From an uncultured Pelagibacteraceae bacterium (GTDB lineage Bacteria; Pseudomonadota; Alphaproteobacteria; Pelagibacterales; Pelagibacteraceae): a stretch of 58,403 nucleotides of DNA. A program made the translations under genes and the position numbers. Each line of letters starts with the position of its first letter. The first letter of the stretch is position 1. The notes beneath the pieces are model-generated. The model did not search any database. It had not been told where the DNA came from and worked only from the letters and a program-made list of their open reading frames with translations. The stretch is from assembly GCA_902567235.1 (NCBI GenBank), contig CACFLX010000009.1, forward strand, positions 1 to 58,403. The letters are read 5' to 3'. Below, one piece after another: positions 1 to 58,403 of the stretch.

Positions 1-1497
1 GAGCAGATAAAAAAATTTGGAGATAAGGCAGAAGTAACTGAAGTTGGGCAGGTTCTATCTGTTGGCGATGGTATCGCGAGAATATATGGTTTAGATAATG
101 TTCAAGCAGGAGAGATGGTAGAATTTTCTGATGGATCAAAAGGTATGGCCTTAAACTTAGAAAGTGACAATGTTGGTGTTGTAATTTTTGGAGATGATAG
201 AGCAGTAAAAGAAGGTGATACAGTAAAAAGAACAGGAGCAATTGTTGATACACCTGTGGGAAAAGAATTATTAGGAAGAGTAGTTGATGGATTAGGAAAT
301 CCAATAGATGGCAAAGGAGCACTAGATAAAGGTATTAAAAGAAGCAGAGTTGAAGTTAAGGCACCAGGTATAATTCCAAGACAATCTGTAAATGAACCAA
401 TGCAATCAGGACTTAAATCAGTTGATAGTTTAGTTCCAATTGGGAGAGGTCAAAGAGAATTAATTATAGGTGATAGACAAACAGGAAAAACTGCAGTTGC
501 AATTGATACTATAATTAATCAGAAAAAAATAAATGAGTCTAATGATGAAAAACAAAAATTATATTGTATTTATGTGGCAATTGGTCAAAAAAGATCAACT
601 GTAAGACAAATAGAAAAATCTTTGGAAGAGGCGGGAGCTATGGAATATACTACTATAGTTGCTGCAACAGCATCAGATGCAGCACCACTTCAATTTTTAG
701 CTCCATATACTGGGTGTGCTATGGGAGAATATTTTAGAGACAACGGAATGCATGCTTTAATTATTTATGATGATTTATCTAAGCAAGCAGTTGCATATAG
801 GCAAATGTCATTATTGTTAAGAAGACCGCCTGGAAGGGAAGCTTATCCAGGAGATGTTTTTTATTTACATAGTAGACTTCTAGAAAGAGCAGCCAAACTT
901 AGCGATGAACATGGAGGAGGATCTTTAACAGCGCTCCCAATTATTGAAACACAAGGTGGTGATGTATCTGCTTTTATTCCAACCAATGTAATTTCAATTA
1001 CAGATGGACAAATATTTCTTGAAACAAATTTGTTTAATCAGGGCATTAGACCAGCAATTAACGTTGGTTTATCTGTATCTAGAGTTGGATCTTCAGCGCA
1101 AACAAAAGCAATGAAAAAAGTTTCTGGTTCAATGAAATTAGAATTGGCACAATATAGAGAAATGGCTGCATTTGCTCAATTTGGGTCAGATTTAGATGCC
1201 TCAACTCAAAAATTATTAAATAGAGGTTCAAAGTTAACAGAGCTTTTGAAACAAAAACAATATTCACCAATGACGGTTGCGGAACAAGTAATATCAGTTT
1301 TTTGTGGTGTTAAAGGATATTTAGATGATTTAGAACTTAAAGATATATCTTCATTTGAAAGAAAAATTATTGATAAATGTAAATCTGAAAAACCAGAAAT
1401 TTTGGAAGCGATTTCTAAATCAGGAAAATTAGAAGAAGATACTGAAAATTTATTGGTAGAAACTATTAAAGAATTAAAACAAAACTTTAACTCATAA
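1..1497 (+). CDS. atpA: ATP synthase F1 subunit alpha (5' end outside window)
   Basis: Partial gene: the reading frame is open from base 1, so only about the first dozen codons are missing; 498 residues are visible against roughly 510 in the family. The alpha subunit forms the F1 hexamer with beta and binds a non-catalytic nucleotide. Seen: the Walker A motif GDRQTGKT at bases 469-492, the alpha-specific GQKRSTV stretch near base 580, and the SRVGSSAQT loop near base 1080. It is followed after 4 bases by atpG, then atpD and atpC, the usual F1 order. Upstream atpH should lie just outside the window. No oddity seen. Confidence 0.98.
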
Positions 1498-1501
1498 AAA
1501 T

Positions 1502-3794
<2,293 letters not shown>

Positions 3795-3795
<1 letters not shown>

Positions 3796-4193
3796 TGAGT
3801 GAAGAATTTAAAGTTGAAATAGTAAATCCTGAAAAATCTTTTCTGAGCAAAGAAAATGCTACAGAGGTCGTAGTACCTGCTTTTGAAGGAGAAATGGGTA
3901 TTTTAAAAGATCATATTTCAATTATTTCTTTTTTAAAGCCAGGAATAATAAAAGTTTATTCAAAATCAGAGGAAAATAAATATTTTGTAGAAGATGGAAT
4001 AGTAGAGTTTAAAGATAATAGTTTATCAATTTTAACTAGCTCAATTTATAATATTTCCGAACTGGATAGAAATAAAATAGATCAAATAATTAAAGAAGCC
4101 GAAAAAGAAGCTAGTGGTGAAAATATAGATGATCAAAAAAGATATTTAGTTGATCAAAAAATTGAAGTTTTAAAGAATTTGAATTTAAATTAA
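3795..4193 (+). CDS. atpC: ATP synthase F1 subunit epsilon
   Basis: Epsilon subunit of the F1 central stalk, an intrinsic regulator. 132 residues: an N-terminal beta-sandwich (residues about 4-85, with the AFEGEMGILKDH pattern at 29-40) and a charged C-terminal helical part. The start overlaps the atpD stop by one base. The 3' end overlaps the 3' end of the convergent rppH gene by 4 bases, leaving no room for a separate terminator. Confidence 0.95.
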
Positions 4194-4666
4194 TTTAAGA
4201 TTTTGAAAATTTCTTTCTTGAGGCTTTTGTAAACATTAAGTTTAAAATTTACAGCTATTTTTGTTAAATCTTCTAAATCAATCCATTTCCAATCTAAGAA
4301 TTCAGGATTTTTTGTGTTTATATTTATTTCAGATTCTTTTCCAATAAATCTCATAACAAACCATTTTTGTGTTTGACCTTTGAACCTACCTCTCCAAATA
4401 ATTCCTATTAAATTATCAGGCAAAATATAAGTTAATTTTTCTTCAATTTCTTGAATAAGTTTTACACTCACAATGCTGGTTTCTTCTTTTAGTTCTCTTA
4501 ATGCTGCTTCGTAATAATTCTCACCCTTATCAATACCTCCTTGAGGCATTTGCCAAAAATTTTTTGGATTATCAATTCTTTTTGCAACAAAAACCTTATT
4601 TTTATTGTTTAATAAAACAATTCCCACTCCTTTTCTTAAGGGTAATTTAGAAAAATTTCTTATCAT
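4190..4666 (-). CDS. rppH: RNA pyrophosphohydrolase (Nudix)
   Basis: Removes pyrophosphate from the 5' triphosphate end of RNAs and so starts 5'-end-dependent decay. 158 residues. A complete Nudix box runs from residue 43 to 65 (GG-I-D-K-GE, then REL-KEE), preceded by the FWQMPQGG stretch typical of RppH and diadenosine-polyphosphate Nudix enzymes. Last gene of the rplU operon, 7 bases after ctpA; the ctpA-rppH neighbourhood is common in Alphaproteobacteria. Its end overlaps atpC by 4 bases. Confidence 0.93.
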   Translation of the reverse strand: MIRNFSKLPLRKGVGIVLLNNKNKVFVAKRIDNPKNFWQMPQGGIDKGENYYEAALRELKEETSIVSVKLIQEIEEKLTYILPDNLIGIIWRGRFKGQTQKWFVMRFIGKESEININTKNPEFLDWKWIDLEDLTKIAVNFKLNVYKSLKKEIFKILN

Positions 4667-4673
4667 TTATTTC

Positions 4674-5813
4674 TTAGCCATTAAGTAATTTAATGGCAAA
4701 ATCAAGCTGATTATCAGTTTCAGTTCCAATTCTAAATTCATCTGAACTTTCGCTAACTTCTATATCTGGCGTTATGCCAGTCCCAGAAATTGATTTTCCT
4801 GATGGTAGATAATATTTTGAAATTGTTAATCTTATAGCGCCTTTATTTTTCAATGGTATGATTGATTGAACTGATCCTTTACCATAAGAATTTTCTCCAA
4901 TTAAAATTGCTCTTTTATGATCTTTAAGAGCACCTGCAACAATTTCTGATGCTGAGGCAGATCCATAATTAATTAAAACTAATAAAGTTTCTCCATTGAT
5001 TATATCTCCTTTTCTTGCAAAATATTTTTTATTTTCAAAAGACTTTCTACTTTTGGTAGATACAATTTCACCATCATCTAAAAAAAAATCAGATATTTTA
5101 ACAGCTTGAGATAGCAATCCTCCTGGATTATTTCTTAAATCAAGCACATACTTGTTAATCTTCTTTTTTTTAAATTTTTCTATTTTATTTTTTATTTGTT
5201 TTGAACTGTTATCATTAAATGCTGTAAGCCTTATATATCCAACATCATTATTAATTATTTTTGATTTTACTGATTTTACTTCTATGATTTCTCTTGTGAT
5301 TTCAAAAACTAATGCCTTTTTTACTCCTTTTCTTCTAACTGTTATCTCTAGTTTTGATCCAACAGGACCCCTCATTAATTCTACAGCCTCACTTAAAGTT
5401 TTTCCTTGAACCTGAATTTCATTTATTTTTACAATATAGTCACCAGCTTTTACGCCTTCTCTTTCAGCAGGAGAATCATCCATTGGTGTTATTACTTTTA
5501 CAACACCAAACTCCATTCCAACTTCTATACCTAAACCACCAAACTTTCCGCTAGTTTCAGTTTCCATTTCTTGGAAAGTTTCTGGAGACATATAAGCAGA
5601 GTAAGGATCTAATGATTGTAAAACTCCATTAATAGCAGCATCTATAGTATCGCTTTGATTTACTTCTTCGACATATTCTTTATTTATTTTTTCTAGTACC
5701 TCTCCTAACAAATCAATCTTTTCATAAATATTTTCATCATTCGTTGCAAAGCATATTTTAGAAAAAATAAACGAAAATATAGTTAGAGAAATTAATATAG
5801 ATTTTTTTTTCAT
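4674..5813 (-). CDS. ctpA: Carboxy-terminal processing peptidase, S41 family
   Basis: Periplasmic serine protease that trims C-termini of envelope proteins. 379 residues: signal peptide 1-23 ending in CFA, PDZ domain about 90-170 (GLGIEVG, then GDYIVKINE), and an S41 catalytic core. The core has LDLRNNPGGLL at 225-235, the nucleophile region GSASASEI at 284-291 and the general-base Lys in GKGSVQ at 311-316. The start overlaps the rsfS stop by 4 bases (ATGA). An EnvC-like murein hydrolase activator gene often sits upstream of ctpA in Alphaproteobacteria and is absent here. Confidence 0.95.
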   Translation of the reverse strand: MKKKSILISLTIFSFIFSKICFATNDENIYEKIDLLGEVLEKINKEYVEEVNQSDTIDAAINGVLQSLDPYSAYMSPETFQEMETETSGKFGGLGIEVGMEFGVVKVITPMDDSPAEREGVKAGDYIVKINEIQVQGKTLSEAVELMRGPVGSKLEITVRRKGVKKALVFEITREIIEVKSVKSKIINNDVGYIRLTAFNDNSSKQIKNKIEKFKKKKINKYVLDLRNNPGGLLSQAVKISDFFLDDGEIVSTKSRKSFENKKYFARKGDIINGETLLVLINYGSASASEIVAGALKDHKRAILIGENSYGKGSVQSIIPLKNKGAIRLTISKYYLPSGKSISGTGITPDIEVSESSDEFRIGTETDNQLDFAIKLLNG

Positions 5814-6160
5814 ATAATAATTTTTTCTTTAGGAATTAGTTCAGACCATATTTTTTCAAGTTCATAAAACTTTCTTTTTTCCGGATTAAATATATGAACT
5901 ATTAAATCTATTCCATCAATTAATTTCCAATCATTACTATCTTTACCTTCAATTTTGCAGTTATTAACACCATTATTTTTAAATTTTTCTAAAACTTGCT
6001 CAGATAGTGCTTGAATATGTCTTGATGAAGTTCCACTAGCAATAATCATATGATCTGCAATTGAGGATTTATTTTTGAGATCTATAGACACAATGTCGAG
6101 GGCTTTATTTGAATCTAATGTGTTAATTATTATTTTTTTTAGATTCGTTATTTTATCCAT
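5810..6160 (-). CDS. rsfS: Ribosomal silencing factor RsfS (Iojap/DUF143)
   Basis: Binds ribosomal protein L14 and blocks subunit joining when nutrients are short. 116 residues, the normal compact RsfS length. Family features seen are the ADHMIIASGTSSRH segment (35-48), the GKDSNDWKLIDGIDLIVHIF segment (72-91) and the C-terminal FYELEKIWS. It lies 17 bases downstream of nadD, the classic nadD-rsfS pair, but rlmH, the frequent next gene, is missing and ctpA follows directly. Confidence 0.93.
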   Translation of the reverse strand: MDKITNLKKIIINTLDSNKALDIVSIDLKNKSSIADHMIIASGTSSRHIQALSEQVLEKFKNNGVNNCKIEGKDSNDWKLIDGIDLIVHIFNPEKRKFYELEKIWSELIPKEKIII

Positions 6161-6177
6161 TAATTAAACAAATTTTA

Positions 6178-6705
6178 TCAAATTTTTCTCAATTTAGAAG
6201 ATGAAATATTTATTTTTTTAAATTTTACAAATTTTAATTTTTTTTTGTTTAGCTTCTTAAAAGCCACAGATTTTAATGATTTTGATTTATAATTTGTTCT
6301 GTCAAAAACTAAAATATTACATTTTGATGAAATTATTTTCCATTTATGCCATCTATGAAAAGAAATCAAATTATCTGCACCCATTAAGAAAAAAATTTCT
6401 TCAGTTCTATTTTTTTTTTTTAAATAATTTATTAAATCAATAGTTTTGTTTGATTGAATCTTATCTTCAAAAAATTTAACTGAAATAAATTTATTTTTTT
6501 TGGAAATTTTTTTCGCAAGATCTATTCTTTTTTTAAGTGTAAAGTGACATTTTGATTTAAAAGGATTTTTTTTTGTAACCGCCCAAATTATTTTATTAAT
6601 TCTAAATTTTTTTTTTGCTTCAACAGAAATCTTAAGATGACCTTTGTGAGCTGGATCAAAAGATCCTCCAAGAATTCCTATTTTTTTCTTTTTATTATTT
6701 TTCAA
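6178..6705 (-). CDS. nadD: Nicotinate-nucleotide adenylyltransferase
   Basis: Adenylates nicotinate mononucleotide to deamido-NAD in NAD synthesis. 175 residues, slightly short. The nucleotidyltransferase motif GILGGSFDPAHKGHL is at 9-23 (with the HxGH-type signature), the MGADNLISFHRW motif is in the middle, and an ISSSKLR motif close to the C-terminus replaces the usual ISSTxIR. Very Lys-rich and AT-rich. It sits between proA (1-base gap) and rsfS. Confidence 0.92.
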   Translation of the reverse strand: MKNNKKKKIGILGGSFDPAHKGHLKISVEAKKKFRINKIIWAVTKKNPFKSKCHFTLKKRIDLAKKISKKNKFISVKFFEDKIQSNKTIDLINYLKKKNRTEEIFFLMGADNLISFHRWHKWKIISSKCNILVFDRTNYKSKSLKSVAFKKLNKKKLKFVKFKKINISSSKLRKI

Positions 6706-6706
6706 T

Positions 6707-7957
6707 TTAATTTCTTATTTGCCCTTTACCTAGAACTTCATATTTATATGAAATTAATTGATTTAAACCCACAGGTCCTCTTGGCGGCATAGTATTAGTT
6801 GAAATACCAACTTCACCACCAAATCCAAATTCACCTCCATCAGCAAATTGAGTTGATGTATTATGCATTGCTATTGAACTTTTTATATTTTTTAAAAAAA
6901 GATTAGCATTTTTTTTGTTTTTAGTAATTATACTATCTGTATGCATTGTTCCATATTTATTAATATGATTAATTGCTTCTAAAATATTATTAACCGACTT
7001 TACTGATACTTTGGCAGATAAATATTCTGTTGACCAATCTTTTTCTTTAGCTAACTTAGATTTGCCATTAAAGTTCTTTTTAATAATATTATCAGCAAAT
7101 ATTTTACAATTATTATTTGTTAATTTTTCTAATATTGGGTTACAAAATTCTTTTATAATTTTTTTGTGCATCAAAATTGTTTCAGTAGCTCCACATATGC
7201 TAGTATTTCTCAGTTTTGCATTGTGAACGACGTTAATTGCCATATTTAAATTTGCATCTTTATCAATATAAGTATGGCAAATTCCTTCCAAGTGTCCAAT
7301 TATTGGAACTGAGGATAAGTCTTGTACTTTTTTAACTAAGTTTTTTCCACCTCTTGGAATTATAACATCAATAAAATTTTTCATTTTTGAAAGCATGTAG
7401 TCCACAGATTTTCTGTTTTTGTCTTTTATTATTTGAACATAATTTTGATCAATATTGTTTATTCTAAGAGCTTCTCGAAATAAATTTGCAAGGATTCTGT
7501 TTGAATTATATGCTTCTGATCCACCTCTAAGAATGACAACATTGCCTGATTTAAAACATAAGCTTGCAACATCAGATGTAACATTTGGTCTGCTTTCATA
7601 AATAATACCAATTACACCAATTGGAGTTGAAACTTTTTTAATAATTAATCCATTTGGTCTTTTCCATTTATCAATCACTTTATTTGTTGGATCATTTAAT
7701 TTTATAATTTTACTAATTGAAGCTTTAATTTCTGTAAGTTTTTTATCATTTAAAGTCAGTCTACTTATTAAGTTTTCAGGAAGATTATTTCTGATTGCAA
7801 ACTCTATATCTTTATTATTTTCTCTAACAATATTGTTCTTATTTTTATTAATCAGTTGCAAATATTTTTTTAAAACTTTATTTTTATTATTTTTATCAAC
7901 TTTAATTTTAGAAGCTTTTTTTGCTTTTATTCCAATATTTATTAATTTTTTCGACAT
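6707..7957 (-). CDS. proA: Gamma-glutamyl phosphate reductase
   Basis: Second step of proline synthesis: reduces gamma-glutamyl phosphate to glutamate semialdehyde with NADPH. 416 residues, normal. Aldehyde dehydrogenase fold with the catalytic Cys255 in NTSICGATET, the PIGVIGIIYESRPNVT segment at 112-127 and VILRGGSEA at 141-149. It directly follows proB (start and stop touch), so the two proline enzymes are co-translated. Confidence 0.96.
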   Translation of the reverse strand: MSKKLINIGIKAKKASKIKVDKNNKNKVLKKYLQLINKNKNNIVRENNKDIEFAIRNNLPENLISRLTLNDKKLTEIKASISKIIKLNDPTNKVIDKWKRPNGLIIKKVSTPIGVIGIIYESRPNVTSDVASLCFKSGNVVILRGGSEAYNSNRILANLFREALRINNIDQNYVQIIKDKNRKSVDYMLSKMKNFIDVIIPRGGKNLVKKVQDLSSVPIIGHLEGICHTYIDKDANLNMAINVVHNAKLRNTSICGATETILMHKKIIKEFCNPILEKLTNNNCKIFADNIIKKNFNGKSKLAKEKDWSTEYLSAKVSVKSVNNILEAINHINKYGTMHTDSIITKNKKNANLFLKNIKSSIAMHNTSTQFADGGEFGFGGEVGISTNTMPPRGPVGLNQLISYKYEVLGKGQIRN

Positions 7958-9064
7958 TTATATTTCAACCATATCATCTTTGTGAACTACTTCCGATTTA
8001 GAAATGTATCCCAAAAGTTCATAAATTTTATTTGAATGCTGGCCTTGGATTTTATTAATTTCCTCAGAAGAAAAAGAACTTAAACCTCTGGCATATTCTT
8101 TAAAATTTTTATCTAATATTTTTATATGATCTCCTTTATTAAATTTTCCTTCAACTTTTTTAATTCCCGCAGCCAATAGACTCTTGCCTTTTTTAAGAGC
8201 ATTAATAGCTCCATCATCAATTATCAATTCCCCTTTTGGTGACACAGAACTAATAATCCATTTTTTTCTAGCGTCTAGTTTTGAGACCTTTGGTAAAAAC
8301 CAAGTACACTTATTTTTTTCTATAATCTTTTTAATGGGTCTTTCCAAAAGACCATTAGCTATAACCATCACACACCCAGATAGCTGACAAATTTTTGCAG
8401 CTTCAATCTTAGTTTTCATTCCTCCAGTTCCATGTTCACTTATACTTTTTGTGGCGATCTTTTCTATATCAGTATTTATATTTTTAATTTCTTTTATTAG
8501 TTTTGAGTTTTTAAATAATTTTGGATTTTGAGTATACAAACCGTCAACATCTGAAAGCAAAACTAAACAATCAGCACCAGAAATTTGTGCTACTCGAGAA
8601 GCCAACCTATCATTATCTCCATATTTTATTTCAGTCGTAGCAATACTATCATTTTCATTTACAACTGGAACAAAACCTAATTCAAATAAATTTTCAAAAG
8701 TTCTTTTTGCATTTATTGCTCTTCTTCTCTGCTCGGTGTCTTCTAGTGTAAGTAAAATTTGTGAAAGATTAATTTTCTTTAAACTAAATATCCTATTAAA
8801 AAGATTCATTAGCTCAATTTGACCAACAGAAGCTACAGCCTGACTTTTATCAATTTTTAAATTTTTTTTATTTAAACTTAATTTTTTACAACCCAAAGCT
8901 ATTGCACCAGAACTTACTAGAATTATATTTTTATTTTGATCTATTAAGTCTTTTATATCTTTTGCAAATTCTGCTAACCATTTTTTTCTAATTACTTTTT
9001 TTTCATCAATTAAAATTGTAGATCCAATTTTTATTACAATTGTTTTAGATTTTTTAAGATACAT
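7958..9064 (-). CDS. proB: Glutamate 5-kinase with PUA domain
   Basis: First step of proline synthesis: phosphorylates glutamate. 368 residues. The amino-acid kinase domain covers about 1-260 (VIKIGSTILID at 10-20, VSSGAIALG near 50, ENDSIATTEIKYGDND near 137-152). A C-terminal PUA domain covers about 275-355 and is present in most full-length bacterial enzymes. The start lies 11 bases inside the 3' end of obgE, so the genes overlap. Confidence 0.96.
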   Translation of the reverse strand: MYLKKSKTIVIKIGSTILIDEKKVIRKKWLAEFAKDIKDLIDQNKNIILVSSGAIALGCKKLSLNKKNLKIDKSQAVASVGQIELMNLFNRIFSLKKINLSQILLTLEDTEQRRRAINAKRTFENLFELGFVPVVNENDSIATTEIKYGDNDRLASRVAQISGADCLVLLSDVDGLYTQNPKLFKNSKLIKEIKNINTDIEKIATKSISEHGTGGMKTKIEAAKICQLSGCVMVIANGLLERPIKKIIEKNKCTWFLPKVSKLDARKKWIISSVSPKGELIIDDGAINALKKGKSLLAAGIKKVEGKFNKGDHIKILDKNFKEYARGLSSFSSEEINKIQGQHSNKIYELLGYISKSEVVHKDDMVEI

Positions 9065-10037
9065 ATTTAATTAATTTGGATTTAATTTTTGATATTGATT
9101 TTTTATCTAATGTTGAAAGTGTTATCAGATTTACTTTATGTTTTTTTAAAAAATCATTTTTAATTTTTTTTACTTCCTTGTCTTCCAAAAGATCTGTTTT
9201 GTTCAAAACAACTAATTCATCTTTTTTTAACATATCTTTACTATAGTTTTTAAGCTCTTTTCTAACTTGACTATAAGATTTTTTTAAATCCTCTTCTGTT
9301 ATATCAATTAAATGAAGTAAAGACTTGCATCTTTCAATATGTTTAAGGAATTTTATACCCAACCCTATACCCTCGTGTGCACCTTCTATGATACCCGGAA
9401 TATCAGCTAGAGTTATTTCTTTATCATCATAAATTGCAACGCCAAGATTAGGATTTAGTGTGGTAAATTTATAATTAGCAATTTTTGGTGTTGCACTTGT
9501 TATTGCTGCTAACAAACTAGATTTGCCTGCATTTGGTAAACCAATGATACCAATGTCTGCTATCGTTTTTAATTGAAGCCAAATCCAAAATTCTTCTCCC
9601 TTGGTTCCTTTGGTAAATTTTTTTGGAGCTCTATTTGTTGAAGATTTAAATCTAGTATTACCAAATCCTCCTCTACCACCAATTGCTACAACAAATTCTT
9701 CACTCTCTTTTTTAAAATCAAAAATTAAAGTTTTATTATCTTCTTCAAATACTTGTGTGCCAACTGGAACCTTAAGATATAAATTTTTTCCACCTCTACC
9801 AGTTTGATTTTTCCCTTTTCCATCGCCACCTCTTTCTGATTTAAAATGTTGTTGATATCTAAAATCAATAAGAGTATTTAAATTTCTTTCTGATTTTAAA
9901 ATTATTGAACCACCTTTTCCCCCATCTCCACCATCGGGTCCTCCAAATTCAATAAATTTTTCTCTTCTAAAACTTGGTGATCCTGAACCACCATCACCTG
10001 CTTTGATAAATATTTTGACTTGATCTAAAAATTTCAT
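9054..10037 (-). CDS. obgE: GTPase Obg (ribosome assembly)
   Basis: Late 50S assembly and stress GTPase. 327 residues: the Gly-rich Obg fold occupies 1-158 (repeated GGxGG patterns), followed by the G domain with G1 GLPNAGKSS at 166-174, G3 DIPGI and G4 NKTD near 280. The protein ends right after the G domain, so it lacks the long variable C-terminal domain of some homologues. The start follows a good Shine-Dalgarno sequence (AAGGAG about 10 bases upstream on the minus strand). Located after rplU-rpmA, as in most bacteria. Confidence 0.97.
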   Translation of the reverse strand: MKFLDQVKIFIKAGDGGSGSPSFRREKFIEFGGPDGGDGGKGGSIILKSERNLNTLIDFRYQQHFKSERGGDGKGKNQTGRGGKNLYLKVPVGTQVFEEDNKTLIFDFKKESEEFVVAIGGRGGFGNTRFKSSTNRAPKKFTKGTKGEEFWIWLQLKTIADIGIIGLPNAGKSSLLAAITSATPKIANYKFTTLNPNLGVAIYDDKEITLADIPGIIEGAHEGIGLGIKFLKHIERCKSLLHLIDITEEDLKKSYSQVRKELKNYSKDMLKKDELVVLNKTDLLEDKEVKKIKNDFLKKHKVNLITLSTLDKKSISKIKSKLIKYVS

Positions 10038-10072
10038 AATACAACTCCTTTTGATTTTTTAAGTTGTATTTA

Positions 10073-10327
10073 TTAATTGGGTTTTACAGAAACAAACGTT
10101 CTATCAGATTTAGTTTTTTTAAATTCTACTTTGCCTTTAACCTTTGCAAATATAGAATGATCTTTACCCATACCAACGTGCTCACCAGGAAAAATTTTTG
10201 TTCCTCTTTGTCTAACAATTATATTACCTGGTATAACATATTGACCACCATATTTTTTTACACCAAGTCTTCGACCAGCACTATCACGTCCGTTTCGAGA
10301 TGATCCACCTGCTTTTTTTGTTGCCAT
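10073..10327 (-). CDS. rpmA: 50S ribosomal protein L27
   Basis: L27 sits near the peptidyl transferase centre. 84 residues, normal. The N-terminus [16 protein letters not shown] carries the conserved tail, followed by [21 protein letters not shown]. No N-terminal cleavable extension of the Firmicutes type. It is 2 bases downstream of rplU. A 79-codon open frame on the opposite strand is only its shadow. Confidence 0.98.
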
Positions 10328-10329
10328 AA

Positions 10330-10728
10330 TTAAATCTTACTTTTTTCTTCTTTTATTTTTTTTGTCTCTTTTTTTTCTACTTTTTTTGCTTCAGAAAGTA
10401 TAGCACCATCTTTCGCAAAAATTTTTTTTATCTTTATTAGAGAATATTGTTGTCTGTGTCCATTTTTCCTTCTTGAATTTTGTCTTCTTCTTTTTTTAAA
10501 TATTAAAATAGTTCTATTTTTACTATTTTTTACTAGTTCAGCTTCTACTTTTGCACCCTTAACAAGCGGCGAACCAACTTCTAAATTTTTGTCATCTCCG
10601 TATGCAAGAACTTCATTAAATTCAATTTTGCTTTCAGGTTTGCTATTTTTAATTTTTTCGATTTTTAATATATCGCTAGCTTTAACTTTATATTGTTTTC
10701 CACCTGTTTGTATTACTGCAAATGACAT
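10330..10728 (-). CDS. rplU: 50S ribosomal protein L21
   Basis: Large-subunit protein that binds 23S rRNA. 132 residues: residues 1-103 are the conserved L21 domain ([13 protein letters not shown] at 3-15, [16 protein letters not shown] near 79-94), and about 29 Lys/Glu-rich residues extend the C-terminus, as in other Alphaproteobacteria. First gene of the long minus-strand operon; a near-consensus promoter lies 28-55 bases upstream. Confidence 0.97.
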
Positions 10729-10755
10729 TGTAAATCCTAAATTTTTATAAGTGGC

Positions 10756-10783
10756 AATATAGTTCCAGACCTCTTTTAGTCAA
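10756..10783 (-). promoter_or_regulatory. Sigma-70 promoter of the rplU operon
   Basis: On the minus strand a TTGACT -35 box (10778-10783) and a TATATT -10 box (10756-10761) are separated by 16 bases. The predicted start is near 10749, giving a leader of about 20 bases before rplU. The match is far better than upstream sequences of most other genes here, fitting a strongly expressed ribosomal protein operon. Inferred from the sequence only. Confidence 0.7.
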
Positions 10784-10793
10784 GTTGAATAAA

Positions 10794-11513
10794 TTAGAAA
10801 TTATCCTTTAAATCTCTTAATTTTGAAAAGTCTTCTAGATTTTTTGCTCTTAAAAAAATGTTGCACGCTAATTCTTCCTCAATTGTTGAAGGAATTGTAG
10901 GTAAATTATTTTTTAACTTATGCTCAATTTCAATAATTTTTTTTTTTAAATTTTTATTATCTTCTTCATACTTTTTACAGAATATTGAATTTTTAAGTGT
11001 GTATTCATGACCACAATAGATTTTAGTTTCAATAGGAAGCTTTTTTAACTTATTTAAAGATTCAAACATTTGCTCGTATGTACCCTCAAATATTCTGCCA
11101 CAACCAAGTGAAAACAAAGTATCTCCAGTAAAAGCAATTTTTTCTTTTTGAAAATAAAAACATATATGTCCCGATGTATGTCCTGGAATATGAATAATTT
11201 TTGATTCAAAATCCTCATTAGTCCAAATTTGACCATCTTCAACAAGTATATCTATTTCTGGTATTCTATCTTTATCACTTTTAAATCCAACAATCTTTGA
11301 TCCATATTGTTTTTTTAAATTAATATTTCCACCAACATGATCATAATGATGATGTGTATTTAAAATAAATCTTAAATTAATATTTCTTTTTTCAACAAAA
11401 TCAATAATAGGCCCAGATTCGCTTGGGTCTATAACACATGCATTTTGATTTTTTTCATTAATCAAAAGATATGAAAAATTATCTTTAAGACACTTTATAA
11501 TTTCTACTTTCAT
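10794..11513 (-). CDS. gloB: Hydroxyacylglutathione hydrolase (glyoxalase II)
   Basis: Hydrolyses S-lactoylglutathione to lactate and glutathione in methylglyoxal detoxification. 239 residues, metallo-beta-lactamase fold. The metal motif THHHYDHVGG is at 53-62, then HIPGHTSGH and FTGDTLFSLGCGRIFEG, and the glutathione-binding CGHEYTLKN segment is present. It starts 1 base after metW and is last in the metX-metW-gloB run. Confidence 0.93.
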   Translation of the reverse strand: MKVEIIKCLKDNFSYLLINEKNQNACVIDPSESGPIIDFVEKRNINLRFILNTHHHYDHVGGNINLKKQYGSKIVGFKSDKDRIPEIDILVEDGQIWTNEDFESKIIHIPGHTSGHICFYFQKEKIAFTGDTLFSLGCGRIFEGTYEQMFESLNKLKKLPIETKIYCGHEYTLKNSIFCKKYEEDNKNLKKKIIEIEHKLKNNLPTIPSTIEEELACNIFLRAKNLEDFSKLRDLKDNF

Positions 11514-11514
11514 T

Positions 11515-12069
11515 TTACTTTTCTATTACAAAAATACCTAATTGAGAAAATAAATTTTTATAACTTAAATTTTTACTATTAATTTTTATATTTTTTTTAT
11601 TACAATAATTCACAAAATCTTTAATAGTGCACATATGCAGATTAGGAGTGTTGTACCACTCGTTTGGTAAATCTTTCGTTATTGGCATTGTTCCTTTTAA
11701 AAGTAGATGTATTCTTACTTTCCAATAACCAAAATTTGGTATTGTAACAATTGCCTTTTTACCGACCCTTAATAATTCACTAATTACATTTTCTGGATCT
11801 AGAAAAGCTTGAAGTGTTTGGCTTAAAATAACATAATCGAATGATGAATTAGGAAACTGCTTTAAATCTTTTTCAGCATCTCCCTCAATAACCGTTAATC
11901 CTTTAGCCACACATTTTTGAACATTACTTTTTAATATTTCCAAACCTCTTATATCATTTGTAATATTTTCATTAATATATTTCATTAATTCACCATCTCC
12001 ACAACCAACGTCTAGAACTTTTGATTTTTTTTCAACCAGGTTTGCTATTTTATTAAATTCTTTTTTCAT
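11515..12069 (-). CDS. metW: Methionine biosynthesis protein MetW (methyltransferase-like)
   Basis: SAM-dependent methyltransferase-fold protein that partners MetX; in several proteobacteria MetX needs MetW for full activity. 184 residues. Seen: the SAM-binding motif VLDVGCGDGE at 18-27, then VIEGDAEKDL and SFDYVILSQTLQAF. The start lies 17 bases inside metX, so translation is probably coupled. The metX-metW order is a conserved proteobacterial pair. Confidence 0.93.
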   Translation of the reverse strand: MKKEFNKIANLVEKKSKVLDVGCGDGELMKYINENITNDIRGLEILKSNVQKCVAKGLTVIEGDAEKDLKQFPNSSFDYVILSQTLQAFLDPENVISELLRVGKKAIVTIPNFGYWKVRIHLLLKGTMPITKDLPNEWYNTPNLHMCTIKDFVNYCNKKNIKINSKNLSYKNLFSQLGIFVIEK

Positions 12070-13186
12070 TCAGTTTATAATATGATGTGTTTAAAAAATT
12101 TTTTATAGTATTAAGAAAATCAGGAATATTTAATAGAAATGAGTCATGACCCTTATCAGATGTTATTTCTGCAAACCCAACATTTTTTCCAATAGAATTT
12201 AATGCAATAACTATCTCTCTATTTTCAGATGTTGGATATAGCCAATCCGAAGTAAAAGATATAATAAAAAATTTTGTATTAGTTTTTTCAAATGCTTTTG
12301 AGAGATTTCCACCAAATTGTTTTGAAAGATCAAAATAATCCATAGCTCTTGTTATATAAAGATAACTATTAGCATCAAACCTATCTACAAAAACTGAACC
12401 TTGATGTCTTAGATAACTTTCAATTTGAAAATCTGCATCGAAACCAAATTTTAAATCATCTCTTTCTTGCAGTTTTCTTCCAAATTTTTCTTGCAAACCT
12501 TTTTTAGATAAGTATGTAATATGGGCTGCCATTCTAGCTACCGCTAATCCTTTGTCAGGAGACTTATTATTGCCTTCATAAAATCCATTTTCCCAATTAT
12601 GATCTGCCATAATTGATTGTCTACCAAGTTCATTTAGGGCAATGTTTTGTGCAGAATGACTATGCGTACAAGCTATAGGTATTGCAGTTTCAGATTTATC
12701 TGGAAAATTGGATACAAATTGTAGCACTTGCATTCCACCCATTGATCCACCTAATACTGAAAATAATTTTTTAATCTTAAAAAATTCTAATAAGTGATAC
12801 TGAGCGTTAACCATGTCATTTATTGTTATGACTGGAAATTCTGTTCCAAAATTTTTATTAGTTTTTGGATTAATGTTACTTGGACCATATGAACCCATAC
12901 ATCCTCCAATTACATTTGCACAAATTACAAAATATTTTTTTGTATCTATTGCCTTACCAGGTCCTATAAGATAATTCCACCAACCTTCTTTTTTAGTTAT
13001 TGGATTTGTACCTGAAGCAAATTGGTCTCCAGTCAGTGCATGAAATGCTAAAACTGCATTATCTTTTTTATCATTAAGTTTTCCATAAGTTTCGTATGCT
13101 AATGGAAAATTAGATATAGTTTGCCCACAATCAAGCTTCAATGGCTTATCAATAATTAATTTTTTTACTTTCTCAATATCGTTCAT
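12053..13186 (-). CDS. metX: Homoserine O-acetyltransferase
   Basis: Transfers an acyl group to homoserine, the committed step of methionine synthesis. Some proteobacterial MetX-family enzymes use succinyl-CoA, so the acyl donor is uncertain. 377 residues, alpha/beta hydrolase fold with the nucleophile Ser148 in GGSMGGMQ, an Asp in SFTSDWLYP near 314 and His347 in DKGHDSF. No other in-frame start exists upstream before a stop codon. A SAM-II riboswitch lies in the leader, so SAM very likely represses it. Confidence 0.96.
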   Translation of the reverse strand: MNDIEKVKKLIIDKPLKLDCGQTISNFPLAYETYGKLNDKKDNAVLAFHALTGDQFASGTNPITKKEGWWNYLIGPGKAIDTKKYFVICANVIGGCMGSYGPSNINPKTNKNFGTEFPVITINDMVNAQYHLLEFFKIKKLFSVLGGSMGGMQVLQFVSNFPDKSETAIPIACTHSHSAQNIALNELGRQSIMADHNWENGFYEGNNKSPDKGLAVARMAAHITYLSKKGLQEKFGRKLQERDDLKFGFDADFQIESYLRHQGSVFVDRFDANSYLYITRAMDYFDLSKQFGGNLSKAFEKTNTKFFIISFTSDWLYPTSENREIVIALNSIGKNVGFAEITSDKGHDSFLLNIPDFLNTIKNFLNTSYYKLNEKRI

Positions 13187-13213
13187 ATTTTTTTCAGTGA
13201 ATTGTGAGGTAAA

Positions 13214-13268
13214 AAAACTTATTTAGCGGTTTTTTTATAGCGCTCGCAATTCAGTTAAATCAGCGCAT
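13214..13268 (-). promoter_or_regulatory. SAM-II riboswitch upstream of metX
   Basis: On the minus strand the RNA reads GCGCUGAUUUAAC (from 13266), then UUGCGAGCGC, then ACCGCUAAAUAAG. This matches the SAM-II core as I remember it: a GCGC stem, a UGAUUUAAC loop, UUGC(A/G)AGCGC and a downstream GCUAAA strand. P1 pairs 13262-13266 with 13240-13244 (five Watson-Crick pairs). Loop bases AACU (13253-13256) can pair with AGUU (13216-13219) to form the pseudoknot. It ends about 28 bases before the metX start. SAM-II is known upstream of metA/metX in Alphaproteobacteria and from marine metagenomes. Confidence 0.9.
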
Positions 13269-13374
13269 AAATTATTTACAGGATACAATTGCATATGTCA
13301 ATTTTATAAAAATATTAAATATTTTATGTAAATAAGTAATTTTTTATCTATAAAGATACAAAATATTAAAAATT

Positions 13375-14460
13375 ATGACTTCGCTTAATTTTAGAAAAAT
13401 AAATATAGAAGCTTACAAGCCAGGAAGGTCTATATTAAAAAGAAAAAAAAATGTTATAAAATTATCTGCTAATGAATCGGCATTAGGTATGAGTCCCAAA
13501 GTGCTAAAGATATTACAAAGCAAAAATCATAAAATTTCTAAATATCCGGACAGTAAAGCAATAGATTTAAGAAAATTAATTTCTTTAAAATTTAAATGTG
13601 ATTTTAACAAGATTATCTGTGGTTCAGGCTCAGACGAGGTAATTCAAATGATATGCCAACTTTTTCTTAGATCTGGAGATGAAGTGATCGTACCAGAATA
13701 TAGTTTTTTGATGTACAGGATATACGCATCAATTGTTGGAGCAAAAGTAGTTTTTTCAAAGGAAAAAAATTTTAGAGTTTCAGTTGAAAACATAATTAAA
13801 AAAGTTAACAAAAAGACTAAAATTGTTTTTATAGCAAATCCAAACAATCCAACTGGCACATATCTAGAAAAAAAAGAATTAATTAATTTAAGAAAAAAAT
13901 TAAATAGTAAAATTTTATTAGTTGTAGATGATGCATATGATGAATATATGAAAGATAAAAATTATTCTTCAGGATTAAATATTTTTAAAAATAAAAAAAA
14001 CGTTTTTATTTTAAGAACCTTTTCTAAAATATACGGGCTTGCTTCTTTAAGAGTTGGCTGGGGATATGGTGATAGAAAAATAATTGATGCACTAAATATG
14101 ATTAAACCACCTTTTAATGTAAATAAAATTGCTCAGTTATGTGCAATAGAATCTTTGAAGGATAGTAAATTTATCACTAAATCAGTTAAGCATAATTTAT
14201 TTTGGAGTAAAAAAATTAAAAATAGTTTAGAACAATTTAATATTTTTTGTAATAAAGTAAGTGCAAATTTTCTTTTGCTTAATTTTGATAAATGTAAATT
14301 CAATGCAAATAATGTTGAAAAAAAATTATTAAATAAAGGTTTAATATTAAGAGATACTAAAACTTATGGAATAAAAAATTGTTTAAGACTAACAATTGGA
14401 AACAATTTAGAAAACAAGTTATTTTTAAAAAGTATAAACAGGATATTTAGAAATGTTTAA
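13375..14460 (+). CDS. hisC: Histidinol-phosphate aminotransferase family
   Basis: PLP enzyme of aminotransferase class I/II; makes histidinol phosphate and in many Alphaproteobacteria also transaminates aromatic amino acid precursors. 361 residues. Seen: ANESALGMSP at 32-41, IANPNNPTGTY at 153-163, the Schiff-base Lys218 in RTFSKIYGLASLRVGWG. It overlaps tyrC by 8 bases and diverges from metX, the known alphaproteobacterial hisC-tyrC/metX arrangement. That pairing suggests a role in tyrosine or phenylalanine synthesis as well as histidine. Confidence 0.93.
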   Translation: MTSLNFRKINIEAYKPGRSILKRKKNVIKLSANESALGMSPKVLKILQSKNHKISKYPDSKAIDLRKLISLKFKCDFNKIICGSGSDEVIQMICQLFLRSGDEVIVPEYSFLMYRIYASIVGAKVVFSKEKNFRVSVENIIKKVNKKTKIVFIANPNNPTGTYLEKKELINLRKKLNSKILLVVDDAYDEYMKDKNYSSGLNIFKNKKNVFILRTFSKIYGLASLRVGWGYGDRKIIDALNMIKPPFNVNKIAQLCAIESLKDSKFITKSVKHNLFWSKKIKNSLEQFNIFCNKVSANFLLLNFDKCKFNANNVEKKLLNKGLILRDTKTYGIKNCLRLTIGNNLENKLFLKSINRIFRNV

Positions 14461-15349
14461 AAAAGTATTAATAATAGGATGTGGTTTAATAGGTTCATCA
14501 ATTCTAAGAGCTATACATAACAAAAAATTGTCTAAAAAAATTTTTGTATTAGAAAAATCAAAAAAAAATATTTCTAAAATAAAAAAAATTAGATCAAATT
14601 GTAAATTTATTAAAAGTATAAATAATGAAATCTCTGATGTTGATTTAGTTATTTTATGTACACCCATGAGTCAGTACAAAAAAATAATTGAAAAATTAAA
14701 TAAAATTTTAAAACTAAGTTGTTTGATTACAGATGTTGGCTCTACAAAACAAAATATAATTAAATTAAAAAATAAAATTCTTAAAAAAAAATTAATTTGG
14801 ATATCCAGTCATCCTATAGCTGGATCTGAGGTTAGTGGCCCAGAACATGGAAATAAAAATTTGTTTTTAGATAAATGGTGTGTAATTATTAAGGAAAAAA
14901 AGCAAAATTCAAAAAAAATTAACTTATTAAATAAATTTTGGAGGAAAATTGGTTCTAAAGTAGTTTTCATGAATCCTGTTAACCATGATAAAATTTTTTC
15001 TATCACAAGTCACTTGCCACATCTAATTGCATACAACTTAATTAAAACTGCACAAGATTCACAAAAAATTCAAAAAAAAAATCTAATTCAATATAGCGCA
15101 GGAGGATTGAGAGATTTTTCAAGAATTGCCGCATCAAATGAGATTATGTGGAGAGACATATTTTTTAATAATGATAATATAATTAAAGCAATAAATTTAT
15201 TTACTCACAATTTAAACTCATTTAAAAAAATAATTCAAAATAAAAACAATAAAAAACTTTTATCTAGATTATCTAATTCAAAAAAAGTAAGAACACAAAT
15301 TGTACAATTAAAACAAGATGTAGCAAAACCAGACTTTGGAAGAGAGTAA
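14453..15349 (+). CDS. tyrC: Prephenate/arogenate (cyclohexadienyl) dehydrogenase
   Basis: Oxidative decarboxylation of prephenate or arogenate in tyrosine synthesis. 298 residues, no chorismate mutase or ACT domain. N-terminal NAD-binding motif IIGCGLIGSSILRA at 7-20; SHPIAGSEVSGPEHG near 119-133 and the HLPHLIAYNL segment near 187-196 belong to the TyrA family. It overlaps hisC by 8 bases. Its stop is 1 base from the end of the convergent NlpC/P60 gene. Confidence 0.92.
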   Translation: MFKKVLIIGCGLIGSSILRAIHNKKLSKKIFVLEKSKKNISKIKKIRSNCKFIKSINNEISDVDLVILCTPMSQYKKIIEKLNKILKLSCLITDVGSTKQNIIKLKNKILKKKLIWISSHPIAGSEVSGPEHGNKNLFLDKWCVIIKEKKQNSKKINLLNKFWRKIGSKVVFMNPVNHDKIFSITSHLPHLIAYNLIKTAQDSQKIQKKNLIQYSAGGLRDFSRIAASNEIMWRDIFFNNDNIIKAINLFTHNLNSFKKIIQNKNNKKLLSRLSNSKKVRTQIVQLKQDVAKPDFGRE

Positions 15350-15350
15350 T

Positions 15351-16076
15351 TTATATTTTACAAATTTTTTTGACTTTTAAATTTGCAGTTTTTTCTATTC
15401 TTTTTATTGTTTCGTTGATTCGCATTATAACAACTTTTTTTTCTGGACCATAAGCATGAATTAATTCTTTTGAATTAATACATACTGCCACATGTCCTTT
15501 CCAATAAATAATATCACCAAGTTTAAATTTTTTTTTTGTTCTATTTCCTTTTTTGTATCTTATTTGATCAATTGTATCTCTAGGAAAAAAGCTTTTGTTA
15601 AATTTGTAAAAAAGTTGAATTAGGGCTGAACAATCAATACCCTGATGAGTCTTGCCTCCCCATTTATATTTACAATTTAAATATGACTTAAAAATTTTAG
15701 AAAAATTTTTTTCTTTTTTATTAATAAGGGTTATATCTTTTTTTTTTATCCATTTATTTTTTTCAAACATAACATAATTTTTTTTTTTATTTATAATTTC
15801 AATTTCACTTGAAAAGGGTAAAAAATTTTTTGATTTATAAACTCTAGTTTTTAAAGCTTTTACTTTGTGAGTAGGTTTAAATTTTCTAATAAAATTTTTA
15901 TTTTTTATATAACCAATATATTTGTCGTAAGATGTTCTTATTTTAAGAAAACTTTTTATTTTTCTTAAAACTTTAAATTTTTCCCCATAAATAATTTGTG
16001 AACTAATTTTAGAATTAGTGTAAGGTCGTTCGTATATATTTATACAGGGATATATTGAGTAGTAATTACTTTGCAC
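15351..16076 (-). CDS. NlpC/P60 (C40) cell-wall peptidase with SH3 domains
   Basis: Probable gamma-D-glutamyl-diamino-acid endopeptidase acting on muropeptides. About 241 residues: two SH3-like segments (about 12-60 and 72-120) and an NlpC/P60 domain from about 133. It has the catalytic Cys in GGKTHQGIDCSAL (near 149), His in WKGHVAV (near 195) and a further His in ELIHAYG. No ATG is available near the 5' end; GTG at 16076 is chosen, with TTG at 16079 possible, both overlapping the permease stop. No signal peptide is seen, so it may act on recycled muropeptides in the cytoplasm, fitting the adjacent AmpG-like permease. Confidence 0.88.
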   Translation of the reverse strand: MQSNYYSIYPCINIYERPYTNSKISSQIIYGEKFKVLRKIKSFLKIRTSYDKYIGYIKNKNFIRKFKPTHKVKALKTRVYKSKNFLPFSSEIEIINKKKNYVMFEKNKWIKKKDITLINKKEKNFSKIFKSYLNCKYKWGGKTHQGIDCSALIQLFYKFNKSFFPRDTIDQIRYKKGNRTKKKFKLGDIIYWKGHVAVCINSKELIHAYGPEKKVVIMRINETIKRIEKTANLKVKKICKI

Positions 16077-17439
16077 CAATTTTTATCTTATTTCTTATAA
16101 ACCACAAACAAATCAGAGAAGGAATTACCATTATTGTGGTTAAAACAAAAAAAGTTCCCCAGTCACCATTGAGCCAATCAACTAGAGCTCCTGAAGATGA
16201 AGCGAGAGTTGTTCTGCCAGCTGTTCCTATTGAAGCAAGTAAAGCATATTGAGTAGCAGTATAAGTTCTATCAACTAACAAAGAAATAAATGCTACAAAA
16301 GCTACCGTTGCAAAAGCAGCTGTAATATCATCAGCTATTACTGCAATTGCAAACAATAATTCAGATTTACCTGTCCATGCTAAAATAGCGAATAAAAGGT
16401 TTGTTAGAGCCATTAGTCCTCCAGCAAAAAACATTGTTTTTATTGTTCCTGCCCTCATTGCCATCACCCCGCCTAGTAACGTGAAAACAACAGTTGTAAT
16501 CCAACCAAGTCCTTTTGAGTAAATTGCAATCTGTCCTTTTGAAAATCCAATTTCTTTATAAAAAACAATAGACATACGTCCAAGGAATGCTTCTCCAATT
16601 TTAAATAAAAACACAAACCCTAAAATTCCTGCAGCGATAGCAAATCCATTTTTTTTAAAGAAACTAATGATAGGTCCACCAATAGTTCCTGTTATGTAGG
16701 CAATAAAATTAGTTATAATATTGCTAGATCCTAGTTTTTTTCCAATTATTTTATCAGTCTCTTCTTGTTTTCTTTGTCTATCAGTTTTAATTGGCTCATG
16801 AACAAACATCAAACCAATATTCATTAAAATTATTACAACTCCTAAAACTAAAAAAGTAGCTTGCCAATAGTCAGCTATACCTATGTTTTGAAAATATTCT
16901 GCTGTAAATAAAGCGACAACTCCTCCCAGTTTATAACCAGTCCACCAGCCAACCACTGCCATTGCAGCACCTGCTGCCATAGCTTTTCCTTCATTTTCAT
17001 TGATTTGCTCAATTCTTAAAGCGTCAACAGTAATGTCTTGTGTAGCAGATGCTATGGCAATAATTAATCCAACAGTAATTAGTAGGGCTAAGTTTTGTGT
17101 TGGGTTTATAAAACTCCAAACTAATAAACTTATCAAAATTGCAATTTGCATTAAAACTATCCAACCTCTTCTGTGCCCTAGTTTTTTTGTTAATAGAGGT
17201 ATTTGAATTCTATCTATTATGGGTGCCCATAAATAATTGAAGGCATATACACCAAAAATTAAACCTGCCCATCCTATTGTTGATCTGCTAAGTCCTTCTT
17301 CTTTTAGCCAAAGACTCAAACTACTTGCAATTAATACCCATGGAAATCCACTTATTGCTCCAAGAAGCAATATTCTCAGCATTCTTATATCTTTGTAAAC
17401 TAAGAGTGATTCAATCCAACTTTGTTTTTTTTCTATCAT
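16066..17439 (-). CDS. MFS permease, AmpG-like (muropeptide importer)
   Basis: About 457 residues with roughly 12 membrane segments and the early ISGFPW motif typical of AmpG-type carriers that import anhydromuropeptides. The start at 17439 is chosen because its ATG overlaps the trkH stop (TAATG) and a GGAG sequence lies about 9 bases upstream; a TTG start 15 bases earlier is less likely. The NlpC/P60 gene follows and overlaps, supporting a cell-wall recycling role. Substrate is inferred from family resemblance and context. Confidence 0.85.
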   Translation of the reverse strand: MIEKKQSWIESLLVYKDIRMLRILLLGAISGFPWVLIASSLSLWLKEEGLSRSTIGWAGLIFGVYAFNYLWAPIIDRIQIPLLTKKLGHRRGWIVLMQIAILISLLVWSFINPTQNLALLITVGLIIAIASATQDITVDALRIEQINENEGKAMAAGAAMAVVGWWTGYKLGGVVALFTAEYFQNIGIADYWQATFLVLGVVIILMNIGLMFVHEPIKTDRQRKQEETDKIIGKKLGSSNIITNFIAYITGTIGGPIISFFKKNGFAIAAGILGFVFLFKIGEAFLGRMSIVFYKEIGFSKGQIAIYSKGLGWITTVVFTLLGGVMAMRAGTIKTMFFAGGLMALTNLLFAILAWTGKSELLFAIAVIADDITAAFATVAFVAFISLLVDRTYTATQYALLASIGTAGRTTLASSSGALVDWLNGDWGTFFVLTTIMVIPSLICLWFIRNKIKIGAK

Positions 17440-18887
17440 TAATATTTTCTCCAAAAAGACGGAATAAATAACACTAATATAGCAAACAACTCAAGTCTAC
17501 CTAAAATCATTCCCATACTTAAAGCCCATTTAGAAGGATCAGATAATGAAGAAAAATTTCCATTTGGACCAATAGTTTCACCTAGCCCAGGACCTACATT
17601 GGAAATAGAAGTTGCTGCCCCAGAAATTGAAGTTATAAAATCTAAACCTGTTAAAGATAATATTGCAGTTAAAAGAAAAAAAATAACAATATAAAGAAAT
17701 ATAAATGAAATTACTGATGACATAAATTTATCATCAATATTACTTTTATCATATTTGATTACAAAAATACCCCTAGGATATATTATTTTTTTTAATTGGT
17801 TTAACAAAAAATGATAAAGGAGTTGAATTCTGAAAATTTTTATACCACATGCAGTTGAGCCCGCACATCCACCAATAAACATCAAGGCTAAAAAAAATAA
17901 TAATGGAAAATTTCCCCATTGATCAAAATCTTTTGTTACATAACCAGTTCCGGTTAAAATTGAAATTACATTGAATGCAACTGATCTTATACTTATTTCA
18001 AAAGAATTTTGATTCAAGATAGTTAAATAAATAAATAATATTATTATTGAAAATATTACTACTTTAAAAAATGTTTTAATTTGAGTATCAGAAAAAAATA
18101 TTTTTTTATCGCCATTAAGAAATTTTATATAAGCTATAAAAGGTACACTGCCCAACAATATAAATATCATTGAAGTAGTTTCTATTAAACTACTATCAAA
18201 ATATCCAATAGATTCATTATAGTTCGAAAAACCACCTGTTGCGATAGTTGTCATTGAATGAGTAAGACTATCAAAAAAGTTCATCCCAAAAATTTTATAG
18301 AATAAGCCACATAAAAATGTTAAAGCTGAGTAGATAATTATTAATCTTAAACTTATTTCTTTAGACCTTGGTAAAATTTTTTCAGCATTATCATTGCTTG
18401 ATATTTTAAATAACTGCATACCTCCAACATTCATTATTGGCATAAGTGTAATTGCCATTACGATTATTCCTATTCCCCCTAACCATTGAAGAATAGCACG
18501 CCATAGCAATATACTTTTTGGAGCGATGTCCAAATTAATTATCACAGTAGAACCAGTGGTTGTAATTCCAGACATACTTTCAAAGAAAGCATCAGTAATA
18601 TTTAGATTTAAATTAGAAAATACGAAAGGTAGAGAACCAAATATAGCTATGCTTAACCACGAAAGTGCAGTTAATAGAAAAGCTTGGGGTAAATTTAATT
18701 TTTTATCATGATCTAAATTCGACAAAAAAAATAATATACCAAAAATAATTGTAATAATTCCAGAGCTTATAAAAGAGGAATCCAACTCATTATAAATAAA
18801 CTGGATAATTACAGGAATAATCATGGCCAATCCCAAAATTACTTGTAATACGCCAAGCGTAAAAAACACAGTTTTATAATTCGACAT
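17439..18887 (-). CDS. trkH: Potassium uptake protein, TrkH family
   Basis: Membrane subunit of the Trk/Ktr potassium channel-transporter. 482 residues with four pore repeats: selectivity-loop candidates GITTTGSTV (near 109), IATGGFSNYN (near 215), ILTGTGYV (near 313) and ISNVGPGLGE (near 429). No TrkA regulatory subunit gene is adjacent, and none is in the window. Upstream it diverges from lysS across 92 bases. Confidence 0.94.
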   Translation of the reverse strand: MSNYKTVFFTLGVLQVILGLAMIIPVIIQFIYNELDSSFISSGIITIIFGILFFLSNLDHDKKLNLPQAFLLTALSWLSIAIFGSLPFVFSNLNLNITDAFFESMSGITTTGSTVIINLDIAPKSILLWRAILQWLGGIGIIVMAITLMPIMNVGGMQLFKISSNDNAEKILPRSKEISLRLIIIYSALTFLCGLFYKIFGMNFFDSLTHSMTTIATGGFSNYNESIGYFDSSLIETTSMIFILLGSVPFIAYIKFLNGDKKIFFSDTQIKTFFKVVIFSIIILFIYLTILNQNSFEISIRSVAFNVISILTGTGYVTKDFDQWGNFPLLFFLALMFIGGCAGSTACGIKIFRIQLLYHFLLNQLKKIIYPRGIFVIKYDKSNIDDKFMSSVISFIFLYIVIFFLLTAILSLTGLDFITSISGAATSISNVGPGLGETIGPNGNFSSLSDPSKWALSMGMILGRLELFAILVLFIPSFWRKY

Positions 18888-18979
18888 TTTGATTGGACAT
18901 TATTTTATGGTAAATAAATTTCAACTCTATAAGAATTATTAAAACCATGAATTTTATGAGTTATTTTTGTATTTAAACT

Positions 18980-20542
18980 GTGATTGATAGAGCAAACATA
19001 GAAAAAACTAATGCATGGCCTTTTGTTGAGGCTAAGAAAATTCTTCGTGAAAGAAAAAAATATATTGATCTAAAAGGTAAAATAATTTTACAAACTGGTT
19101 ATGGACCAAGTGGACTTCCTCATATTGGGACCTTTGGTGAAGTTGCTAGAACTTCGATGCTTGTAAATGCATTAAATAAGTTAACAGATCTACCCAAGGA
19201 AATAATTACATTTTCAGATGATATGGATGGACTTAGAAAAGTTCCAGAAAATATTCCAAATAAAAATATTTTAGAAAACAATTTACACAAACCTTTAACA
19301 GTTGTGCCAGATCCTTTTGAAAAATTTAATAGTTTTGGGGAGCATAATAATGAAATGTTAAAAAATTTTTTAAATAATTTTAATTTTAAATATACTTTTA
19401 AAAGTTCAACCGAACTTTATAAGTCTGGTTTTTTTAATGAAACACTAAAAATTATACTAAAAAAATATAAAGATATAATGGATATAATTATTCCTACATT
19501 GGGTAAAGAAAGGCAAAAAACTTATTCCCCATTTCTGCCAATTTGCCCAGATACAGGAGTTGTTTTAGAAATTCCTATTTTAGAGATAGATGAAAAAAAT
19601 TCAAAAATTATTTTTAATAATAATGGAAATAAATTAGAAAAAAGTATTTTGGATGGAAATTGTAAGCTTCAATGGAAAGTAGATTGGGCAATGAGATGGT
19701 ATGCTTTAGACATAGATTTTGAAATGTATGGTAAAGATTTAATTGAAAGTGCTATCTTATCTACAAAAATTATAAAAATATTAGGAAAAACTAACCCATC
19801 AGGTTTTGCTTATGAGTTATTTTTAGATGAAAAAGGTGAAAAAATATCTAAATCAAAAGGCAATGGAATAACGGTAGATGAATGGTTAAAATATGCTTCT
19901 CCTGAAAGCTTATCTTTATTCATGTACCAAAATCCCAAAAGAGCAAAAAAATTATATAGAGAAATTGTTCCTAAGGCAGTGGATGAATATTTAGATTTTA
20001 TTGATAAGGGAAAAAATCAAACTGAATTACAAATGCTATTAAATCCTGTTTGGCATGTTCATAATGGTATAATTCCAAAAGAAAATACAATTATGACCTT
20101 TTCTATGCTTCTTAACTTAGTTGAAGCTAGTAATGCTAATTCAAAAGAACTTTTATGGAAATTTGTTAAAAAATATAAACCAAATATTTTAGAAAAAGAT
20201 CATCCAATATTTGATAAATTGATTGGGTATGCAATTAAATATTTTGACGATGTAATTAAAAAAAATAAAAAATATAAAAAACCCAGTTCTCAAGAAAAAA
20301 AAGCTTTAGAAGCATTAGTTATAGTATTAAAAAAATGCACTGATGAAATGCAGCCAGAAGAAATTCAAACAAAAATTTATACAGTTGGAAAAGAAAATGG
20401 CTATAAAGAAAATCTAAGAGACTGGTTTAGATTGATTTATGAGGTGGTTTTTGGAGATGAAAACGGTCCAAGAATGGGTTTTTTTATTAGTTTTTTTGGA
20501 GTTAAGGAGACACAACAATTAATAAAAGATAAAATTAAATAA
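18980..20542 (+). CDS. lysS: Lysyl-tRNA synthetase, class I
   Basis: Charges tRNA-Lys. 520 residues of the class I type (LysRS1), which in bacteria is found mainly in Alphaproteobacteria and spirochetes, instead of the usual class II enzyme. HIGH-like motif PSGLPHIG at 43-50 and KMSKS-like motif KISKSKGN near 286-293 are both present. The start is GTG. The last base of the stop is shared with the pyrD ATG, so translation is coupled. Confidence 0.96.
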   Translation: MIDRANIEKTNAWPFVEAKKILRERKKYIDLKGKIILQTGYGPSGLPHIGTFGEVARTSMLVNALNKLTDLPKEIITFSDDMDGLRKVPENIPNKNILENNLHKPLTVVPDPFEKFNSFGEHNNEMLKNFLNNFNFKYTFKSSTELYKSGFFNETLKIILKKYKDIMDIIIPTLGKERQKTYSPFLPICPDTGVVLEIPILEIDEKNSKIIFNNNGNKLEKSILDGNCKLQWKVDWAMRWYALDIDFEMYGKDLIESAILSTKIIKILGKTNPSGFAYELFLDEKGEKISKSKGNGITVDEWLKYASPESLSLFMYQNPKRAKKLYREIVPKAVDEYLDFIDKGKNQTELQMLLNPVWHVHNGIIPKENTIMTFSMLLNLVEASNANSKELLWKFVKKYKPNILEKDHPIFDKLIGYAIKYFDDVIKKNKKYKKPSSQEKKALEALVIVLKKCTDEMQPEEIQTKIYTVGKENGYKENLRDWFRLIYEVVFGDENGPRMGFFISFFGVKETQQLIKDKIK

Positions 20543-21582
20543 TGTTTTCAAAAATACGATCATTAATATTTAAATTAGACCCCGAAACAGCACATGATTT
20601 AGCCATTAAGGCCCTTAAATTTAATCTTGTTTATCAAAATAAAATTAAAAATAACAAATTAATTCAAACAGAGATTTTTGGTAAAACAATTCCGAATCCA
20701 ATAGGTATAGCAGCTGGATTTGATAAAGATGCTGAAGTATATAATCCTTTGTTTAAATTAGGTTTTGGGTTTGTTGAAGTTGGAACAGTCACACCAGTTA
20801 ATCAATACGGAAATCCTAAACCAAGAATATTTCGTCTTGAAGAAGATATGGCATTAATAAATAGACTTGGTTTTAATAATTCAGGCTCTGAAAAAGTTAG
20901 ATCAAGAATTATTTCAAATTCTCCCAAAGGCTTATTTGGAATAAATATAGGACCAAACAAAGACACAAATAATAGATTGGATGATTATTTAATTGGCTTT
21001 CGTAAATTTTATGATCTTGCGGATTACTTAACTATTAATATATCTTCTCCCAATACTGAAAATTTGAGAAGTTTTCATAATCAAGATGAACTTAATGAAC
21101 TATTGAGTTTAATAGAAAAAGAAAAAAAAATATTAAAAACTAAAGTACCTATAACAGTAAAAATATCACCAGATATAGAAGATAAAAATATTAATATAAT
21201 TTCAGATTTGCTATTAAAACATGGAGTTGAAGCTGTAATAATTTCCAACACAACTGACAAGAATAGAGAAAATTTATCTAATATAAATAAATTAGAAAAA
21301 GGGGGTTTATCAGGAAAGCCTTTAGAAAAAAGATCAAATGAACTAATTAATAAATTTTATAAAATTTTAAAAAATAAAATAAAAATTATTGGTGTGGGTG
21401 GAGTTGATTCTGGTCAGAGTGCTTATCAGAAAATAATAAATGGAGCGAGTTTAGTTCAACTTTATACAGGCATGATTTATCAAGGCCCAAGTATTGCTAC
21501 AAAAATAAGTGAGGAATTAATAAATATTTTAGATAAAGAAGGAGTAAAAAATATATCTAACATTGTGGGAAGTAAAAATTGA
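20542..21582 (+). CDS. pyrD: Dihydroorotate dehydrogenase (quinone), class 2
   Basis: Membrane-associated flavoenzyme of pyrimidine synthesis, oxidising dihydroorotate with ubiquinone. 346 residues; the N-terminal helical membrane part (residues 1-40, PETAHDLAIKALK) marks class 2. Also seen: GIAAGFDKDAE near 58-68, the catalytic Ser in NISSPNTENLR near 167-177 and FMN-binding IIGVGGVDSG near 278-287. It overlaps lysS by one base. A strong promoter for rpmB starts 3 bases after its stop. Confidence 0.96.
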   Translation: MFSKIRSLIFKLDPETAHDLAIKALKFNLVYQNKIKNNKLIQTEIFGKTIPNPIGIAAGFDKDAEVYNPLFKLGFGFVEVGTVTPVNQYGNPKPRIFRLEEDMALINRLGFNNSGSEKVRSRIISNSPKGLFGINIGPNKDTNNRLDDYLIGFRKFYDLADYLTINISSPNTENLRSFHNQDELNELLSLIEKEKKILKTKVPITVKISPDIEDKNINIISDLLLKHGVEAVIISNTTDKNRENLSNINKLEKGGLSGKPLEKRSNELINKFYKILKNKIKIIGVGGVDSGQSAYQKIINGASLVQLYTGMIYQGPSIATKISEELINILDKEGVKNISNIVGSKN

Positions 21583-21584
21583 TC

Positions 21585-21613
21585 TTGACTGGAAACTTTA
21601 TAACACCTATACA
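21585..21613 (+). promoter_or_regulatory. Sigma-70 promoter of rpmB
   Basis: TTGACT (21585-21590) and TATACA (21608-21613) with an optimal 17-base spacer, just after the pyrD stop and 12 bases before the rpmB ATG. The expected start site falls around 21620, leaving a leader of only about 6 bases, so the message may be nearly leaderless. It shares the TTGACT -35 box with the rplU promoter. Confidence 0.65.
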
Positions 21614-21625
21614 ATCATAATTTTT

Positions 21626-21907
21626 ATGTCTAAAAAATGTGAACTCACTGGAAAAATTCCTCTTAAAGGCCATAAGGTTAGTCATGCCAATAATAAGACA
21701 AAAAGAAGATTTTTACCCAACCTTAAGAAAGTAAGATTTAAGAGTATTGTCTTAAATAAAAGCTTAAAATTAACTGTATCTAATGCAGGAGTTAGAACTG
21801 TAGATAAAAAAGGCAGTTTTGACCAATTTATCAAAAGTGCAAAATTAAGAAATTTATCTCCCAGATTAAAAAAATTAAAAAAATCATTACTCAGTAAATC
21901 TGCTTAA
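21626..21907 (+). CDS. rpmB: 50S ribosomal protein L28
   Basis: Large-subunit protein, 93 residues in the long alphaproteobacterial form. The N-terminus MSKKCELTGKIPLKGHKVSH is the L28 signature, followed by NKTKRRFLPNLKKVRF and VSNAGVRTVDKKGSF. The frame is open upstream to 21563, but that extension crosses the promoter and is not conserved, so the ATG at 21626 is chosen. The last base of the stop is shared with the next gene's ATG. Confidence 0.96.
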   Translation: MSKKCELTGKIPLKGHKVSHANNKTKRRFLPNLKKVRFKSIVLNKSLKLTVSNAGVRTVDKKGSFDQFIKSAKLRNLSPRLKKLKKSLLSKSA

Positions 21908-22455
21908 TGAGTAGAGTTTTTATAACACTTTCATTTTTAATGGGAGTGGTTGTTTTAATATCTAATTATTTAGTTCAGTTTCCAATTAATTATTTTGGTT
22001 TAGAAGAAATATTAACTTATGGTGCATTTAGTTATCCCATAGCTTTTTTAATAACTGATATTTCCAATAGATTTTATGGAAAAATAATTGCAAAAAAAAT
22101 TGTATATATAGGTTTTACTATTGGTATTTGTTTTACACTTTTATTTTCTACAAATTTTGCAGATTTAATTTCAATAAGAATTGCTATTGGATCAGGTACA
22201 GCTTTTATAGTTGCTCAATTGCTCGATGTTCAAATTTTTGATCAGCTAAGGAAGAAAAAATGGTTTGTAGCACCTCTAACATCATCTTTAATTGGATCTA
22301 CTGTTGATACTTTTTTATTTTTTTCAATTTCTTTTTATGCAACAGGAATACCTTGGTTTACTCTATCATTAGGAGATTTAGCAGTTAAAATTTTTGTTGC
22401 TTTAGCAATGCTAGTTCCATTTAGACTATTGATAGGAAGAGTTAAAGCAGTTTAA
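21907..22455 (+). CDS. yhhQ: Queuosine precursor transporter (YhhQ/VUT family)
   Basis: Integral membrane protein, 182 residues, about six membrane segments. It resembles the VUT_1 family that imports preQ0/preQ1 for queuosine in tRNA: the motif SYPIAFLITDISNRFYG (residues 39-55), LDVQIFDQLRKKKW and LTSSLIGSTVDTFLFF are characteristic. One-base overlap with rpmB. A salvage importer is consistent with a streamlined cell lacking de novo preQ0 genes, but that cannot be judged from this window. Confidence 0.88.
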   Translation: MSRVFITLSFLMGVVVLISNYLVQFPINYFGLEEILTYGAFSYPIAFLITDISNRFYGKIIAKKIVYIGFTIGICFTLLFSTNFADLISIRIAIGSGTAFIVAQLLDVQIFDQLRKKKWFVAPLTSSLIGSTVDTFLFFSISFYATGIPWFTLSLGDLAVKIFVALAMLVPFRLLIGRVKAV

Positions 22456-22458
22456 AAA

Positions 22459-23337
22459 TTATTTATATAAAAATTTGTAGGATAAGATCTTATAAGCTAA
22501 TTTTGCCACTAAAAAGTTGTATGAATTAAATCCTTTTATTGGAGCAAGTTCATTGATGTCTGCACCAACAATATTTGAATTTTTAGTAGCTATTTTTATT
22601 ATTTCTAAGGCTTCATCCCAAAAAATACCACCAGGCTCAGGCGTGCCAGTGGCAGGCATAATACTTGAATCAAATCCATCAACGTCAAAAGTTAGATAAA
22701 CTGTTTTATTTTTAATCATTTTTTTAAATTTATTCAAATTCCATTTTTTTTTATCTTTTGCCCAAAAAATATTAATTCTTGAAGAATTTTTATTTAAGTA
22801 GGGTATTTCGCTTTGGGATATATTTCTAATACCAAAAGATATTAGTGAAACATTTTTATAATCTAAACATCTCTTCATTGCTGATGCATGTGAAAATTTT
22901 TCACCGTTATAGCTTTCTCTTAAATCAGCGTGCGCATCAAAGTGTAATAAACATAATTTTTTATATTTTTTTGTAAAAGGAGCTATACAACCTGGTGTTA
23001 TTGAGTGTTCTCCACCAAGAGTTAAAGGAAAAATTTTTTTATTTAAAATTTTTTCATTTATTTTTGAAATTTTACTTAGAGCTTTATTTATATTTTTATC
23101 TATTTTAAAAGGTTTTAAGGTTTTAATACCTATTTTTTTATATGGCTCACAATTTAGCTCTTCATCATATAATTCAACTTGATGTGAGGCTTTAATAATT
23201 TCTCTAGGACCATTTTTTGTTCCTTCACCGTAACTAACGGTTTTTTCTAAACCAAATGGAACAACTATTGCTTTTTCTTTAATTTTGAATTTGTTGTCAA
23301 TTCCAAGAAAACCTTCTTTGTTAGATAAATAATTCAT
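22459..23337 (-). CDS. speB: Ureohydrolase, agmatinase/arginase family
   Basis: Hydrolyses a guanidino group, releasing urea; agmatine to putrescine is the usual SpeB reaction. 292 residues from the chosen ATG at 23337, which follows the upstream gene's stop by one base; the frame also opens to 23406 inside that gene. Mn ligands are intact: GGEHS at 108-112, FDAHAD at 133-138 and DVDGFD at 218-223. It is third in a decarboxylase/DHS-like/ureohydrolase cluster. The substrate could be agmatine, arginine, or an aminoalkyl-agmatine. Confidence 0.87.
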   Translation of the reverse strand: MNYLSNKEGFLGIDNKFKIKEKAIVVPFGLEKTVSYGEGTKNGPREIIKASHQVELYDEELNCEPYKKIGIKTLKPFKIDKNINKALSKISKINEKILNKKIFPLTLGGEHSITPGCIAPFTKKYKKLCLLHFDAHADLRESYNGEKFSHASAMKRCLDYKNVSLISFGIRNISQSEIPYLNKNSSRINIFWAKDKKKWNLNKFKKMIKNKTVYLTFDVDGFDSSIMPATGTPEPGGIFWDEALEIIKIATKNSNIVGADINELAPIKGFNSYNFLVAKLAYKILSYKFLYK

Positions 23338-23338
23338 T

Positions 23339-24382
23339 TTATCCAAATATATTTGAAAAATTTTTTCTTTTTCTATTTTTCCATTCACCATTGTGATAGG
23401 CGTCACTTGCGATTAAAGGAAGCACACTTGTTGCTTCAGCAAATACCATTTGTTCTTTTGTTACATCAACTTTTCCCCAAGAACTAGCTTCTTTTAAAGT
23501 AGAGCTGCTACATGCACCATCTCTTGAATCAGCAACAGTTATTTGAACAGCATACTTGTGCATATCTACTTCTTTACCCAAAAGTTCAGCACAAATAACT
23601 GTATCTTGAATAAAATTTTTTGGAACACCTCCACCAATCATAAATAAGCCAGATCTGTTTGATCTAATTTTAATTTCAGTTAATTCACGAAATTCTCTAA
23701 TTGAATCTATCGTAATATGTTTATTTGGATTTTTTTCTTGGTGCATTACTAATCCAAATCCAGCACTAGAATCTGTAAAAGCTGGGCAAAAAATTGGAAC
23801 ATTATTTTCATGGGCAGTTTCTATTAATGAACCTTTCTTTTTTGCATTATTTTTTAAATACTTTCCAATTTCATTAATAAACTCTCTAGATGTGTAACTT
23901 CTTGGTTCTAACTTATCTGCTATTTCACATATTGTTTTATCACACATTTGAAGCTCATCTTCATCGATGTAAGTATCATATATTCTATCAATGTAATTTT
24001 TACGTAATTCTGCATCATCTTGAAATTGAGAACCTTGGTAATGTTTAAATCCAAGTGCCTCAAAGAAATCCATATCGATAATTGATGCTCCAGTAGCTAC
24101 AATTGCATCAATCATATTGTATTTAATCATATCTCTATAAATATGCATACATCCAGCAGCAGAAGTAGATCCGGCCAATGTTAAAAAGATTGTACAATCT
24201 TTATCTTTAATCATTTCATTAAATATACTGGCTGCATTTGCAGTTTCTCTAGAAACGAAAGACATTTTTTTCATTGATGAAACTATTTTTCTTGCATCAA
24301 ACGAGGTTATATCAATATGTTCTACAGGTGAGTTAAGAAAATCTTTTTTACTATTATGTCCTAAATTCTTTTTGTCTGACAT
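23339..24382 (-). CDS. Deoxyhypusine synthase-like protein (probable polyamine aminobutyltransferase)
   Basis: 347 residues of the DHS family. Eukaryotic DHS moves an aminobutyl group from spermidine to eIF5A; bacteria lack that substrate, so bacterial homologues are thought to act on free polyamines, e.g. making homospermidine. Conserved here: SAGFGLVMHQ, MIGGGVPKNFIQD, and the active-site Lys near 304 in EASSWGKV. It sits between the PLP decarboxylase (stop and start adjacent) and the ureohydrolase, so a polyamine role is well supported; the exact product is inferred. Confidence 0.85.
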   Translation of the reverse strand: MSDKKNLGHNSKKDFLNSPVEHIDITSFDARKIVSSMKKMSFVSRETANAASIFNEMIKDKDCTIFLTLAGSTSAAGCMHIYRDMIKYNMIDAIVATGASIIDMDFFEALGFKHYQGSQFQDDAELRKNYIDRIYDTYIDEDELQMCDKTICEIADKLEPRSYTSREFINEIGKYLKNNAKKKGSLIETAHENNVPIFCPAFTDSSAGFGLVMHQEKNPNKHITIDSIREFRELTEIKIRSNRSGLFMIGGGVPKNFIQDTVICAELLGKEVDMHKYAVQITVADSRDGACSSSTLKEASSWGKVDVTKEQMVFAEATSVLPLIASDAYHNGEWKNRKRKNFSNIFG

Positions 24383-25561
24383 TTAGGCAACAAGAAATTG
24401 TTTTTCAATTTCTTTGTTATACATAGTCATGATTGGATTATCTTCTACTTCAAATATTTTATTTGAGTAAAGGCCATTAAAATCTGTTCTAAATGTTAAT
24501 CCATAAGCACCAAGTTGGCCAAGCTCAATATAATCATTTTCTTTAACATTGTTTGGTAAGATAAAAGGTCCTTTCATATAATCCATGCTATCACAGGTTG
24601 GGCCATAAAAATCAAAAGCAGTTAATTTTTTTGAAACAATTCTTCCTTTAGTAATTAATTTTGATGGATAAACGATATTTGGAAATCCTGCATCAAATAG
24701 CGATCCATACGTTCCATCGTTTATATAAAGTTTTTGTTTTTTTCTTAAATTCACTTTAACTATTGTTGATCCACTTTCTGCAACAATCGCTCTACCTGGT
24801 TCACAAATTATTATAGGTAATTTTTCTAGTTTTAAGTTGGTTAATGCATTTTTGATTTCATCAAAATATTTTTGGATAGATTGAGGAACTAAATCAGGAT
24901 ATATTGTAGGAAATCCACCACCTACATTAATGAAGTCTGGAACTATTTTTGTGCGTTTAATTATATTGCCAATTTCAGAAATTCCTTTCGAATAAGAAAT
25001 TGGATGCATACATTGTGATCCTACGTGAAAACTTATTCCTAATTTTTTTGCATATTGCTTTGTTAATCTAAATAAACCCGCAGCCTCTGATGGTGTAGCT
25101 CCAAACTTTTTAGATAAGTCAATTTCAGCATGTTCATTAGAAACTGAAACCCTCACAAATAATTCAAGATCTTTTGCCTGATTTGTACTTTCTATAATTT
25201 TGATTAGTTCGTCTTTCGAGTCTAATGAATAAGCTCTTACTCCATATTTAAAATATGATTCTTTTATGCTTTCTCTACTTTTTACGGTATGCATAAAGGA
25301 GCACTTAGCTGATTTACTAATACTTTTAATGGTTTTAATCTCATTAATTGAAGCAACATCAAAATTATCAATACCACTTTCAAATATAGTTTTTAAAACT
25401 AATGGATTAGGATTTGTTTTTACAGCGTATAAAACTTTTCCAGGGAATTTATTTTGAAAAAACTTCGATGCTAATTGTATAGATTTTTTTCTTATACAAT
25501 ATACTGGCTCATTCGGTTTCAGTTGATTTACTAAGTCCTCAACTGTTTTAAATTTTTGCAT
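24383..25561 (-). CDS. Ornithine-type decarboxylase, PLP fold III
   Basis: 392 residues of the alanine racemase-fold decarboxylases (ornithine, with possible lysine activity), making putrescine or cadaverine. PLP Lys48 in LYAVKTNPNP; GGGFPTIYPD, the phosphate-binding EPGRAIVAES, and the cross-subunit active-site Cys in TCDSMDYMKG near 322 are present. It heads the operon. Its leader carries two hairpins, the last one a terminator-like attenuator, so expression is probably set by premature termination. Arginine decarboxylase of this fold is much longer, so agmatine synthesis is unlikely. Confidence 0.9.
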   Translation of the reverse strand: MQKFKTVEDLVNQLKPNEPVYCIRKKSIQLASKFFQNKFPGKVLYAVKTNPNPLVLKTIFESGIDNFDVASINEIKTIKSISKSAKCSFMHTVKSRESIKESYFKYGVRAYSLDSKDELIKIIESTNQAKDLELFVRVSVSNEHAEIDLSKKFGATPSEAAGLFRLTKQYAKKLGISFHVGSQCMHPISYSKGISEIGNIIKRTKIVPDFINVGGGFPTIYPDLVPQSIQKYFDEIKNALTNLKLEKLPIIICEPGRAIVAESGSTIVKVNLRKKQKLYINDGTYGSLFDAGFPNIVYPSKLITKGRIVSKKLTAFDFYGPTCDSMDYMKGPFILPNNVKENDYIELGQLGAYGLTFRTDFNGLYSNKIFEVEDNPIMTMYNKEIEKQFLVA

Positions 25562-25585
25562 ATAAACCCCTCAAAAAAAATTTAA

Positions 25586-25614
25586 CAAAAAAAACCTGCA
25601 TATCAGCTATGCAG
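25586..25614 (-). terminator. Intrinsic terminator inside the decarboxylase leader
   Basis: A perfect 7-bp stem with a 5-base loop (25596-25614) is followed on the minus strand by GG and eight U residues, about 35 bases before the decarboxylase start. The neighbouring gene on the other side is divergent, so the only transcript this hairpin can stop is that of the polyamine operon itself. Confidence 0.65.
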
Positions 25615-25665
25615 TTTTCATAAATCCAGCATTTATGGGATATGATCGCCAATGTAAAGCAAATA
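25590..25665 (-). promoter_or_regulatory. Structured leader / attenuator of the polyamine operon (speF-like)
   Basis: Read on the minus strand, the leader holds UUUACAUUGGCGAUCAUAUC, then a perfect 7-bp hairpin (CAUAAAU/AUUUAUG, 25619-25637), then a second perfect 7-bp hairpin (CUGCAUA/UAUGCAG, 25596-25614). A run of eight U follows. CAUAUC (25639-25644) is complementary to GAUAUG in the right arm of the last hairpin, giving a possible antiterminator. Alphaproteobacterial ornithine decarboxylase genes are known to carry the 'speF' leader motif; membership is suspected, not proven. Confidence 0.65.
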
Positions 25666-25705
25666 ATTCTATTGAAATAAATTTATTAATCTCCATATAA
25701 GTTCT

Positions 25706-26269
25706 ATGGGCAATACAGAAAGTATTAAAAACATTAGTGAATTTGAGGATAAATCACTACTCATAGTTGATGACGACAATCCATTTAGGGAAAGATTAGC
25801 TAGAGCAATGGAAAAAAAAGGTTTTAAAGTTTCTCAAGCTGAAGGTGTAAGAAAAGGTATTGATATAGTTAATCAAAAAAATCCAGCATTTGCAGTTGTT
25901 GACCTAAGACTTGGAGATGGAAATGGATTAGAGGTTGTAAAAGAAATTCAGAATTCTAACTCAAAAAGTAGAGTAGTTATGTTGACAGGTTACGGGAACA
26001 TTCCAACAGCTGTTGCAGCTATTAAACAGGGTGCAATTGATTATTTATCAAAACCAGCAGATGCCGATGATGTCGAAAGAGCGTTGTTAGCAGATCCAAA
26101 TAAAAAAGCAGCACCTCCAGAAAACCCAATGTCGGCAGATAGAGTAAAATGGGAACATATTCATCGTGTATTTGAGCTTTGTAATAGAAATGTCTCAGAA
26201 ACAGCAAGAAGACTTAAAATGCATAGAAGAACCCTTCAAAGAATTCTATCCAAAAGATCTCCTAAATAA
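25706..26269 (+). CDS. regA: Redox response regulator RegA/ActR/PrrA
   Basis: Global redox regulator of the RegB/RegA two-component system, controlling respiration and carbon metabolism in Alphaproteobacteria. 187 residues: receiver domain 17-130 with acidic pocket VDDD at 21-24 and phospho-acceptor Asp66 in VVDLRLGDG. A Pro-rich linker (APPENP) and a Fis-type helix-turn-helix (NVSETARRLKMHRRTLQRI) follow. The sensor RegB is not adjacent. The last 8 bases overlap the 3' end of bioY. Confidence 0.94.
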   Translation: MGNTESIKNISEFEDKSLLIVDDDNPFRERLARAMEKKGFKVSQAEGVRKGIDIVNQKNPAFAVVDLRLGDGNGLEVVKEIQNSNSKSRVVMLTGYGNIPTAVAAIKQGAIDYLSKPADADDVERALLADPNKKAAPPENPMSADRVKWEHIHRVFELCNRNVSETARRLKMHRRTLQRILSKRSPK

Positions 26270-26810
26270 ATTTTCTTAATTTTAAAATATTTTTTGCAAG
26301 TAAAGTTAAAATAATAATTTTAAATAGTTCTGCTAGCAAAAAAGGAGTTACCCCTAAATGTATTATTGGTTTATCCCAACCAATTAAACTTCCTAACCAA
26401 AAAACTCCAAGTATATAAATTGTTGAGACAGAAATTAATAATTTAATAAAATTATTTAAAATATTTCCTTTAAAATTAAAATACCCAGCTAAGAAAGTTG
26501 CAAATAAAAAACCGATTAAATATCCCATAGTTGGACCTGTAAAATAAACAAGGCCAACACCTTTTTCTGGCGAATTGGAGAAAACTGGCAATCCAATAAT
26601 TCCTTCAACTAAATATAGACTAACAGTTGCCAGACCAATTTTGTATCCAAATGACATCCCTAAAAATAGAACCACAAAAGTTTGCATTGTCATTGGAACT
26701 GGATAAAAAGGAATCTTAATTTTAGATGATATAGTTAGAAGAATTGAACCTAAAAATATTATTAATATATATTTTAGTATTCTTAAATTTTGAGATTTAA
26801 CAACTTCCAT
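26262..26810 (-). CDS. bioY: Biotin transporter BioY
   Basis: S-component of an energy-coupling-factor vitamin transporter, binding biotin; some BioY proteins work alone. 182 residues, about six membrane segments. Family features: the PVPMTMQTFVVLFLG stretch (37-51), LYLVEGIIGLPVF (61-73) and FTGPTMGYLIGF (87-98). The next upstream gene is an unrelated ABC-2-type ATPase, not the ECF ATPase BioM, so no dedicated energising module is adjacent. Confidence 0.92.
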   Translation of the reverse strand: MEVVKSQNLRILKYILIIFLGSILLTISSKIKIPFYPVPMTMQTFVVLFLGMSFGYKIGLATVSLYLVEGIIGLPVFSNSPEKGVGLVYFTGPTMGYLIGFLFATFLAGYFNFKGNILNNFIKLLISVSTIYILGVFWLGSLIGWDKPIIHLGVTPFLLAELFKIIILTLLAKNILKLRKFI

Positions 26811-26842
26811 TTATTTATTATACTATTGTTAAGCTAAATTAT

Positions 26843-27772
26843 CTAGTTTTTTGTTAATCTTATAAATACATCTTCCAAATCTCCATCGTCTGTAGAAATA
26901 TCTAATAGTTTAATATTTTGGTCATTAATAAATTTTATTATTTCACTTATATTTAGAGCATTTTTTTCATAAGATACTACAAGTTCATCTACTTTGTTGG
27001 ATAATACATTTATAGATTTAAGAGAATTATTTTTAATATCAACTTTTTTATCAACAGTAAATCTCACAATTTTTGTTTGAATTCTTTTTAATAAATTTTT
27101 TGTGGTATCTAACGCAACTAAACTACCTTTATTTAATATTCCAATTCTATCACACATTTGTTCCGCCTCATTTAGATAATGAGTAGTCAAAATGATTGTT
27201 ACACCTTGTTTATTAAGTTGTTTTACATTGTCCCAAAGGTTACTTCTTAATTCCACATCTACACCTGCAGTTGGTTCATCTAGTATTATTATTGGTGGTT
27301 TGTGTACTAATGCTTTTGCAACCAGCAAACGTCTTTTCATTCCACCCGATAAAGCTCTGGTGTAGCTTTTAGATTGTTTTTCTAAAGAAACTAATTTTAA
27401 AATAGTTTCTGTAATTCTATCTTTTTTTTTAATTCCATACATTCCTGCCTGAAGTTCTAAAATATTCCACGGAGTAAAAAATGGATCTACATTTACTTCT
27501 TGAGGAACAATTCCAATAGAAGCTCTAACTTGCCTTGGGTTTATGTCCAAGTTAAATCCCCAGACATTTACTTCCCCAGATGTCTTTATTGTTGTACCAG
27601 CTAAAATATTTATAAAGGTACTTTTGCCAGCTCCATTTGGACCTAGTAAGCCAAATATTTCCCCTTCATTCACTTCTAAGTTTAAATTTTTGATAGCTTG
27701 TACTGATTTTGAACTATTCTTTGAGTAGGTTTTGTTTAAATCTTTTATATATAAAACATTTTTTTTGTTCAT
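26843..27772 (-). CDS. ABC transporter ATP-binding protein, ABC-2 (YadG-like) type
   Basis: 309-residue ATPase with Walker A GPNGAGKST at 44-52, signature LSGGMKRR at 141-148 and Walker B IIILDEPTAG at 161-170, followed by a C-terminal extension of the kind found in multidrug or polysaccharide exporters (CcmA/YadG). No permease gene is adjacent, so its partner must be encoded elsewhere. Substrate unknown. It diverges from polA across 50 bases. Confidence 0.88.
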   Translation of the reverse strand: MNKKNVLYIKDLNKTYSKNSSKSVQAIKNLNLEVNEGEIFGLLGPNGAGKSTFINILAGTTIKTSGEVNVWGFNLDINPRQVRASIGIVPQEVNVDPFFTPWNILELQAGMYGIKKKDRITETILKLVSLEKQSKSYTRALSGGMKRRLLVAKALVHKPPIIILDEPTAGVDVELRSNLWDNVKQLNKQGVTIILTTHYLNEAEQMCDRIGILNKGSLVALDTTKNLLKRIQTKIVRFTVDKKVDIKNNSLKSINVLSNKVDELVVSYEKNALNISEIIKFINDQNIKLLDISTDDGDLEDVFIRLTKN

Positions 27773-27822
27773 CGATCGTTATACATTTATAACATTAGAA
27801 TAAATTAAGATAACATTATTTT

Positions 27823-30597
27823 ATGAATAAAATAAAAAATACAGATCACTTTTATCTTATTGACGGTTCAGGATATATATTTAGAGCTTACTATGCTCTT
27901 CCTCCATTATCTAGAAAAAGTGATGGAATGCCCACTGGAGCTGTAAGTGGATTTTGTAGTATGTTGTTTAAATTATTGGAAGATTCTAAATCAAGTGAGA
28001 ACAAACAAAAGCCAACTCATTTTGCAGTAATTTTTGATTCAGCTAGAAAAAATTTTAGAAATGAAATTTATTCTGAATATAAAGCAAATAGATCAGATGC
28101 ACCAGACGATTTAATACCTCAGTTTGAATTTATTAGAAAATCAGTAGAAGCATTTAACCTTCCATCAATTGAATTAATAAACTATGAGGCAGATGATCTT
28201 ATTGCAACTTACTCAGAACAAATTTTAAATGAAGGAGCAAAAGTAACTATTGTTTCATCAGACAAAGATTTAATGCAGCTATATAAGAAAAACATTAGAA
28301 TTTATGATCCAATGAAAAATAAATTTATATCAAATGAAGATATAAATAATAAATTTGGTGTTAATCCAGATAAAGTCATTGATGTACAAGCTTTAGCGGG
28401 TGATAGTAGTGATAATGTTCCCGGGGTTCCTGGAATAGGCTTAAAAACTGCAGCTGAATTAATTAATCAATATGGCAGTTTAGAAAATTTATTAAAAAAT
28501 ATAAATAAAATAAAACAGAATAAAAGAAGAGAAACATTAAATTTAAATCAAGATAAAGCAATTATTAGTAAAAAATTAGTTACTCTTAAAAAAGATGTCC
28601 CAGTAAAAAATCAAATTTCAGAATTTGAGCTTAAGGAAATAGATAAAAATAAATTATATAACTTTCTTCGAGAAATGGAATTTAATAGGTTAATGAGTTC
28701 TGTTATTTCAACTTATGGAGAAATAGAATTTTCAAGCAAGAGCAAAGTTTTTGATCAAGAAGAAAAAAAAAATAAAATTTCTAAAAAAAACTATGAATTA
28801 ATAGAAAAATTAGAAGATATAGATAAATGGCTTAATGAAGCTGAGGAAAATGGCGAGATAGCTGTTGATACTGAAACTAGTTCTTTAGATCCTCATCAGG
28901 CCAATTTAGTAGGTATTTCTTTTTCTACAAAAATTGGTAAAGCGTGTTACATCCCGATAGGACACACCCAAGGCAAAAATCTTGAAGAAAAAAAAGTTAT
29001 TAAAAAAATTAAGCCAATTTTAGAAGATAAAAGTATAAAAAAAATTGGTCAAAATATTAAATTTGATTTTATAATTTTTTACCACAAAGGAATAAATATG
29101 AATTCAATGGAAGACACTATGCTTATGTCTTATGTTTTAGACGCAGGAAAAAATAGGCACAACATGGATGTACTCTCAGGAATTCATTTAGGTCATAAAA
29201 CAATATCTTTTAAAGATATTGTTGGAACTGGAAAAAAACAGATAAATTTTAGTGAAGTAAAAATTGATATTGCTAAGGATTATGCTGCTGAGGATGCTGA
29301 TATAACTTTTAGATTATATAAAGTTTTTTCTAAAAATATAAAATTAGAAAAAATGCTTAATATTTATGAAATATTTGAAAAACCGCTAATTAAAATTTTA
29401 GCATTAATGGAAATTAATGGTGTTCAAGTAGATAAAAAATTTCTACAACTTCTTTCAAATAAATTTGAAAAAAAAATTAATAATTTAGAAAAAGAAATTT
29501 ATAAAATTACAAAAAAAGAATTTAAAATTGGTTCTACAAAACAACTAGGCGAGGTAATGTATAATGAAATGAAAATTGCAACATTGAAAAAAACAAAAAA
29601 GGGCAGTTATGCTACTAGCGCGCAAGTATTAGAAGATCTTGCTTTTAAAGGTCATAAACTTCCAAAACTAGTTTTAGATTGGAGACAAGTAACAAAACTT
29701 AAAAATACTTACACAGATTCTTTACAAGAACATATAAATCCTAAAACAAAAAGGGTTCATACTTCATTTTTACTAGCGGCAACTTCAACAGGAAGATTAG
29801 CTTCAAGTGATCCAAATTTACAAAATATTCCAATAAAATCTGAAGATGGAAAAGAAATTAGAAAAAGTTTTGTAGCGGAAAAAAATAGCAAGTTAATCTC
29901 AGCAGATTATAATCAAATCGAAATGAGAATTTTGGCAGATTTAGCAGATGTAAAAGAACTAAAAAAGGCATTTAAAAATAAAGAAGATATTCATTCACTT
30001 ACTGCAAGTCAGGTTTTTAATACTAGTATCAAAAAAGTTAACTTGGATATGAGAAGAAAAGCAAAAGCGATAAATTTTGGAATAATTTATGGAATTTCAC
30101 AGTATGGACTAGCAAAACAAATTGGTGTTTCCAATATTGAGGCTGAGGAATTTTTAAATTCGTATTTTTTAAAGTTTCCAGAAATAAAAAACTACATGGA
30201 ATCCACAATTAAATTTTGCAGAAAAAGTGGATACGTAAGTAATATTTTTGGAAGAAGAACTCACATAACTGGAATTAATGATAAAAATTTTAATATAAGA
30301 AATTTTCAGGAGAGAGCAGCGATTAATGCGCCAATTCAAGGCTCTGCCTCTGAAATAATGAGAATGGCAATGATTAGAGTTAGTAAAAAATTACAAGAAT
30401 TTAATGAATCAAATTGTAAAATATTATTGCAGATTCATGATGAATTAATATTTGAAGTTCACAAAGAAGACATCAAAAAATACTCAAAAATTATTCAGGA
30501 AGAAATGTCTAGTGTGAAAAATAGTGATCTACACTCTTTTTCAATACCATTGCTAGTAGACATTAATGTTGGTAATAATTGGGGAGATCTTCATTAA
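27823..30597 (+). CDS. polA: DNA polymerase I
   Basis: Repair and Okazaki-fragment polymerase. 924 residues with three domains: 5'-nuclease (about 1-300, with YEADDLIATY and GDSSDNVPGVPGIG), 3'-5' exonuclease (about 330-510) and family A polymerase (about 540-924). Proofreading residues look intact: DTETSSLD near 349, NIKFDF and the YAAEDAD segment. Polymerase motifs A (SADYNQIEMRI near 693) and C (QIHDELIFE near 870) are present. Many SAR11-like and Rickettsiales enzymes keep this full form. Confidence 0.97.
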   Translation: MNKIKNTDHFYLIDGSGYIFRAYYALPPLSRKSDGMPTGAVSGFCSMLFKLLEDSKSSENKQKPTHFAVIFDSARKNFRNEIYSEYKANRSDAPDDLIPQFEFIRKSVEAFNLPSIELINYEADDLIATYSEQILNEGAKVTIVSSDKDLMQLYKKNIRIYDPMKNKFISNEDINNKFGVNPDKVIDVQALAGDSSDNVPGVPGIGLKTAAELINQYGSLENLLKNINKIKQNKRRETLNLNQDKAIISKKLVTLKKDVPVKNQISEFELKEIDKNKLYNFLREMEFNRLMSSVISTYGEIEFSSKSKVFDQEEKKNKISKKNYELIEKLEDIDKWLNEAEENGEIAVDTETSSLDPHQANLVGISFSTKIGKACYIPIGHTQGKNLEEKKVIKKIKPILEDKSIKKIGQNIKFDFIIFYHKGINMNSMEDTMLMSYVLDAGKNRHNMDVLSGIHLGHKTISFKDIVGTGKKQINFSEVKIDIAKDYAAEDADITFRLYKVFSKNIKLEKMLNIYEIFEKPLIKILALMEINGVQVDKKFLQLLSNKFEKKINNLEKEIYKITKKEFKIGSTKQLGEVMYNEMKIATLKKTKKGSYATSAQVLEDLAFKGHKLPKLVLDWRQVTKLKNTYTDSLQEHINPKTKRVHTSFLLAATSTGRLASSDPNLQNIPIKSEDGKEIRKSFVAEKNSKLISADYNQIEMRILADLADVKELKKAFKNKEDIHSLTASQVFNTSIKKVNLDMRRKAKAINFGIIYGISQYGLAKQIGVSNIEAEEFLNSYFLKFPEIKNYMESTIKFCRKSGYVSNIFGRRTHITGINDKNFNIRNFQERAAINAPIQGSASEIMRMAMIRVSKKLQEFNESNCKILLQIHDELIFEVHKEDIKKYSKIIQEEMSSVKNSDLHSFSIPLLVDINVGNNWGDLH

Positions 30598-30646
30598 TCT
30601 TGAAGTATTGCCCAAATTAGAACAATTTAGTATTTTTAACTAATTT

Positions 30647-31348
30647 ATGAAAGAAACAATTGCATTAATTGATGATGACAGGAACATACTAACAAGCTTA
30701 AGTATTGCTTTAGAAAAAGAAGGATTCAAAATTCAAACTTATTTAGATGGCGAAAGTGCTCTAATTGGACTAGCAAGAACACCTCCTGATTTAGCTGTTA
30801 TTGATATAAAAATGCCAAAAATGGATGGTGAGGAATTACTAAAAAAATTAAGAAAAAAAACTTCTTTACCTGTAATTTTTTTAACATCTAAAGATGATGA
30901 AATAGATGAGTTGTTAGGATTAAAATTAGGTGCAGATGATTTTATAAAAAAATCTGGTGGATTTTCAATAAAAGTACTAATTGAAAGAATAAGAGTACAA
31001 TTAAGAAAAAAGAATATAAGCAACATAGAAGAAACAAAAAATGTAATTAGTCATGGAAAGCTTCGTCTAGACCCTTCCCAACTAGAATGTGAATGGGATG
31101 GAAAACACTTGCCTGATAAACTTACAACAACAGAATTTTTAATTGTTCAAGAACTTGCAAAAAGACCAGGTATAATTAAGGAAAGATCACAATTGATGGA
31201 TATCGCGTACAGAGAAGATACTGATATTGAAGATAGAACAATAGATAGCCATGTAAAAAGAATTAGAAAAAAATTTAAAAAGGTTGATAATAATTTTTCT
31301 GCAATAGAGACTAGATATGGAAGTGGCTATCGCTGGAATGTAAATTAA
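30647..31348 (+). CDS. chvI: Response regulator ChvI (OmpR family)
   Basis: 233 residues: receiver domain 1-120 with acidic residues DDD at 9-11, phospho-acceptor Asp53 in VIDIKMPKMDG, and Lys in FLTSKDDE. A winged-helix DNA-binding domain follows (RSQLMDIAYRED, DRTIDSHVKRIRKKF, RYGSGYRW). It overlaps the sensor kinase start by one base. ChvI/ChvG governs envelope and acid-stress genes in Alphaproteobacteria. The alternative label OmpR/EnvZ is often used in SAR11 genomes; the neighbour ahcY favours ChvI. Confidence 0.9.
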   Translation: MKETIALIDDDRNILTSLSIALEKEGFKIQTYLDGESALIGLARTPPDLAVIDIKMPKMDGEELLKKLRKKTSLPVIFLTSKDDEIDELLGLKLGADDFIKKSGGFSIKVLIERIRVQLRKKNISNIEETKNVISHGKLRLDPSQLECEWDGKHLPDKLTTTEFLIVQELAKRPGIIKERSQLMDIAYREDTDIEDRTIDSHVKRIRKKFKKVDNNFSAIETRYGSGYRWNVN

Positions 31349-32886
31349 TGCTAAGTAGATTTATAAAAAATATTTCTATACTTAAAAAGTTTTTATTTAT
31401 TAATCTTATTGTTTTTATAATTTTTGGAAGTTTAACGGCAATTTATTTAAAAGGAATTCAGCCTAATTTAATCAATAAAAAAACATCAAACCATATTAAT
31501 ATTATTAATAATACTATTGATCATATAAGAAGATTAAAAATTCAATTCAACAAAGACGATATAAGAAAATTTCTATTTTCGACAAGGTTTCTTTTTCAGA
31601 ATTTAGATCGTGTTATGATATTTGATAATCAATTTGAATTGATAGGTGATACCGATACCCTAGATTTAGATCCAAGATCATTTAGTCAAAGATTGGATAT
31701 TGTTGAAATGAACCTTCAAGATAAAGATAAAATGTCGGAAAAAAAAAAAATTATCCTAAAAAATAAAAATAAGTCCAAGCCTTTTTCTGAAATAATAATA
31801 GATTATTCCAAATCTTCTAATTTTGGTAAACCATATACTTTTACTCAAGAAAATTATGATCACTTTTTGTTAGTTACAATTAAAAATGTTAATGATGGTG
31901 AAAATAATGTTGGTTACTTGGCGATTAGTGAAAAGGCAAATGATATTAGGAATGCTATTAATGAAAGAAAAATATTTGTTTTTAGAACTGCTTTAGTTGT
32001 TGCAATTGTTATTTTAATTTTTTCATTAGTTTTAAATAGATATTTTTTAAAACCAATTAAAACTTTAGTTAATTTTACTAAATCAATAAAAGAAAAAAAT
32101 AAACAAAAAACAAACATTCAAACTGTAAAAAATAGAAATGATGAAATAGGAATTCTTTCTAATTCTTTGGATGAAATGACAAACGAGTTAAATAATAGGA
32201 TTAATGCTGCGGAGAATTTTTCAACCGACTTAGTGCATGAAATCAGAAATCCATTAGCTTCTTTAAAAAGTGCATCTGAAATAATTTCTGAAACTACAGA
32301 TAAGTTACAAAGAAAGAAATTGGTTGATATATTACTGCATGACGTAGAAAGAATTGAAAGATTAATAACTGATTATTCTCAAATGCTTAAAGACGAGGTT
32401 GCAATAACAAATGAGCAAATGAAAAAAGTTGATTTAAAATTAATAGCAACATCTGTAGTAGATGATTTTAATAGTATTCATAATTCAAAAAATGGAATTA
32501 AAATTCAATTAAATTCAAATGGATCGGTCAATTATAATATTTTAGGAATAGAAAATAGAATTGAACAAATAATTGCAAATTTACTTGATAATTCAATTTC
32601 TTTTAGTAGAGAAAATCAAACAATTAAAGTTATCCTTTCCGAAGATGAAAAGGAAAAAAATGTCATTCTAAGTGTTGTTGATGAAGGAGAAGGCTTTAAA
32701 GAAAGTGATACAAACAAAATTTTTAAAAGATTTTATAGCAACCGACCTAATAAATTTGGCGAACATTCAGGATTAGGATTAAATATCGTGAAAAATCTAG
32801 TTGAGTTGCATAATGGTAAAATTTCTGCTTCCAATAATGTGGGTCAAAAAGGCGCAATAATCGAAATAATTTTTCCAAAAGTTTAA
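31348..32886 (+). CDS. chvG: Sensor histidine kinase ChvG
   Basis: 512 residues: membrane segment near 12-30, a periplasmic sensor region to about 205, a second membrane segment (about 208-228), HAMP domain, HisKA with phospho-acceptor His near 297 in STDLVHEIRNPLASL, and an HATPase_c domain with NLLDNSISF, VDEGEGF and SGLGLNIV boxes. Periplasmic length suits ChvG/ExoS. In many Alphaproteobacteria chvG is followed by hprK, EIIA, HPr and then ahcY; here ahcY follows directly. Confidence 0.9.
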   Translation: MLSRFIKNISILKKFLFINLIVFIIFGSLTAIYLKGIQPNLINKKTSNHINIINNTIDHIRRLKIQFNKDDIRKFLFSTRFLFQNLDRVMIFDNQFELIGDTDTLDLDPRSFSQRLDIVEMNLQDKDKMSEKKKIILKNKNKSKPFSEIIIDYSKSSNFGKPYTFTQENYDHFLLVTIKNVNDGENNVGYLAISEKANDIRNAINERKIFVFRTALVVAIVILIFSLVLNRYFLKPIKTLVNFTKSIKEKNKQKTNIQTVKNRNDEIGILSNSLDEMTNELNNRINAAENFSTDLVHEIRNPLASLKSASEIISETTDKLQRKKLVDILLHDVERIERLITDYSQMLKDEVAITNEQMKKVDLKLIATSVVDDFNSIHNSKNGIKIQLNSNGSVNYNILGIENRIEQIIANLLDNSISFSRENQTIKVILSEDEKEKNVILSVVDEGEGFKESDTNKIFKRFYSNRPNKFGEHSGLGLNIVKNLVELHNGKISASNNVGQKGAIIEIIFPKV

Positions 32887-32934
32887 TCATTATTAGTTGA
32901 TAAAATTTTATAAAGTTGTTAAAAGGCGTTCTTC

Positions 32935-34221
32935 ATGAGTGATTATAAAGTTAAAGATATATCCCAAGCAGAATTTGGAAGAAAAGAAATCTCCCTAGCA
33001 GAGACTGAAATGCCAGGACTAATGGCACTAAGAAATGAGTATAAAGGAAAAAGTCCTCTTAAAGGTGCAAAAATTCTAGGATGTCTTCACATGACAATTC
33101 AAACCGCAGTTCTAATAGAAACTCTTGTAGATTTAGGAGCTGAAGTTAGATGGTCTTCATGTAATATATTTTCAACGCAAGATCATGCTGCAGCGGCTAT
33201 AGCGAAAGCAGGTATACCAGTTTTTGCATGGAAAGGTGAGACCGAAGAGGAATACTGGTGGTGTGTGAAACAAACAATTGAAGGAAAGAAGGATTGGAAA
33301 CCAAATATGATACTTGATGATGGTGGTGATTTAACTGCGCTTATGCATAAAGATTATAAAGATTTATTAAAGGATATCAAAGGATTGTCTGAAGAAACAA
33401 CAACTGGAGTGTTAGCACTTAAAAAGATGGAAGCTCAAGGAACATTGTTAGTTCCAGCGATTAACGTAAATGATTCTGTTACAAAATCAAAATTTGATAA
33501 TTTATATGGCTGTAGAGAAAGTTTGGTTGATGGAATAAAAAGAGCAACAGATGTAATGATGTCAGGAAAAGTTGCAATTGTTGCAGGATTTGGTGACGTT
33601 GGAAAAGGAAGCGCCGCATCATTAAGACAAAGTGGAGCAAGAGTAATGGTTACAGAAACTGATCCAATATGTGCTCTACAAGCTGCAATGGAAGGTTATG
33701 AAGTTGTGCTAATGGATGAAATGATTAAAGAGGCAGATATAATTGTTACAGCTACAGGAAACAAAGACATTGTGACGGCTGATCATATGAGAGAAATGAA
33801 AGATAGAGCAATACTTTGTAATATTGGACACTTTGATAATGAAATTCAAGTTGAAGCATTAAAAAATTATAAATGGGATGAAATTAAGCCACAAGTTCAT
33901 GAAATAACTTTGCCTAGTAAAAAAAGAATAATACTGCTTGCTGAAGGAAGATTAGTTAATTTAGGTTGTGCTACTGGACATCCAAGTTTTGTAATGAGCG
34001 CTTCATTTACTAATCAGGTAACTGCTCAGATAGAACTATGGAATAATTCAGATAAGTACGAAAAGAAAGTTTACGTTTTACCAAAACACTTGGATGAAAA
34101 AGTTGCTAGATTACACTTAGAAAAAGTTGGCGCGAAACTTACAAAAATGTCTAAAGACCAGGCAGACTATATCAGTGTAACACCTGATGGACCTTACAAA
34201 CCAGATGCCTATCGCTACTAA
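32935..34221 (+). CDS. ahcY: Adenosylhomocysteinase (SAH hydrolase)
   Basis: Splits S-adenosylhomocysteine into adenosine and homocysteine, keeping methyltransferases free of product inhibition. 428 residues, normal. NAD-binding [10 protein letters not shown] near 219-228, the [14 protein letters not shown] segment near 75-88, and the C-terminal KPDAYRY are diagnostic. It precedes tsaE with a short overlap. The 48-base gap upstream shows no SAH riboswitch that I can recognise. Confidence 0.97.
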
Positions 34222-34684
34222 AAGTAGCAAGATAGATATTAGTTTAGAAAAAAATACAGAATCTATTTCTAAAAAATTTTCAAATTTTATTAAGAAGGGA
34301 GACGCTATTTTTTTTTATGGCGAAATAGGTGTAGGCAAAACAACCTTTATTAAACATCTAATTAATAATTTACAAAAAAAAAACAAACTAAAAATAACAG
34401 AAGTTCCAAGTCCAACATTTAATATTGTAAACGAATATAAAATTAACGAAATTGTTATAAATCACTATGATTTGTTTAAAATTAAAGATCCAAAAGAACT
34501 ATACAACATTGGAATATTCGAAGATAATTCAGAAATGGTTACTTTAGTTGAATGGCCAGAAATAATTTCTAATAAACCAAAAAAAATAATTGAATTATAT
34601 TTTAGTTATGAGGATGATTTTCAGCGAAGAAATTTAGAAATATTTTCCGAACATAGAAAAGAAATAATTGATGAATTTAAGTAA
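34205..34684 (+). CDS. tsaE: tRNA threonylcarbamoyladenosine biosynthesis ATPase TsaE
   Basis: P-loop protein that drives t6A tRNA modification with TsaB and TsaD. About 159 residues. Walker [11 protein letters not shown], the [13 protein letters not shown] segment and the [13 protein letters not shown] motif are characteristic. The ATG at 34205 overlaps the ahcY stop by 17 bases; an ATG at 34187 is also possible. The tsaE-amgK-murU order is conserved in Alphaproteobacteria. Confidence 0.92.
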
Positions 34685-35621
34685 ACTTAAATCTTTATCT
34701 GGAGATGCATCTTTTAGAAAATTTTATAGGTATAATAATACAATTATTGTAGTTAGCAAAAAAGAGACTAGAAAGAATTTATTAATTTATGATGCTGTTA
34801 ACAAAATCTTAATTAAAAATAAAATTAAGGCACCAAAGTTAATTAGTCAAAATTATAAATCGAGAAATATTCAAATAGAAGATTTTGGTAATATTTCAGT
34901 TTATCTAGCGATAAAAAAAAATAATAAAAAAAAATTCATTTACTATAAAAAAATTATTAAATTATTAAATTTGGTTCAAAAAATAAAAACAAAAAGAACA
35001 AAAACCTTTTTAGGTTCAATTTATAAAGTTCCAAAATATTCAAAAAAAATTCTTTTAAATGAAGCCAAGTTATTTTTAGATTGGTATGTTCCAAAAAAAA
35101 TAAAAAAGAAAAATCAAAATTTATTAAAAAAAAAATTAGTTTTAGTTTTAAAGAGTTTAATTAATAAAATAAAATTTAGTAATCAGACATTTGTTCATAG
35201 AGATTTTCATATTTCAAATTTAATGATTAAAAATAAAAAATTGTGCCTAATAGATAGCCAAGAAGCTGTTTTTGGAAATATAGCCTATGACCTTGCTTCA
35301 TTAATAGATGATGTGAGACTCAAAACAAGCAAAAGATTTAAACAAGATATTTTTGAAGAATACATTAAAACAAATAAAAAAATGCATATTGAGAATTTTA
35401 AAAATGATTTTGAAATTTTATCGGTATTAAGAAATTTGAAAATAATTGGAATTTTTACTAGATTATCATTTAGAGATAAAAAGCATAATTATTTAAAATT
35501 AATACCTTATGCATGGAAGTTAATTGAGCAAAGAACTGAAAAAAATAAAAAATTTATAGAACTAAAAACTATTTTAGATAAATATTTTTCTCAAAAAAAA
35601 AGAATTAAATATGAAAATTAA
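34668..35621 (+). CDS. amgK: Anomeric MurNAc/GlcNAc kinase AmgK (APH fold)
   Basis: Phosphorylates N-acetylmuramate at C1 in the cell-wall recycling route that bypasses MurA. 317 residues, aminoglycoside-phosphotransferase fold: the N-terminal LSGDASFRKFYR (near 8-19) is typical, and the catalytic loop FVHRDFHISNLM plus the metal-binding LIDSQEAVFGNIAYDLASL are intact. Extremely Lys-rich. It overlaps tsaE by 17 bases and murU by 11. Function rests on family and neighbour identity. Confidence 0.88.
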   Translation: MMNLSKLKSLSGDASFRKFYRYNNTIIVVSKKETRKNLLIYDAVNKILIKNKIKAPKLISQNYKSRNIQIEDFGNISVYLAIKKNNKKKFIYYKKIIKLLNLVQKIKTKRTKTFLGSIYKVPKYSKKILLNEAKLFLDWYVPKKIKKKNQNLLKKKLVLVLKSLINKIKFSNQTFVHRDFHISNLMIKNKKLCLIDSQEAVFGNIAYDLASLIDDVRLKTSKRFKQDIFEEYIKTNKKMHIENFKNDFEILSVLRNLKIIGIFTRLSFRDKKHNYLKLIPYAWKLIEQRTEKNKKFIELKTILDKYFSQKKRIKYEN

Positions 35622-36303
35622 TACTGCATTAATTTTATGCGCTGGTTATGGAAAACGTTTAAGCCCAATAACTTTGAAAATTCCAAAACCTTTAATTGAA
35701 ATTAATGAAATAACTTTATTAGAAAATACAATAAATTTTTTAGAAAATTTAGAGATAAAAAATATAAAAATTAATACATTTTATCTTCATGACCAAATTC
35801 AAAATTTTATTTTAAATTTCAAATCAAATTCAAATATTGAAATTTTTAATGATGGAAATATAATTTTAGACACAGGAGGTGGTATTTTAAATCTAATGAA
35901 TACATCAGGTGAAAATGATTTTATTGTTTTAAATCCAGATACTTTGTGGGGTGATAATTATTTGGAAACAACATCAAATATGATGAACTACTACTTTGAA
36001 AAAAAAATAAAAAATTTGTTAATGGTTGTTAATAAAGAAATAAGCTTTGATAAAAGAATGAAAGGTGATTTTTCATTAAGTGACGAACAACTATTAAATA
36101 ATAAAGAAAACAACTTTATATATACAGGCCTGCAAATCATTAATAAAAGTTTATTTAAAAATGAAAAGGTTATTCCATTTTCAGTTACTAAGATTTGGGA
36201 TTATGCAATAAAAAATAAAATTTTGCATGGATTTGAAAGTAAAGAGCATTTTGTTCATTTAACTGATTTGGAGATATATAATAAATTAGTTAAAAATAAT
36301 TAA
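35611..36303 (+). CDS. murU: MurNAc-1-phosphate uridylyltransferase MurU
   Basis: Makes UDP-MurNAc from recycled MurNAc-1-phosphate. 230 residues, sugar nucleotidyltransferase fold: N-terminal LCAGYGKRLSPITLKIPKPL (residues 9-28) matches the pyrophosphorylase signature, followed by LDTGGGILNL and VLNPDTLWGD. It overlaps amgK by 11 bases. Its 3' end overlaps the convergent gpmA by 18 bases. General sugar-1-phosphate nucleotidyltransferase is the fallback call. Confidence 0.87.
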   Translation: MKINTALILCAGYGKRLSPITLKIPKPLIEINEITLLENTINFLENLEIKNIKINTFYLHDQIQNFILNFKSNSNIEIFNDGNIILDTGGGILNLMNTSGENDFIVLNPDTLWGDNYLETTSNMMNYYFEKKIKNLLMVVNKEISFDKRMKGDFSLSDEQLLNNKENNFIYTGLQIINKSLFKNEKVIPFSVTKIWDYAIKNKILHGFESKEHFVHLTDLEIYNKLVKNN

Positions 36304-37002
36304 ATCATTAGCTCTTTTCTTATCTAAATACGAAGCCTCTTTAACTTTTTTATTATTATCAAATTTAATTAACAAAGGATTTCCTGTTGGAATTTCTAGT
36401 TTTGAAATTTTTTCATTATCTATATTAAATAAATGTTTACATAAAGCTCTGATTGAATTTCCATGAGCTGCAATAATTATATTTTTATTTAGTTTATCTG
36501 AGATATTTTTTTTAAAATAAGGAATTACTCTTTCATAAGTATCTTTTAAAGACTCAGTATCAGGAATCTTATCCTTTGGAATATTTTTATAAATTTCAAT
36601 ATTAATAGGATGGTAAGGGTTATTTTTGTTTAGTGGTTCTGGTCTTATATCCCAAGACCTCCTAAATTCTAAAACTTTATCTTCTCCTAAAGTTTTTTTC
36701 ATTTCATCTTTATTAAGACCAGTTAAAGCACCATAGTGTCTTTCATTAAGTTCCCAGGCCTTGATCACATCATTATTTTTTATTCTTAAAGTATTTAATA
36801 TTAAGTTTAAGGTTTCTATTGCTCTTTTTTGGTAAGAACAAAAAAAATAATCTAAATTTAAATTAAGTTCTCTAATAAGCTCACCAGACTTACAAGCTTC
36901 TAACTTTCCATTGGGTGCGAGCTCAACATCTACCCATCCAGTGAATTTTTTTTCTAAATTCCATTCACTCTGGCCGTGTCTTACTAAAATTAAATGACTC
37001 AT
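36286..37002 (-). CDS. gpmA: Phosphoglycerate mutase, 2,3-bisphosphoglycerate-dependent
   Basis: Interconverts 3- and 2-phosphoglycerate in glycolysis and gluconeogenesis. 238 residues. The catalytic His is in LVRHGQSEWN (6-15), with ELNERHYGALTG in the middle and the second His in IAAHGNSIRAL. It is a lone gene on the minus strand whose 3' end overlaps murU by 18 bases. Confidence 0.95.
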   Translation of the reverse strand: MSHLILVRHGQSEWNLEKKFTGWVDVELAPNGKLEACKSGELIRELNLNLDYFFCSYQKRAIETLNLILNTLRIKNNDVIKAWELNERHYGALTGLNKDEMKKTLGEDKVLEFRRSWDIRPEPLNKNNPYHPINIEIYKNIPKDKIPDTESLKDTYERVIPYFKKNISDKLNKNIIIAAHGNSIRALCKHLFNIDNEKISKLEIPTGNPLLIKFDNNKKVKEASYLDKKRANDLIIFN

Positions 37003-37034
37003 TGTTTAATTTTAATTATAAGATAAATTGATCA

Positions 37035-37400
37035 ATGACAAAAATAATATTTCATCTTTTAAACATTATATTTGTATTTTTATATATTTATCCAGGGAGT
37101 TTATTGGGTTTTTTAATTTATAAAGATATTTCAAAACAACCTCAAATATTGCCAGATTTTGGAGTTTCATCAAACCATCTTTTTGCTTTCCTTTTACTTT
37201 CTTCACTGGGTTTTATAAGTTATTTCAAGCATTTAAAAAAAGTTATTTTATATTTAATTTTTATTTCTATAATTCTTGAATTATTACATTTGTATATACC
37301 AAACAGATCATTTCAATTTTCTGACTTGTTTGGTAATATAGTTGGAGTTTTAATATCTATTTTAATATTAATTTTATTTAATTTTTGGAGAAAAAAATGA
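37035..37400 (+). CDS. VanZ-like small membrane protein
   Basis: 121 residues with about four membrane segments (near 5-27, 46-63, 70-88 and 98-118). The short PNRSFQFSDLFGNIVGVLIS pattern resembles VanZ-family proteins, which have a D-x-x-x-N pair in the third and fourth helices. Function unknown. The stop overlaps the next start in an ATGA junction. Divergent from gpmA across 32 bases. Confidence 0.75.
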   Translation: MTKIIFHLLNIIFVFLYIYPGSLLGFLIYKDISKQPQILPDFGVSSNHLFAFLLLSSLGFISYFKHLKKVILYLIFISIILELLHLYIPNRSFQFSDLFGNIVGVLISILILILFNFWRKK

Positions 37401-37705
37401 GTTCATTTGATGAAAGAGAAAAAAGCTTTGAGAAAAAATTTGCACATGATCAAGAGCTTCAATTTAAAGTAAGTGCAAGAAGAAATAAATATATAGGAGA
37501 ATGGGCTTCTAAAATTCTTGGTTATGATGAAGGTAAAGAAAAAGAATATATACAATCTGTGATAAAAGCAGATTTTGCTGAAGCTGGTGATGAAGATGTT
37601 TTTAGAAAAATAAAAGAAGATTTAAAAAATAATAATATATCGGATGAAGATATTAGAAAAAAAATGGATGAACTTAATGAAAAAGCGAAAGCAGATTTTA
37701 AATAG
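37397..37705 (+). CDS. F1 ATPase inhibitor zeta subunit (DUF1476)
   Basis: 102 residues from the ATG at 37397, which forms an ATGA overlap with the previous gene; the frame also opens 12 bases upstream. It starts MSSFDEREKSFEKKFAHDQE and continues KVSARRNKYIGEWA, the conserved DUF1476 pattern. In Paracoccus denitrificans this family is the zeta subunit, whose N-terminal helix blocks ATP hydrolysis by F1. It acts on the enzyme encoded at 1-4193 but lies 33 kb away. A lipoprotein gene overlaps its end by 29 bases. Confidence 0.9.
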   Translation: MSSFDEREKSFEKKFAHDQELQFKVSARRNKYIGEWASKILGYDEGKEKEYIQSVIKADFAEAGDEDVFRKIKEDLKNNNISDEDIRKKMDELNEKAKADFK

Positions 37706-38285
37706 TTTTTTCGTCATTTTATTTTTATTCACTTCAGCCTGTTCCTCAATACCTAAAAATACTGCAGATGGTTGTTCAATATTTTCTGAAAGATATTTTT
37801 GGTATAAGCATGTTAAAAAAACTGAGAAAAAATGGGGGACTCCAGTTCATTTACAACTAGCTTTTATTAAAATGGAGTCCGATTTTGATTGGCTAGCAAA
37901 ACCTCCACGTCATAAACTGTTTAAAGTAATTCCATATAAGAGACCTTCAAGTTCTTTTGGTTACTCCCAAGCAGTTAAGGGTACGTGGGAACAATACAAA
38001 AAAGAAAATAATAAACCATTAGCTACCAGAGCGAGATTTAAAGATAGTGTTGATTTTATTGGCTGGTATACAAATAAAACTTCACAAATATTAAAAATAT
38101 CAAAGCAAGATGTCTTTAGACAATACATTGCATATCATGAAGGCTGGGGGAATTACAAAAATTATAAAAGTAATAATAAAGTTATATTAATTGCAAAAAA
38201 AGTAGAAAAACAATCTTCAAAATATAAAAATCAACTTTCAAAATGCCAAAAAGTATTAAGCACTAACAAATATATTATATTTTAA
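37677..38285 (+). CDS. Lytic transglycosylase-like (SLT fold) lipoprotein
   Basis: About 202 residues from the ATG at 37677; 37668 is a second choice. Lipoprotein signal FVILFLFTSAC places a lipid-modified Cys near residue 22. An SLT-like core follows: LAFIKMESDFDW with the candidate catalytic Glu, then SSFGYSQAVKGTWEQY and YHEGWGNY. It would cleave peptidoglycan from the outer membrane's inner face, feeding the recycling route (AmpG-like, AmgK, MurU). Its 3' end overlaps the convergent RND gene by 4 bases. Confidence 0.82.
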   Translation: MKKRKQILNSFFVILFLFTSACSSIPKNTADGCSIFSERYFWYKHVKKTEKKWGTPVHLQLAFIKMESDFDWLAKPPRHKLFKVIPYKRPSSSFGYSQAVKGTWEQYKKENNKPLATRARFKDSVDFIGWYTNKTSQILKISKQDVFRQYIAYHEGWGNYKNYKSNNKVILIAKKVEKQSSKYKNQLSKCQKVLSTNKYIIF

Positions 38286-41200
38286 CGAAGCTCTTTTTTT
38301 AGTTCTATATCTATAGCATCTATTCTTTTAGTGTTTTTTGCTAAAGACAAGTACATTGTTGGAGTCACATAAAGTGTAAAGAATGTAGAAATTATCATTC
38401 CACCCAAAATTGTAGCACCAACTGCTAATCTAGAACCTTCACCAGCTCCAGGACCAATATTTCCAATTACTAAAGGCATCATTGCGATCATAGTACTCAG
38501 AGACGTCATGATAATCGGTCTGAATCTTATACTACATGCTTCCTTAACCGCTGTTTCAATATTTTTTCCAGTTGTTCTAATTTGATTAGCATAATCAACT
38601 ATTAAAATACTGTTTTTAGTGGATATACCAATAAGTATAACCAATGCAATTTGTGAGAAGATATTTATTGAACTATTTAGAAATAAAATAAAAACCAACC
38701 CACCAAAAATTGCTAAAGGAACAGTCAGAATAATTATAAATGGATGTATAAATGAGTTAAATGTTGCTGCCATAACCAGATATGCTGTTAATAGTGCTAA
38801 AGCAAATATTATAAAAAGTTCATTGCTTGTTTCTTTAATTTCTTCTGACTTACCTTTCCAAGTAATTTGACTTTTAGGAGAAACTTCAGCCATTATATTT
38901 TCTAAGTATTTAATTGCTTCTGAAAGAGTATAATTTTCTGAAATATTGGCTGAAATAGTGACTGCTCTTTGTCTGTTATATCTAGACAATTCTTTTGCTG
39001 TTCCTTCTTCTGCAAAATTTACTAGGTTAGTTAATGATATTAGTTTTCCTGTTGTATCTGATCTTACAAAAATTTTTGATATTCCTTCTTTATTTCTTCT
39101 ATCTGATAAATATTGTTGTAATATTATGGGATATTCCTTTCCTAATCTATTAAATGTTGTAACTTTTTTACCTCCATAAAGTGTTTCTAAACTTTTACCA
39201 ACTGTTTCAGTAGAAACGCCTAAATCTTTTGCTTTATTTTTATTAATTATAAGTTTTACTTCAGGTTTATTTCTAGAATAGTCCGACTCTATTCTTGACA
39301 AATTTCTATTTCTTCTTAATTTTCCAATTACTTCATTTTGAATACTTTCTAATTCTTCATAAGTACTTCCATAAATAACCATTTGAACAGGCTTGTTATA
39401 ACTTGAAACTCTTATTGATTGAGGAGATATTGGGAAAGCTACAGCTTGTGGCACTGTAACAATTTTACCAATAGCTTGCCTCATGACTGTTTGAGAATCT
39501 TGTTTTCTATTTTTCCAATGATCTAGTAAAGCAATAATTATAAAACTGTTGTATGAAGTAGCGGAGCTTCCAAAGCCAGGAACTCTCATAATAAAACGTG
39601 AATAAGGACTATCTTCAGCTTGCAATAATGGAATGAGTCTTTTTTCAATAACTTGAGCTTTTTCTTGTGTGTACTCAAAAGAACTTCCTTCGTCTGTGAA
39701 ACCAATAACTAAATAGGCTCCTCTGTCCTCCATAGGTAATAATTCTTTTTTTGAAAAGTTAAATAACAAAACTGAAGCTATAATTATAAATATAATAAAA
39801 ATAGATATAGTTTTTGTTTTTTTAACTAAAACTTCCAGTGTTTCTTGATAAAACTTTGAAAAACCTAAAAAAAATTTTTCAAATTTTCTTATTATAAAAT
39901 TTTTATTACTTTTCTTACTTAAAAATTTACTTCCAAGCATTGGAGATAAAGTTAAAGCAACAAAAGATGACACAACAATAGAAAACGATAAAGCTATAGC
40001 AGTTTCCCTAAATAGAGTTCCAGAAATACCTTCAATAAATATTAATGGCAAGAATACAGCAATAAGAATTAATGTAGTAGCGATTATTGCAAATGTAATT
40101 TGTTTAGATCCTTTATATGCTGCTACAAGAGGACTTTCGCCGCTCTCTATTCTTCTGTAAATAGCATCTGTCATAATTACAGAGTCATCAGTAATTATAC
40201 CAATCGCTAATATAAAACTTAAAAGGACAAAAATATTTATCGATAGTCCAAACATGTAAATCCCGAGAAATGAAGCTATTAAACTAACTGGTAAAGCTAT
40301 TGCTGGAACGATTACAGCTTTTAAATTTCCTAAAAATAAATAAATAATTATTACAACTAAAACAAAAGCAATTATAAGAGTTTTGTATACTTCATTAATT
40401 GCTGCTCCAATATATGTAGCTCTATTAAATGCCACTTCTAGCTCTAGCCCTTCAGGTAAGGATTTATTTACCTCTATTATTTTTTTCTTAATTTCTTTAG
40501 AAAGTTCAACAGTTGATGCTCCGCTTCTAGCATAAATTCCTATACCAACTGTTTTTAAATTTAATTGATTTTTTCTTTGTGCTTTAAATAAGGTTTTTTC
40601 TGAAACTGGACCAAACTCTATGTTTGCAACATCAGATAATACGACGACTTTTTTGTTAGTTTTTTTAATTGGAAGTTGTCTGATTGATTCTATGCTATTA
40701 TAGGATTTATCTAGGTTTAATGTTAAATCGATATTATTTGCCTCAAGTGTACCTGCGGGCAATCTAATATTTTCACCTCGCAGAGCCCTCTCAACTTCCT
40801 GAACAGTTAAATCATTTGCTGCTAATTTAATAGGATCTACCCACACTCTAATACTTAATTCTCTAAGCCCACCAACTAAAATTCTACCTACATTTTTTAC
40901 ACTCGAAAAAGTATCTACTAAATATCTTTCAGCATAATCACCAAGCTCTAAATCACTCCAAGTAGAAGATGAAAGTGCTATCCACATTGTTGTGGTAAAA
41001 CCTGCTGCTTGCTTAAGTATTTGTGGTGGATCTGACTCCGAAGGTAAGTTATCAACAACTCTTGCAACTCTTTCTCTTACATCATTAGCTGCATTATCTA
41101 AGTCAATACTTGTATCAAATTCAACTTTTATTGTGCTTCTTCCATTTGAAGATTTAGAATCAATATTTTTAATTCCTTCAGCGCCACCAATCACATCTTC

Positions 41201-41404
41201 CAAAACCTGTGTTACTTCTTGATCAATTATAGGAGCAGAAGCAGATGCGTAATCTACTTGTACTTGTACTACTGGAGGCTGAAGACCAGATGGAAGTTCT
41301 CTTACTGGTAATTTCCAAAAAACAAAAAGTCCAAATACAATTAAAATTAGAGACATTACCCATGAAACAACAGGTCTTCTAATGCTTAATTCAGTTATGA
41401 ACAT
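38282..41404 (-). CDS. RND efflux pump inner-membrane subunit (HAE1/AcrB-like)
   Basis: 1040 residues, the usual AcrB size, with 12 predicted membrane segments and two large periplasmic loops. It starts MFITELSIRRPVVSWVM, typical of the family. Proton-relay residues look intact: DD in GIITDDSVIMTD near 407-408 and Lys in GISTKNSILIVDY near 933. The membrane-fusion gene lies 4 bases upstream, but no TolC-like gene is nearby. Substrate unknown. Confidence 0.94.
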   Translation of the reverse strand: MFITELSIRRPVVSWVMSLILIVFGLFVFWKLPVRELPSGLQPPVVQVQVDYASASAPIIDQEVTQVLEDVIGGAEGIKNIDSKSSNGRSTIKVEFDTSIDLDNAANDVRERVARVVDNLPSESDPPQILKQAAGFTTTMWIALSSSTWSDLELGDYAERYLVDTFSSVKNVGRILVGGLRELSIRVWVDPIKLAANDLTVQEVERALRGENIRLPAGTLEANNIDLTLNLDKSYNSIESIRQLPIKKTNKKVVVLSDVANIEFGPVSEKTLFKAQRKNQLNLKTVGIGIYARSGASTVELSKEIKKKIIEVNKSLPEGLELEVAFNRATYIGAAINEVYKTLIIAFVLVVIIIYLFLGNLKAVIVPAIALPVSLIASFLGIYMFGLSINIFVLLSFILAIGIITDDSVIMTDAIYRRIESGESPLVAAYKGSKQITFAIIATTLILIAVFLPLIFIEGISGTLFRETAIALSFSIVVSSFVALTLSPMLGSKFLSKKSNKNFIIRKFEKFFLGFSKFYQETLEVLVKKTKTISIFIIFIIIASVLLFNFSKKELLPMEDRGAYLVIGFTDEGSSFEYTQEKAQVIEKRLIPLLQAEDSPYSRFIMRVPGFGSSATSYNSFIIIALLDHWKNRKQDSQTVMRQAIGKIVTVPQAVAFPISPQSIRVSSYNKPVQMVIYGSTYEELESIQNEVIGKLRRNRNLSRIESDYSRNKPEVKLIINKNKAKDLGVSTETVGKSLETLYGGKKVTTFNRLGKEYPIILQQYLSDRRNKEGISKIFVRSDTTGKLISLTNLVNFAEEGTAKELSRYNRQRAVTISANISENYTLSEAIKYLENIMAEVSPKSQITWKGKSEEIKETSNELFIIFALALLTAYLVMAATFNSFIHPFIIILTVPLAIFGGLVFILFLNSSINIFSQIALVILIGISTKNSILIVDYANQIRTTGKNIETAVKEACSIRFRPIIMTSLSTMIAMMPLVIGNIGPGAGEGSRLAVGATILGGMIISTFFTLYVTPTMYLSLAKNTKRIDAIDIELKKELR

Positions 41405-41408
41405 TTAA

Positions 41409-42317
41409 TTAAGTTTTTTTCTTCCAATCAGACTCACTATTTTTTGAGCCTTTTTCAATAGGTTTGATTTTACTTCTTGGGTAAACTTTTTTTAATCCTT
41501 CGGCAACAATTATATCTCCAATATTTAATCCAGATAAAACTTCAATATTACTTTTTTGTCTTGCACCAATTTTTATTTCAGTTTTATTTACAACATTATC
41601 TTTTGATACTTTATAGACGTAAGCTTTTTCACCTTCCATCATTACACTAGTATCTGGTATACTAAGAGAATTTCTTAAATTAAACTTTACGCTCACCTCA
41701 AGCAAAGAGCCTGATATTAATTCTAAATTTGTATTAGGTATTTTAACTCTTGTTAATAAACTCCTAGTTTCAGCATTTATTCTACTAGATATAAAATCAA
41801 CTTCTCCACCAAAAATTTTATTTTTATAACTAGAAACTTTTACTTCTATAGGTAGGCCTTTTTTAATAACAGAAGAATAATTTTCAGGAATTTTAATATC
41901 AGAATAGATAATTGAATTATCATCTAAAGTTATAATAAATGTACTATCAGAAACAAATATATCGTCGGTTAAACCCGTATATCCTAAAACACCATTAAAG
42001 GGCGCTATAATATTTCCACTTTTTAACTTAACAATTATATCTCCTTTTTTTACATAATTATTAAGATTTAAATCTCCAATTAAATCTTCTTTTTTTATTC
42101 TGAAAGATTTTGTTTTATTAGATACTGCAGTTCCAAATGTTTCAATTTTTTCTGAAAATTCTTTTTTTATTACTTGAGTTACTATAATTCCTGGAGGAGG
42201 TCTTTTACCGAATTTTTTTTGAAAATGTTTTCCAATCATAGTTCTTGCAACAATTACTGAAGCAATAATTAAAAAGAAGACAATTATTATAGAAATTACT
42301 TTTGTTGATCTTTTCAT
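41409..42317 (-). CDS. RND efflux membrane-fusion (adaptor) protein
   Basis: 302 residues: N-terminal membrane anchor (about 7-28), a short lipoyl-like/barrel-sandwich part (VKKGDIIVKLKSGNIIAPFNGVLGY near 89-113) and beta-barrel domains. The coiled-coil hairpin normally found between lipoyl halves is almost absent, so this is a short adaptor. It directly precedes the RND pump. The start overlaps the sulfurtransferase by 4 bases. Confidence 0.9.
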   Translation of the reverse strand: MKRSTKVISIIIVFFLIIASVIVARTMIGKHFQKKFGKRPPPGIIVTQVIKKEFSEKIETFGTAVSNKTKSFRIKKEDLIGDLNLNNYVKKGDIIVKLKSGNIIAPFNGVLGYTGLTDDIFVSDSTFIITLDDNSIIYSDIKIPENYSSVIKKGLPIEVKVSSYKNKIFGGEVDFISSRINAETRSLLTRVKIPNTNLELISGSLLEVSVKFNLRNSLSIPDTSVMMEGEKAYVYKVSKDNVVNKTEIKIGARQKSNIEVLSGLNIGDIIVAEGLKKVYPRSKIKPIEKGSKNSESDWKKKT

Positions 42318-43135
42318 ATTTTAATTTTTCCGTATTCTGCCCAAGAACCATCGTAAATGGTTGGCTTATATTTATTATTTATTAAAGAATATGCAAGTGC
42401 CAAAACAGAAGCAGTTACTCCAGAACCACAAGAAAATACAATATTTGTTGTTATTTCATCTCCCAAAGTATTTTTAAATACTTTTAAAATTTCATTTTCG
42501 TTTTTAAATGTATTGTCATCATTAATTAAATTTCTAAAAGGTATACACATAGATTTTGGAATTGATCCACTTCTTAAGCCTTTTCTCGGTTCTTCAATTT
42601 TACCTTCAAACCTTTCTTTGCTTCTTGCATCAATAACCTTAAATTCCTCACTATTCATATTTTCATTAATTTGATTTATATTTTTAACTAAATTTTTTCT
42701 TTCTGATCCTGTGTATTTAGTTGGATTAATTTTTAAAATTATATCTGTTGTAGGTTTATTTTCAGATTTCCATTTTTTTAACCCACCATTCAAAACGTGA
42801 ACTAGCTTATCATTATGACCAAAGTATATAAAATTGTACCAACATCTACATGAACTTAATACATCAGAATTATCATAAATTACTATTTCATCATCTTTGA
42901 CTATTCCCATTTTGGAAACAATTTTTTCCCAATCGCCAATGTTTGTAAGCATATGGGGCAAATCAGTCATTTGATCTGAATTTTTGTCTAAATCAAAAAA
43001 TAATGCACTTTCTATATGTGCTTCTAAATATTCCTTATATCCATCTCTTTTTTCATTTGGCATATGCCACGAACAATCAATTAATTTTATATTATTAATA
43101 TTTTTTTCAACCCAATCTGTATTTACAAGAGACAT
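42314..43135 (-). CDS. sseA: Sulfurtransferase, 3-mercaptopyruvate type (two rhodanese domains)
   Basis: 273 residues with two rhodanese domains. The catalytic loop CGSGVTAS near residues 242-249 is the sequence typical of mercaptopyruvate sulfurtransferase rather than thiosulfate sulfurtransferase. Other features: DCSWHMPNEKRD near 20-31 and VIDARSKERFEG in domain two. It lies between msrA (7 bases upstream) and the RND adaptor, so sulfur handling and efflux share one transcript. Confidence 0.9.
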   Translation of the reverse strand: MSLVNTDWVEKNINNIKLIDCSWHMPNEKRDGYKEYLEAHIESALFFDLDKNSDQMTDLPHMLTNIGDWEKIVSKMGIVKDDEIVIYDNSDVLSSCRCWYNFIYFGHNDKLVHVLNGGLKKWKSENKPTTDIILKINPTKYTGSERKNLVKNINQINENMNSEEFKVIDARSKERFEGKIEEPRKGLRSGSIPKSMCIPFRNLINDDNTFKNENEILKVFKNTLGDEITTNIVFSCGSGVTASVLALAYSLINNKYKPTIYDGSWAEYGKIKI

Positions 43136-43142
43136 AATTAAA

Positions 43143-43583
43143 TTATTTTTCCAAATATTTTTGATGATAATCTTCAGCTTTACAATAATTTTTTATTTTT
43201 GATAATTTTGTTACAACCTTACCAGATAATTTTTTATTATTTTCTTCAATAATATTTTCAGCAATTTTCATTTGATATTCATTTAAATAAAATATTTCAC
43301 TTCTATATTGAGTACCAATATCAGGACCCTGGGAATTTAAAGTCGTAGGATCATGAATTTCAAAAAAATATTGTAAAATTTTTTCGTAAGAAATTTTTTT
43401 TGGATCAAATTCTATTTTTACAACTTCTGCATGATTAGTGTTTCCTGAACAAACTTTCTCGTAAGTCGTTGTTTCGCTATTTCCACCACAATAGCCAACT
43501 TCAGTTTTTGTGACTCCTTCAAGTTTATCAAATTTAATTTCTGGTCCCCAAAAACATCCTAGTGCTAATATAGCTATTTCCAT
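43143..43583 (-). CDS. msrA: Peptide methionine-S-sulfoxide reductase MsrA
   Basis: Repairs oxidised methionine (S form). 146 residues, short. The active-site Cys is in LGCFWGPE (8-15), with GYCGGNSETTTYEKVCSGNTNHAE patterns split over 31-54 and GTQYRSEIFY near 107-116, which mark MsrA. A further Cys (NYCKAEDYHQ) near the end may act as resolving Cys. First gene of the msrA-sulfurtransferase-RND run, divergent from the DMT permease across 34 bases. Confidence 0.94.
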   Translation of the reverse strand: MEIAILALGCFWGPEIKFDKLEGVTKTEVGYCGGNSETTTYEKVCSGNTNHAEVVKIEFDPKKISYEKILQYFFEIHDPTTLNSQGPDIGTQYRSEIFYLNEYQMKIAENIIEENNKKLSGKVVTKLSKIKNYCKAEDYHQKYLEK

Positions 43584-43617
43584 TGATTATTGTTTTAATT
43601 AAACTAAAGTTATTCTT

Positions 43618-44499
43618 ATGCTTTCCAAAAATCAATTAGGCTTTTTGTACATGTTTATGTCTGTTTGTGCATTTTCTATAATGGATTTGGTTGTAAAATG
43701 GTCGGAATCGTATCCTTTAGGTCAAGTAATATTTTTTAGAGGTTTTTTTGGAGTGTTACTTTATTTTTTAATTATGCCAAGAGATAGAATTAAAAATTTT
43801 TATTATACAAAGAGACCAGGTTTACATTTTTTAAGATGTTTTTTTGGTTTAATTGCACTCTTAGCTATTTTTACTGCATTAAGAAACTTACCTTTAGCAA
43901 CCGTAGTTAGCATTTCATTTGCTGCTCCAATTTTTACAACTATTTTGTCAATTTTTTTACTTAGTGAAAAAGTTGGATTGTTTAGGTGGTTAGCAGTAAT
44001 AGTTGGTTTTGTTGGAATAATTATCATCACAGAACCAGGGTTCACTTCGCTAAATATTTATTTTATTTATCCTGTAATATTTTGTTTAGGCATGTCATAT
44101 GTGGCTATTACTATAAGACAATTATCTACTTCAGAGCCTGTATGGTTAATTTCACTGTATTTTTCAGCAACTATAACTTTAGCAAGTTTTTTTACGATTC
44201 CTTACGGATGGATTATGCCCGATATAAAAGATTTAATTTTATTGATGTCAATTGGAATATTAGGTGGAGCAGCAAATTTATGGTTGAGTCAATCATACAA
44301 GTTCTCCGAAGTTTCATTGGTAACTCCCCTTAAATATTTAGCTTTAGTTTTTGCAATAATTTTTGGATATTTTATTTGGAATGAGGTGCCCTCAATAAAA
44401 ACTTTGATTGGAGCCTTCCTAGTAATAACATCTTCAATAATTATTTTTAGAAGAGAGATAACACTGAAAAAACAAGTTACAGTTCCCAGGCATGACTAA
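43618..44499 (+). CDS. EamA/DMT-family permease
   Basis: 293 residues with about ten membrane segments forming two EamA repeats (about 6-140 and 150-285). Features: FSIMDLVVKWSE and FFRGFFGVLLYF early, LPLATVVSISFAAPIFTTILS in repeat one and VSLVTPLKYLALVFA in repeat two. The substrate is not predictable; such carriers export amino acids or other metabolites. The 3' end overlaps the glycosylase gene by 8 bases. Confidence 0.88.
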   Translation: MLSKNQLGFLYMFMSVCAFSIMDLVVKWSESYPLGQVIFFRGFFGVLLYFLIMPRDRIKNFYYTKRPGLHFLRCFFGLIALLAIFTALRNLPLATVVSISFAAPIFTTILSIFLLSEKVGLFRWLAVIVGFVGIIIITEPGFTSLNIYFIYPVIFCLGMSYVAITIRQLSTSEPVWLISLYFSATITLASFFTIPYGWIMPDIKDLILLMSIGILGGAANLWLSQSYKFSEVSLVTPLKYLALVFAIIFGYFIWNEVPSIKTLIGAFLVITSSIIIFRREITLKKQVTVPRHD

Positions 44500-45118
44500 G
44501 CCACCAAAATATTGGAATAAAGCAAGAAAATATTTGTCAAAAAAAGACAAAGTAATGAAAGATTTAATAATCAAGTATAGAGATAAAACTTTAACAACAA
44601 GAAAAGATATTTTTTTTTCTTTATGCAAAAGTATAATTGGTCAACAAATAAGTGTTGCTGCTGCAAATTCAGTATTTAAAAAATTTAAAAATACTTGTAA
44701 TGGAAAAATAAATCCAAAAATTGTAAAAAAAATTAATATTCAAAAACTTAAAAGATGTGGTTTAAGTAGACAAAAAGCCAAAGGCATAAAAGAGCTTTCA
44801 ATTAAATTTTCTAATAAATCATTTAATCCTAGTTTAATTAAAAAAATGAATGATGAAGATGCAATAGTTTATCTTTCTTCTTTAAGACAAATTGGAAGAT
44901 GGTCAGCAGAAATGATATTACTTTTCACTTTTAATAGAGAAAATATATGGCCTATTCAAGATATAGGTCTATTAAGAGCTATATCAAATAATTATAATAA
45001 AAAATATTTACCACCAAAATCTTTTGTGTCTTTACTAAAAAAGAAGTTTTCACCTTATTGTTCTGTTGCAACATGGTATTTGTGGAGAAGTATTGATGAT
45101 GAGCCAATACAGTATTAA
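44492..45118 (+). CDS. DNA-3-methyladenine glycosylase II (AlkA-like)
   Basis: Base-excision repair of alkylated purines. 208 residues, HhH-GPD superfamily, without AlkA's N-terminal domain. Seen: SIIGQQISVAAANSVFKKF near 49-67, the helix-hairpin-helix part LSSLRQIGRWSAEMILLF near 129-146, and the candidate catalytic Asp in WPIQDIGLLRAI near 157. It starts inside the DMT gene, so the two are co-translated. Convergent with the glycosyltransferase across 24 bases. Confidence 0.9.
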   Translation: MTKPPKYWNKARKYLSKKDKVMKDLIIKYRDKTLTTRKDIFFSLCKSIIGQQISVAAANSVFKKFKNTCNGKINPKIVKKINIQKLKRCGLSRQKAKGIKELSIKFSNKSFNPSLIKKMNDEDAIVYLSSLRQIGRWSAEMILLFTFNRENIWPIQDIGLLRAISNNYNKKYLPPKSFVSLLKKKFSPYCSVATWYLWRSIDDEPIQY

Positions 45119-45142
45119 GCATATAAATAATATAATTTCATA

Positions 45143-46033
45143 TCAATCTAACCATTTTTCATAAAATTTTTTATTTTTAATTATATATTTTGGCAGTTTT
45201 TCAAAGTCATATTTTTCAAGTTTGCTTCCACTTCCTACTTTATTTACAGTTTTATCAACTTTTAAATCATAAATTGCTTGTTTCTTATTTATAATTTCAT
45301 TTATTTGATTGAGGGATAATGGCTGCTCATCAAATTCTCTATGATGCAAATAAGATCTCAATTTATGTTCTATTTCTTTTGCAGATTTTATGTTTGAAAA
45401 ATGCCATCCACCATTTTCAATAAATTTTATACTTTGGTATTTCTTTTTGGAAAATAATGTATCAATCCTAAAAAAAGAATATTTTCTATCCTTAACATTT
45501 CTTAACCATTGAGGACTTAATAAATTTTTTTTTTTACAACCTTTGGTTCCAGACCATATTGTTCCTGGTAACTTTAAGTCAAATTTGTAATAAAACATAT
45601 CTTGTTGGAACATAATAATTTTTTTATTAAGATTATTAAAATTTATATTTGTCAAATTAGGTATTTCATCAACATCAGAAATTAAAATTATATCATCTCC
45701 ATCAGCGCCAGAGAGACCTTTGCTAATATAGTTTCTTTGACCATTTTCTCTTTTTAGGGCATTCATAATATATTTGTTGCCTTTTATTTCATCACTATCA
45801 TTTTGATTAATTTTTTTTAAACCTTCGGGAATTTCATCATAAACTTTGTAAATTATTTTATCTTTAAAATTTGAAAATTTGTTATGATTAAACTTTAGAT
45901 CTCTCCTGTCTCCTTTGTGAGTAAAATTACTTTCTATAATTACAAAATAGTCTACGTATTCATTCAATGTATTTAGCCTTACATCTAAAACTAACTCTTC
46001 ATCAAAATACATAAAACAATCAAAAATTTTCAT
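45143..46033 (-). CDS. Glycosyltransferase, GT17-like family
   Basis: 296 residues similar to the family of eukaryotic beta-1,4-mannosyl-glycoprotein GlcNAc-transferase and bacterial relatives. It starts KIFDCFMYFDEELVLDVRLN, then YFVIIESNFTHKGD and ILISDVDEIPNL, where the DVD triplet probably binds the sugar nucleotide's metal. GWHFSNI near the middle is another family hallmark. Acceptor and sugar unknown; a surface polysaccharide role is likely. It stands alone, divergent from the cytochrome gene. Confidence 0.82.
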   Translation of the reverse strand: MKIFDCFMYFDEELVLDVRLNTLNEYVDYFVIIESNFTHKGDRRDLKFNHNKFSNFKDKIIYKVYDEIPEGLKKINQNDSDEIKGNKYIMNALKRENGQRNYISKGLSGADGDDIILISDVDEIPNLTNINFNNLNKKIIMFQQDMFYYKFDLKLPGTIWSGTKGCKKKNLLSPQWLRNVKDRKYSFFRIDTLFSKKKYQSIKFIENGGWHFSNIKSAKEIEHKLRSYLHHREFDEQPLSLNQINEIINKKQAIYDLKVDKTVNKVGSGSKLEKYDFEKLPKYIIKNKKFYEKWLD

Positions 46034-46125
46034 AAAACGATTTTTTACACTATTGATACTTGATACAAAAAAATATCTTTAGTAGATTAATTATTAAGTT
46101 AATTAATACTAAATTTAAGTAAATT

Positions 46126-46428
46126 GTGAAATATCTTAATTATATTGTTGTATTTATATTATTTAGTCAAGTTTTGCACGCTGATGAGATATTAAATTTG
46201 GGAAAAAATATTTTTTTAGAAAAAGGAAATTGTGCTACTTGTCATAGTTTGAGTGATGCTGGATCAAATGCTAATATTGGACCAAATTTAGATATGATTA
46301 AGCCAGATGTTGGAAGAATAGTTATTGCTGTAACAAATGGTATTGGAGTAATGCCGGCATATGAAGGCATGCTTACAACTGAAGAGATCGAAGCAGTTGC
46401 ACTATATGTTTCAGAGAAATCAAATTAA
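46126..46428 (+). CDS. Cytochrome c, class I (probable electron acceptor of PuuD)
   Basis: 100 residues starting at GTG. Signal peptide about 1-19 (ends LHADE), single haem site CATCH near 36-40, and a Met ligand probably in GVMPAYEGML near 80-83, followed by a C-terminal helix EEIEAVALYVS. A periplasmic mono-haem cytochrome. It opens the purine island, with UraD convergent 6 bases away. It resembles the cytochrome domain normally fused to the C-terminus of urate hydroxylase PuuD, which is missing from the PuuD gene at 51550. Confidence 0.88.
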   Translation: MKYLNYIVVFILFSQVLHADEILNLGKNIFLEKGNCATCHSLSDAGSNANIGPNLDMIKPDVGRIVIAVTNGIGVMPAYEGMLTTEEIEAVALYVSEKSN

Positions 46429-46433
46429 TAATT

Positions 46434-46928
46434 TTATTTTACAATTTCTTCTAACCTGAAAGTTGCAATTTTCTTTACTTGTATTTTTGCTTCAAGAAAT
46501 TCTTCATCTAACGGATTTTTAATTCTTTCTCTAAAATAATTTAAAATTTCATTTTTATTTTTTCCTTTTACAGCAATAATAAATGGGAAATTAAATTTTT
46601 TTTTATATTCAATATTTAATTTTTTAAATTCATTAAACTCTTCAGGAGTACACTCTTTTAAGTTAGCTTTACTTTGCTCAACTTCTGAATCTGCAGTTAA
46701 CTTTTTTTCTACTGCAAGTTCAGGATGTAAATTAAGAATTTCTAGCACAGTTTTATTATCACTGTTTTCATATATTCCAATTATTTCTGAAATAAAAGAA
46801 TTTGAATCTTTGAATGGCTTTAGATCAAAAACTTTCTCACTTATCCATTTTGATTTTTCAAACACATTTCCAAAAATTGACAAAAATTCAGATTTATCAA
46901 GACTATTAATTTTTTTAATATCGATCAT
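46434..46928 (-). CDS. uraD: OHCU decarboxylase
   Basis: Converts 2-oxo-4-hydroxy-4-carboxy-5-ureidoimidazoline to S-allantoin, the last step of urate breakdown. 164 residues. Features: the NLHPELA segment near 75-81 with the catalytic His, FPFIIAVKGKNKNEIL near 117-132, and the C-terminal FRLEEIV. Divergent from hiuH across 64 bases, so both could share a control region. Confidence 0.92.
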   Translation of the reverse strand: MIDIKKINSLDKSEFLSIFGNVFEKSKWISEKVFDLKPFKDSNSFISEIIGIYENSDNKTVLEILNLHPELAVEKKLTADSEVEQSKANLKECTPEEFNEFKKLNIEYKKKFNFPFIIAVKGKNKNEILNYFRERIKNPLDEEFLEAKIQVKKIATFRLEEIVK

Positions 46929-46992
46929 TTTGCAAATTTATATTAGTTGTTATTTATTAATTACTCAATATTGTATATAAATATTTTATCAT

Positions 46993-47343
46993 ATGACAAA
47001 ATTAACAACTCATGTTTTAGACATTTACTCAGGTAAACCAGGCGCTGGAATAAAAGTAGAATTATATTTTTTCAACAATAATAAAAGAGAAATAAAAAAA
47101 ACGTTAACATTAAATGAAGATGGAAGAGCTGATAAACCATTGCTTGAGGGAGAAGATTTTTTGAATGGTAAATATGAGTTAGTTTTTTTTATTGGAGACT
47201 ATTTTAAAAATATAGCTAAATCAGGTGAATTACCTTTTTTGGATGATGTGGCTATTAGATTTGGTATTTCAAATTCAAAAGAACATTATCATGTTCCCTT
47301 ACTCGTTTCTCCATGGAGCTATTCTACTTATAGAGGTTCTTAG
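46993..47343 (+). CDS. hiuH: 5-hydroxyisourate hydrolase
   Basis: Transthyretin-like enzyme that opens 5-hydroxyisourate to OHCU. 116 residues, cytoplasmic form without signal peptide. The N-terminal LTTHVLDIYSGKPGAGI with its catalytic His near 7 and the C-terminal YRGS tetrapeptide are the enzyme signature that separates HiuH from transthyretin. xdhA starts immediately after its stop, at GTG. Confidence 0.95.
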   Translation: MTKLTTHVLDIYSGKPGAGIKVELYFFNNNKREIKKTLTLNEDGRADKPLLEGEDFLNGKYELVFFIGDYFKNIAKSGELPFLDDVAIRFGISNSKEHYHVPLLVSPWSYSTYRGS

Positions 47344-48777
47344 GTGATTACTAATAAAATTCAATTTATTTATGAAAATAAATTAATTGAATTAGAAAAT
47401 CCTGACCCAAACCAAACTATACTTAGCTTTATAAGAGATAGGTTAAAAAAAACTGGTACCAAAGAGGGATGTGCAGAAGGTGGATGTGGTGCTTGCACAA
47501 TAGTATTAGGACAATTAGAAAATAAAAAATTAAAATATAAGGCAATTAATTCCTGCATATCTTTCACACCTACTTTGCATGGAAAACAACTCATAGTTGT
47601 TGAGAATTTAGTTTCACAAGATGGTTCTTATCATCCCGTCCAAGAGGCAATGGCAAAATATCATGCATCTCAATGTGGATTTTGTACACCAGGTTTTGTT
47701 ATGTCCATCTTTGCAATGTCAAAAAATAAAAAAAATAGTAATACTGATGATATCAAAGATGCAATATCTGGAAATTTATGTAGATGCACTGGATATAGAC
47801 CCATTATTGATGCAGCAAAAAATATAAAAAAAAAATACTCTGATGAATTTTATAAAAATAGTAAAAAAACTATAAATCTTTTAAAAAAAATTCACTCTAA
47901 AAGTATAATTATTGAGAATAAAAATAAAAAATATTTCGCACCTAAAACAATAAGCGAATTGAGAGCAGTAATTAAAAAAAACCCAGATTCTGATTTTTTA
48001 AGTGGTGGTACTGATTTATCATTGAAAGTTACCAAGGATAGACAGGAAATAAAAAAAATTATTAATTTAAACAACATAAAAGAGCTTAATTTTATTAAAA
48101 CAAAAAATAATGAAATTATTTTTGGTTCTACAACTCCTCTTATACAGGTTGAAAAATTTATTTTAAAATATTATCCAGACTTTAATAATATATTAAGAAG
48201 ATATGGTTCTGTTCAAATAAGAAATGTTGGAACAATAGGAGGAAATATAGCCACCGCTTCTCCAATAGGAGACACTTTACCTTTACTTTTATCTTTGAAT
48301 GCAAAAATAATAATACAAACAAAAAAAGGTAATAAGCAAATTTTACTTAATAACTTTTTCATCAAATATAGAAAAACAAAATTAAAAAAAGGGGAATTTA
48401 TAAAATCAATTATTATTCCTATTTATAAAAACCATAATTTTAAAGCTTATAAAATATCAAAGAGATTTGATGATGATATCTCATCTGTTTGCGCTTCTTT
48501 CAACTTTAAAATTAAAGATCAAAGAATTCAGGATGTAGCCATAGCTTATGGGGGTATGGCAGAAATTCCAAAAAGAGCAAAAAATTGTGAGAATTTTTTG
48601 AAAAATTCAAAATTTTCAGAACACATATTTGAAAAAGCAAAAGATTTATTAAAAAGAGATTTTAACCCTATTTCTGACATGAGGGCCTCAAAACAATATA
48701 GATTGGAAGTTGCTGAAAATTTATTAATAAAATTTTTTATAGAAACTAAAACAAAAAAATTATTTAGAGTTTACTAA
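47344..48777 (+). CDS. xdhA: Xanthine dehydrogenase small subunit (2Fe-2S and FAD)
   Basis: 477 residues. Two iron-sulfur domains (1-160) with Cys clusters GCAEGGCGACT near 42-52, QCGFCTPGF near 112-120 and NLCRCTGYRP near 143-152; FAD domain from about 190 with FLSGGTDLSL and TIGGNIATASPIGDTLP near 301-317. It passes electrons from the Mo centre in XdhB to NAD. GTG start directly after the hiuH stop; its stop overlaps the xdhB ATG. Confidence 0.96.
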   Translation: MITNKIQFIYENKLIELENPDPNQTILSFIRDRLKKTGTKEGCAEGGCGACTIVLGQLENKKLKYKAINSCISFTPTLHGKQLIVVENLVSQDGSYHPVQEAMAKYHASQCGFCTPGFVMSIFAMSKNKKNSNTDDIKDAISGNLCRCTGYRPIIDAAKNIKKKYSDEFYKNSKKTINLLKKIHSKSIIIENKNKKYFAPKTISELRAVIKKNPDSDFLSGGTDLSLKVTKDRQEIKKIINLNNIKELNFIKTKNNEIIFGSTTPLIQVEKFILKYYPDFNNILRRYGSVQIRNVGTIGGNIATASPIGDTLPLLLSLNAKIIIQTKKGNKQILLNNFFIKYRKTKLKKGEFIKSIIIPIYKNHNFKAYKISKRFDDDISSVCASFNFKIKDQRIQDVAIAYGGMAEIPKRAKNCENFLKNSKFSEHIFEKAKDLLKRDFNPISDMRASKQYRLEVAENLLIKFFIETKTKKLFRVY

Positions 48778-51077
48778 TGAAAAATAGTGATAATCATATA
48801 AGTGAAATAAGACCTCATGATAGCGCATATAAGCATGTAAGTGGCGCTGCTGAGTATACTGATGATATAAAAGAACCACACGATACTCTTTTTGGAGCAA
48901 TAGGATGGAGTAAAAAAGCTTATGCAAAAATAAAAAAAATTGATTTAAATGAGGTAATTAATAGCGAAGGTGTAGTTTCAGTAGTTAATTATTTAGATAT
49001 ACCAGGCCGTAACGATGTTGGGCCAGTTTTTGATGGTGACCCAATTTTTGTAAAAGATAAAGTTGAGTTTTTTGGACAACCAATATTTGCAGTTGCAGCA
49101 ACTAGTATTGAACTAGCAAGAAAAGCAGTCTTAAAAGCTAAAATAAATTATATAGAATATAAACCAATTGTAACTCTTAAAGATTCATTAAATAAAAAAA
49201 ATTTACTTTTTGATGTAAGAAAAATTAATAAAGGAAATGCCCAAAAAAAAATTTTGAAATCAAAACATACTTTAAAAGGAAATTTTACTACGGGTAGCCA
49301 AGAACATTTTTATCTTGAAGGTCAGGTTGCGTTTGTAATTCCTAAAGAAGATAATGAAATGATAGTTTATAGCTCTACTCAGCATCCATCTGAAACCCAA
49401 CAGCTTATTGGAAAAATGCTTAATCAAAAAAGTAATTCCATTACTGTTCTTGTTAGAAGAATAGGTGGAGGTTTTGGTGGAAAAGAAACAAATTTTATGA
49501 CTGCAGCCATATGTTCACTTCTAGCACATAAGACAAAAAAACCAGTTAAACTGAGATTAGATAGAGATGATGATATTATTTTAACTGGTAAGAGACATGA
49601 ATTTTTTTCAGATTATGAAGTTGGATTTAATGACAAAGGAATAATTCAAGGACTTAAAGTAAAATTAGCTTCTAAATGTGGGATGTCACCAGATTTATCC
49701 TATGCAATAAATGAGAGAGCTCTACTTCACATAGATAACGCATATTTTTTATCAGATTTGCAAGTAGAAAATTATCTTTGCAAAACAAATACATCGACAT
49801 CTACAGCTTTTAGAGGTTTTGGTGGTAATCAAGGAATGATGGCTATCGAAAACATCATAGACAATATATCTAGATTTTTAAATAAGGATCCTTTGGAAGT
49901 AAGAAAAAATAATTTTTATCAAAAAAATAAAAAAAATATCACCCACTACGGCATGAAAATTCAAGATAATATAATTAATGAACTATTTGAAAAGTTAGTA
50001 CGAGATGCAAAATATTTAAAAAGAAAAAATGAGATTAAAAAATTTAATATTCAAAACAAAATAAAAAAAAAAGGAATTGCAATTACACCTGTAAAATTTG
50101 GAATATCTTTTACGACAATACATTTAAACCAAGCGGGTGCTTTGGTTCATCTTTATACTGATGGAAGTGTTTATTTAAATCATGGAGGTATAGAAATGGG
50201 ACAGGGTACCCATACAAAAATTGCACAGGTTGTAGCAAATTCATTGGGATTGCCATATGAAAAGGTAAAAATTTCATCGACAAATACTACGAAGGTACCA
50301 AATACTTCTGCAAGTGCCGCTTCCTCAACTACTGACTTAAATGCAGCTGCCGCACTTAATGCTACGACTAAGATAAAAAAAAATTTAGAAAAATTTATTA
50401 AGGATAAATATAAGATTTTTAGTAAAGAAGAACCAATATATAAAAATGAGTCTATTATATTTGGAAATAGATCTTTTGAATTTAAAAAGATTGTAATGGA
50501 GGCATACTTAAATCGAGTTTCACTTTCATCTTCGGGTTTTTATTCAACTCCAAAAATTAAATTTAATAAAAAAAAATTTACCGGAAGACCATTTTATTAT
50601 TTTTGTTATGGAGCAGCAGTGTCAGAGGTTACAATTGACACTTTAACAGGTGAAAATATTTTAGAAAGAGTTGATATATTACATGATGCAGGGAATACAA
50701 TAAATCCGGCAATTGAATTTGGACAGATTGAGGGAGGATTTGTGCAAGGTCAAGGATGGTTAACTATGGAGGAAGTAAAATGGAATGATAATGGAAAGAT
50801 AACTACTTTTTCTCCTTCGACTTATAAAATTCCAGCAGTTGGCGATATGCCAAAAAAATTTAATGTAGAAATTTATAAAAAAGGAAAAAATGTTGAAAAT
50901 GTTGTTAATAAATCAAAAACAACAGGCGAACCGCCTTTGATGCTTGCTATGAGCGTATTTTTTGCAATTAAAGACGCAATATCATCCGTATCAAAATATA
51001 AAAAAATACCAAAATTAGATGCTCCAGCCACAGCTGAAAACATATTGTTAAGCATTAAAGAACTTAAAAAAAATTAA
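48777..51077 (+). CDS. xdhB: Xanthine dehydrogenase large (molybdopterin) subunit
   Basis: 766 residues that oxidise hypoxanthine and xanthine to urate. Seen: RRIGGGFGGKE near 225-235, the substrate-site segment TAFRGFGGNQGM near 344-355, GGIEMGQGTHTKIAQV near 470-485 and the catalytic Glu in TGEPPLMLAMS. All key motifs are intact. XdhC, the usual maturation chaperone, is not in the following gene or elsewhere in the window; guanine deaminase follows after 2 bases. Confidence 0.96.
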   Translation: MKNSDNHISEIRPHDSAYKHVSGAAEYTDDIKEPHDTLFGAIGWSKKAYAKIKKIDLNEVINSEGVVSVVNYLDIPGRNDVGPVFDGDPIFVKDKVEFFGQPIFAVAATSIELARKAVLKAKINYIEYKPIVTLKDSLNKKNLLFDVRKINKGNAQKKILKSKHTLKGNFTTGSQEHFYLEGQVAFVIPKEDNEMIVYSSTQHPSETQQLIGKMLNQKSNSITVLVRRIGGGFGGKETNFMTAAICSLLAHKTKKPVKLRLDRDDDIILTGKRHEFFSDYEVGFNDKGIIQGLKVKLASKCGMSPDLSYAINERALLHIDNAYFLSDLQVENYLCKTNTSTSTAFRGFGGNQGMMAIENIIDNISRFLNKDPLEVRKNNFYQKNKKNITHYGMKIQDNIINELFEKLVRDAKYLKRKNEIKKFNIQNKIKKKGIAITPVKFGISFTTIHLNQAGALVHLYTDGSVYLNHGGIEMGQGTHTKIAQVVANSLGLPYEKVKISSTNTTKVPNTSASAASSTTDLNAAAALNATTKIKKNLEKFIKDKYKIFSKEEPIYKNESIIFGNRSFEFKKIVMEAYLNRVSLSSSGFYSTPKIKFNKKKFTGRPFYYFCYGAAVSEVTIDTLTGENILERVDILHDAGNTINPAIEFGQIEGGFVQGQGWLTMEEVKWNDNGKITTFSPSTYKIPAVGDMPKKFNVEIYKKGKNVENVVNKSKTTGEPPLMLAMSVFFAIKDAISSVSKYKKIPKLDAPATAENILLSIKELKKN

Positions 51078-51079
51078 TT

Positions 51080-51550
51080 ATGAGCCAAAAAAATATTTTT
51101 ATGATGAGGGCAATTGAACTTTCAATTGAAAGTGCAAAATCCAAGGGTGGCCCATTTGGCTCTGTTATTGTGAAAAATAACAAGATTATTGCAGAAGGTT
51201 CTAATAAAGTAACAATGAATAATGATCCAACTGCACATGGGGAAATTGTTGCAATTAGAGATGCGTGCCAAAAATTGAATACTTTTGATCTTTCGGGATG
51301 TGATTTATATTCAAGCTGTGAACCATGTCCAATGTGCTTGTCTGCAATATACTGGTCCAGAATTAAAAATGTTTTTTATGCAAACACCAGAATAGACGCT
51401 AAGGCTATAGATTTCGATGATTCATTTATTTATTCTGAGATTAATAAAGATTTAGAAAATAGAAAAATTAAAATGCATCAAATTCATAGAGATGAAGCTT
51501 TAGAAGCATTTAAAATTTGGGAAAATAAAGAAGACAAAATTAAATATTAA
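51080..51550 (+). CDS. guaD: Guanine deaminase (cytidine-deaminase fold)
   Basis: Deaminates guanine to xanthine, feeding XdhAB. 156 residues. Zinc-site motifs are HGEIVAIRDAC near 53-63 (His and catalytic Glu) and PCPMCLSAIYWSRI near 83-96 (two Cys). The operon context with xanthine dehydrogenase supports guanine over other nucleosides. A tRNA-specific or general nucleoside deaminase is the alternative. The stop overlaps the puuD ATG by one base. Confidence 0.92.
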   Translation: MSQKNIFMMRAIELSIESAKSKGGPFGSVIVKNNKIIAEGSNKVTMNNDPTAHGEIVAIRDACQKLNTFDLSGCDLYSSCEPCPMCLSAIYWSRIKNVFYANTRIDAKAIDFDDSFIYSEINKDLENRKIKMHQIHRDEALEAFKIWENKEDKIKY

Positions 51551-52461
51551 TGGAAATTTTATCCTACTCAATGAAATGGCTTGAGCTCACTTTAAGATGG
51601 GGCCATGTACTATTTGCAATATTATGGGTAGGAAATAGTTTTTTATTTAATTATTTAGATAACAAGCTAAATAAAAATATTTCTAGCAGAGATATTGATG
51701 CCGAAGGATATTTAATGCACTCTGGTTATTATTATAAGTTAACAAGATTAAAAAGTTCTCCCCCAATTAATTATTTGAGAAGTTTAGTTATTTTTAAATG
51801 GCAAAGTTATCTTACATTTATTACTGGAATTTTATTACTAGCAGTTATTTACTACTATAGGCCCGAAATATTAATGGTTGATAAAAAAGTTTTAAATATG
51901 CTTCCTTCAACTGCAATAATACTTTCTATACTTTCTTTAGTTGTATCTTGGTTGATTTATGATTTTTTGTGCAAGTCAAATCTTATCAAAAATGATGTTT
52001 TATTTATTTCAATAATTTTCATTTTACTTATTTTGTTATCATATGGATTTACTCAAATGTATGGTGCAAAATTTGCATTTTTAAGTGTTGGTTTGGTGAT
52101 AGGTACAAACATGTTTGGAAATGTATTTACAGTAATTATTCCAAACCAAATGAATATAATTAATAGCAGTAAAAGAAATAAAAAATTTGACCTGAGTTTA
52201 TCCTTATCTGCCAAACAAAGGTCTATTCATAATAATTATTCAACATTTTTAGTTTTATTTATAATGCTGTCGGGCCACTATAGTTTCCTAGTTTATCATA
52301 AATATAATTGGTTAATTTTATGCGCAATAGCAGTTATATCAGTCTTAGCTAGACATTATTTTAATTTAAGAGGAAGAAACATTCACAGGTTGTATATTTT
52401 AATAACATCTATTGCATCCTTAATTTTACTTGCAGTTTTAATTTTAATTTTTAAAAGTTAA
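51550..52461 (+). CDS. puuD: Urate hydroxylase PuuD, membrane subunit without cytochrome domain
   Basis: Integral membrane protein that oxidises urate to 5-hydroxyisourate and passes electrons to cytochrome c. 303 residues with about eight membrane segments and the N-terminal LRWGHVLFAILWVGNSFLF typical of the DUF989/PuuD family; YGAKFAFLSVGLVIGTNMFG and LSLSAKQRSIHNNYST are further family parts. Fused homologues have a C-terminal cytochrome c domain (CxxCH), absent here. The stand-alone cytochrome at 46126 may serve instead. Confidence 0.88.
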   Translation: MEILSYSMKWLELTLRWGHVLFAILWVGNSFLFNYLDNKLNKNISSRDIDAEGYLMHSGYYYKLTRLKSSPPINYLRSLVIFKWQSYLTFITGILLLAVIYYYRPEILMVDKKVLNMLPSTAIILSILSLVVSWLIYDFLCKSNLIKNDVLFISIIFILLILLSYGFTQMYGAKFAFLSVGLVIGTNMFGNVFTVIIPNQMNIINSSKRNKKFDLSLSLSAKQRSIHNNYSTFLVLFIMLSGHYSFLVYHKYNWLILCAIAVISVLARHYFNLRGRNIHRLYILITSIASLILLAVLILIFKS

Positions 52462-52474
52462 AATTATATAAATT

Positions 52475-52999
52475 ATGTCAGAAAAATTAATTGTAAGCTG
52501 GGATCAATATAACGAAACTGTCGAAAAGCTTGCAATTCAAATAGAGGAAAGTGGGTACAAGCCAACAATATTAATTGGTATCATGCGTGGAGCAGCACCA
52601 ATGATAGATGTCTTAAGTCGAGTATTTAAACTTAAATGTGCTTACTTAGCAGTTGAATCTTATAGCGGTAAAGGAGTAGAGGACGAACAAGGTGATATTG
52701 TATTTTCTAGAGAAATGAGCTCGATAGCACCAAGTATGGGAGGCAGAATTTTACTTTGTGATGATTTGTCTGATACAGGAATTACTTTTAATAAAAGCAT
52801 TGATTGGCTAAAAGCTTATGGACCGATAAAAGGAAAAATTGAAGATATCAAAACAGCTACACTTTGGAAAAAACAAAAATCATCATTTGAACCTGATTTT
52901 TGTGCAGTAAAATTAAAAGACAATCCTTGGATAGTTCAACCATTTGAGATTTACGAAGAAATAAGGATTGAAGAAATAAAAAAGAAACACCAAAAATAA
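52475..52999 (+). CDS. Purine phosphoribosyltransferase (hypoxanthine/xanthine/guanine type)
   Basis: 174 residues, PRTase fold: the PRPP-binding loop LLCDDLSDTGITFNKS near 89-104 is characteristic, with GIMRGAAPM near 35-43 before it. It resembles xanthine/guanine or hypoxanthine PRTases that convert free purine bases to nucleotides. Located after puuD, it diverts imported bases to salvage in competition with oxidation. Which base it prefers is not visible. Confidence 0.85.
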   Translation: MSEKLIVSWDQYNETVEKLAIQIEESGYKPTILIGIMRGAAPMIDVLSRVFKLKCAYLAVESYSGKGVEDEQGDIVFSREMSSIAPSMGGRILLCDDLSDTGITFNKSIDWLKAYGPIKGKIEDIKTATLWKKQKSSFEPDFCAVKLKDNPWIVQPFEIYEEIRIEEIKKKHQK

Positions 53000-53002
53000 A
53001 AA

Positions 53003-53023
53003 GGGCGACCCTAAAGCCGCCCC
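53003..53023 (-). terminator. Intrinsic terminator between the purine PRT and the AzgA permease
   Basis: GGGCG (53003-53007) pairs with CGCCC (53018-53022) across a 10-base loop. On the minus strand the stem is followed by UUUUUAUUUUU, a good U-tract, so it ends the permease transcript. On the plus strand it is flanked by a weaker ATTTC sequence and may work in both directions between the two converging genes. Confidence 0.75.
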
Positions 53024-53044
53024 ATTTCAAAATTATTTAACTTT

Positions 53045-54334
53045 TTAACCTACCAAGAAACTAACTACGCTTAGTGCAGCAATAACCCATATTGCCGGAC
53101 TAGTCTCATTAAATTTTCCAGTACAAATCTTAATTGCAGCATACGAAACAAATGCTAAAGCTATTCCATTAGAAATAGAATAAGTAAATGGCATTGCTAT
53201 CATTGCGAGAACAGCAGGGCCTGCTTCTGCAGCATCATCCCAACTAATGTCTGTTATATTTCTCACAAACAGAGTTGCAATATAGATTAAAGCAGCAGCA
53301 TCAACTTCTTTTGGAAGAGATGTTGCAAGTGGACTGAAGAATAAACATAACAAGAAACCGATTCCAATAACAAGCGAAGTCATTCCTGTTCTTCCTCCAA
53401 CTTTTACTCCAGCAGCACTCTCAACATATGAAGTAACTGTAGAAGTACCCATTACAGCTCCTGCAACAGTTGATACACTGTCTGATAGCATTGCTTTGTC
53501 GATGTCTTTAATTTTTCCATCAGGACCAACTTTTCCAGCTACGTTTGCAACACTAGTTAATGTTCCAGCAGTATCAAAAAAGTCGATAAAAAATAATGTA
53601 AAAATTACCGTTACCATCGATGCGCTCAGCGCAGCACCTAAATCAAAAGTCATTAGATGTGTCATTGGTGGTGGAGAAGAAACAACTCCATTGAAGTTTC
53701 CTAATCCAGTTACCCAAGCTATTGCACTAAAGACAAGGATACCAATTATTATATTTCCTCTAATATTCATTTTTTCCATCACAATCATTGAAACAAATGC
53801 GCCCGCACCTAATAATAACATAGGGTTAGAAACATCGCCTAGTCTTACCAGTACAACAGGATCATCTGCGGTTAACCCCATAAGTTGAAAACCGATGATA
53901 GCAAGAAAAAGACCAATACCAGCTCCAATTCCAAGTTTTAAACTTTTTGGAATAGAGTTTATTAGCCAAGCTCTTAGTGGCGTTAATGAAATTATTAAGA
54001 AGACTACACCTGCAACCAAAACAGCACCAAGTGCCTCTGCTGGCGTATTTCCCATTCCCAAACAAACACCATAAGCGATAAATGCATTTATCCCCATTCC
54101 TGGTGCAAGTCCAATGGGCCAAGTTTTAGCGTAAAATGCACAGATAAAACATGCTAAAGCTGCCGCTAAAGCTGTCGCTGTGAAAACACCACCAAAATCA
54201 AACCCACCGTCGGCAAGTATGACAGGATTTAAAAACATTATGTAAGCCATTGTCAAGAACGTCGACACCCCTGCAGTGACTTCTGTTTTAAAATCTGTCT
54301 TATGTTTTTTATAGTTAAAGTAGTTATCTAACAT
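53045..54334 (-). CDS. NCS2-family purine permease, AzgA-like
   Basis: 429 residues, 12-14 membrane segments. The AzgA/GhxP subfamily is shown by GVSTFLTMAYIMFLNPVIL near 23-41, APGMGINAFIAYG near 77-89, FFIDFFDTAGTLTSVA and VESAAGVKVGGRTG near 307-320. Members import adenine, guanine or hypoxanthine with protons. A GGAGGU Shine-Dalgarno sits 5 bases before the ATG. It is convergent with the purine PRT and divergent from the small lipoprotein. Confidence 0.93.
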   Translation of the reverse strand: MLDNYFNYKKHKTDFKTEVTAGVSTFLTMAYIMFLNPVILADGGFDFGGVFTATALAAALACFICAFYAKTWPIGLAPGMGINAFIAYGVCLGMGNTPAEALGAVLVAGVVFLIISLTPLRAWLINSIPKSLKLGIGAGIGLFLAIIGFQLMGLTADDPVVLVRLGDVSNPMLLLGAGAFVSMIVMEKMNIRGNIIIGILVFSAIAWVTGLGNFNGVVSSPPPMTHLMTFDLGAALSASMVTVIFTLFFIDFFDTAGTLTSVANVAGKVGPDGKIKDIDKAMLSDSVSTVAGAVMGTSTVTSYVESAAGVKVGGRTGMTSLVIGIGFLLCLFFSPLATSLPKEVDAAALIYIATLFVRNITDISWDDAAEAGPAVLAMIAMPFTYSISNGIALAFVSYAAIKICTGKFNETSPAIWVIAALSVVSFLVG

Positions 54335-54481
54335 TAGACCTCCATTTTCCCGTACAATATTTGATTCGATTTGAAAAATCTTATTTAAGAAAGCTAAAAT
54401 GCTTGGTTTTGTTACTAATTAGTGATTATTTACAACTTTAAAGTTAATCTTTTGACACAATTCATTGATATATTTTTTTAT

Positions 54482-54784
54482 ATGAAATTTAGATTCGTTA
54501 TAACTTTATTTTCAATTTTGTTGCTTTCAACAGGTTGTCAGACCATAAAAAAAAAATCTGATGAAATTGCAGAGAAAGAAAATCAAAGATTTGGAGAGTT
54601 TGTTGGAAAACAAGTTAACGAACTTAGATTAGAGCTCGGAGCCCCTACAGAAGATTTTGTTAATGACTTAGGAAATGAAACTTTAGTTTACAAAACAAAA
54701 AAATATGGAATTCCATGTGAGAGAAAATTTGAAATAAATGCTACAGGAACAATTGTAGGATTTACTTCCAGTGGATGTATTTAA
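54482..54784 (+). CDS. Small outer-membrane lipoprotein (SmpA/OmlA-like)
   Basis: About 100 residues from the ATG at 54482; the frame opens upstream to 54422 but only the inner ATG gives a lipoprotein signal. The lipobox LLSTGC (Cys near 19) follows a hydrophobic stretch. The rest, ELRLELGAPTEDFVNDL, ETLVYKTKKYGIPC and NATGTIVGFTSSGC, looks like the BamE/OmlA-type fold. The two Cys could form a disulfide. It lies between the two purine permeases; function unknown. Confidence 0.75.
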   Translation: MKFRFVITLFSILLLSTGCQTIKKKSDEIAEKENQRFGEFVGKQVNELRLELGAPTEDFVNDLGNETLVYKTKKYGIPCERKFEINATGTIVGFTSSGCI

Positions 54785-54912
54785 ATAATTAAAGTTATAA
54801 ATTTTTTGTTAAATTTTGCCTGATAAATCAAGCTATATATGCAAAAAAGATTAATTTATTTTACAATCATATATAATAAATATAACCTTTTCAAAAACAT
54901 GGAGGAGGATAT

Positions 54913-56232
54913 ATGGCAAAGAAAAAAGTTTCTACTTCAGGAGCTGCTAATAAAAAATTGCCACTCAATCAGTCAATACCCTTAGGTATTCAGCACGTAT
55001 TTGCAATGTTTGCTGGGAACATTACTGTTCCACTAATTGTTGCTGGCGTTTTCGGAGTGACGACTGGAGAAAAGATTTTTTTAATTCAAATGGCATTGTT
55101 TGCTGCGGGAGTTGCAACAATAATACAAACAGTCGGTTATAAAGATATAGGTTCAAGACTACCAATAATACAAGGTACGAGTTTTGCTTTCATACCAATA
55201 ATGCTACCATTCAAAGCTTTTGGTTTAGGAGCAATATTTACAGCTGCATTTATAGGAGGAATTTTTCAAATATGGATTGGAAAAATGTTAAAACCAATTC
55301 GTCATATGTTTCCTCCATTAGTAACTGGAATAGTTGTGTTAATGATTGGAATTAGTCTTCTTAAAGTTGGATTTAAGTATGCTGGTGGTGGAGTATGGTT
55401 GATGAATAATAAACCAGAAATTTTTGCAAACTGGCACCATTTAACAATCGCTGGAACAGTTTTAATAGTTGCACTTTTGGCAAATCTTAAAGGAAAAGGA
55501 ATGGCATCTGCAGCATCTATTCTAATTGGAATAGTAGCTGGGTTTATAGTTGCGGCAATGCTTGGAGAAGTTAGATGGGAAAAAATTGCAGCTGCTGACT
55601 GGTTTGCTTTACCAATGCCTTTACAATATGGAATAGACTTTGTATGGGGCGCTGTAATATTAATGTTATTTATGTCTATAGTAACAACAATTGAAACTAT
55701 AGGTGACATTAGTGCTACAACAATGGGTGGAGCAAATAGAGAAGCTACCAACAAAGAACTTTCCGGAGGTATAATGGCCGATGGAGTTGGAACAGCTTTT
55801 GCATCAATTTTTAATGCTATGCCTAATACTTCTTATTCACAAAATGCGGGTTTAGTTGCATTCACTGGAGTAATTAGTAGACACGTTGGAACCGTTGCTG
55901 GTGTTATTTTAATTTTATTAGGCTTGTTTCCAAAACTTGGTGGAATTATTGCTGCAATGCCTGACTCAGTAATAGGTGGAGCGGCTATCATTATGTTTGG
56001 ATTAATTGCTGGTGCTGGAATTAAACTAATTTCAAAATCAGAAATGAGCCAAAGAAACGTTTTAATTTTAGCGTTATCTTTATCTTTTGGAATAGGACTA
56101 TACGCATTTCCGGAGTTTGTCGCTCATGTACCAGATCTTGGAATTAAATTAGGGTTGCTATTAACAACTGGTTTAATACCTGCTGGACTATTGGCATTTA
56201 TATTAAATGCTACATTGCCTAATAAAAAATAA
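54913..56232 (+). CDS. NCS2 purine permease, xanthine/urate type (UraA/XanP family)
   Basis: 439 residues, about 14 membrane segments. Family features: QHVFAMFAGNITVPLIVAG near 27-45 (the substrate-contact region), GTSFAFIPIMLPF near 88-100, and the signature QNAGLVAFTGVISRHVG near 311-327. NAT/NCS2 members take up xanthine, urate or uracil; the position beside the purine island favours xanthine or urate. A strong GGAGGAGG Shine-Dalgarno sits 6 bases before the ATG. It comes 128 bases after the lipoprotein, in which I see no structured RNA. Confidence 0.92.
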   Translation: MAKKKVSTSGAANKKLPLNQSIPLGIQHVFAMFAGNITVPLIVAGVFGVTTGEKIFLIQMALFAAGVATIIQTVGYKDIGSRLPIIQGTSFAFIPIMLPFKAFGLGAIFTAAFIGGIFQIWIGKMLKPIRHMFPPLVTGIVVLMIGISLLKVGFKYAGGGVWLMNNKPEIFANWHHLTIAGTVLIVALLANLKGKGMASAASILIGIVAGFIVAAMLGEVRWEKIAAADWFALPMPLQYGIDFVWGAVILMLFMSIVTTIETIGDISATTMGGANREATNKELSGGIMADGVGTAFASIFNAMPNTSYSQNAGLVAFTGVISRHVGTVAGVILILLGLFPKLGGIIAAMPDSVIGGAAIIMFGLIAGAGIKLISKSEMSQRNVLILALSLSFGIGLYAFPEFVAHVPDLGIKLGLLLTTGLIPAGLLAFILNATLPNKK

Positions 56233-56244
56233 ATTATTTTAAAA

Positions 56245-56268
56245 CTTGTGGGGAGAAATCCCCACAAG
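56245..56268 (-). terminator. Intrinsic terminator between the purine permease and hsp20
   Basis: A perfect 9-bp stem (CTTGTGGGG at 56245-56253 with CCCCACAAG at 56260-56268) and a 6-base loop. On the minus strand it is followed by UUUUAAAAUAAUUU, so it terminates the hsp20 transcript; on the plus strand the flank is not U-rich, so the permease message may end here only weakly. Confidence 0.75.
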
Positions 56269-56281
56269 CAAGGTTTAGTAC

Positions 56282-56728
56282 TTATTCAATTTCAATAAGT
56301 TTTTTCTTTTTGTACTCTGGTACAATTCTTTCACAAGTTATTGTCAAAAGACCATCTTTAAGCTCAGCACCACCTACTTTTACATCATCTGCAATTGTAA
56401 ATGATCTAGCAAATTGTCTTTGAGAAATACCCTTATGAATAATCTCACCGTCTTCATTTTTATCTTCAGACTTATTAACTTGTTTTGTTCTTACAGTTAA
56501 TAAATTGTCTTCAAATTCAACCTCAACATCCTTTTTGTTAAAACCGGCAAGAGCAACTTCTATTGCATATTTGTCCTTTCCAGCTTTTCTTATGTTGTAT
56601 GGTGGATAGTTTGATTGCATGCTCAAACCTCCATTGCCCAACATACTTTCAAATTGGTCAAACATATCGTCAAAACCAATTGAAAAAGGTCTTAATGAGT
56701 TGAATATAGATAGATCCTTACTTGTCAT
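56282..56728 (-). CDS. Small heat-shock protein (Hsp20/IbpA-like)
   Basis: Holdase chaperone, 148 residues. The alpha-crystallin domain covers about 40-130 with DKYAIEVALAGFNKKDVEVE, a GISQRQFARSF segment and VGGAELKDGLLTI. The chosen ATG at 56728 has GGAGG 5 bases upstream; a TTG-type extension to 56749 would run across the Shine-Dalgarno and is rejected. The leader contains a sigma-32-like promoter and an RNA-thermometer hairpin, so expression is probably heat-induced at two levels. Confidence 0.95.
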   Translation of the reverse strand: MTSKDLSIFNSLRPFSIGFDDMFDQFESMLGNGGLSMQSNYPPYNIRKAGKDKYAIEVALAGFNKKDVEVEFEDNLLTVRTKQVNKSEDKNEDGEIIHKGISQRQFARSFTIADDVKVGGAELKDGLLTITCERIVPEYKKKKLIEIE

Positions 56729-56733
56729 TATAT

Positions 56734-56783
56734 CCTCCTTTGTTAGCAAGGTTATTTAATGCAAGCCCCATTAGGCGACTTAC
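56734..56783 (-). promoter_or_regulatory. ROSE-type RNA thermometer in the hsp20 leader
   Basis: On the minus strand CCUUGCU (56745-56751) pairs with the Shine-Dalgarno AGGAGG (56734-56739) across the loop AACAA, with one bulged G between U-G and C-G pairs. This UUGCU-against-AGGA pairing is the hallmark of ROSE elements of alpha- and gammaproteobacterial hsp20/ibpA genes. An upstream hairpin (56761-56783) has 9 pairs, a bulged G and a UAAU loop. Together they fill the whole predicted leader. Confidence 0.8.
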
Positions 56784-56790
56784 AAAATTT

Positions 56791-56818
56791 ATATGGGTAT
56801 TAATTTTATATTTTCAAG
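56791..56818 (-). promoter_or_regulatory. Sigma-32 (RpoH) type promoter of hsp20
   Basis: On the minus strand CTTGAAA (56812-56818) and CCCATAT (56791-56797) are 14 bases apart, matching the RpoH consensus CTTGAAA-N13-15-CCCCATnT except for the first C. The -35 box overlaps the stop codon of the upstream ptrB gene. The start site is expected near 56784, exactly where the leader hairpins begin. Confidence 0.7.
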
Positions 56819-58403
56819 AAATTTGATTTGAAATTTTTAGTGCAAATGCATAATCAATAGCAATTTCCTCTATAGCGCCATCTCTTCCAGATTTTCCACC
56901 ATGACCTGCGTTCATTTCAGTTTTTAATAATAATAAATTATTGTCAGTTTTATAATCTCTTAATTTTGCAGTAAATTTTGCTGGTTCATCAAACAAAACT
57001 CTATTATCACTTAAACTAGTTGTAATTAATATGTGAGGATAATCCATTTTTTTTATATTGTTATAAGGTGCGTAGGAATAAATATAATCAAAGTGTTCTT
57101 TGTTATCCTTAGCATTACCAAATTCATCAAATTCTCCAACAGTTAATGGCAAAGAATGGTCTAAATTTGTAGTCAAAGAATCTACAAAAGGAACAGCCAT
57201 TATAATTCCCAAAAATAATTCAGGTGATTGATTTACTACTGCACCCATCAGCAATCCACCAGCAGAACCTCCCATTCCGATTATTTTTCCTTTAGAAGTG
57301 TATTTTTTTTCAATTAAATATTTACCAACAGCAATATAGTCTTCAAAGGTATTTTTTTTGTTTAAAAGTTTTCCTTCTTTCCACCATTTCATTCCTCTTT
57401 CCATCCCACCTCTTATATGTGCTGTGACCCAAATAATATCTCTATCAATTAAACTTAATCTTGTTGATGAAAATCCAGGAGACATAGAATTACCGTAAGA
57501 TCCGTACCCATATAGCAATAAGTTTGAAGATCCATCAATTTTAGTTTTTTTATGTCTAGTTATTGTTATTGGAACCATTCTGCCATCATGTGAAGGACAT
57601 TCTAATCTTTCAACAATATAATCATCAGGGTTATGACCTGAGGGAATTTCTTGTTCTTTTACTAACTTTTTATCTTTAGTTTTTAAATTATAAAGATATG
57701 TCCTTCCTGGCGTTTTGGGAGACGAATAAGACAAATATACCAAATCAGTATTTTTATCTTTTTGGGTTGGAGATATTCCTGGAACTATAACTTTTTCATC
57801 AGTAAAAATTAATTCTTCCTCTTTATTTTTATTTAGATCTTTCACAAACAATTTGCCTAGTGCGTTAGAAGTTTCAGATCTAATTATCCAATCATTCATA
57901 AATGCTAGTCCACCAATTAAAACTTCATTTTTTGCTGGTATATATTCTTCCCAATTTTGGTTTGATAAATCTTTACATCTATCAATTTTAAAATCTTCAG
58001 CATTTTCATTTGTATGATTGTAAAAATAACCGTTCCATGAACTTACTGAGTAAATTATTCCTTTTTTTCTTTCCTTAATTAATTTTGGTTTTGGGTTTTC
58101 TTCGTCTACTCCAAAATAATATTGTTCAGATGTATTATGATCTGATGTTGAAATAAAAAAATATTTTTCATCAGCACTTAAACTAATACCCACAGTAAAT
58201 GCTTCACTTTTTTCTTCAAATATTAATTGGTCATCTTTGATAGAAGTTCCTAACTTATGTCTATAAATTGTTCTTGGTCTATGAAATTTATCTAGTTTTG
58301 AATAAAAAATATATTTATCATCTAAGCTAAAAGTTATTCCTCCACTAGTTTCTTCTATTTTTTCAGTTATTAATTTGTTAGATGAAATATCCCTAATATA
58401 AAT
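56814..58403 (-). CDS. ptrB: Oligopeptidase B (prolyl oligopeptidase family, 5' part outside window)
   Basis: Cleaves small peptides after Arg/Lys. Partial: the frame stays open from 58403 to the stop at 56814, giving 529 visible residues of a family near 680-700. The apparent start at 58193 is an internal GTG, because the frame continues upstream with beta-propeller-like sequence (GGITFSLDDKYIFYS). The C-terminal hydrolase domain has the nucleophile motif GGSAGGLLMG, TSLSDNRV with the Asp region and the catalytic His in NAGHGGKSGR. Cytoplasmic; no signal visible. Confidence 0.94.
   Translation of the reverse strand: MYIRDISSNKLITEKIEETSGGITFSLDDKYIFYSKLDKFHRPRTIYRHKLGTSIKDDQLIFEEKSEAFTVGISLSADEKYFFISTSDHNTSEQYYFGVDEENPKPKLIKERKKGIIYSVSSWNGYFYNHTNENAEDFKIDRCKDLSNQNWEEYIPAKNEVLIGGLAFMNDWIIRSETSNALGKLFVKDLNKNKEEELIFTDEKVIVPGISPTQKDKNTDLVYLSYSSPKTPGRTYLYNLKTKDKKLVKEQEIPSGHNPDDYIVERLECPSHDGRMVPITITRHKKTKIDGSSNLLLYGYGSYGNSMSPGFSSTRLSLIDRDIIWVTAHIRGGMERGMKWWKEGKLLNKKNTFEDYIAVGKYLIEKKYTSKGKIIGMGGSAGGLLMGAVVNQSPELFLGIIMAVPFVDSLTTNLDHSLPLTVGEFDEFGNAKDNKEHFDYIYSYAPYNNIKKMDYPHILITTSLSDNRVLFDEPAKFTAKLRDYKTDNNLLLLKTEMNAGHGGKSGRDGAIEEIAIDYAFALKISNQIS

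Follow-up and report, generated by a model that had tools for sequence, protein, structure and literature searches.

A predicted ROSE-type RNA thermometer in the hsp20 leader of SAR11 bacteria, with leaders of similar build before marine phage hsp20 and bacterial rpoH

ROSE-like elements occupy the 5' untranslated regions of small heat-shock genes and have been described with two to four hairpins over about 60 to more than 100 bases (PMC3669281, PMC4166951, PMC11342760; statements on these and the papers cited below refer to the accessible parts of their text). According to a 2014 review they always occur with small heat-shock genes (PMC4166951); later papers add ABC transporter genes, and rpoH is absent from their accessible parts (PMC11342760, PMC12857270). 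The hsp20 leader analyzed here shares with the short ROSE-like element of Pseudomonas ibpA its two hairpins, a stable hairpin I, a free AUG, a U(U/C)GCU sequence set against the Shine-Dalgarno sequence in hairpin II, and the combination of a small heat-shock gene with sigma-32 control (PMC3669281). Compared by description only, the SAR11 leader differs in being AU-rich (G+C 0.37) and in carrying the bulged-G motif in hairpin I as well. The E. coli ibpA ROSE element likewise has UCGCU before AGGAG in its last hairpin and possesses an additional middle hairpin that is absent from the SAR11 leader; its 5'-most hairpin (L393), which sits about 85 bases before ibpA, presents by eye a CGCC-UGAU-GGG core with a bulged G like that of SAR11 hairpin I. 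The ROSE-like and ROSE-G elements found before ABC transporter genes also place U(U/C)GCU or CUGCU over the Shine-Dalgarno sequence and differ in the genes that they precede (PMC11342760, PMC12857270).

Phage-borne RNA thermometers have been described for lambda cIII (PMC4166951), before blyA of prophage SPbeta, where the element is a fourU thermometer (PMC10586365), and before a sigma-70 gene in Caudoviricetes (PMC11342760), so that the idea of a thermometer carried by a phage is not new; the accessible descriptions of these cases neither assign them to the ROSE type nor place them on hsp20. Six words that we searched for are all absent from a paper on cyanophage Hsp20 (PMC3827213). For SAR11, a structured-RNA study of Candidatus Pelagibacter ubique covered intergenic regions longer than 100 bases, and the terms hsp20 and ROSE are both absent from its accessible text (Meyer et al. 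2009, PMC2704228). Our literature search, conducted mostly without subscription journals, found no report of a ROSE element in Pelagibacter, of a ROSE element before rpoH, or of a thermometer on a marine phage hsp20.

The window, that is, the whole stretch of 58,403 bases that was analyzed, carries on its minus strand, from 56818 to 56726, a predicted promoter, two hairpins, a Shine-Dalgarno sequence and the hsp20 start codon, in that order (Table 1). The hsp20 product matches Pfam HSP20 (PF00011) with 64 bits (E 1.5e-17) and is the single match to this family in the whole 1.13 Mb assembly, which is about 90% complete. We assign the genome to SAR11 on the strength of its gene content, its size and its kinship. 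The same-strand upstream neighbor of hsp20 is an S9 peptidase gene whose stop codon falls within the predicted -35 box, leaving no spare DNA at this locus.

Table 1. Features of the hsp20 locus in the window, and matching loci outside it.
Feature	Position	Strand	Remarks
-35 box CTTGAA, predicted RpoH-type	56813..56818	-	Of 89 congeneric leaders, 74 have CTTGAA and 15 have ATTGAA
S9 peptidase stop codon TGA	56814-56816	-	Inside the -35 box CTTGAA of hsp20
-10 box CCATATAA, predicted	56789..56796	-	16 bases from the -35 box
Hairpin I	56760..56784	-	10 pairs, bulged G at 56776, loop UAAU
Hairpin II, proposed thermosensor	56734..56751	-	CCUUGCU (56751-56745) against AGGAGG (56739-56734)
Shine-Dalgarno sequence AGGAGG	56734..56739	-	AUG five bases downstream; GGAG in 86 of 86 leaders
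hsp20 coding sequence	56282..56728	-	148 aa; ATG at 56728-56726
rpoH leaders with two-hairpin build			L165, L166, L169, L179, L181-L183; 15 among L259-L277; 37 among L313-L358
Matched pelagiphages and methylophage			Pelagiphages Mosig, HTVC008M, HTVC103P, HTVC115P; methylophage Melnitz-2
Matched cyanophages			P-RSM1, S-RIM2, P-HM2, ACG-2014f, S-SM2, P-SSM4, S-CAM8, Syn33
Matched phage loci			Named phages L281-L286, L288, L290-L295; 33 contigs among L191-L255

Matches to hsp20 were found in 118 of the 151 congeneric genomes (121 matches altogether), and leaders were taken from 90 of these matches, comprising the 30 best and 60 others picked by hand. Promoter counts cover 89 of these leaders, L091 being left out; for structural comparison 86 distinct leaders were kept, after removal of L091, whose hsp20 is diverged, and of three repeats of identical leaders. 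L091, from genome G057, represents a second hsp20 type (54% identical) on a small contig and has another ROSE-like leader (44.8 bits); this contig is probably a stray piece of another alphaproteobacterium.

A TTGAA box is present in all 89 leaders, and the best -10 match lies 16 bases further on in 86 of them, with 7 or 8 of the 8 letters of CCATATAA in 63 leaders, as compared with 2.5% of shuffles. We take the pattern formed by TTGAA, 16 bases and CCATATAA to be the alphaproteobacterial RpoH consensus, and an rpoH gene is present in the assembly. In 75 of the 89 leaders the distance from the end of the -10 box to the bulged G of hairpin I is exactly 12 bases. Since a start 5-8 bases after the -10 box lands at the foot of hairpin I, the 5' end of the RNA is predicted there, and this is where the hsp20 transcript should begin.

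Hairpin I is formed by pairing of 56784-56777 with 56767-56760 and of CC (56775-56774) with GG (56769-56768). The original prediction had assigned it a bulged G and nine pairs; the bulged G is present and the pairs number ten, the outermost U-A falling just outside the stretch then considered. In hairpin II, CCUU (56751-56748) and CU (56746-56745) pair with AGGAGG around a bulged G at 56747 and enclose a five-base loop. That the minus-strand hsp20 leader contains two hairpins, and that CCUUGCU covers AGGAGG with a bulged G in the last of them, had likewise been predicted and holds both in the sequence and in the folding proposed for 4-30 °C, in which the two-hairpin fold is the minimum-energy structure for leaders of 55, 60 and 66 bases throughout that range. 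From 37 °C the same folding of the window leader predicts an altered hairpin II. An 83-base stretch yields a z-score of -0.92, with 36 of 200 shuffles equally good, and at 37 °C it prefers another fold, which covers the AUG; a 113-base stretch prefers an alternative fold below 37 °C as well. Given this z-score and these shuffles, folding of the single sequence is no evidence for the element, and we rejected its statistics as proof.

The leader presents the traits by which ROSE elements are recognized: a U(U/C)GCU sequence imperfectly paired with the Shine-Dalgarno sequence in the 3'-most hairpin, here CCUUGCU with AGGAGG, two hairpins within about 55 bases from the predicted start to the AUG, hsp20 as the downstream gene and, at the level of sequence, a sigma-32 promoter. 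The proposed ROSE-type identity gains further support from the presence of UUGCU in 86 of 86 leaders and from covariation in hairpin I. The compact two-hairpin form had been put forward as a novelty, and in this respect the proposal goes too far, as the same form had already been described in Pseudomonas, with 61-62 bases (PMC3669281). Taken alone, the SAR11 leader adds another member to a known kind of ROSE element, in a two-hairpin form known from Pseudomonas.

A search with the Rfam ROSE models, suggested as a check on this identity, returned no match at the gathering score. The best Rfam match, to ROSE_3 (RF02523), reached 21.1 bits (E 0.025 on 251 bases), short of the gathering cut-off of 43, in a full-model alignment that places both hairpins and both unpaired Gs in register; for ROSE and ROSE_2 no match was listed for the window leader even at E 10. 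As a control, E. coli ibpA passes ROSE_2 (RF01832) with 100.4 bits. Among 20 relatives, ROSE_3 gave 27.1 and 25.2 bits in two and no listed match in the other 18, and Rfam gathering scores were also missed in 20 further loci; in phage Melnitz-2 ROSE_3 gave 34.1 bits. As a class-wide probe ROSE_3 was discarded, having matched 5 of 190 genomes at E <=0.01, none of them over the cut-off and SAR11 not among them. Because the gathering scores are not reached, Rfam-based annotation overlooks this leader.

When the 86 distinct congeneric leaders are aligned with MAFFT, neither CUUGCU nor the core of hairpin I, GCC...GGG, varies. Within hairpin I, 93.7% of cells are paired and 6 of the 10 pairs display two-sided changes, and RNAalifold recovers this hairpin unaided from the same alignment. 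For the whole structure we counted 51 two-sided cells (11.4 in shuffles) and obtained a covariation score of 0.234 (0.149 in shuffles), neither value being attained in any of 500 shuffles, and the score drops at every slide of the structure; the number of pairs with two-sided changes, six, is attained in 126 of the 500 shuffles and becomes seven at slide +1. The original prediction was to be given up if close relatives lost the UUGCU pairing and showed no covariation. UUGCU is kept in all 86 leaders, and the alignment of SAR11 hsp20 leaders revealed compensatory changes in hairpin I.

Hairpin II presents no two-sided changes in this alignment, and 82.9% of its cells are paired, a figure that is lowered in part because MAFFT misaligns runs of A ahead of the Shine-Dalgarno sequence; in the 86-leader SAR11 set this hairpin was not recovered by RNAalifold on its own. 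With one of its strands fixed as the Shine-Dalgarno sequence, its core is hardly able to covary. In the bulged-G register, exactly one of two flanking pairs, the outer one before CUUGCU or the inner one after it, is present in 76 of the 86 leaders, with both in 7 and neither in 3: hairpin II holds its number of pairs near constant while the individual pairs change. About three changes suffice to explain this pair swap on a tree of 30 genes (2-4 in bootstraps; well-supported branches force one), and the 76 leaders are therefore not independent.

A covariance model built from the 86 leaders (R1) scores the window site, which is among its own training sequences, at 80.9 bits, and the next best match in the assembly at 20.6 bits (E 0.086). 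Two of these weaker matches (<=20.6 bits) were inspected and dismissed as not leader-like. Since the R1 site stands alone in the assembly, and in view of the invariance and covariation in relatives, the structure is more than chance.

Across the order, R1 matches 177 of 247 genomes, and those listed all belong to the same family as the window genome. The 177 include G180 (E 0.006), whose match we consider probably false, as the genome has no hsp20 match. Among 20 of the 70 match-less genomes, 17 have no hsp20 match, one has hsp20 fragments only and two are sister-family genomes with a diverged gene; many assemblies in the order are incomplete, which bears on these absence counts. In the sister-family hsp20 leaders (L154, L155) a UCGCU hairpin lies over the Shine-Dalgarno sequence, and the upstream parts are different. 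Eleven further leaders, L125-L135, precede hsp20 in genera of the family other than that of the window, and R1 matches all of them with E values of 5.3e-7 or lower; two of them (L132 and L135, from one such genus) read UCGCU instead of UUGCU.

In the class, 14 of 289 genomes match R1. The 11 matches outside the family include six directly before hsp20 and three directly before rpoH; L164, which is terminator-like and precedes an ABC-F-like gene, and L167 were rejected as spurious. In a broader alignment, comprising 31 leaders, 94.8% of cells are paired and 11 of 16 pairs, two of them in hairpin II, show two-sided changes; these figures lean toward the structure because the alignment was fitted to it. 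The model built from this alignment (R2) matches 30 of 385 genomes, in part its own training set, and gives no match in E. coli ibpA up to E 5. New R2 loci include six before hsp20, four before rpoH, two weak ones before dnaK and three without gene assignment. By NCBIfam, six tested proteins are RNA polymerase factor sigma-32 and two are DnaK; the L169 protein scores below the RpoH equivalog cut-off. At the two dnaK loci (L187 and L190, E 0.003 and 0.008) CUUGCU stands upstream of AGGAG directly before the gene, making dnaK a possible further target of a ROSE-type leader. By eye, a lone hairpin-I-like motif with a bulged G, GAUGCC...GGGUC or UUGCC...GGGG, lies near the start of a ClpB-like gene (L170) and of rpoH in Methylobacterium/Beijerinckiaceae (L381, L385, L388).

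The rpoH loci were explored in two overlapping sets. In the order of genome G457, R2 matches 23 of 43 genomes with 24 matches, of which 17 precede rpoH as judged by the protein start, including 14 of the 15 at E <=0.01; the remaining seven, six of them at E 0.02-0.05 and one at E 0.002, were set aside as chance. One of these RpoH proteins, used as the query against a named collection, retrieved 80 relatives, the closer ones being mainly uncultured alphaproteobacteria, many from rumen or gut, and R2 matches 39 of the 80 at E <=0.1, every time just upstream of rpoH. Among these 39, L385 and L388 are doubtful because UYGCU is missing, and in L348-L350 the motif reads UAGCU or UGGCU. Applied to a MAFFT alignment of 24 of the 39 leaders, with no structure given, RNAalifold predicts the lower six pairs of hairpin II, four of them with two-sided changes such as UUAUAU/AUAUAA and GUCAU/AUGAC, and does not predict hairpin I. 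Of all the comparative data gathered here, this covariation supports the Shine-Dalgarno hairpin best. A ROSE element before the rpoH of SAR11 itself was considered and dropped, none being seen by eye in 17 rpoH leaders, 12 of them from the SAR11 order.

A search with the window Hsp20 protein retrieved 68 viral contigs and 507 phage records, 463 of the latter named Synechococcus, Cyanophage or Prochlorococcus and six Pelagibacter. R2, which like R1 contains no phage sequences, was given 51 phage loci, namely 15 of the named records and 36 of the viral contigs. It matches 46 of them (13 named records and 33 contigs) at E 2.8e-11 to 0.005, once per locus and at the hsp20 start, with no other match at E <=0.05 in the 171 kb of phage loci. 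Some of the viral contigs may be cellular pieces, which the named isolates are not. R2 missed cyanophage S-B68, Vibrio phage PWH3a-P1 and contigs L238, L243 and L249. In S-B68 (L287), inspection by eye shows UUUUACGCU...AGGUAAAA before the hsp20-like gene, which would form a divergent bulged-G hairpin over the ribosome site. In P-HM2 (L285, 493-567) the R2 match lies inside the annotated hsp20, ahead of a later ATG, so that the annotated start is probably too far upstream.

In the fitted alignment of the 43 distinct phage leaders, 90.9% of cells are paired, two-sided changes occur in 11 of 16 pairs and the covariation score is 0.542, as opposed to 0.204 when shuffled. With an unfitted alignment of 21 phage leaders RNAalifold finds hairpin I, five of its eight pairs covarying, and does not find hairpin II. 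TAAATA, which we take to be the core of the T4 late promoter, is found in 33 of the 43 leaders within 45 bases upstream of the bulged G, compared with 13% of shuffles; in 24 leaders 8-12 bases separate its end from that G. Several other phage leaders have sigma-70-like boxes by eye; the phage hsp20 leaders thus sit behind TATAAATA-like or sigma-70-like promoters. The promoter therefore differs between host and phage, being RpoH-like in SAR11, while the hairpins appear to keep their place at the presumed transcription start in both. In the Hsp20 tree, the proteins of Mosig, HTVC008M and 13 contigs group with five SAR11-family proteins (95/89), those of HTVC103P and HTVC115P fall outside the SAR11 group, and the cyanophage proteins are separate (99/94). 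Long branches meet in this tree, L125 and L244 are doubtful for odd length or branch and L047 was dropped as too short; we use it solely to show that some phage proteins fall together with SAR11-family ones.

The computed temperature response is gentle. Over the 86 leaders, the pairing of the Shine-Dalgarno sequence calculated with ViennaRNA falls from 0.84 at 4 °C to 0.76 at 37 °C; with shuffled upstream parts it falls from 0.65 to 0.59, and 24% of shuffles match the real leader at 15 °C. When 27 coding bases are added, pairing between 4 and 37 °C goes from 0.65 to 0.44 for the 86 leaders and from 0.79 to 0.43 for the window leader. The leader of E. coli ibpA, folded alone, still has a pairing of 0.96 at 42 °C, down from 0.98 at 37 °C. 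Because this proven ROSE element also barely melts in the calculation, computed melting neither proves nor refutes a thermometer, and we dropped sharp melting as a proof, the SAR11 curves being shallow.

The G that forms the bulge is invariant in the 86 leaders, and the bulge itself is predicted for the window leader at 4-30 °C. Folded in isolation, window hairpin II weakens from -7.1 kcal/mol (4 °C) to -5.6 (15 °C) and -2.9 (37 °C), and from 15 °C up it adopts a shifted register, CCUU/AAGG, in which the bulge is gone. The commoner SAR11 hairpin II has six pairs at 4-37 °C with the G facing a G; the computed folds of phage and rumen rpoH hairpin II keep the bulged G. Energies of -4.1 to -7.6 kcal/mol are given for the Pseudomonas hairpins (PMC3669281), possibly calculated at another temperature. 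Set beside these values, the SAR11 energies make it plausible that the working point is shifted toward cooler water.

Taken together, these data suggest, with a probability that we put at roughly 85%, that the hsp20 leader, under RpoH control, is an RNA thermometer of the ROSE type in its short version with two hairpins. By analogy with described elements we infer that the leader represses translation in the cold and melts on warming, and likewise its working temperature and the part played by hairpin I. RNA polymerase with RpoH (sigma-32) would start the hsp20 RNA at the foot of hairpin I, as the promoter position suggests, and in phages a phage promoter would make the hsp20 RNA instead. Hairpin I, with its own bulged-G motif (UCGCC against GGGG), would form at once at the 5' end, prevent wrong pairing between the upstream half and hairpin II and perhaps protect the 5' end of the mRNA; judging from the similar core in E. 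coli ibpA, it may be an old part of ROSE elements. Hairpin II would sequester the Shine-Dalgarno sequence in an imperfect helix of UUGCU and AGGAG with one bulged G and one U-G pair. In cool water it would stay closed, with translation low, and on warming or heat stress it would open and free the Shine-Dalgarno sequence.

Other readings of the same structure have to be weighed against this one. The hairpins might serve mainly as a binding site for Hsp20, which would repress its own translation until unfolded clients titrate the protein away. E. coli IbpA binds and represses its own 5' UTR (PMC10474464, accessible text), and hairpin I is more strongly conserved than closure of the Shine-Dalgarno sequence would require; rpoH, however, whose product is not Hsp20, also has leaders of this shape, which disfavors self-repression as the only reason for the structure, and the conservation of UUGCU would be left unexplained. 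We consider such a main function unlikely, and self-repression could in any case operate alongside a thermometer. It is more doubtful again that hairpin I only stabilizes the mRNA and hairpin II is only a weak brake, heat control being exerted by RpoH alone. A plain brake needs neither the fixed CUUGCU (86 of 86) nor the held number of pairs. The predicted start at the foot of hairpin I does suit a 5' protective stem, such as has been proposed for Pseudomonas (PMC3669281), and the computed melting of the SAR11 leaders is shallow, but it is shallow too in the working E. coli ibpA ROSE.

The folding of longer stretches points to an arrangement in which the start codon is hidden, UAAUGACAAG being paired with GCUUGCAUUA from the 3' arm of hairpin I. 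At 37 °C the 83-base stretch has this alternative as its lowest-energy structure, and in the 113-base stretch, which includes bases upstream of the predicted start, the AUG pairing of 0.98 at 4 °C has dropped to 0.41 by 37 °C. In relatives, however, the 3' arm varies together with the 5' arm (CUUGCA, CUAGCA, AUCUGC, CCUUUU) whereas the start AUGACAAG is nearly constant, so that by eye the pairing is not kept, and we regard it as very improbable that this is the working fold. The z-score of the single sequence would suit a chance folding of an AU-rich leader with a strong Shine-Dalgarno sequence; against it stand the covariation, the invariance, the family-wide presence and the recovery of the same structure before phage hsp20 by a model naive to phages, and we give chance practically no weight.

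With the hsp20 leader read as a ROSE-type thermometer, its new part lies outside the window, in the leaders of phage hsp20 and of rpoH; these outweigh the SAR11 element and raise its worth beyond that of one more ROSE element of a known kind. The compact, start-linked leader with a bulged-G motif in both hairpins is probably a portable heat-control cassette, placed before SAR11 hsp20 behind an RpoH promoter, before hsp20 of SAR11 phages and cyanophages behind TATAAATA-type T4-late-like or sigma-70-like promoters, and before rpoH in gut and rumen alphaproteobacteria. Models R1 and R2 are ready to annotate the leaders that Rfam misses. If true, a ROSE element on rpoH would put an entire heat-shock regulon under a ROSE-type thermometer, and it would be a second, much simpler solution than the long rpoH thermometer of E. 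coli. A thermometer on marine phage hsp20 would link the phage chaperone supply to water temperature. SAR11 bacteria are among the most abundant cells in the sea and have few regulators. A thermometer on their sole hsp20 would let a streamlined genome sense temperature without a protein, and would provide a direct handle on the response of SAR11 to warming.
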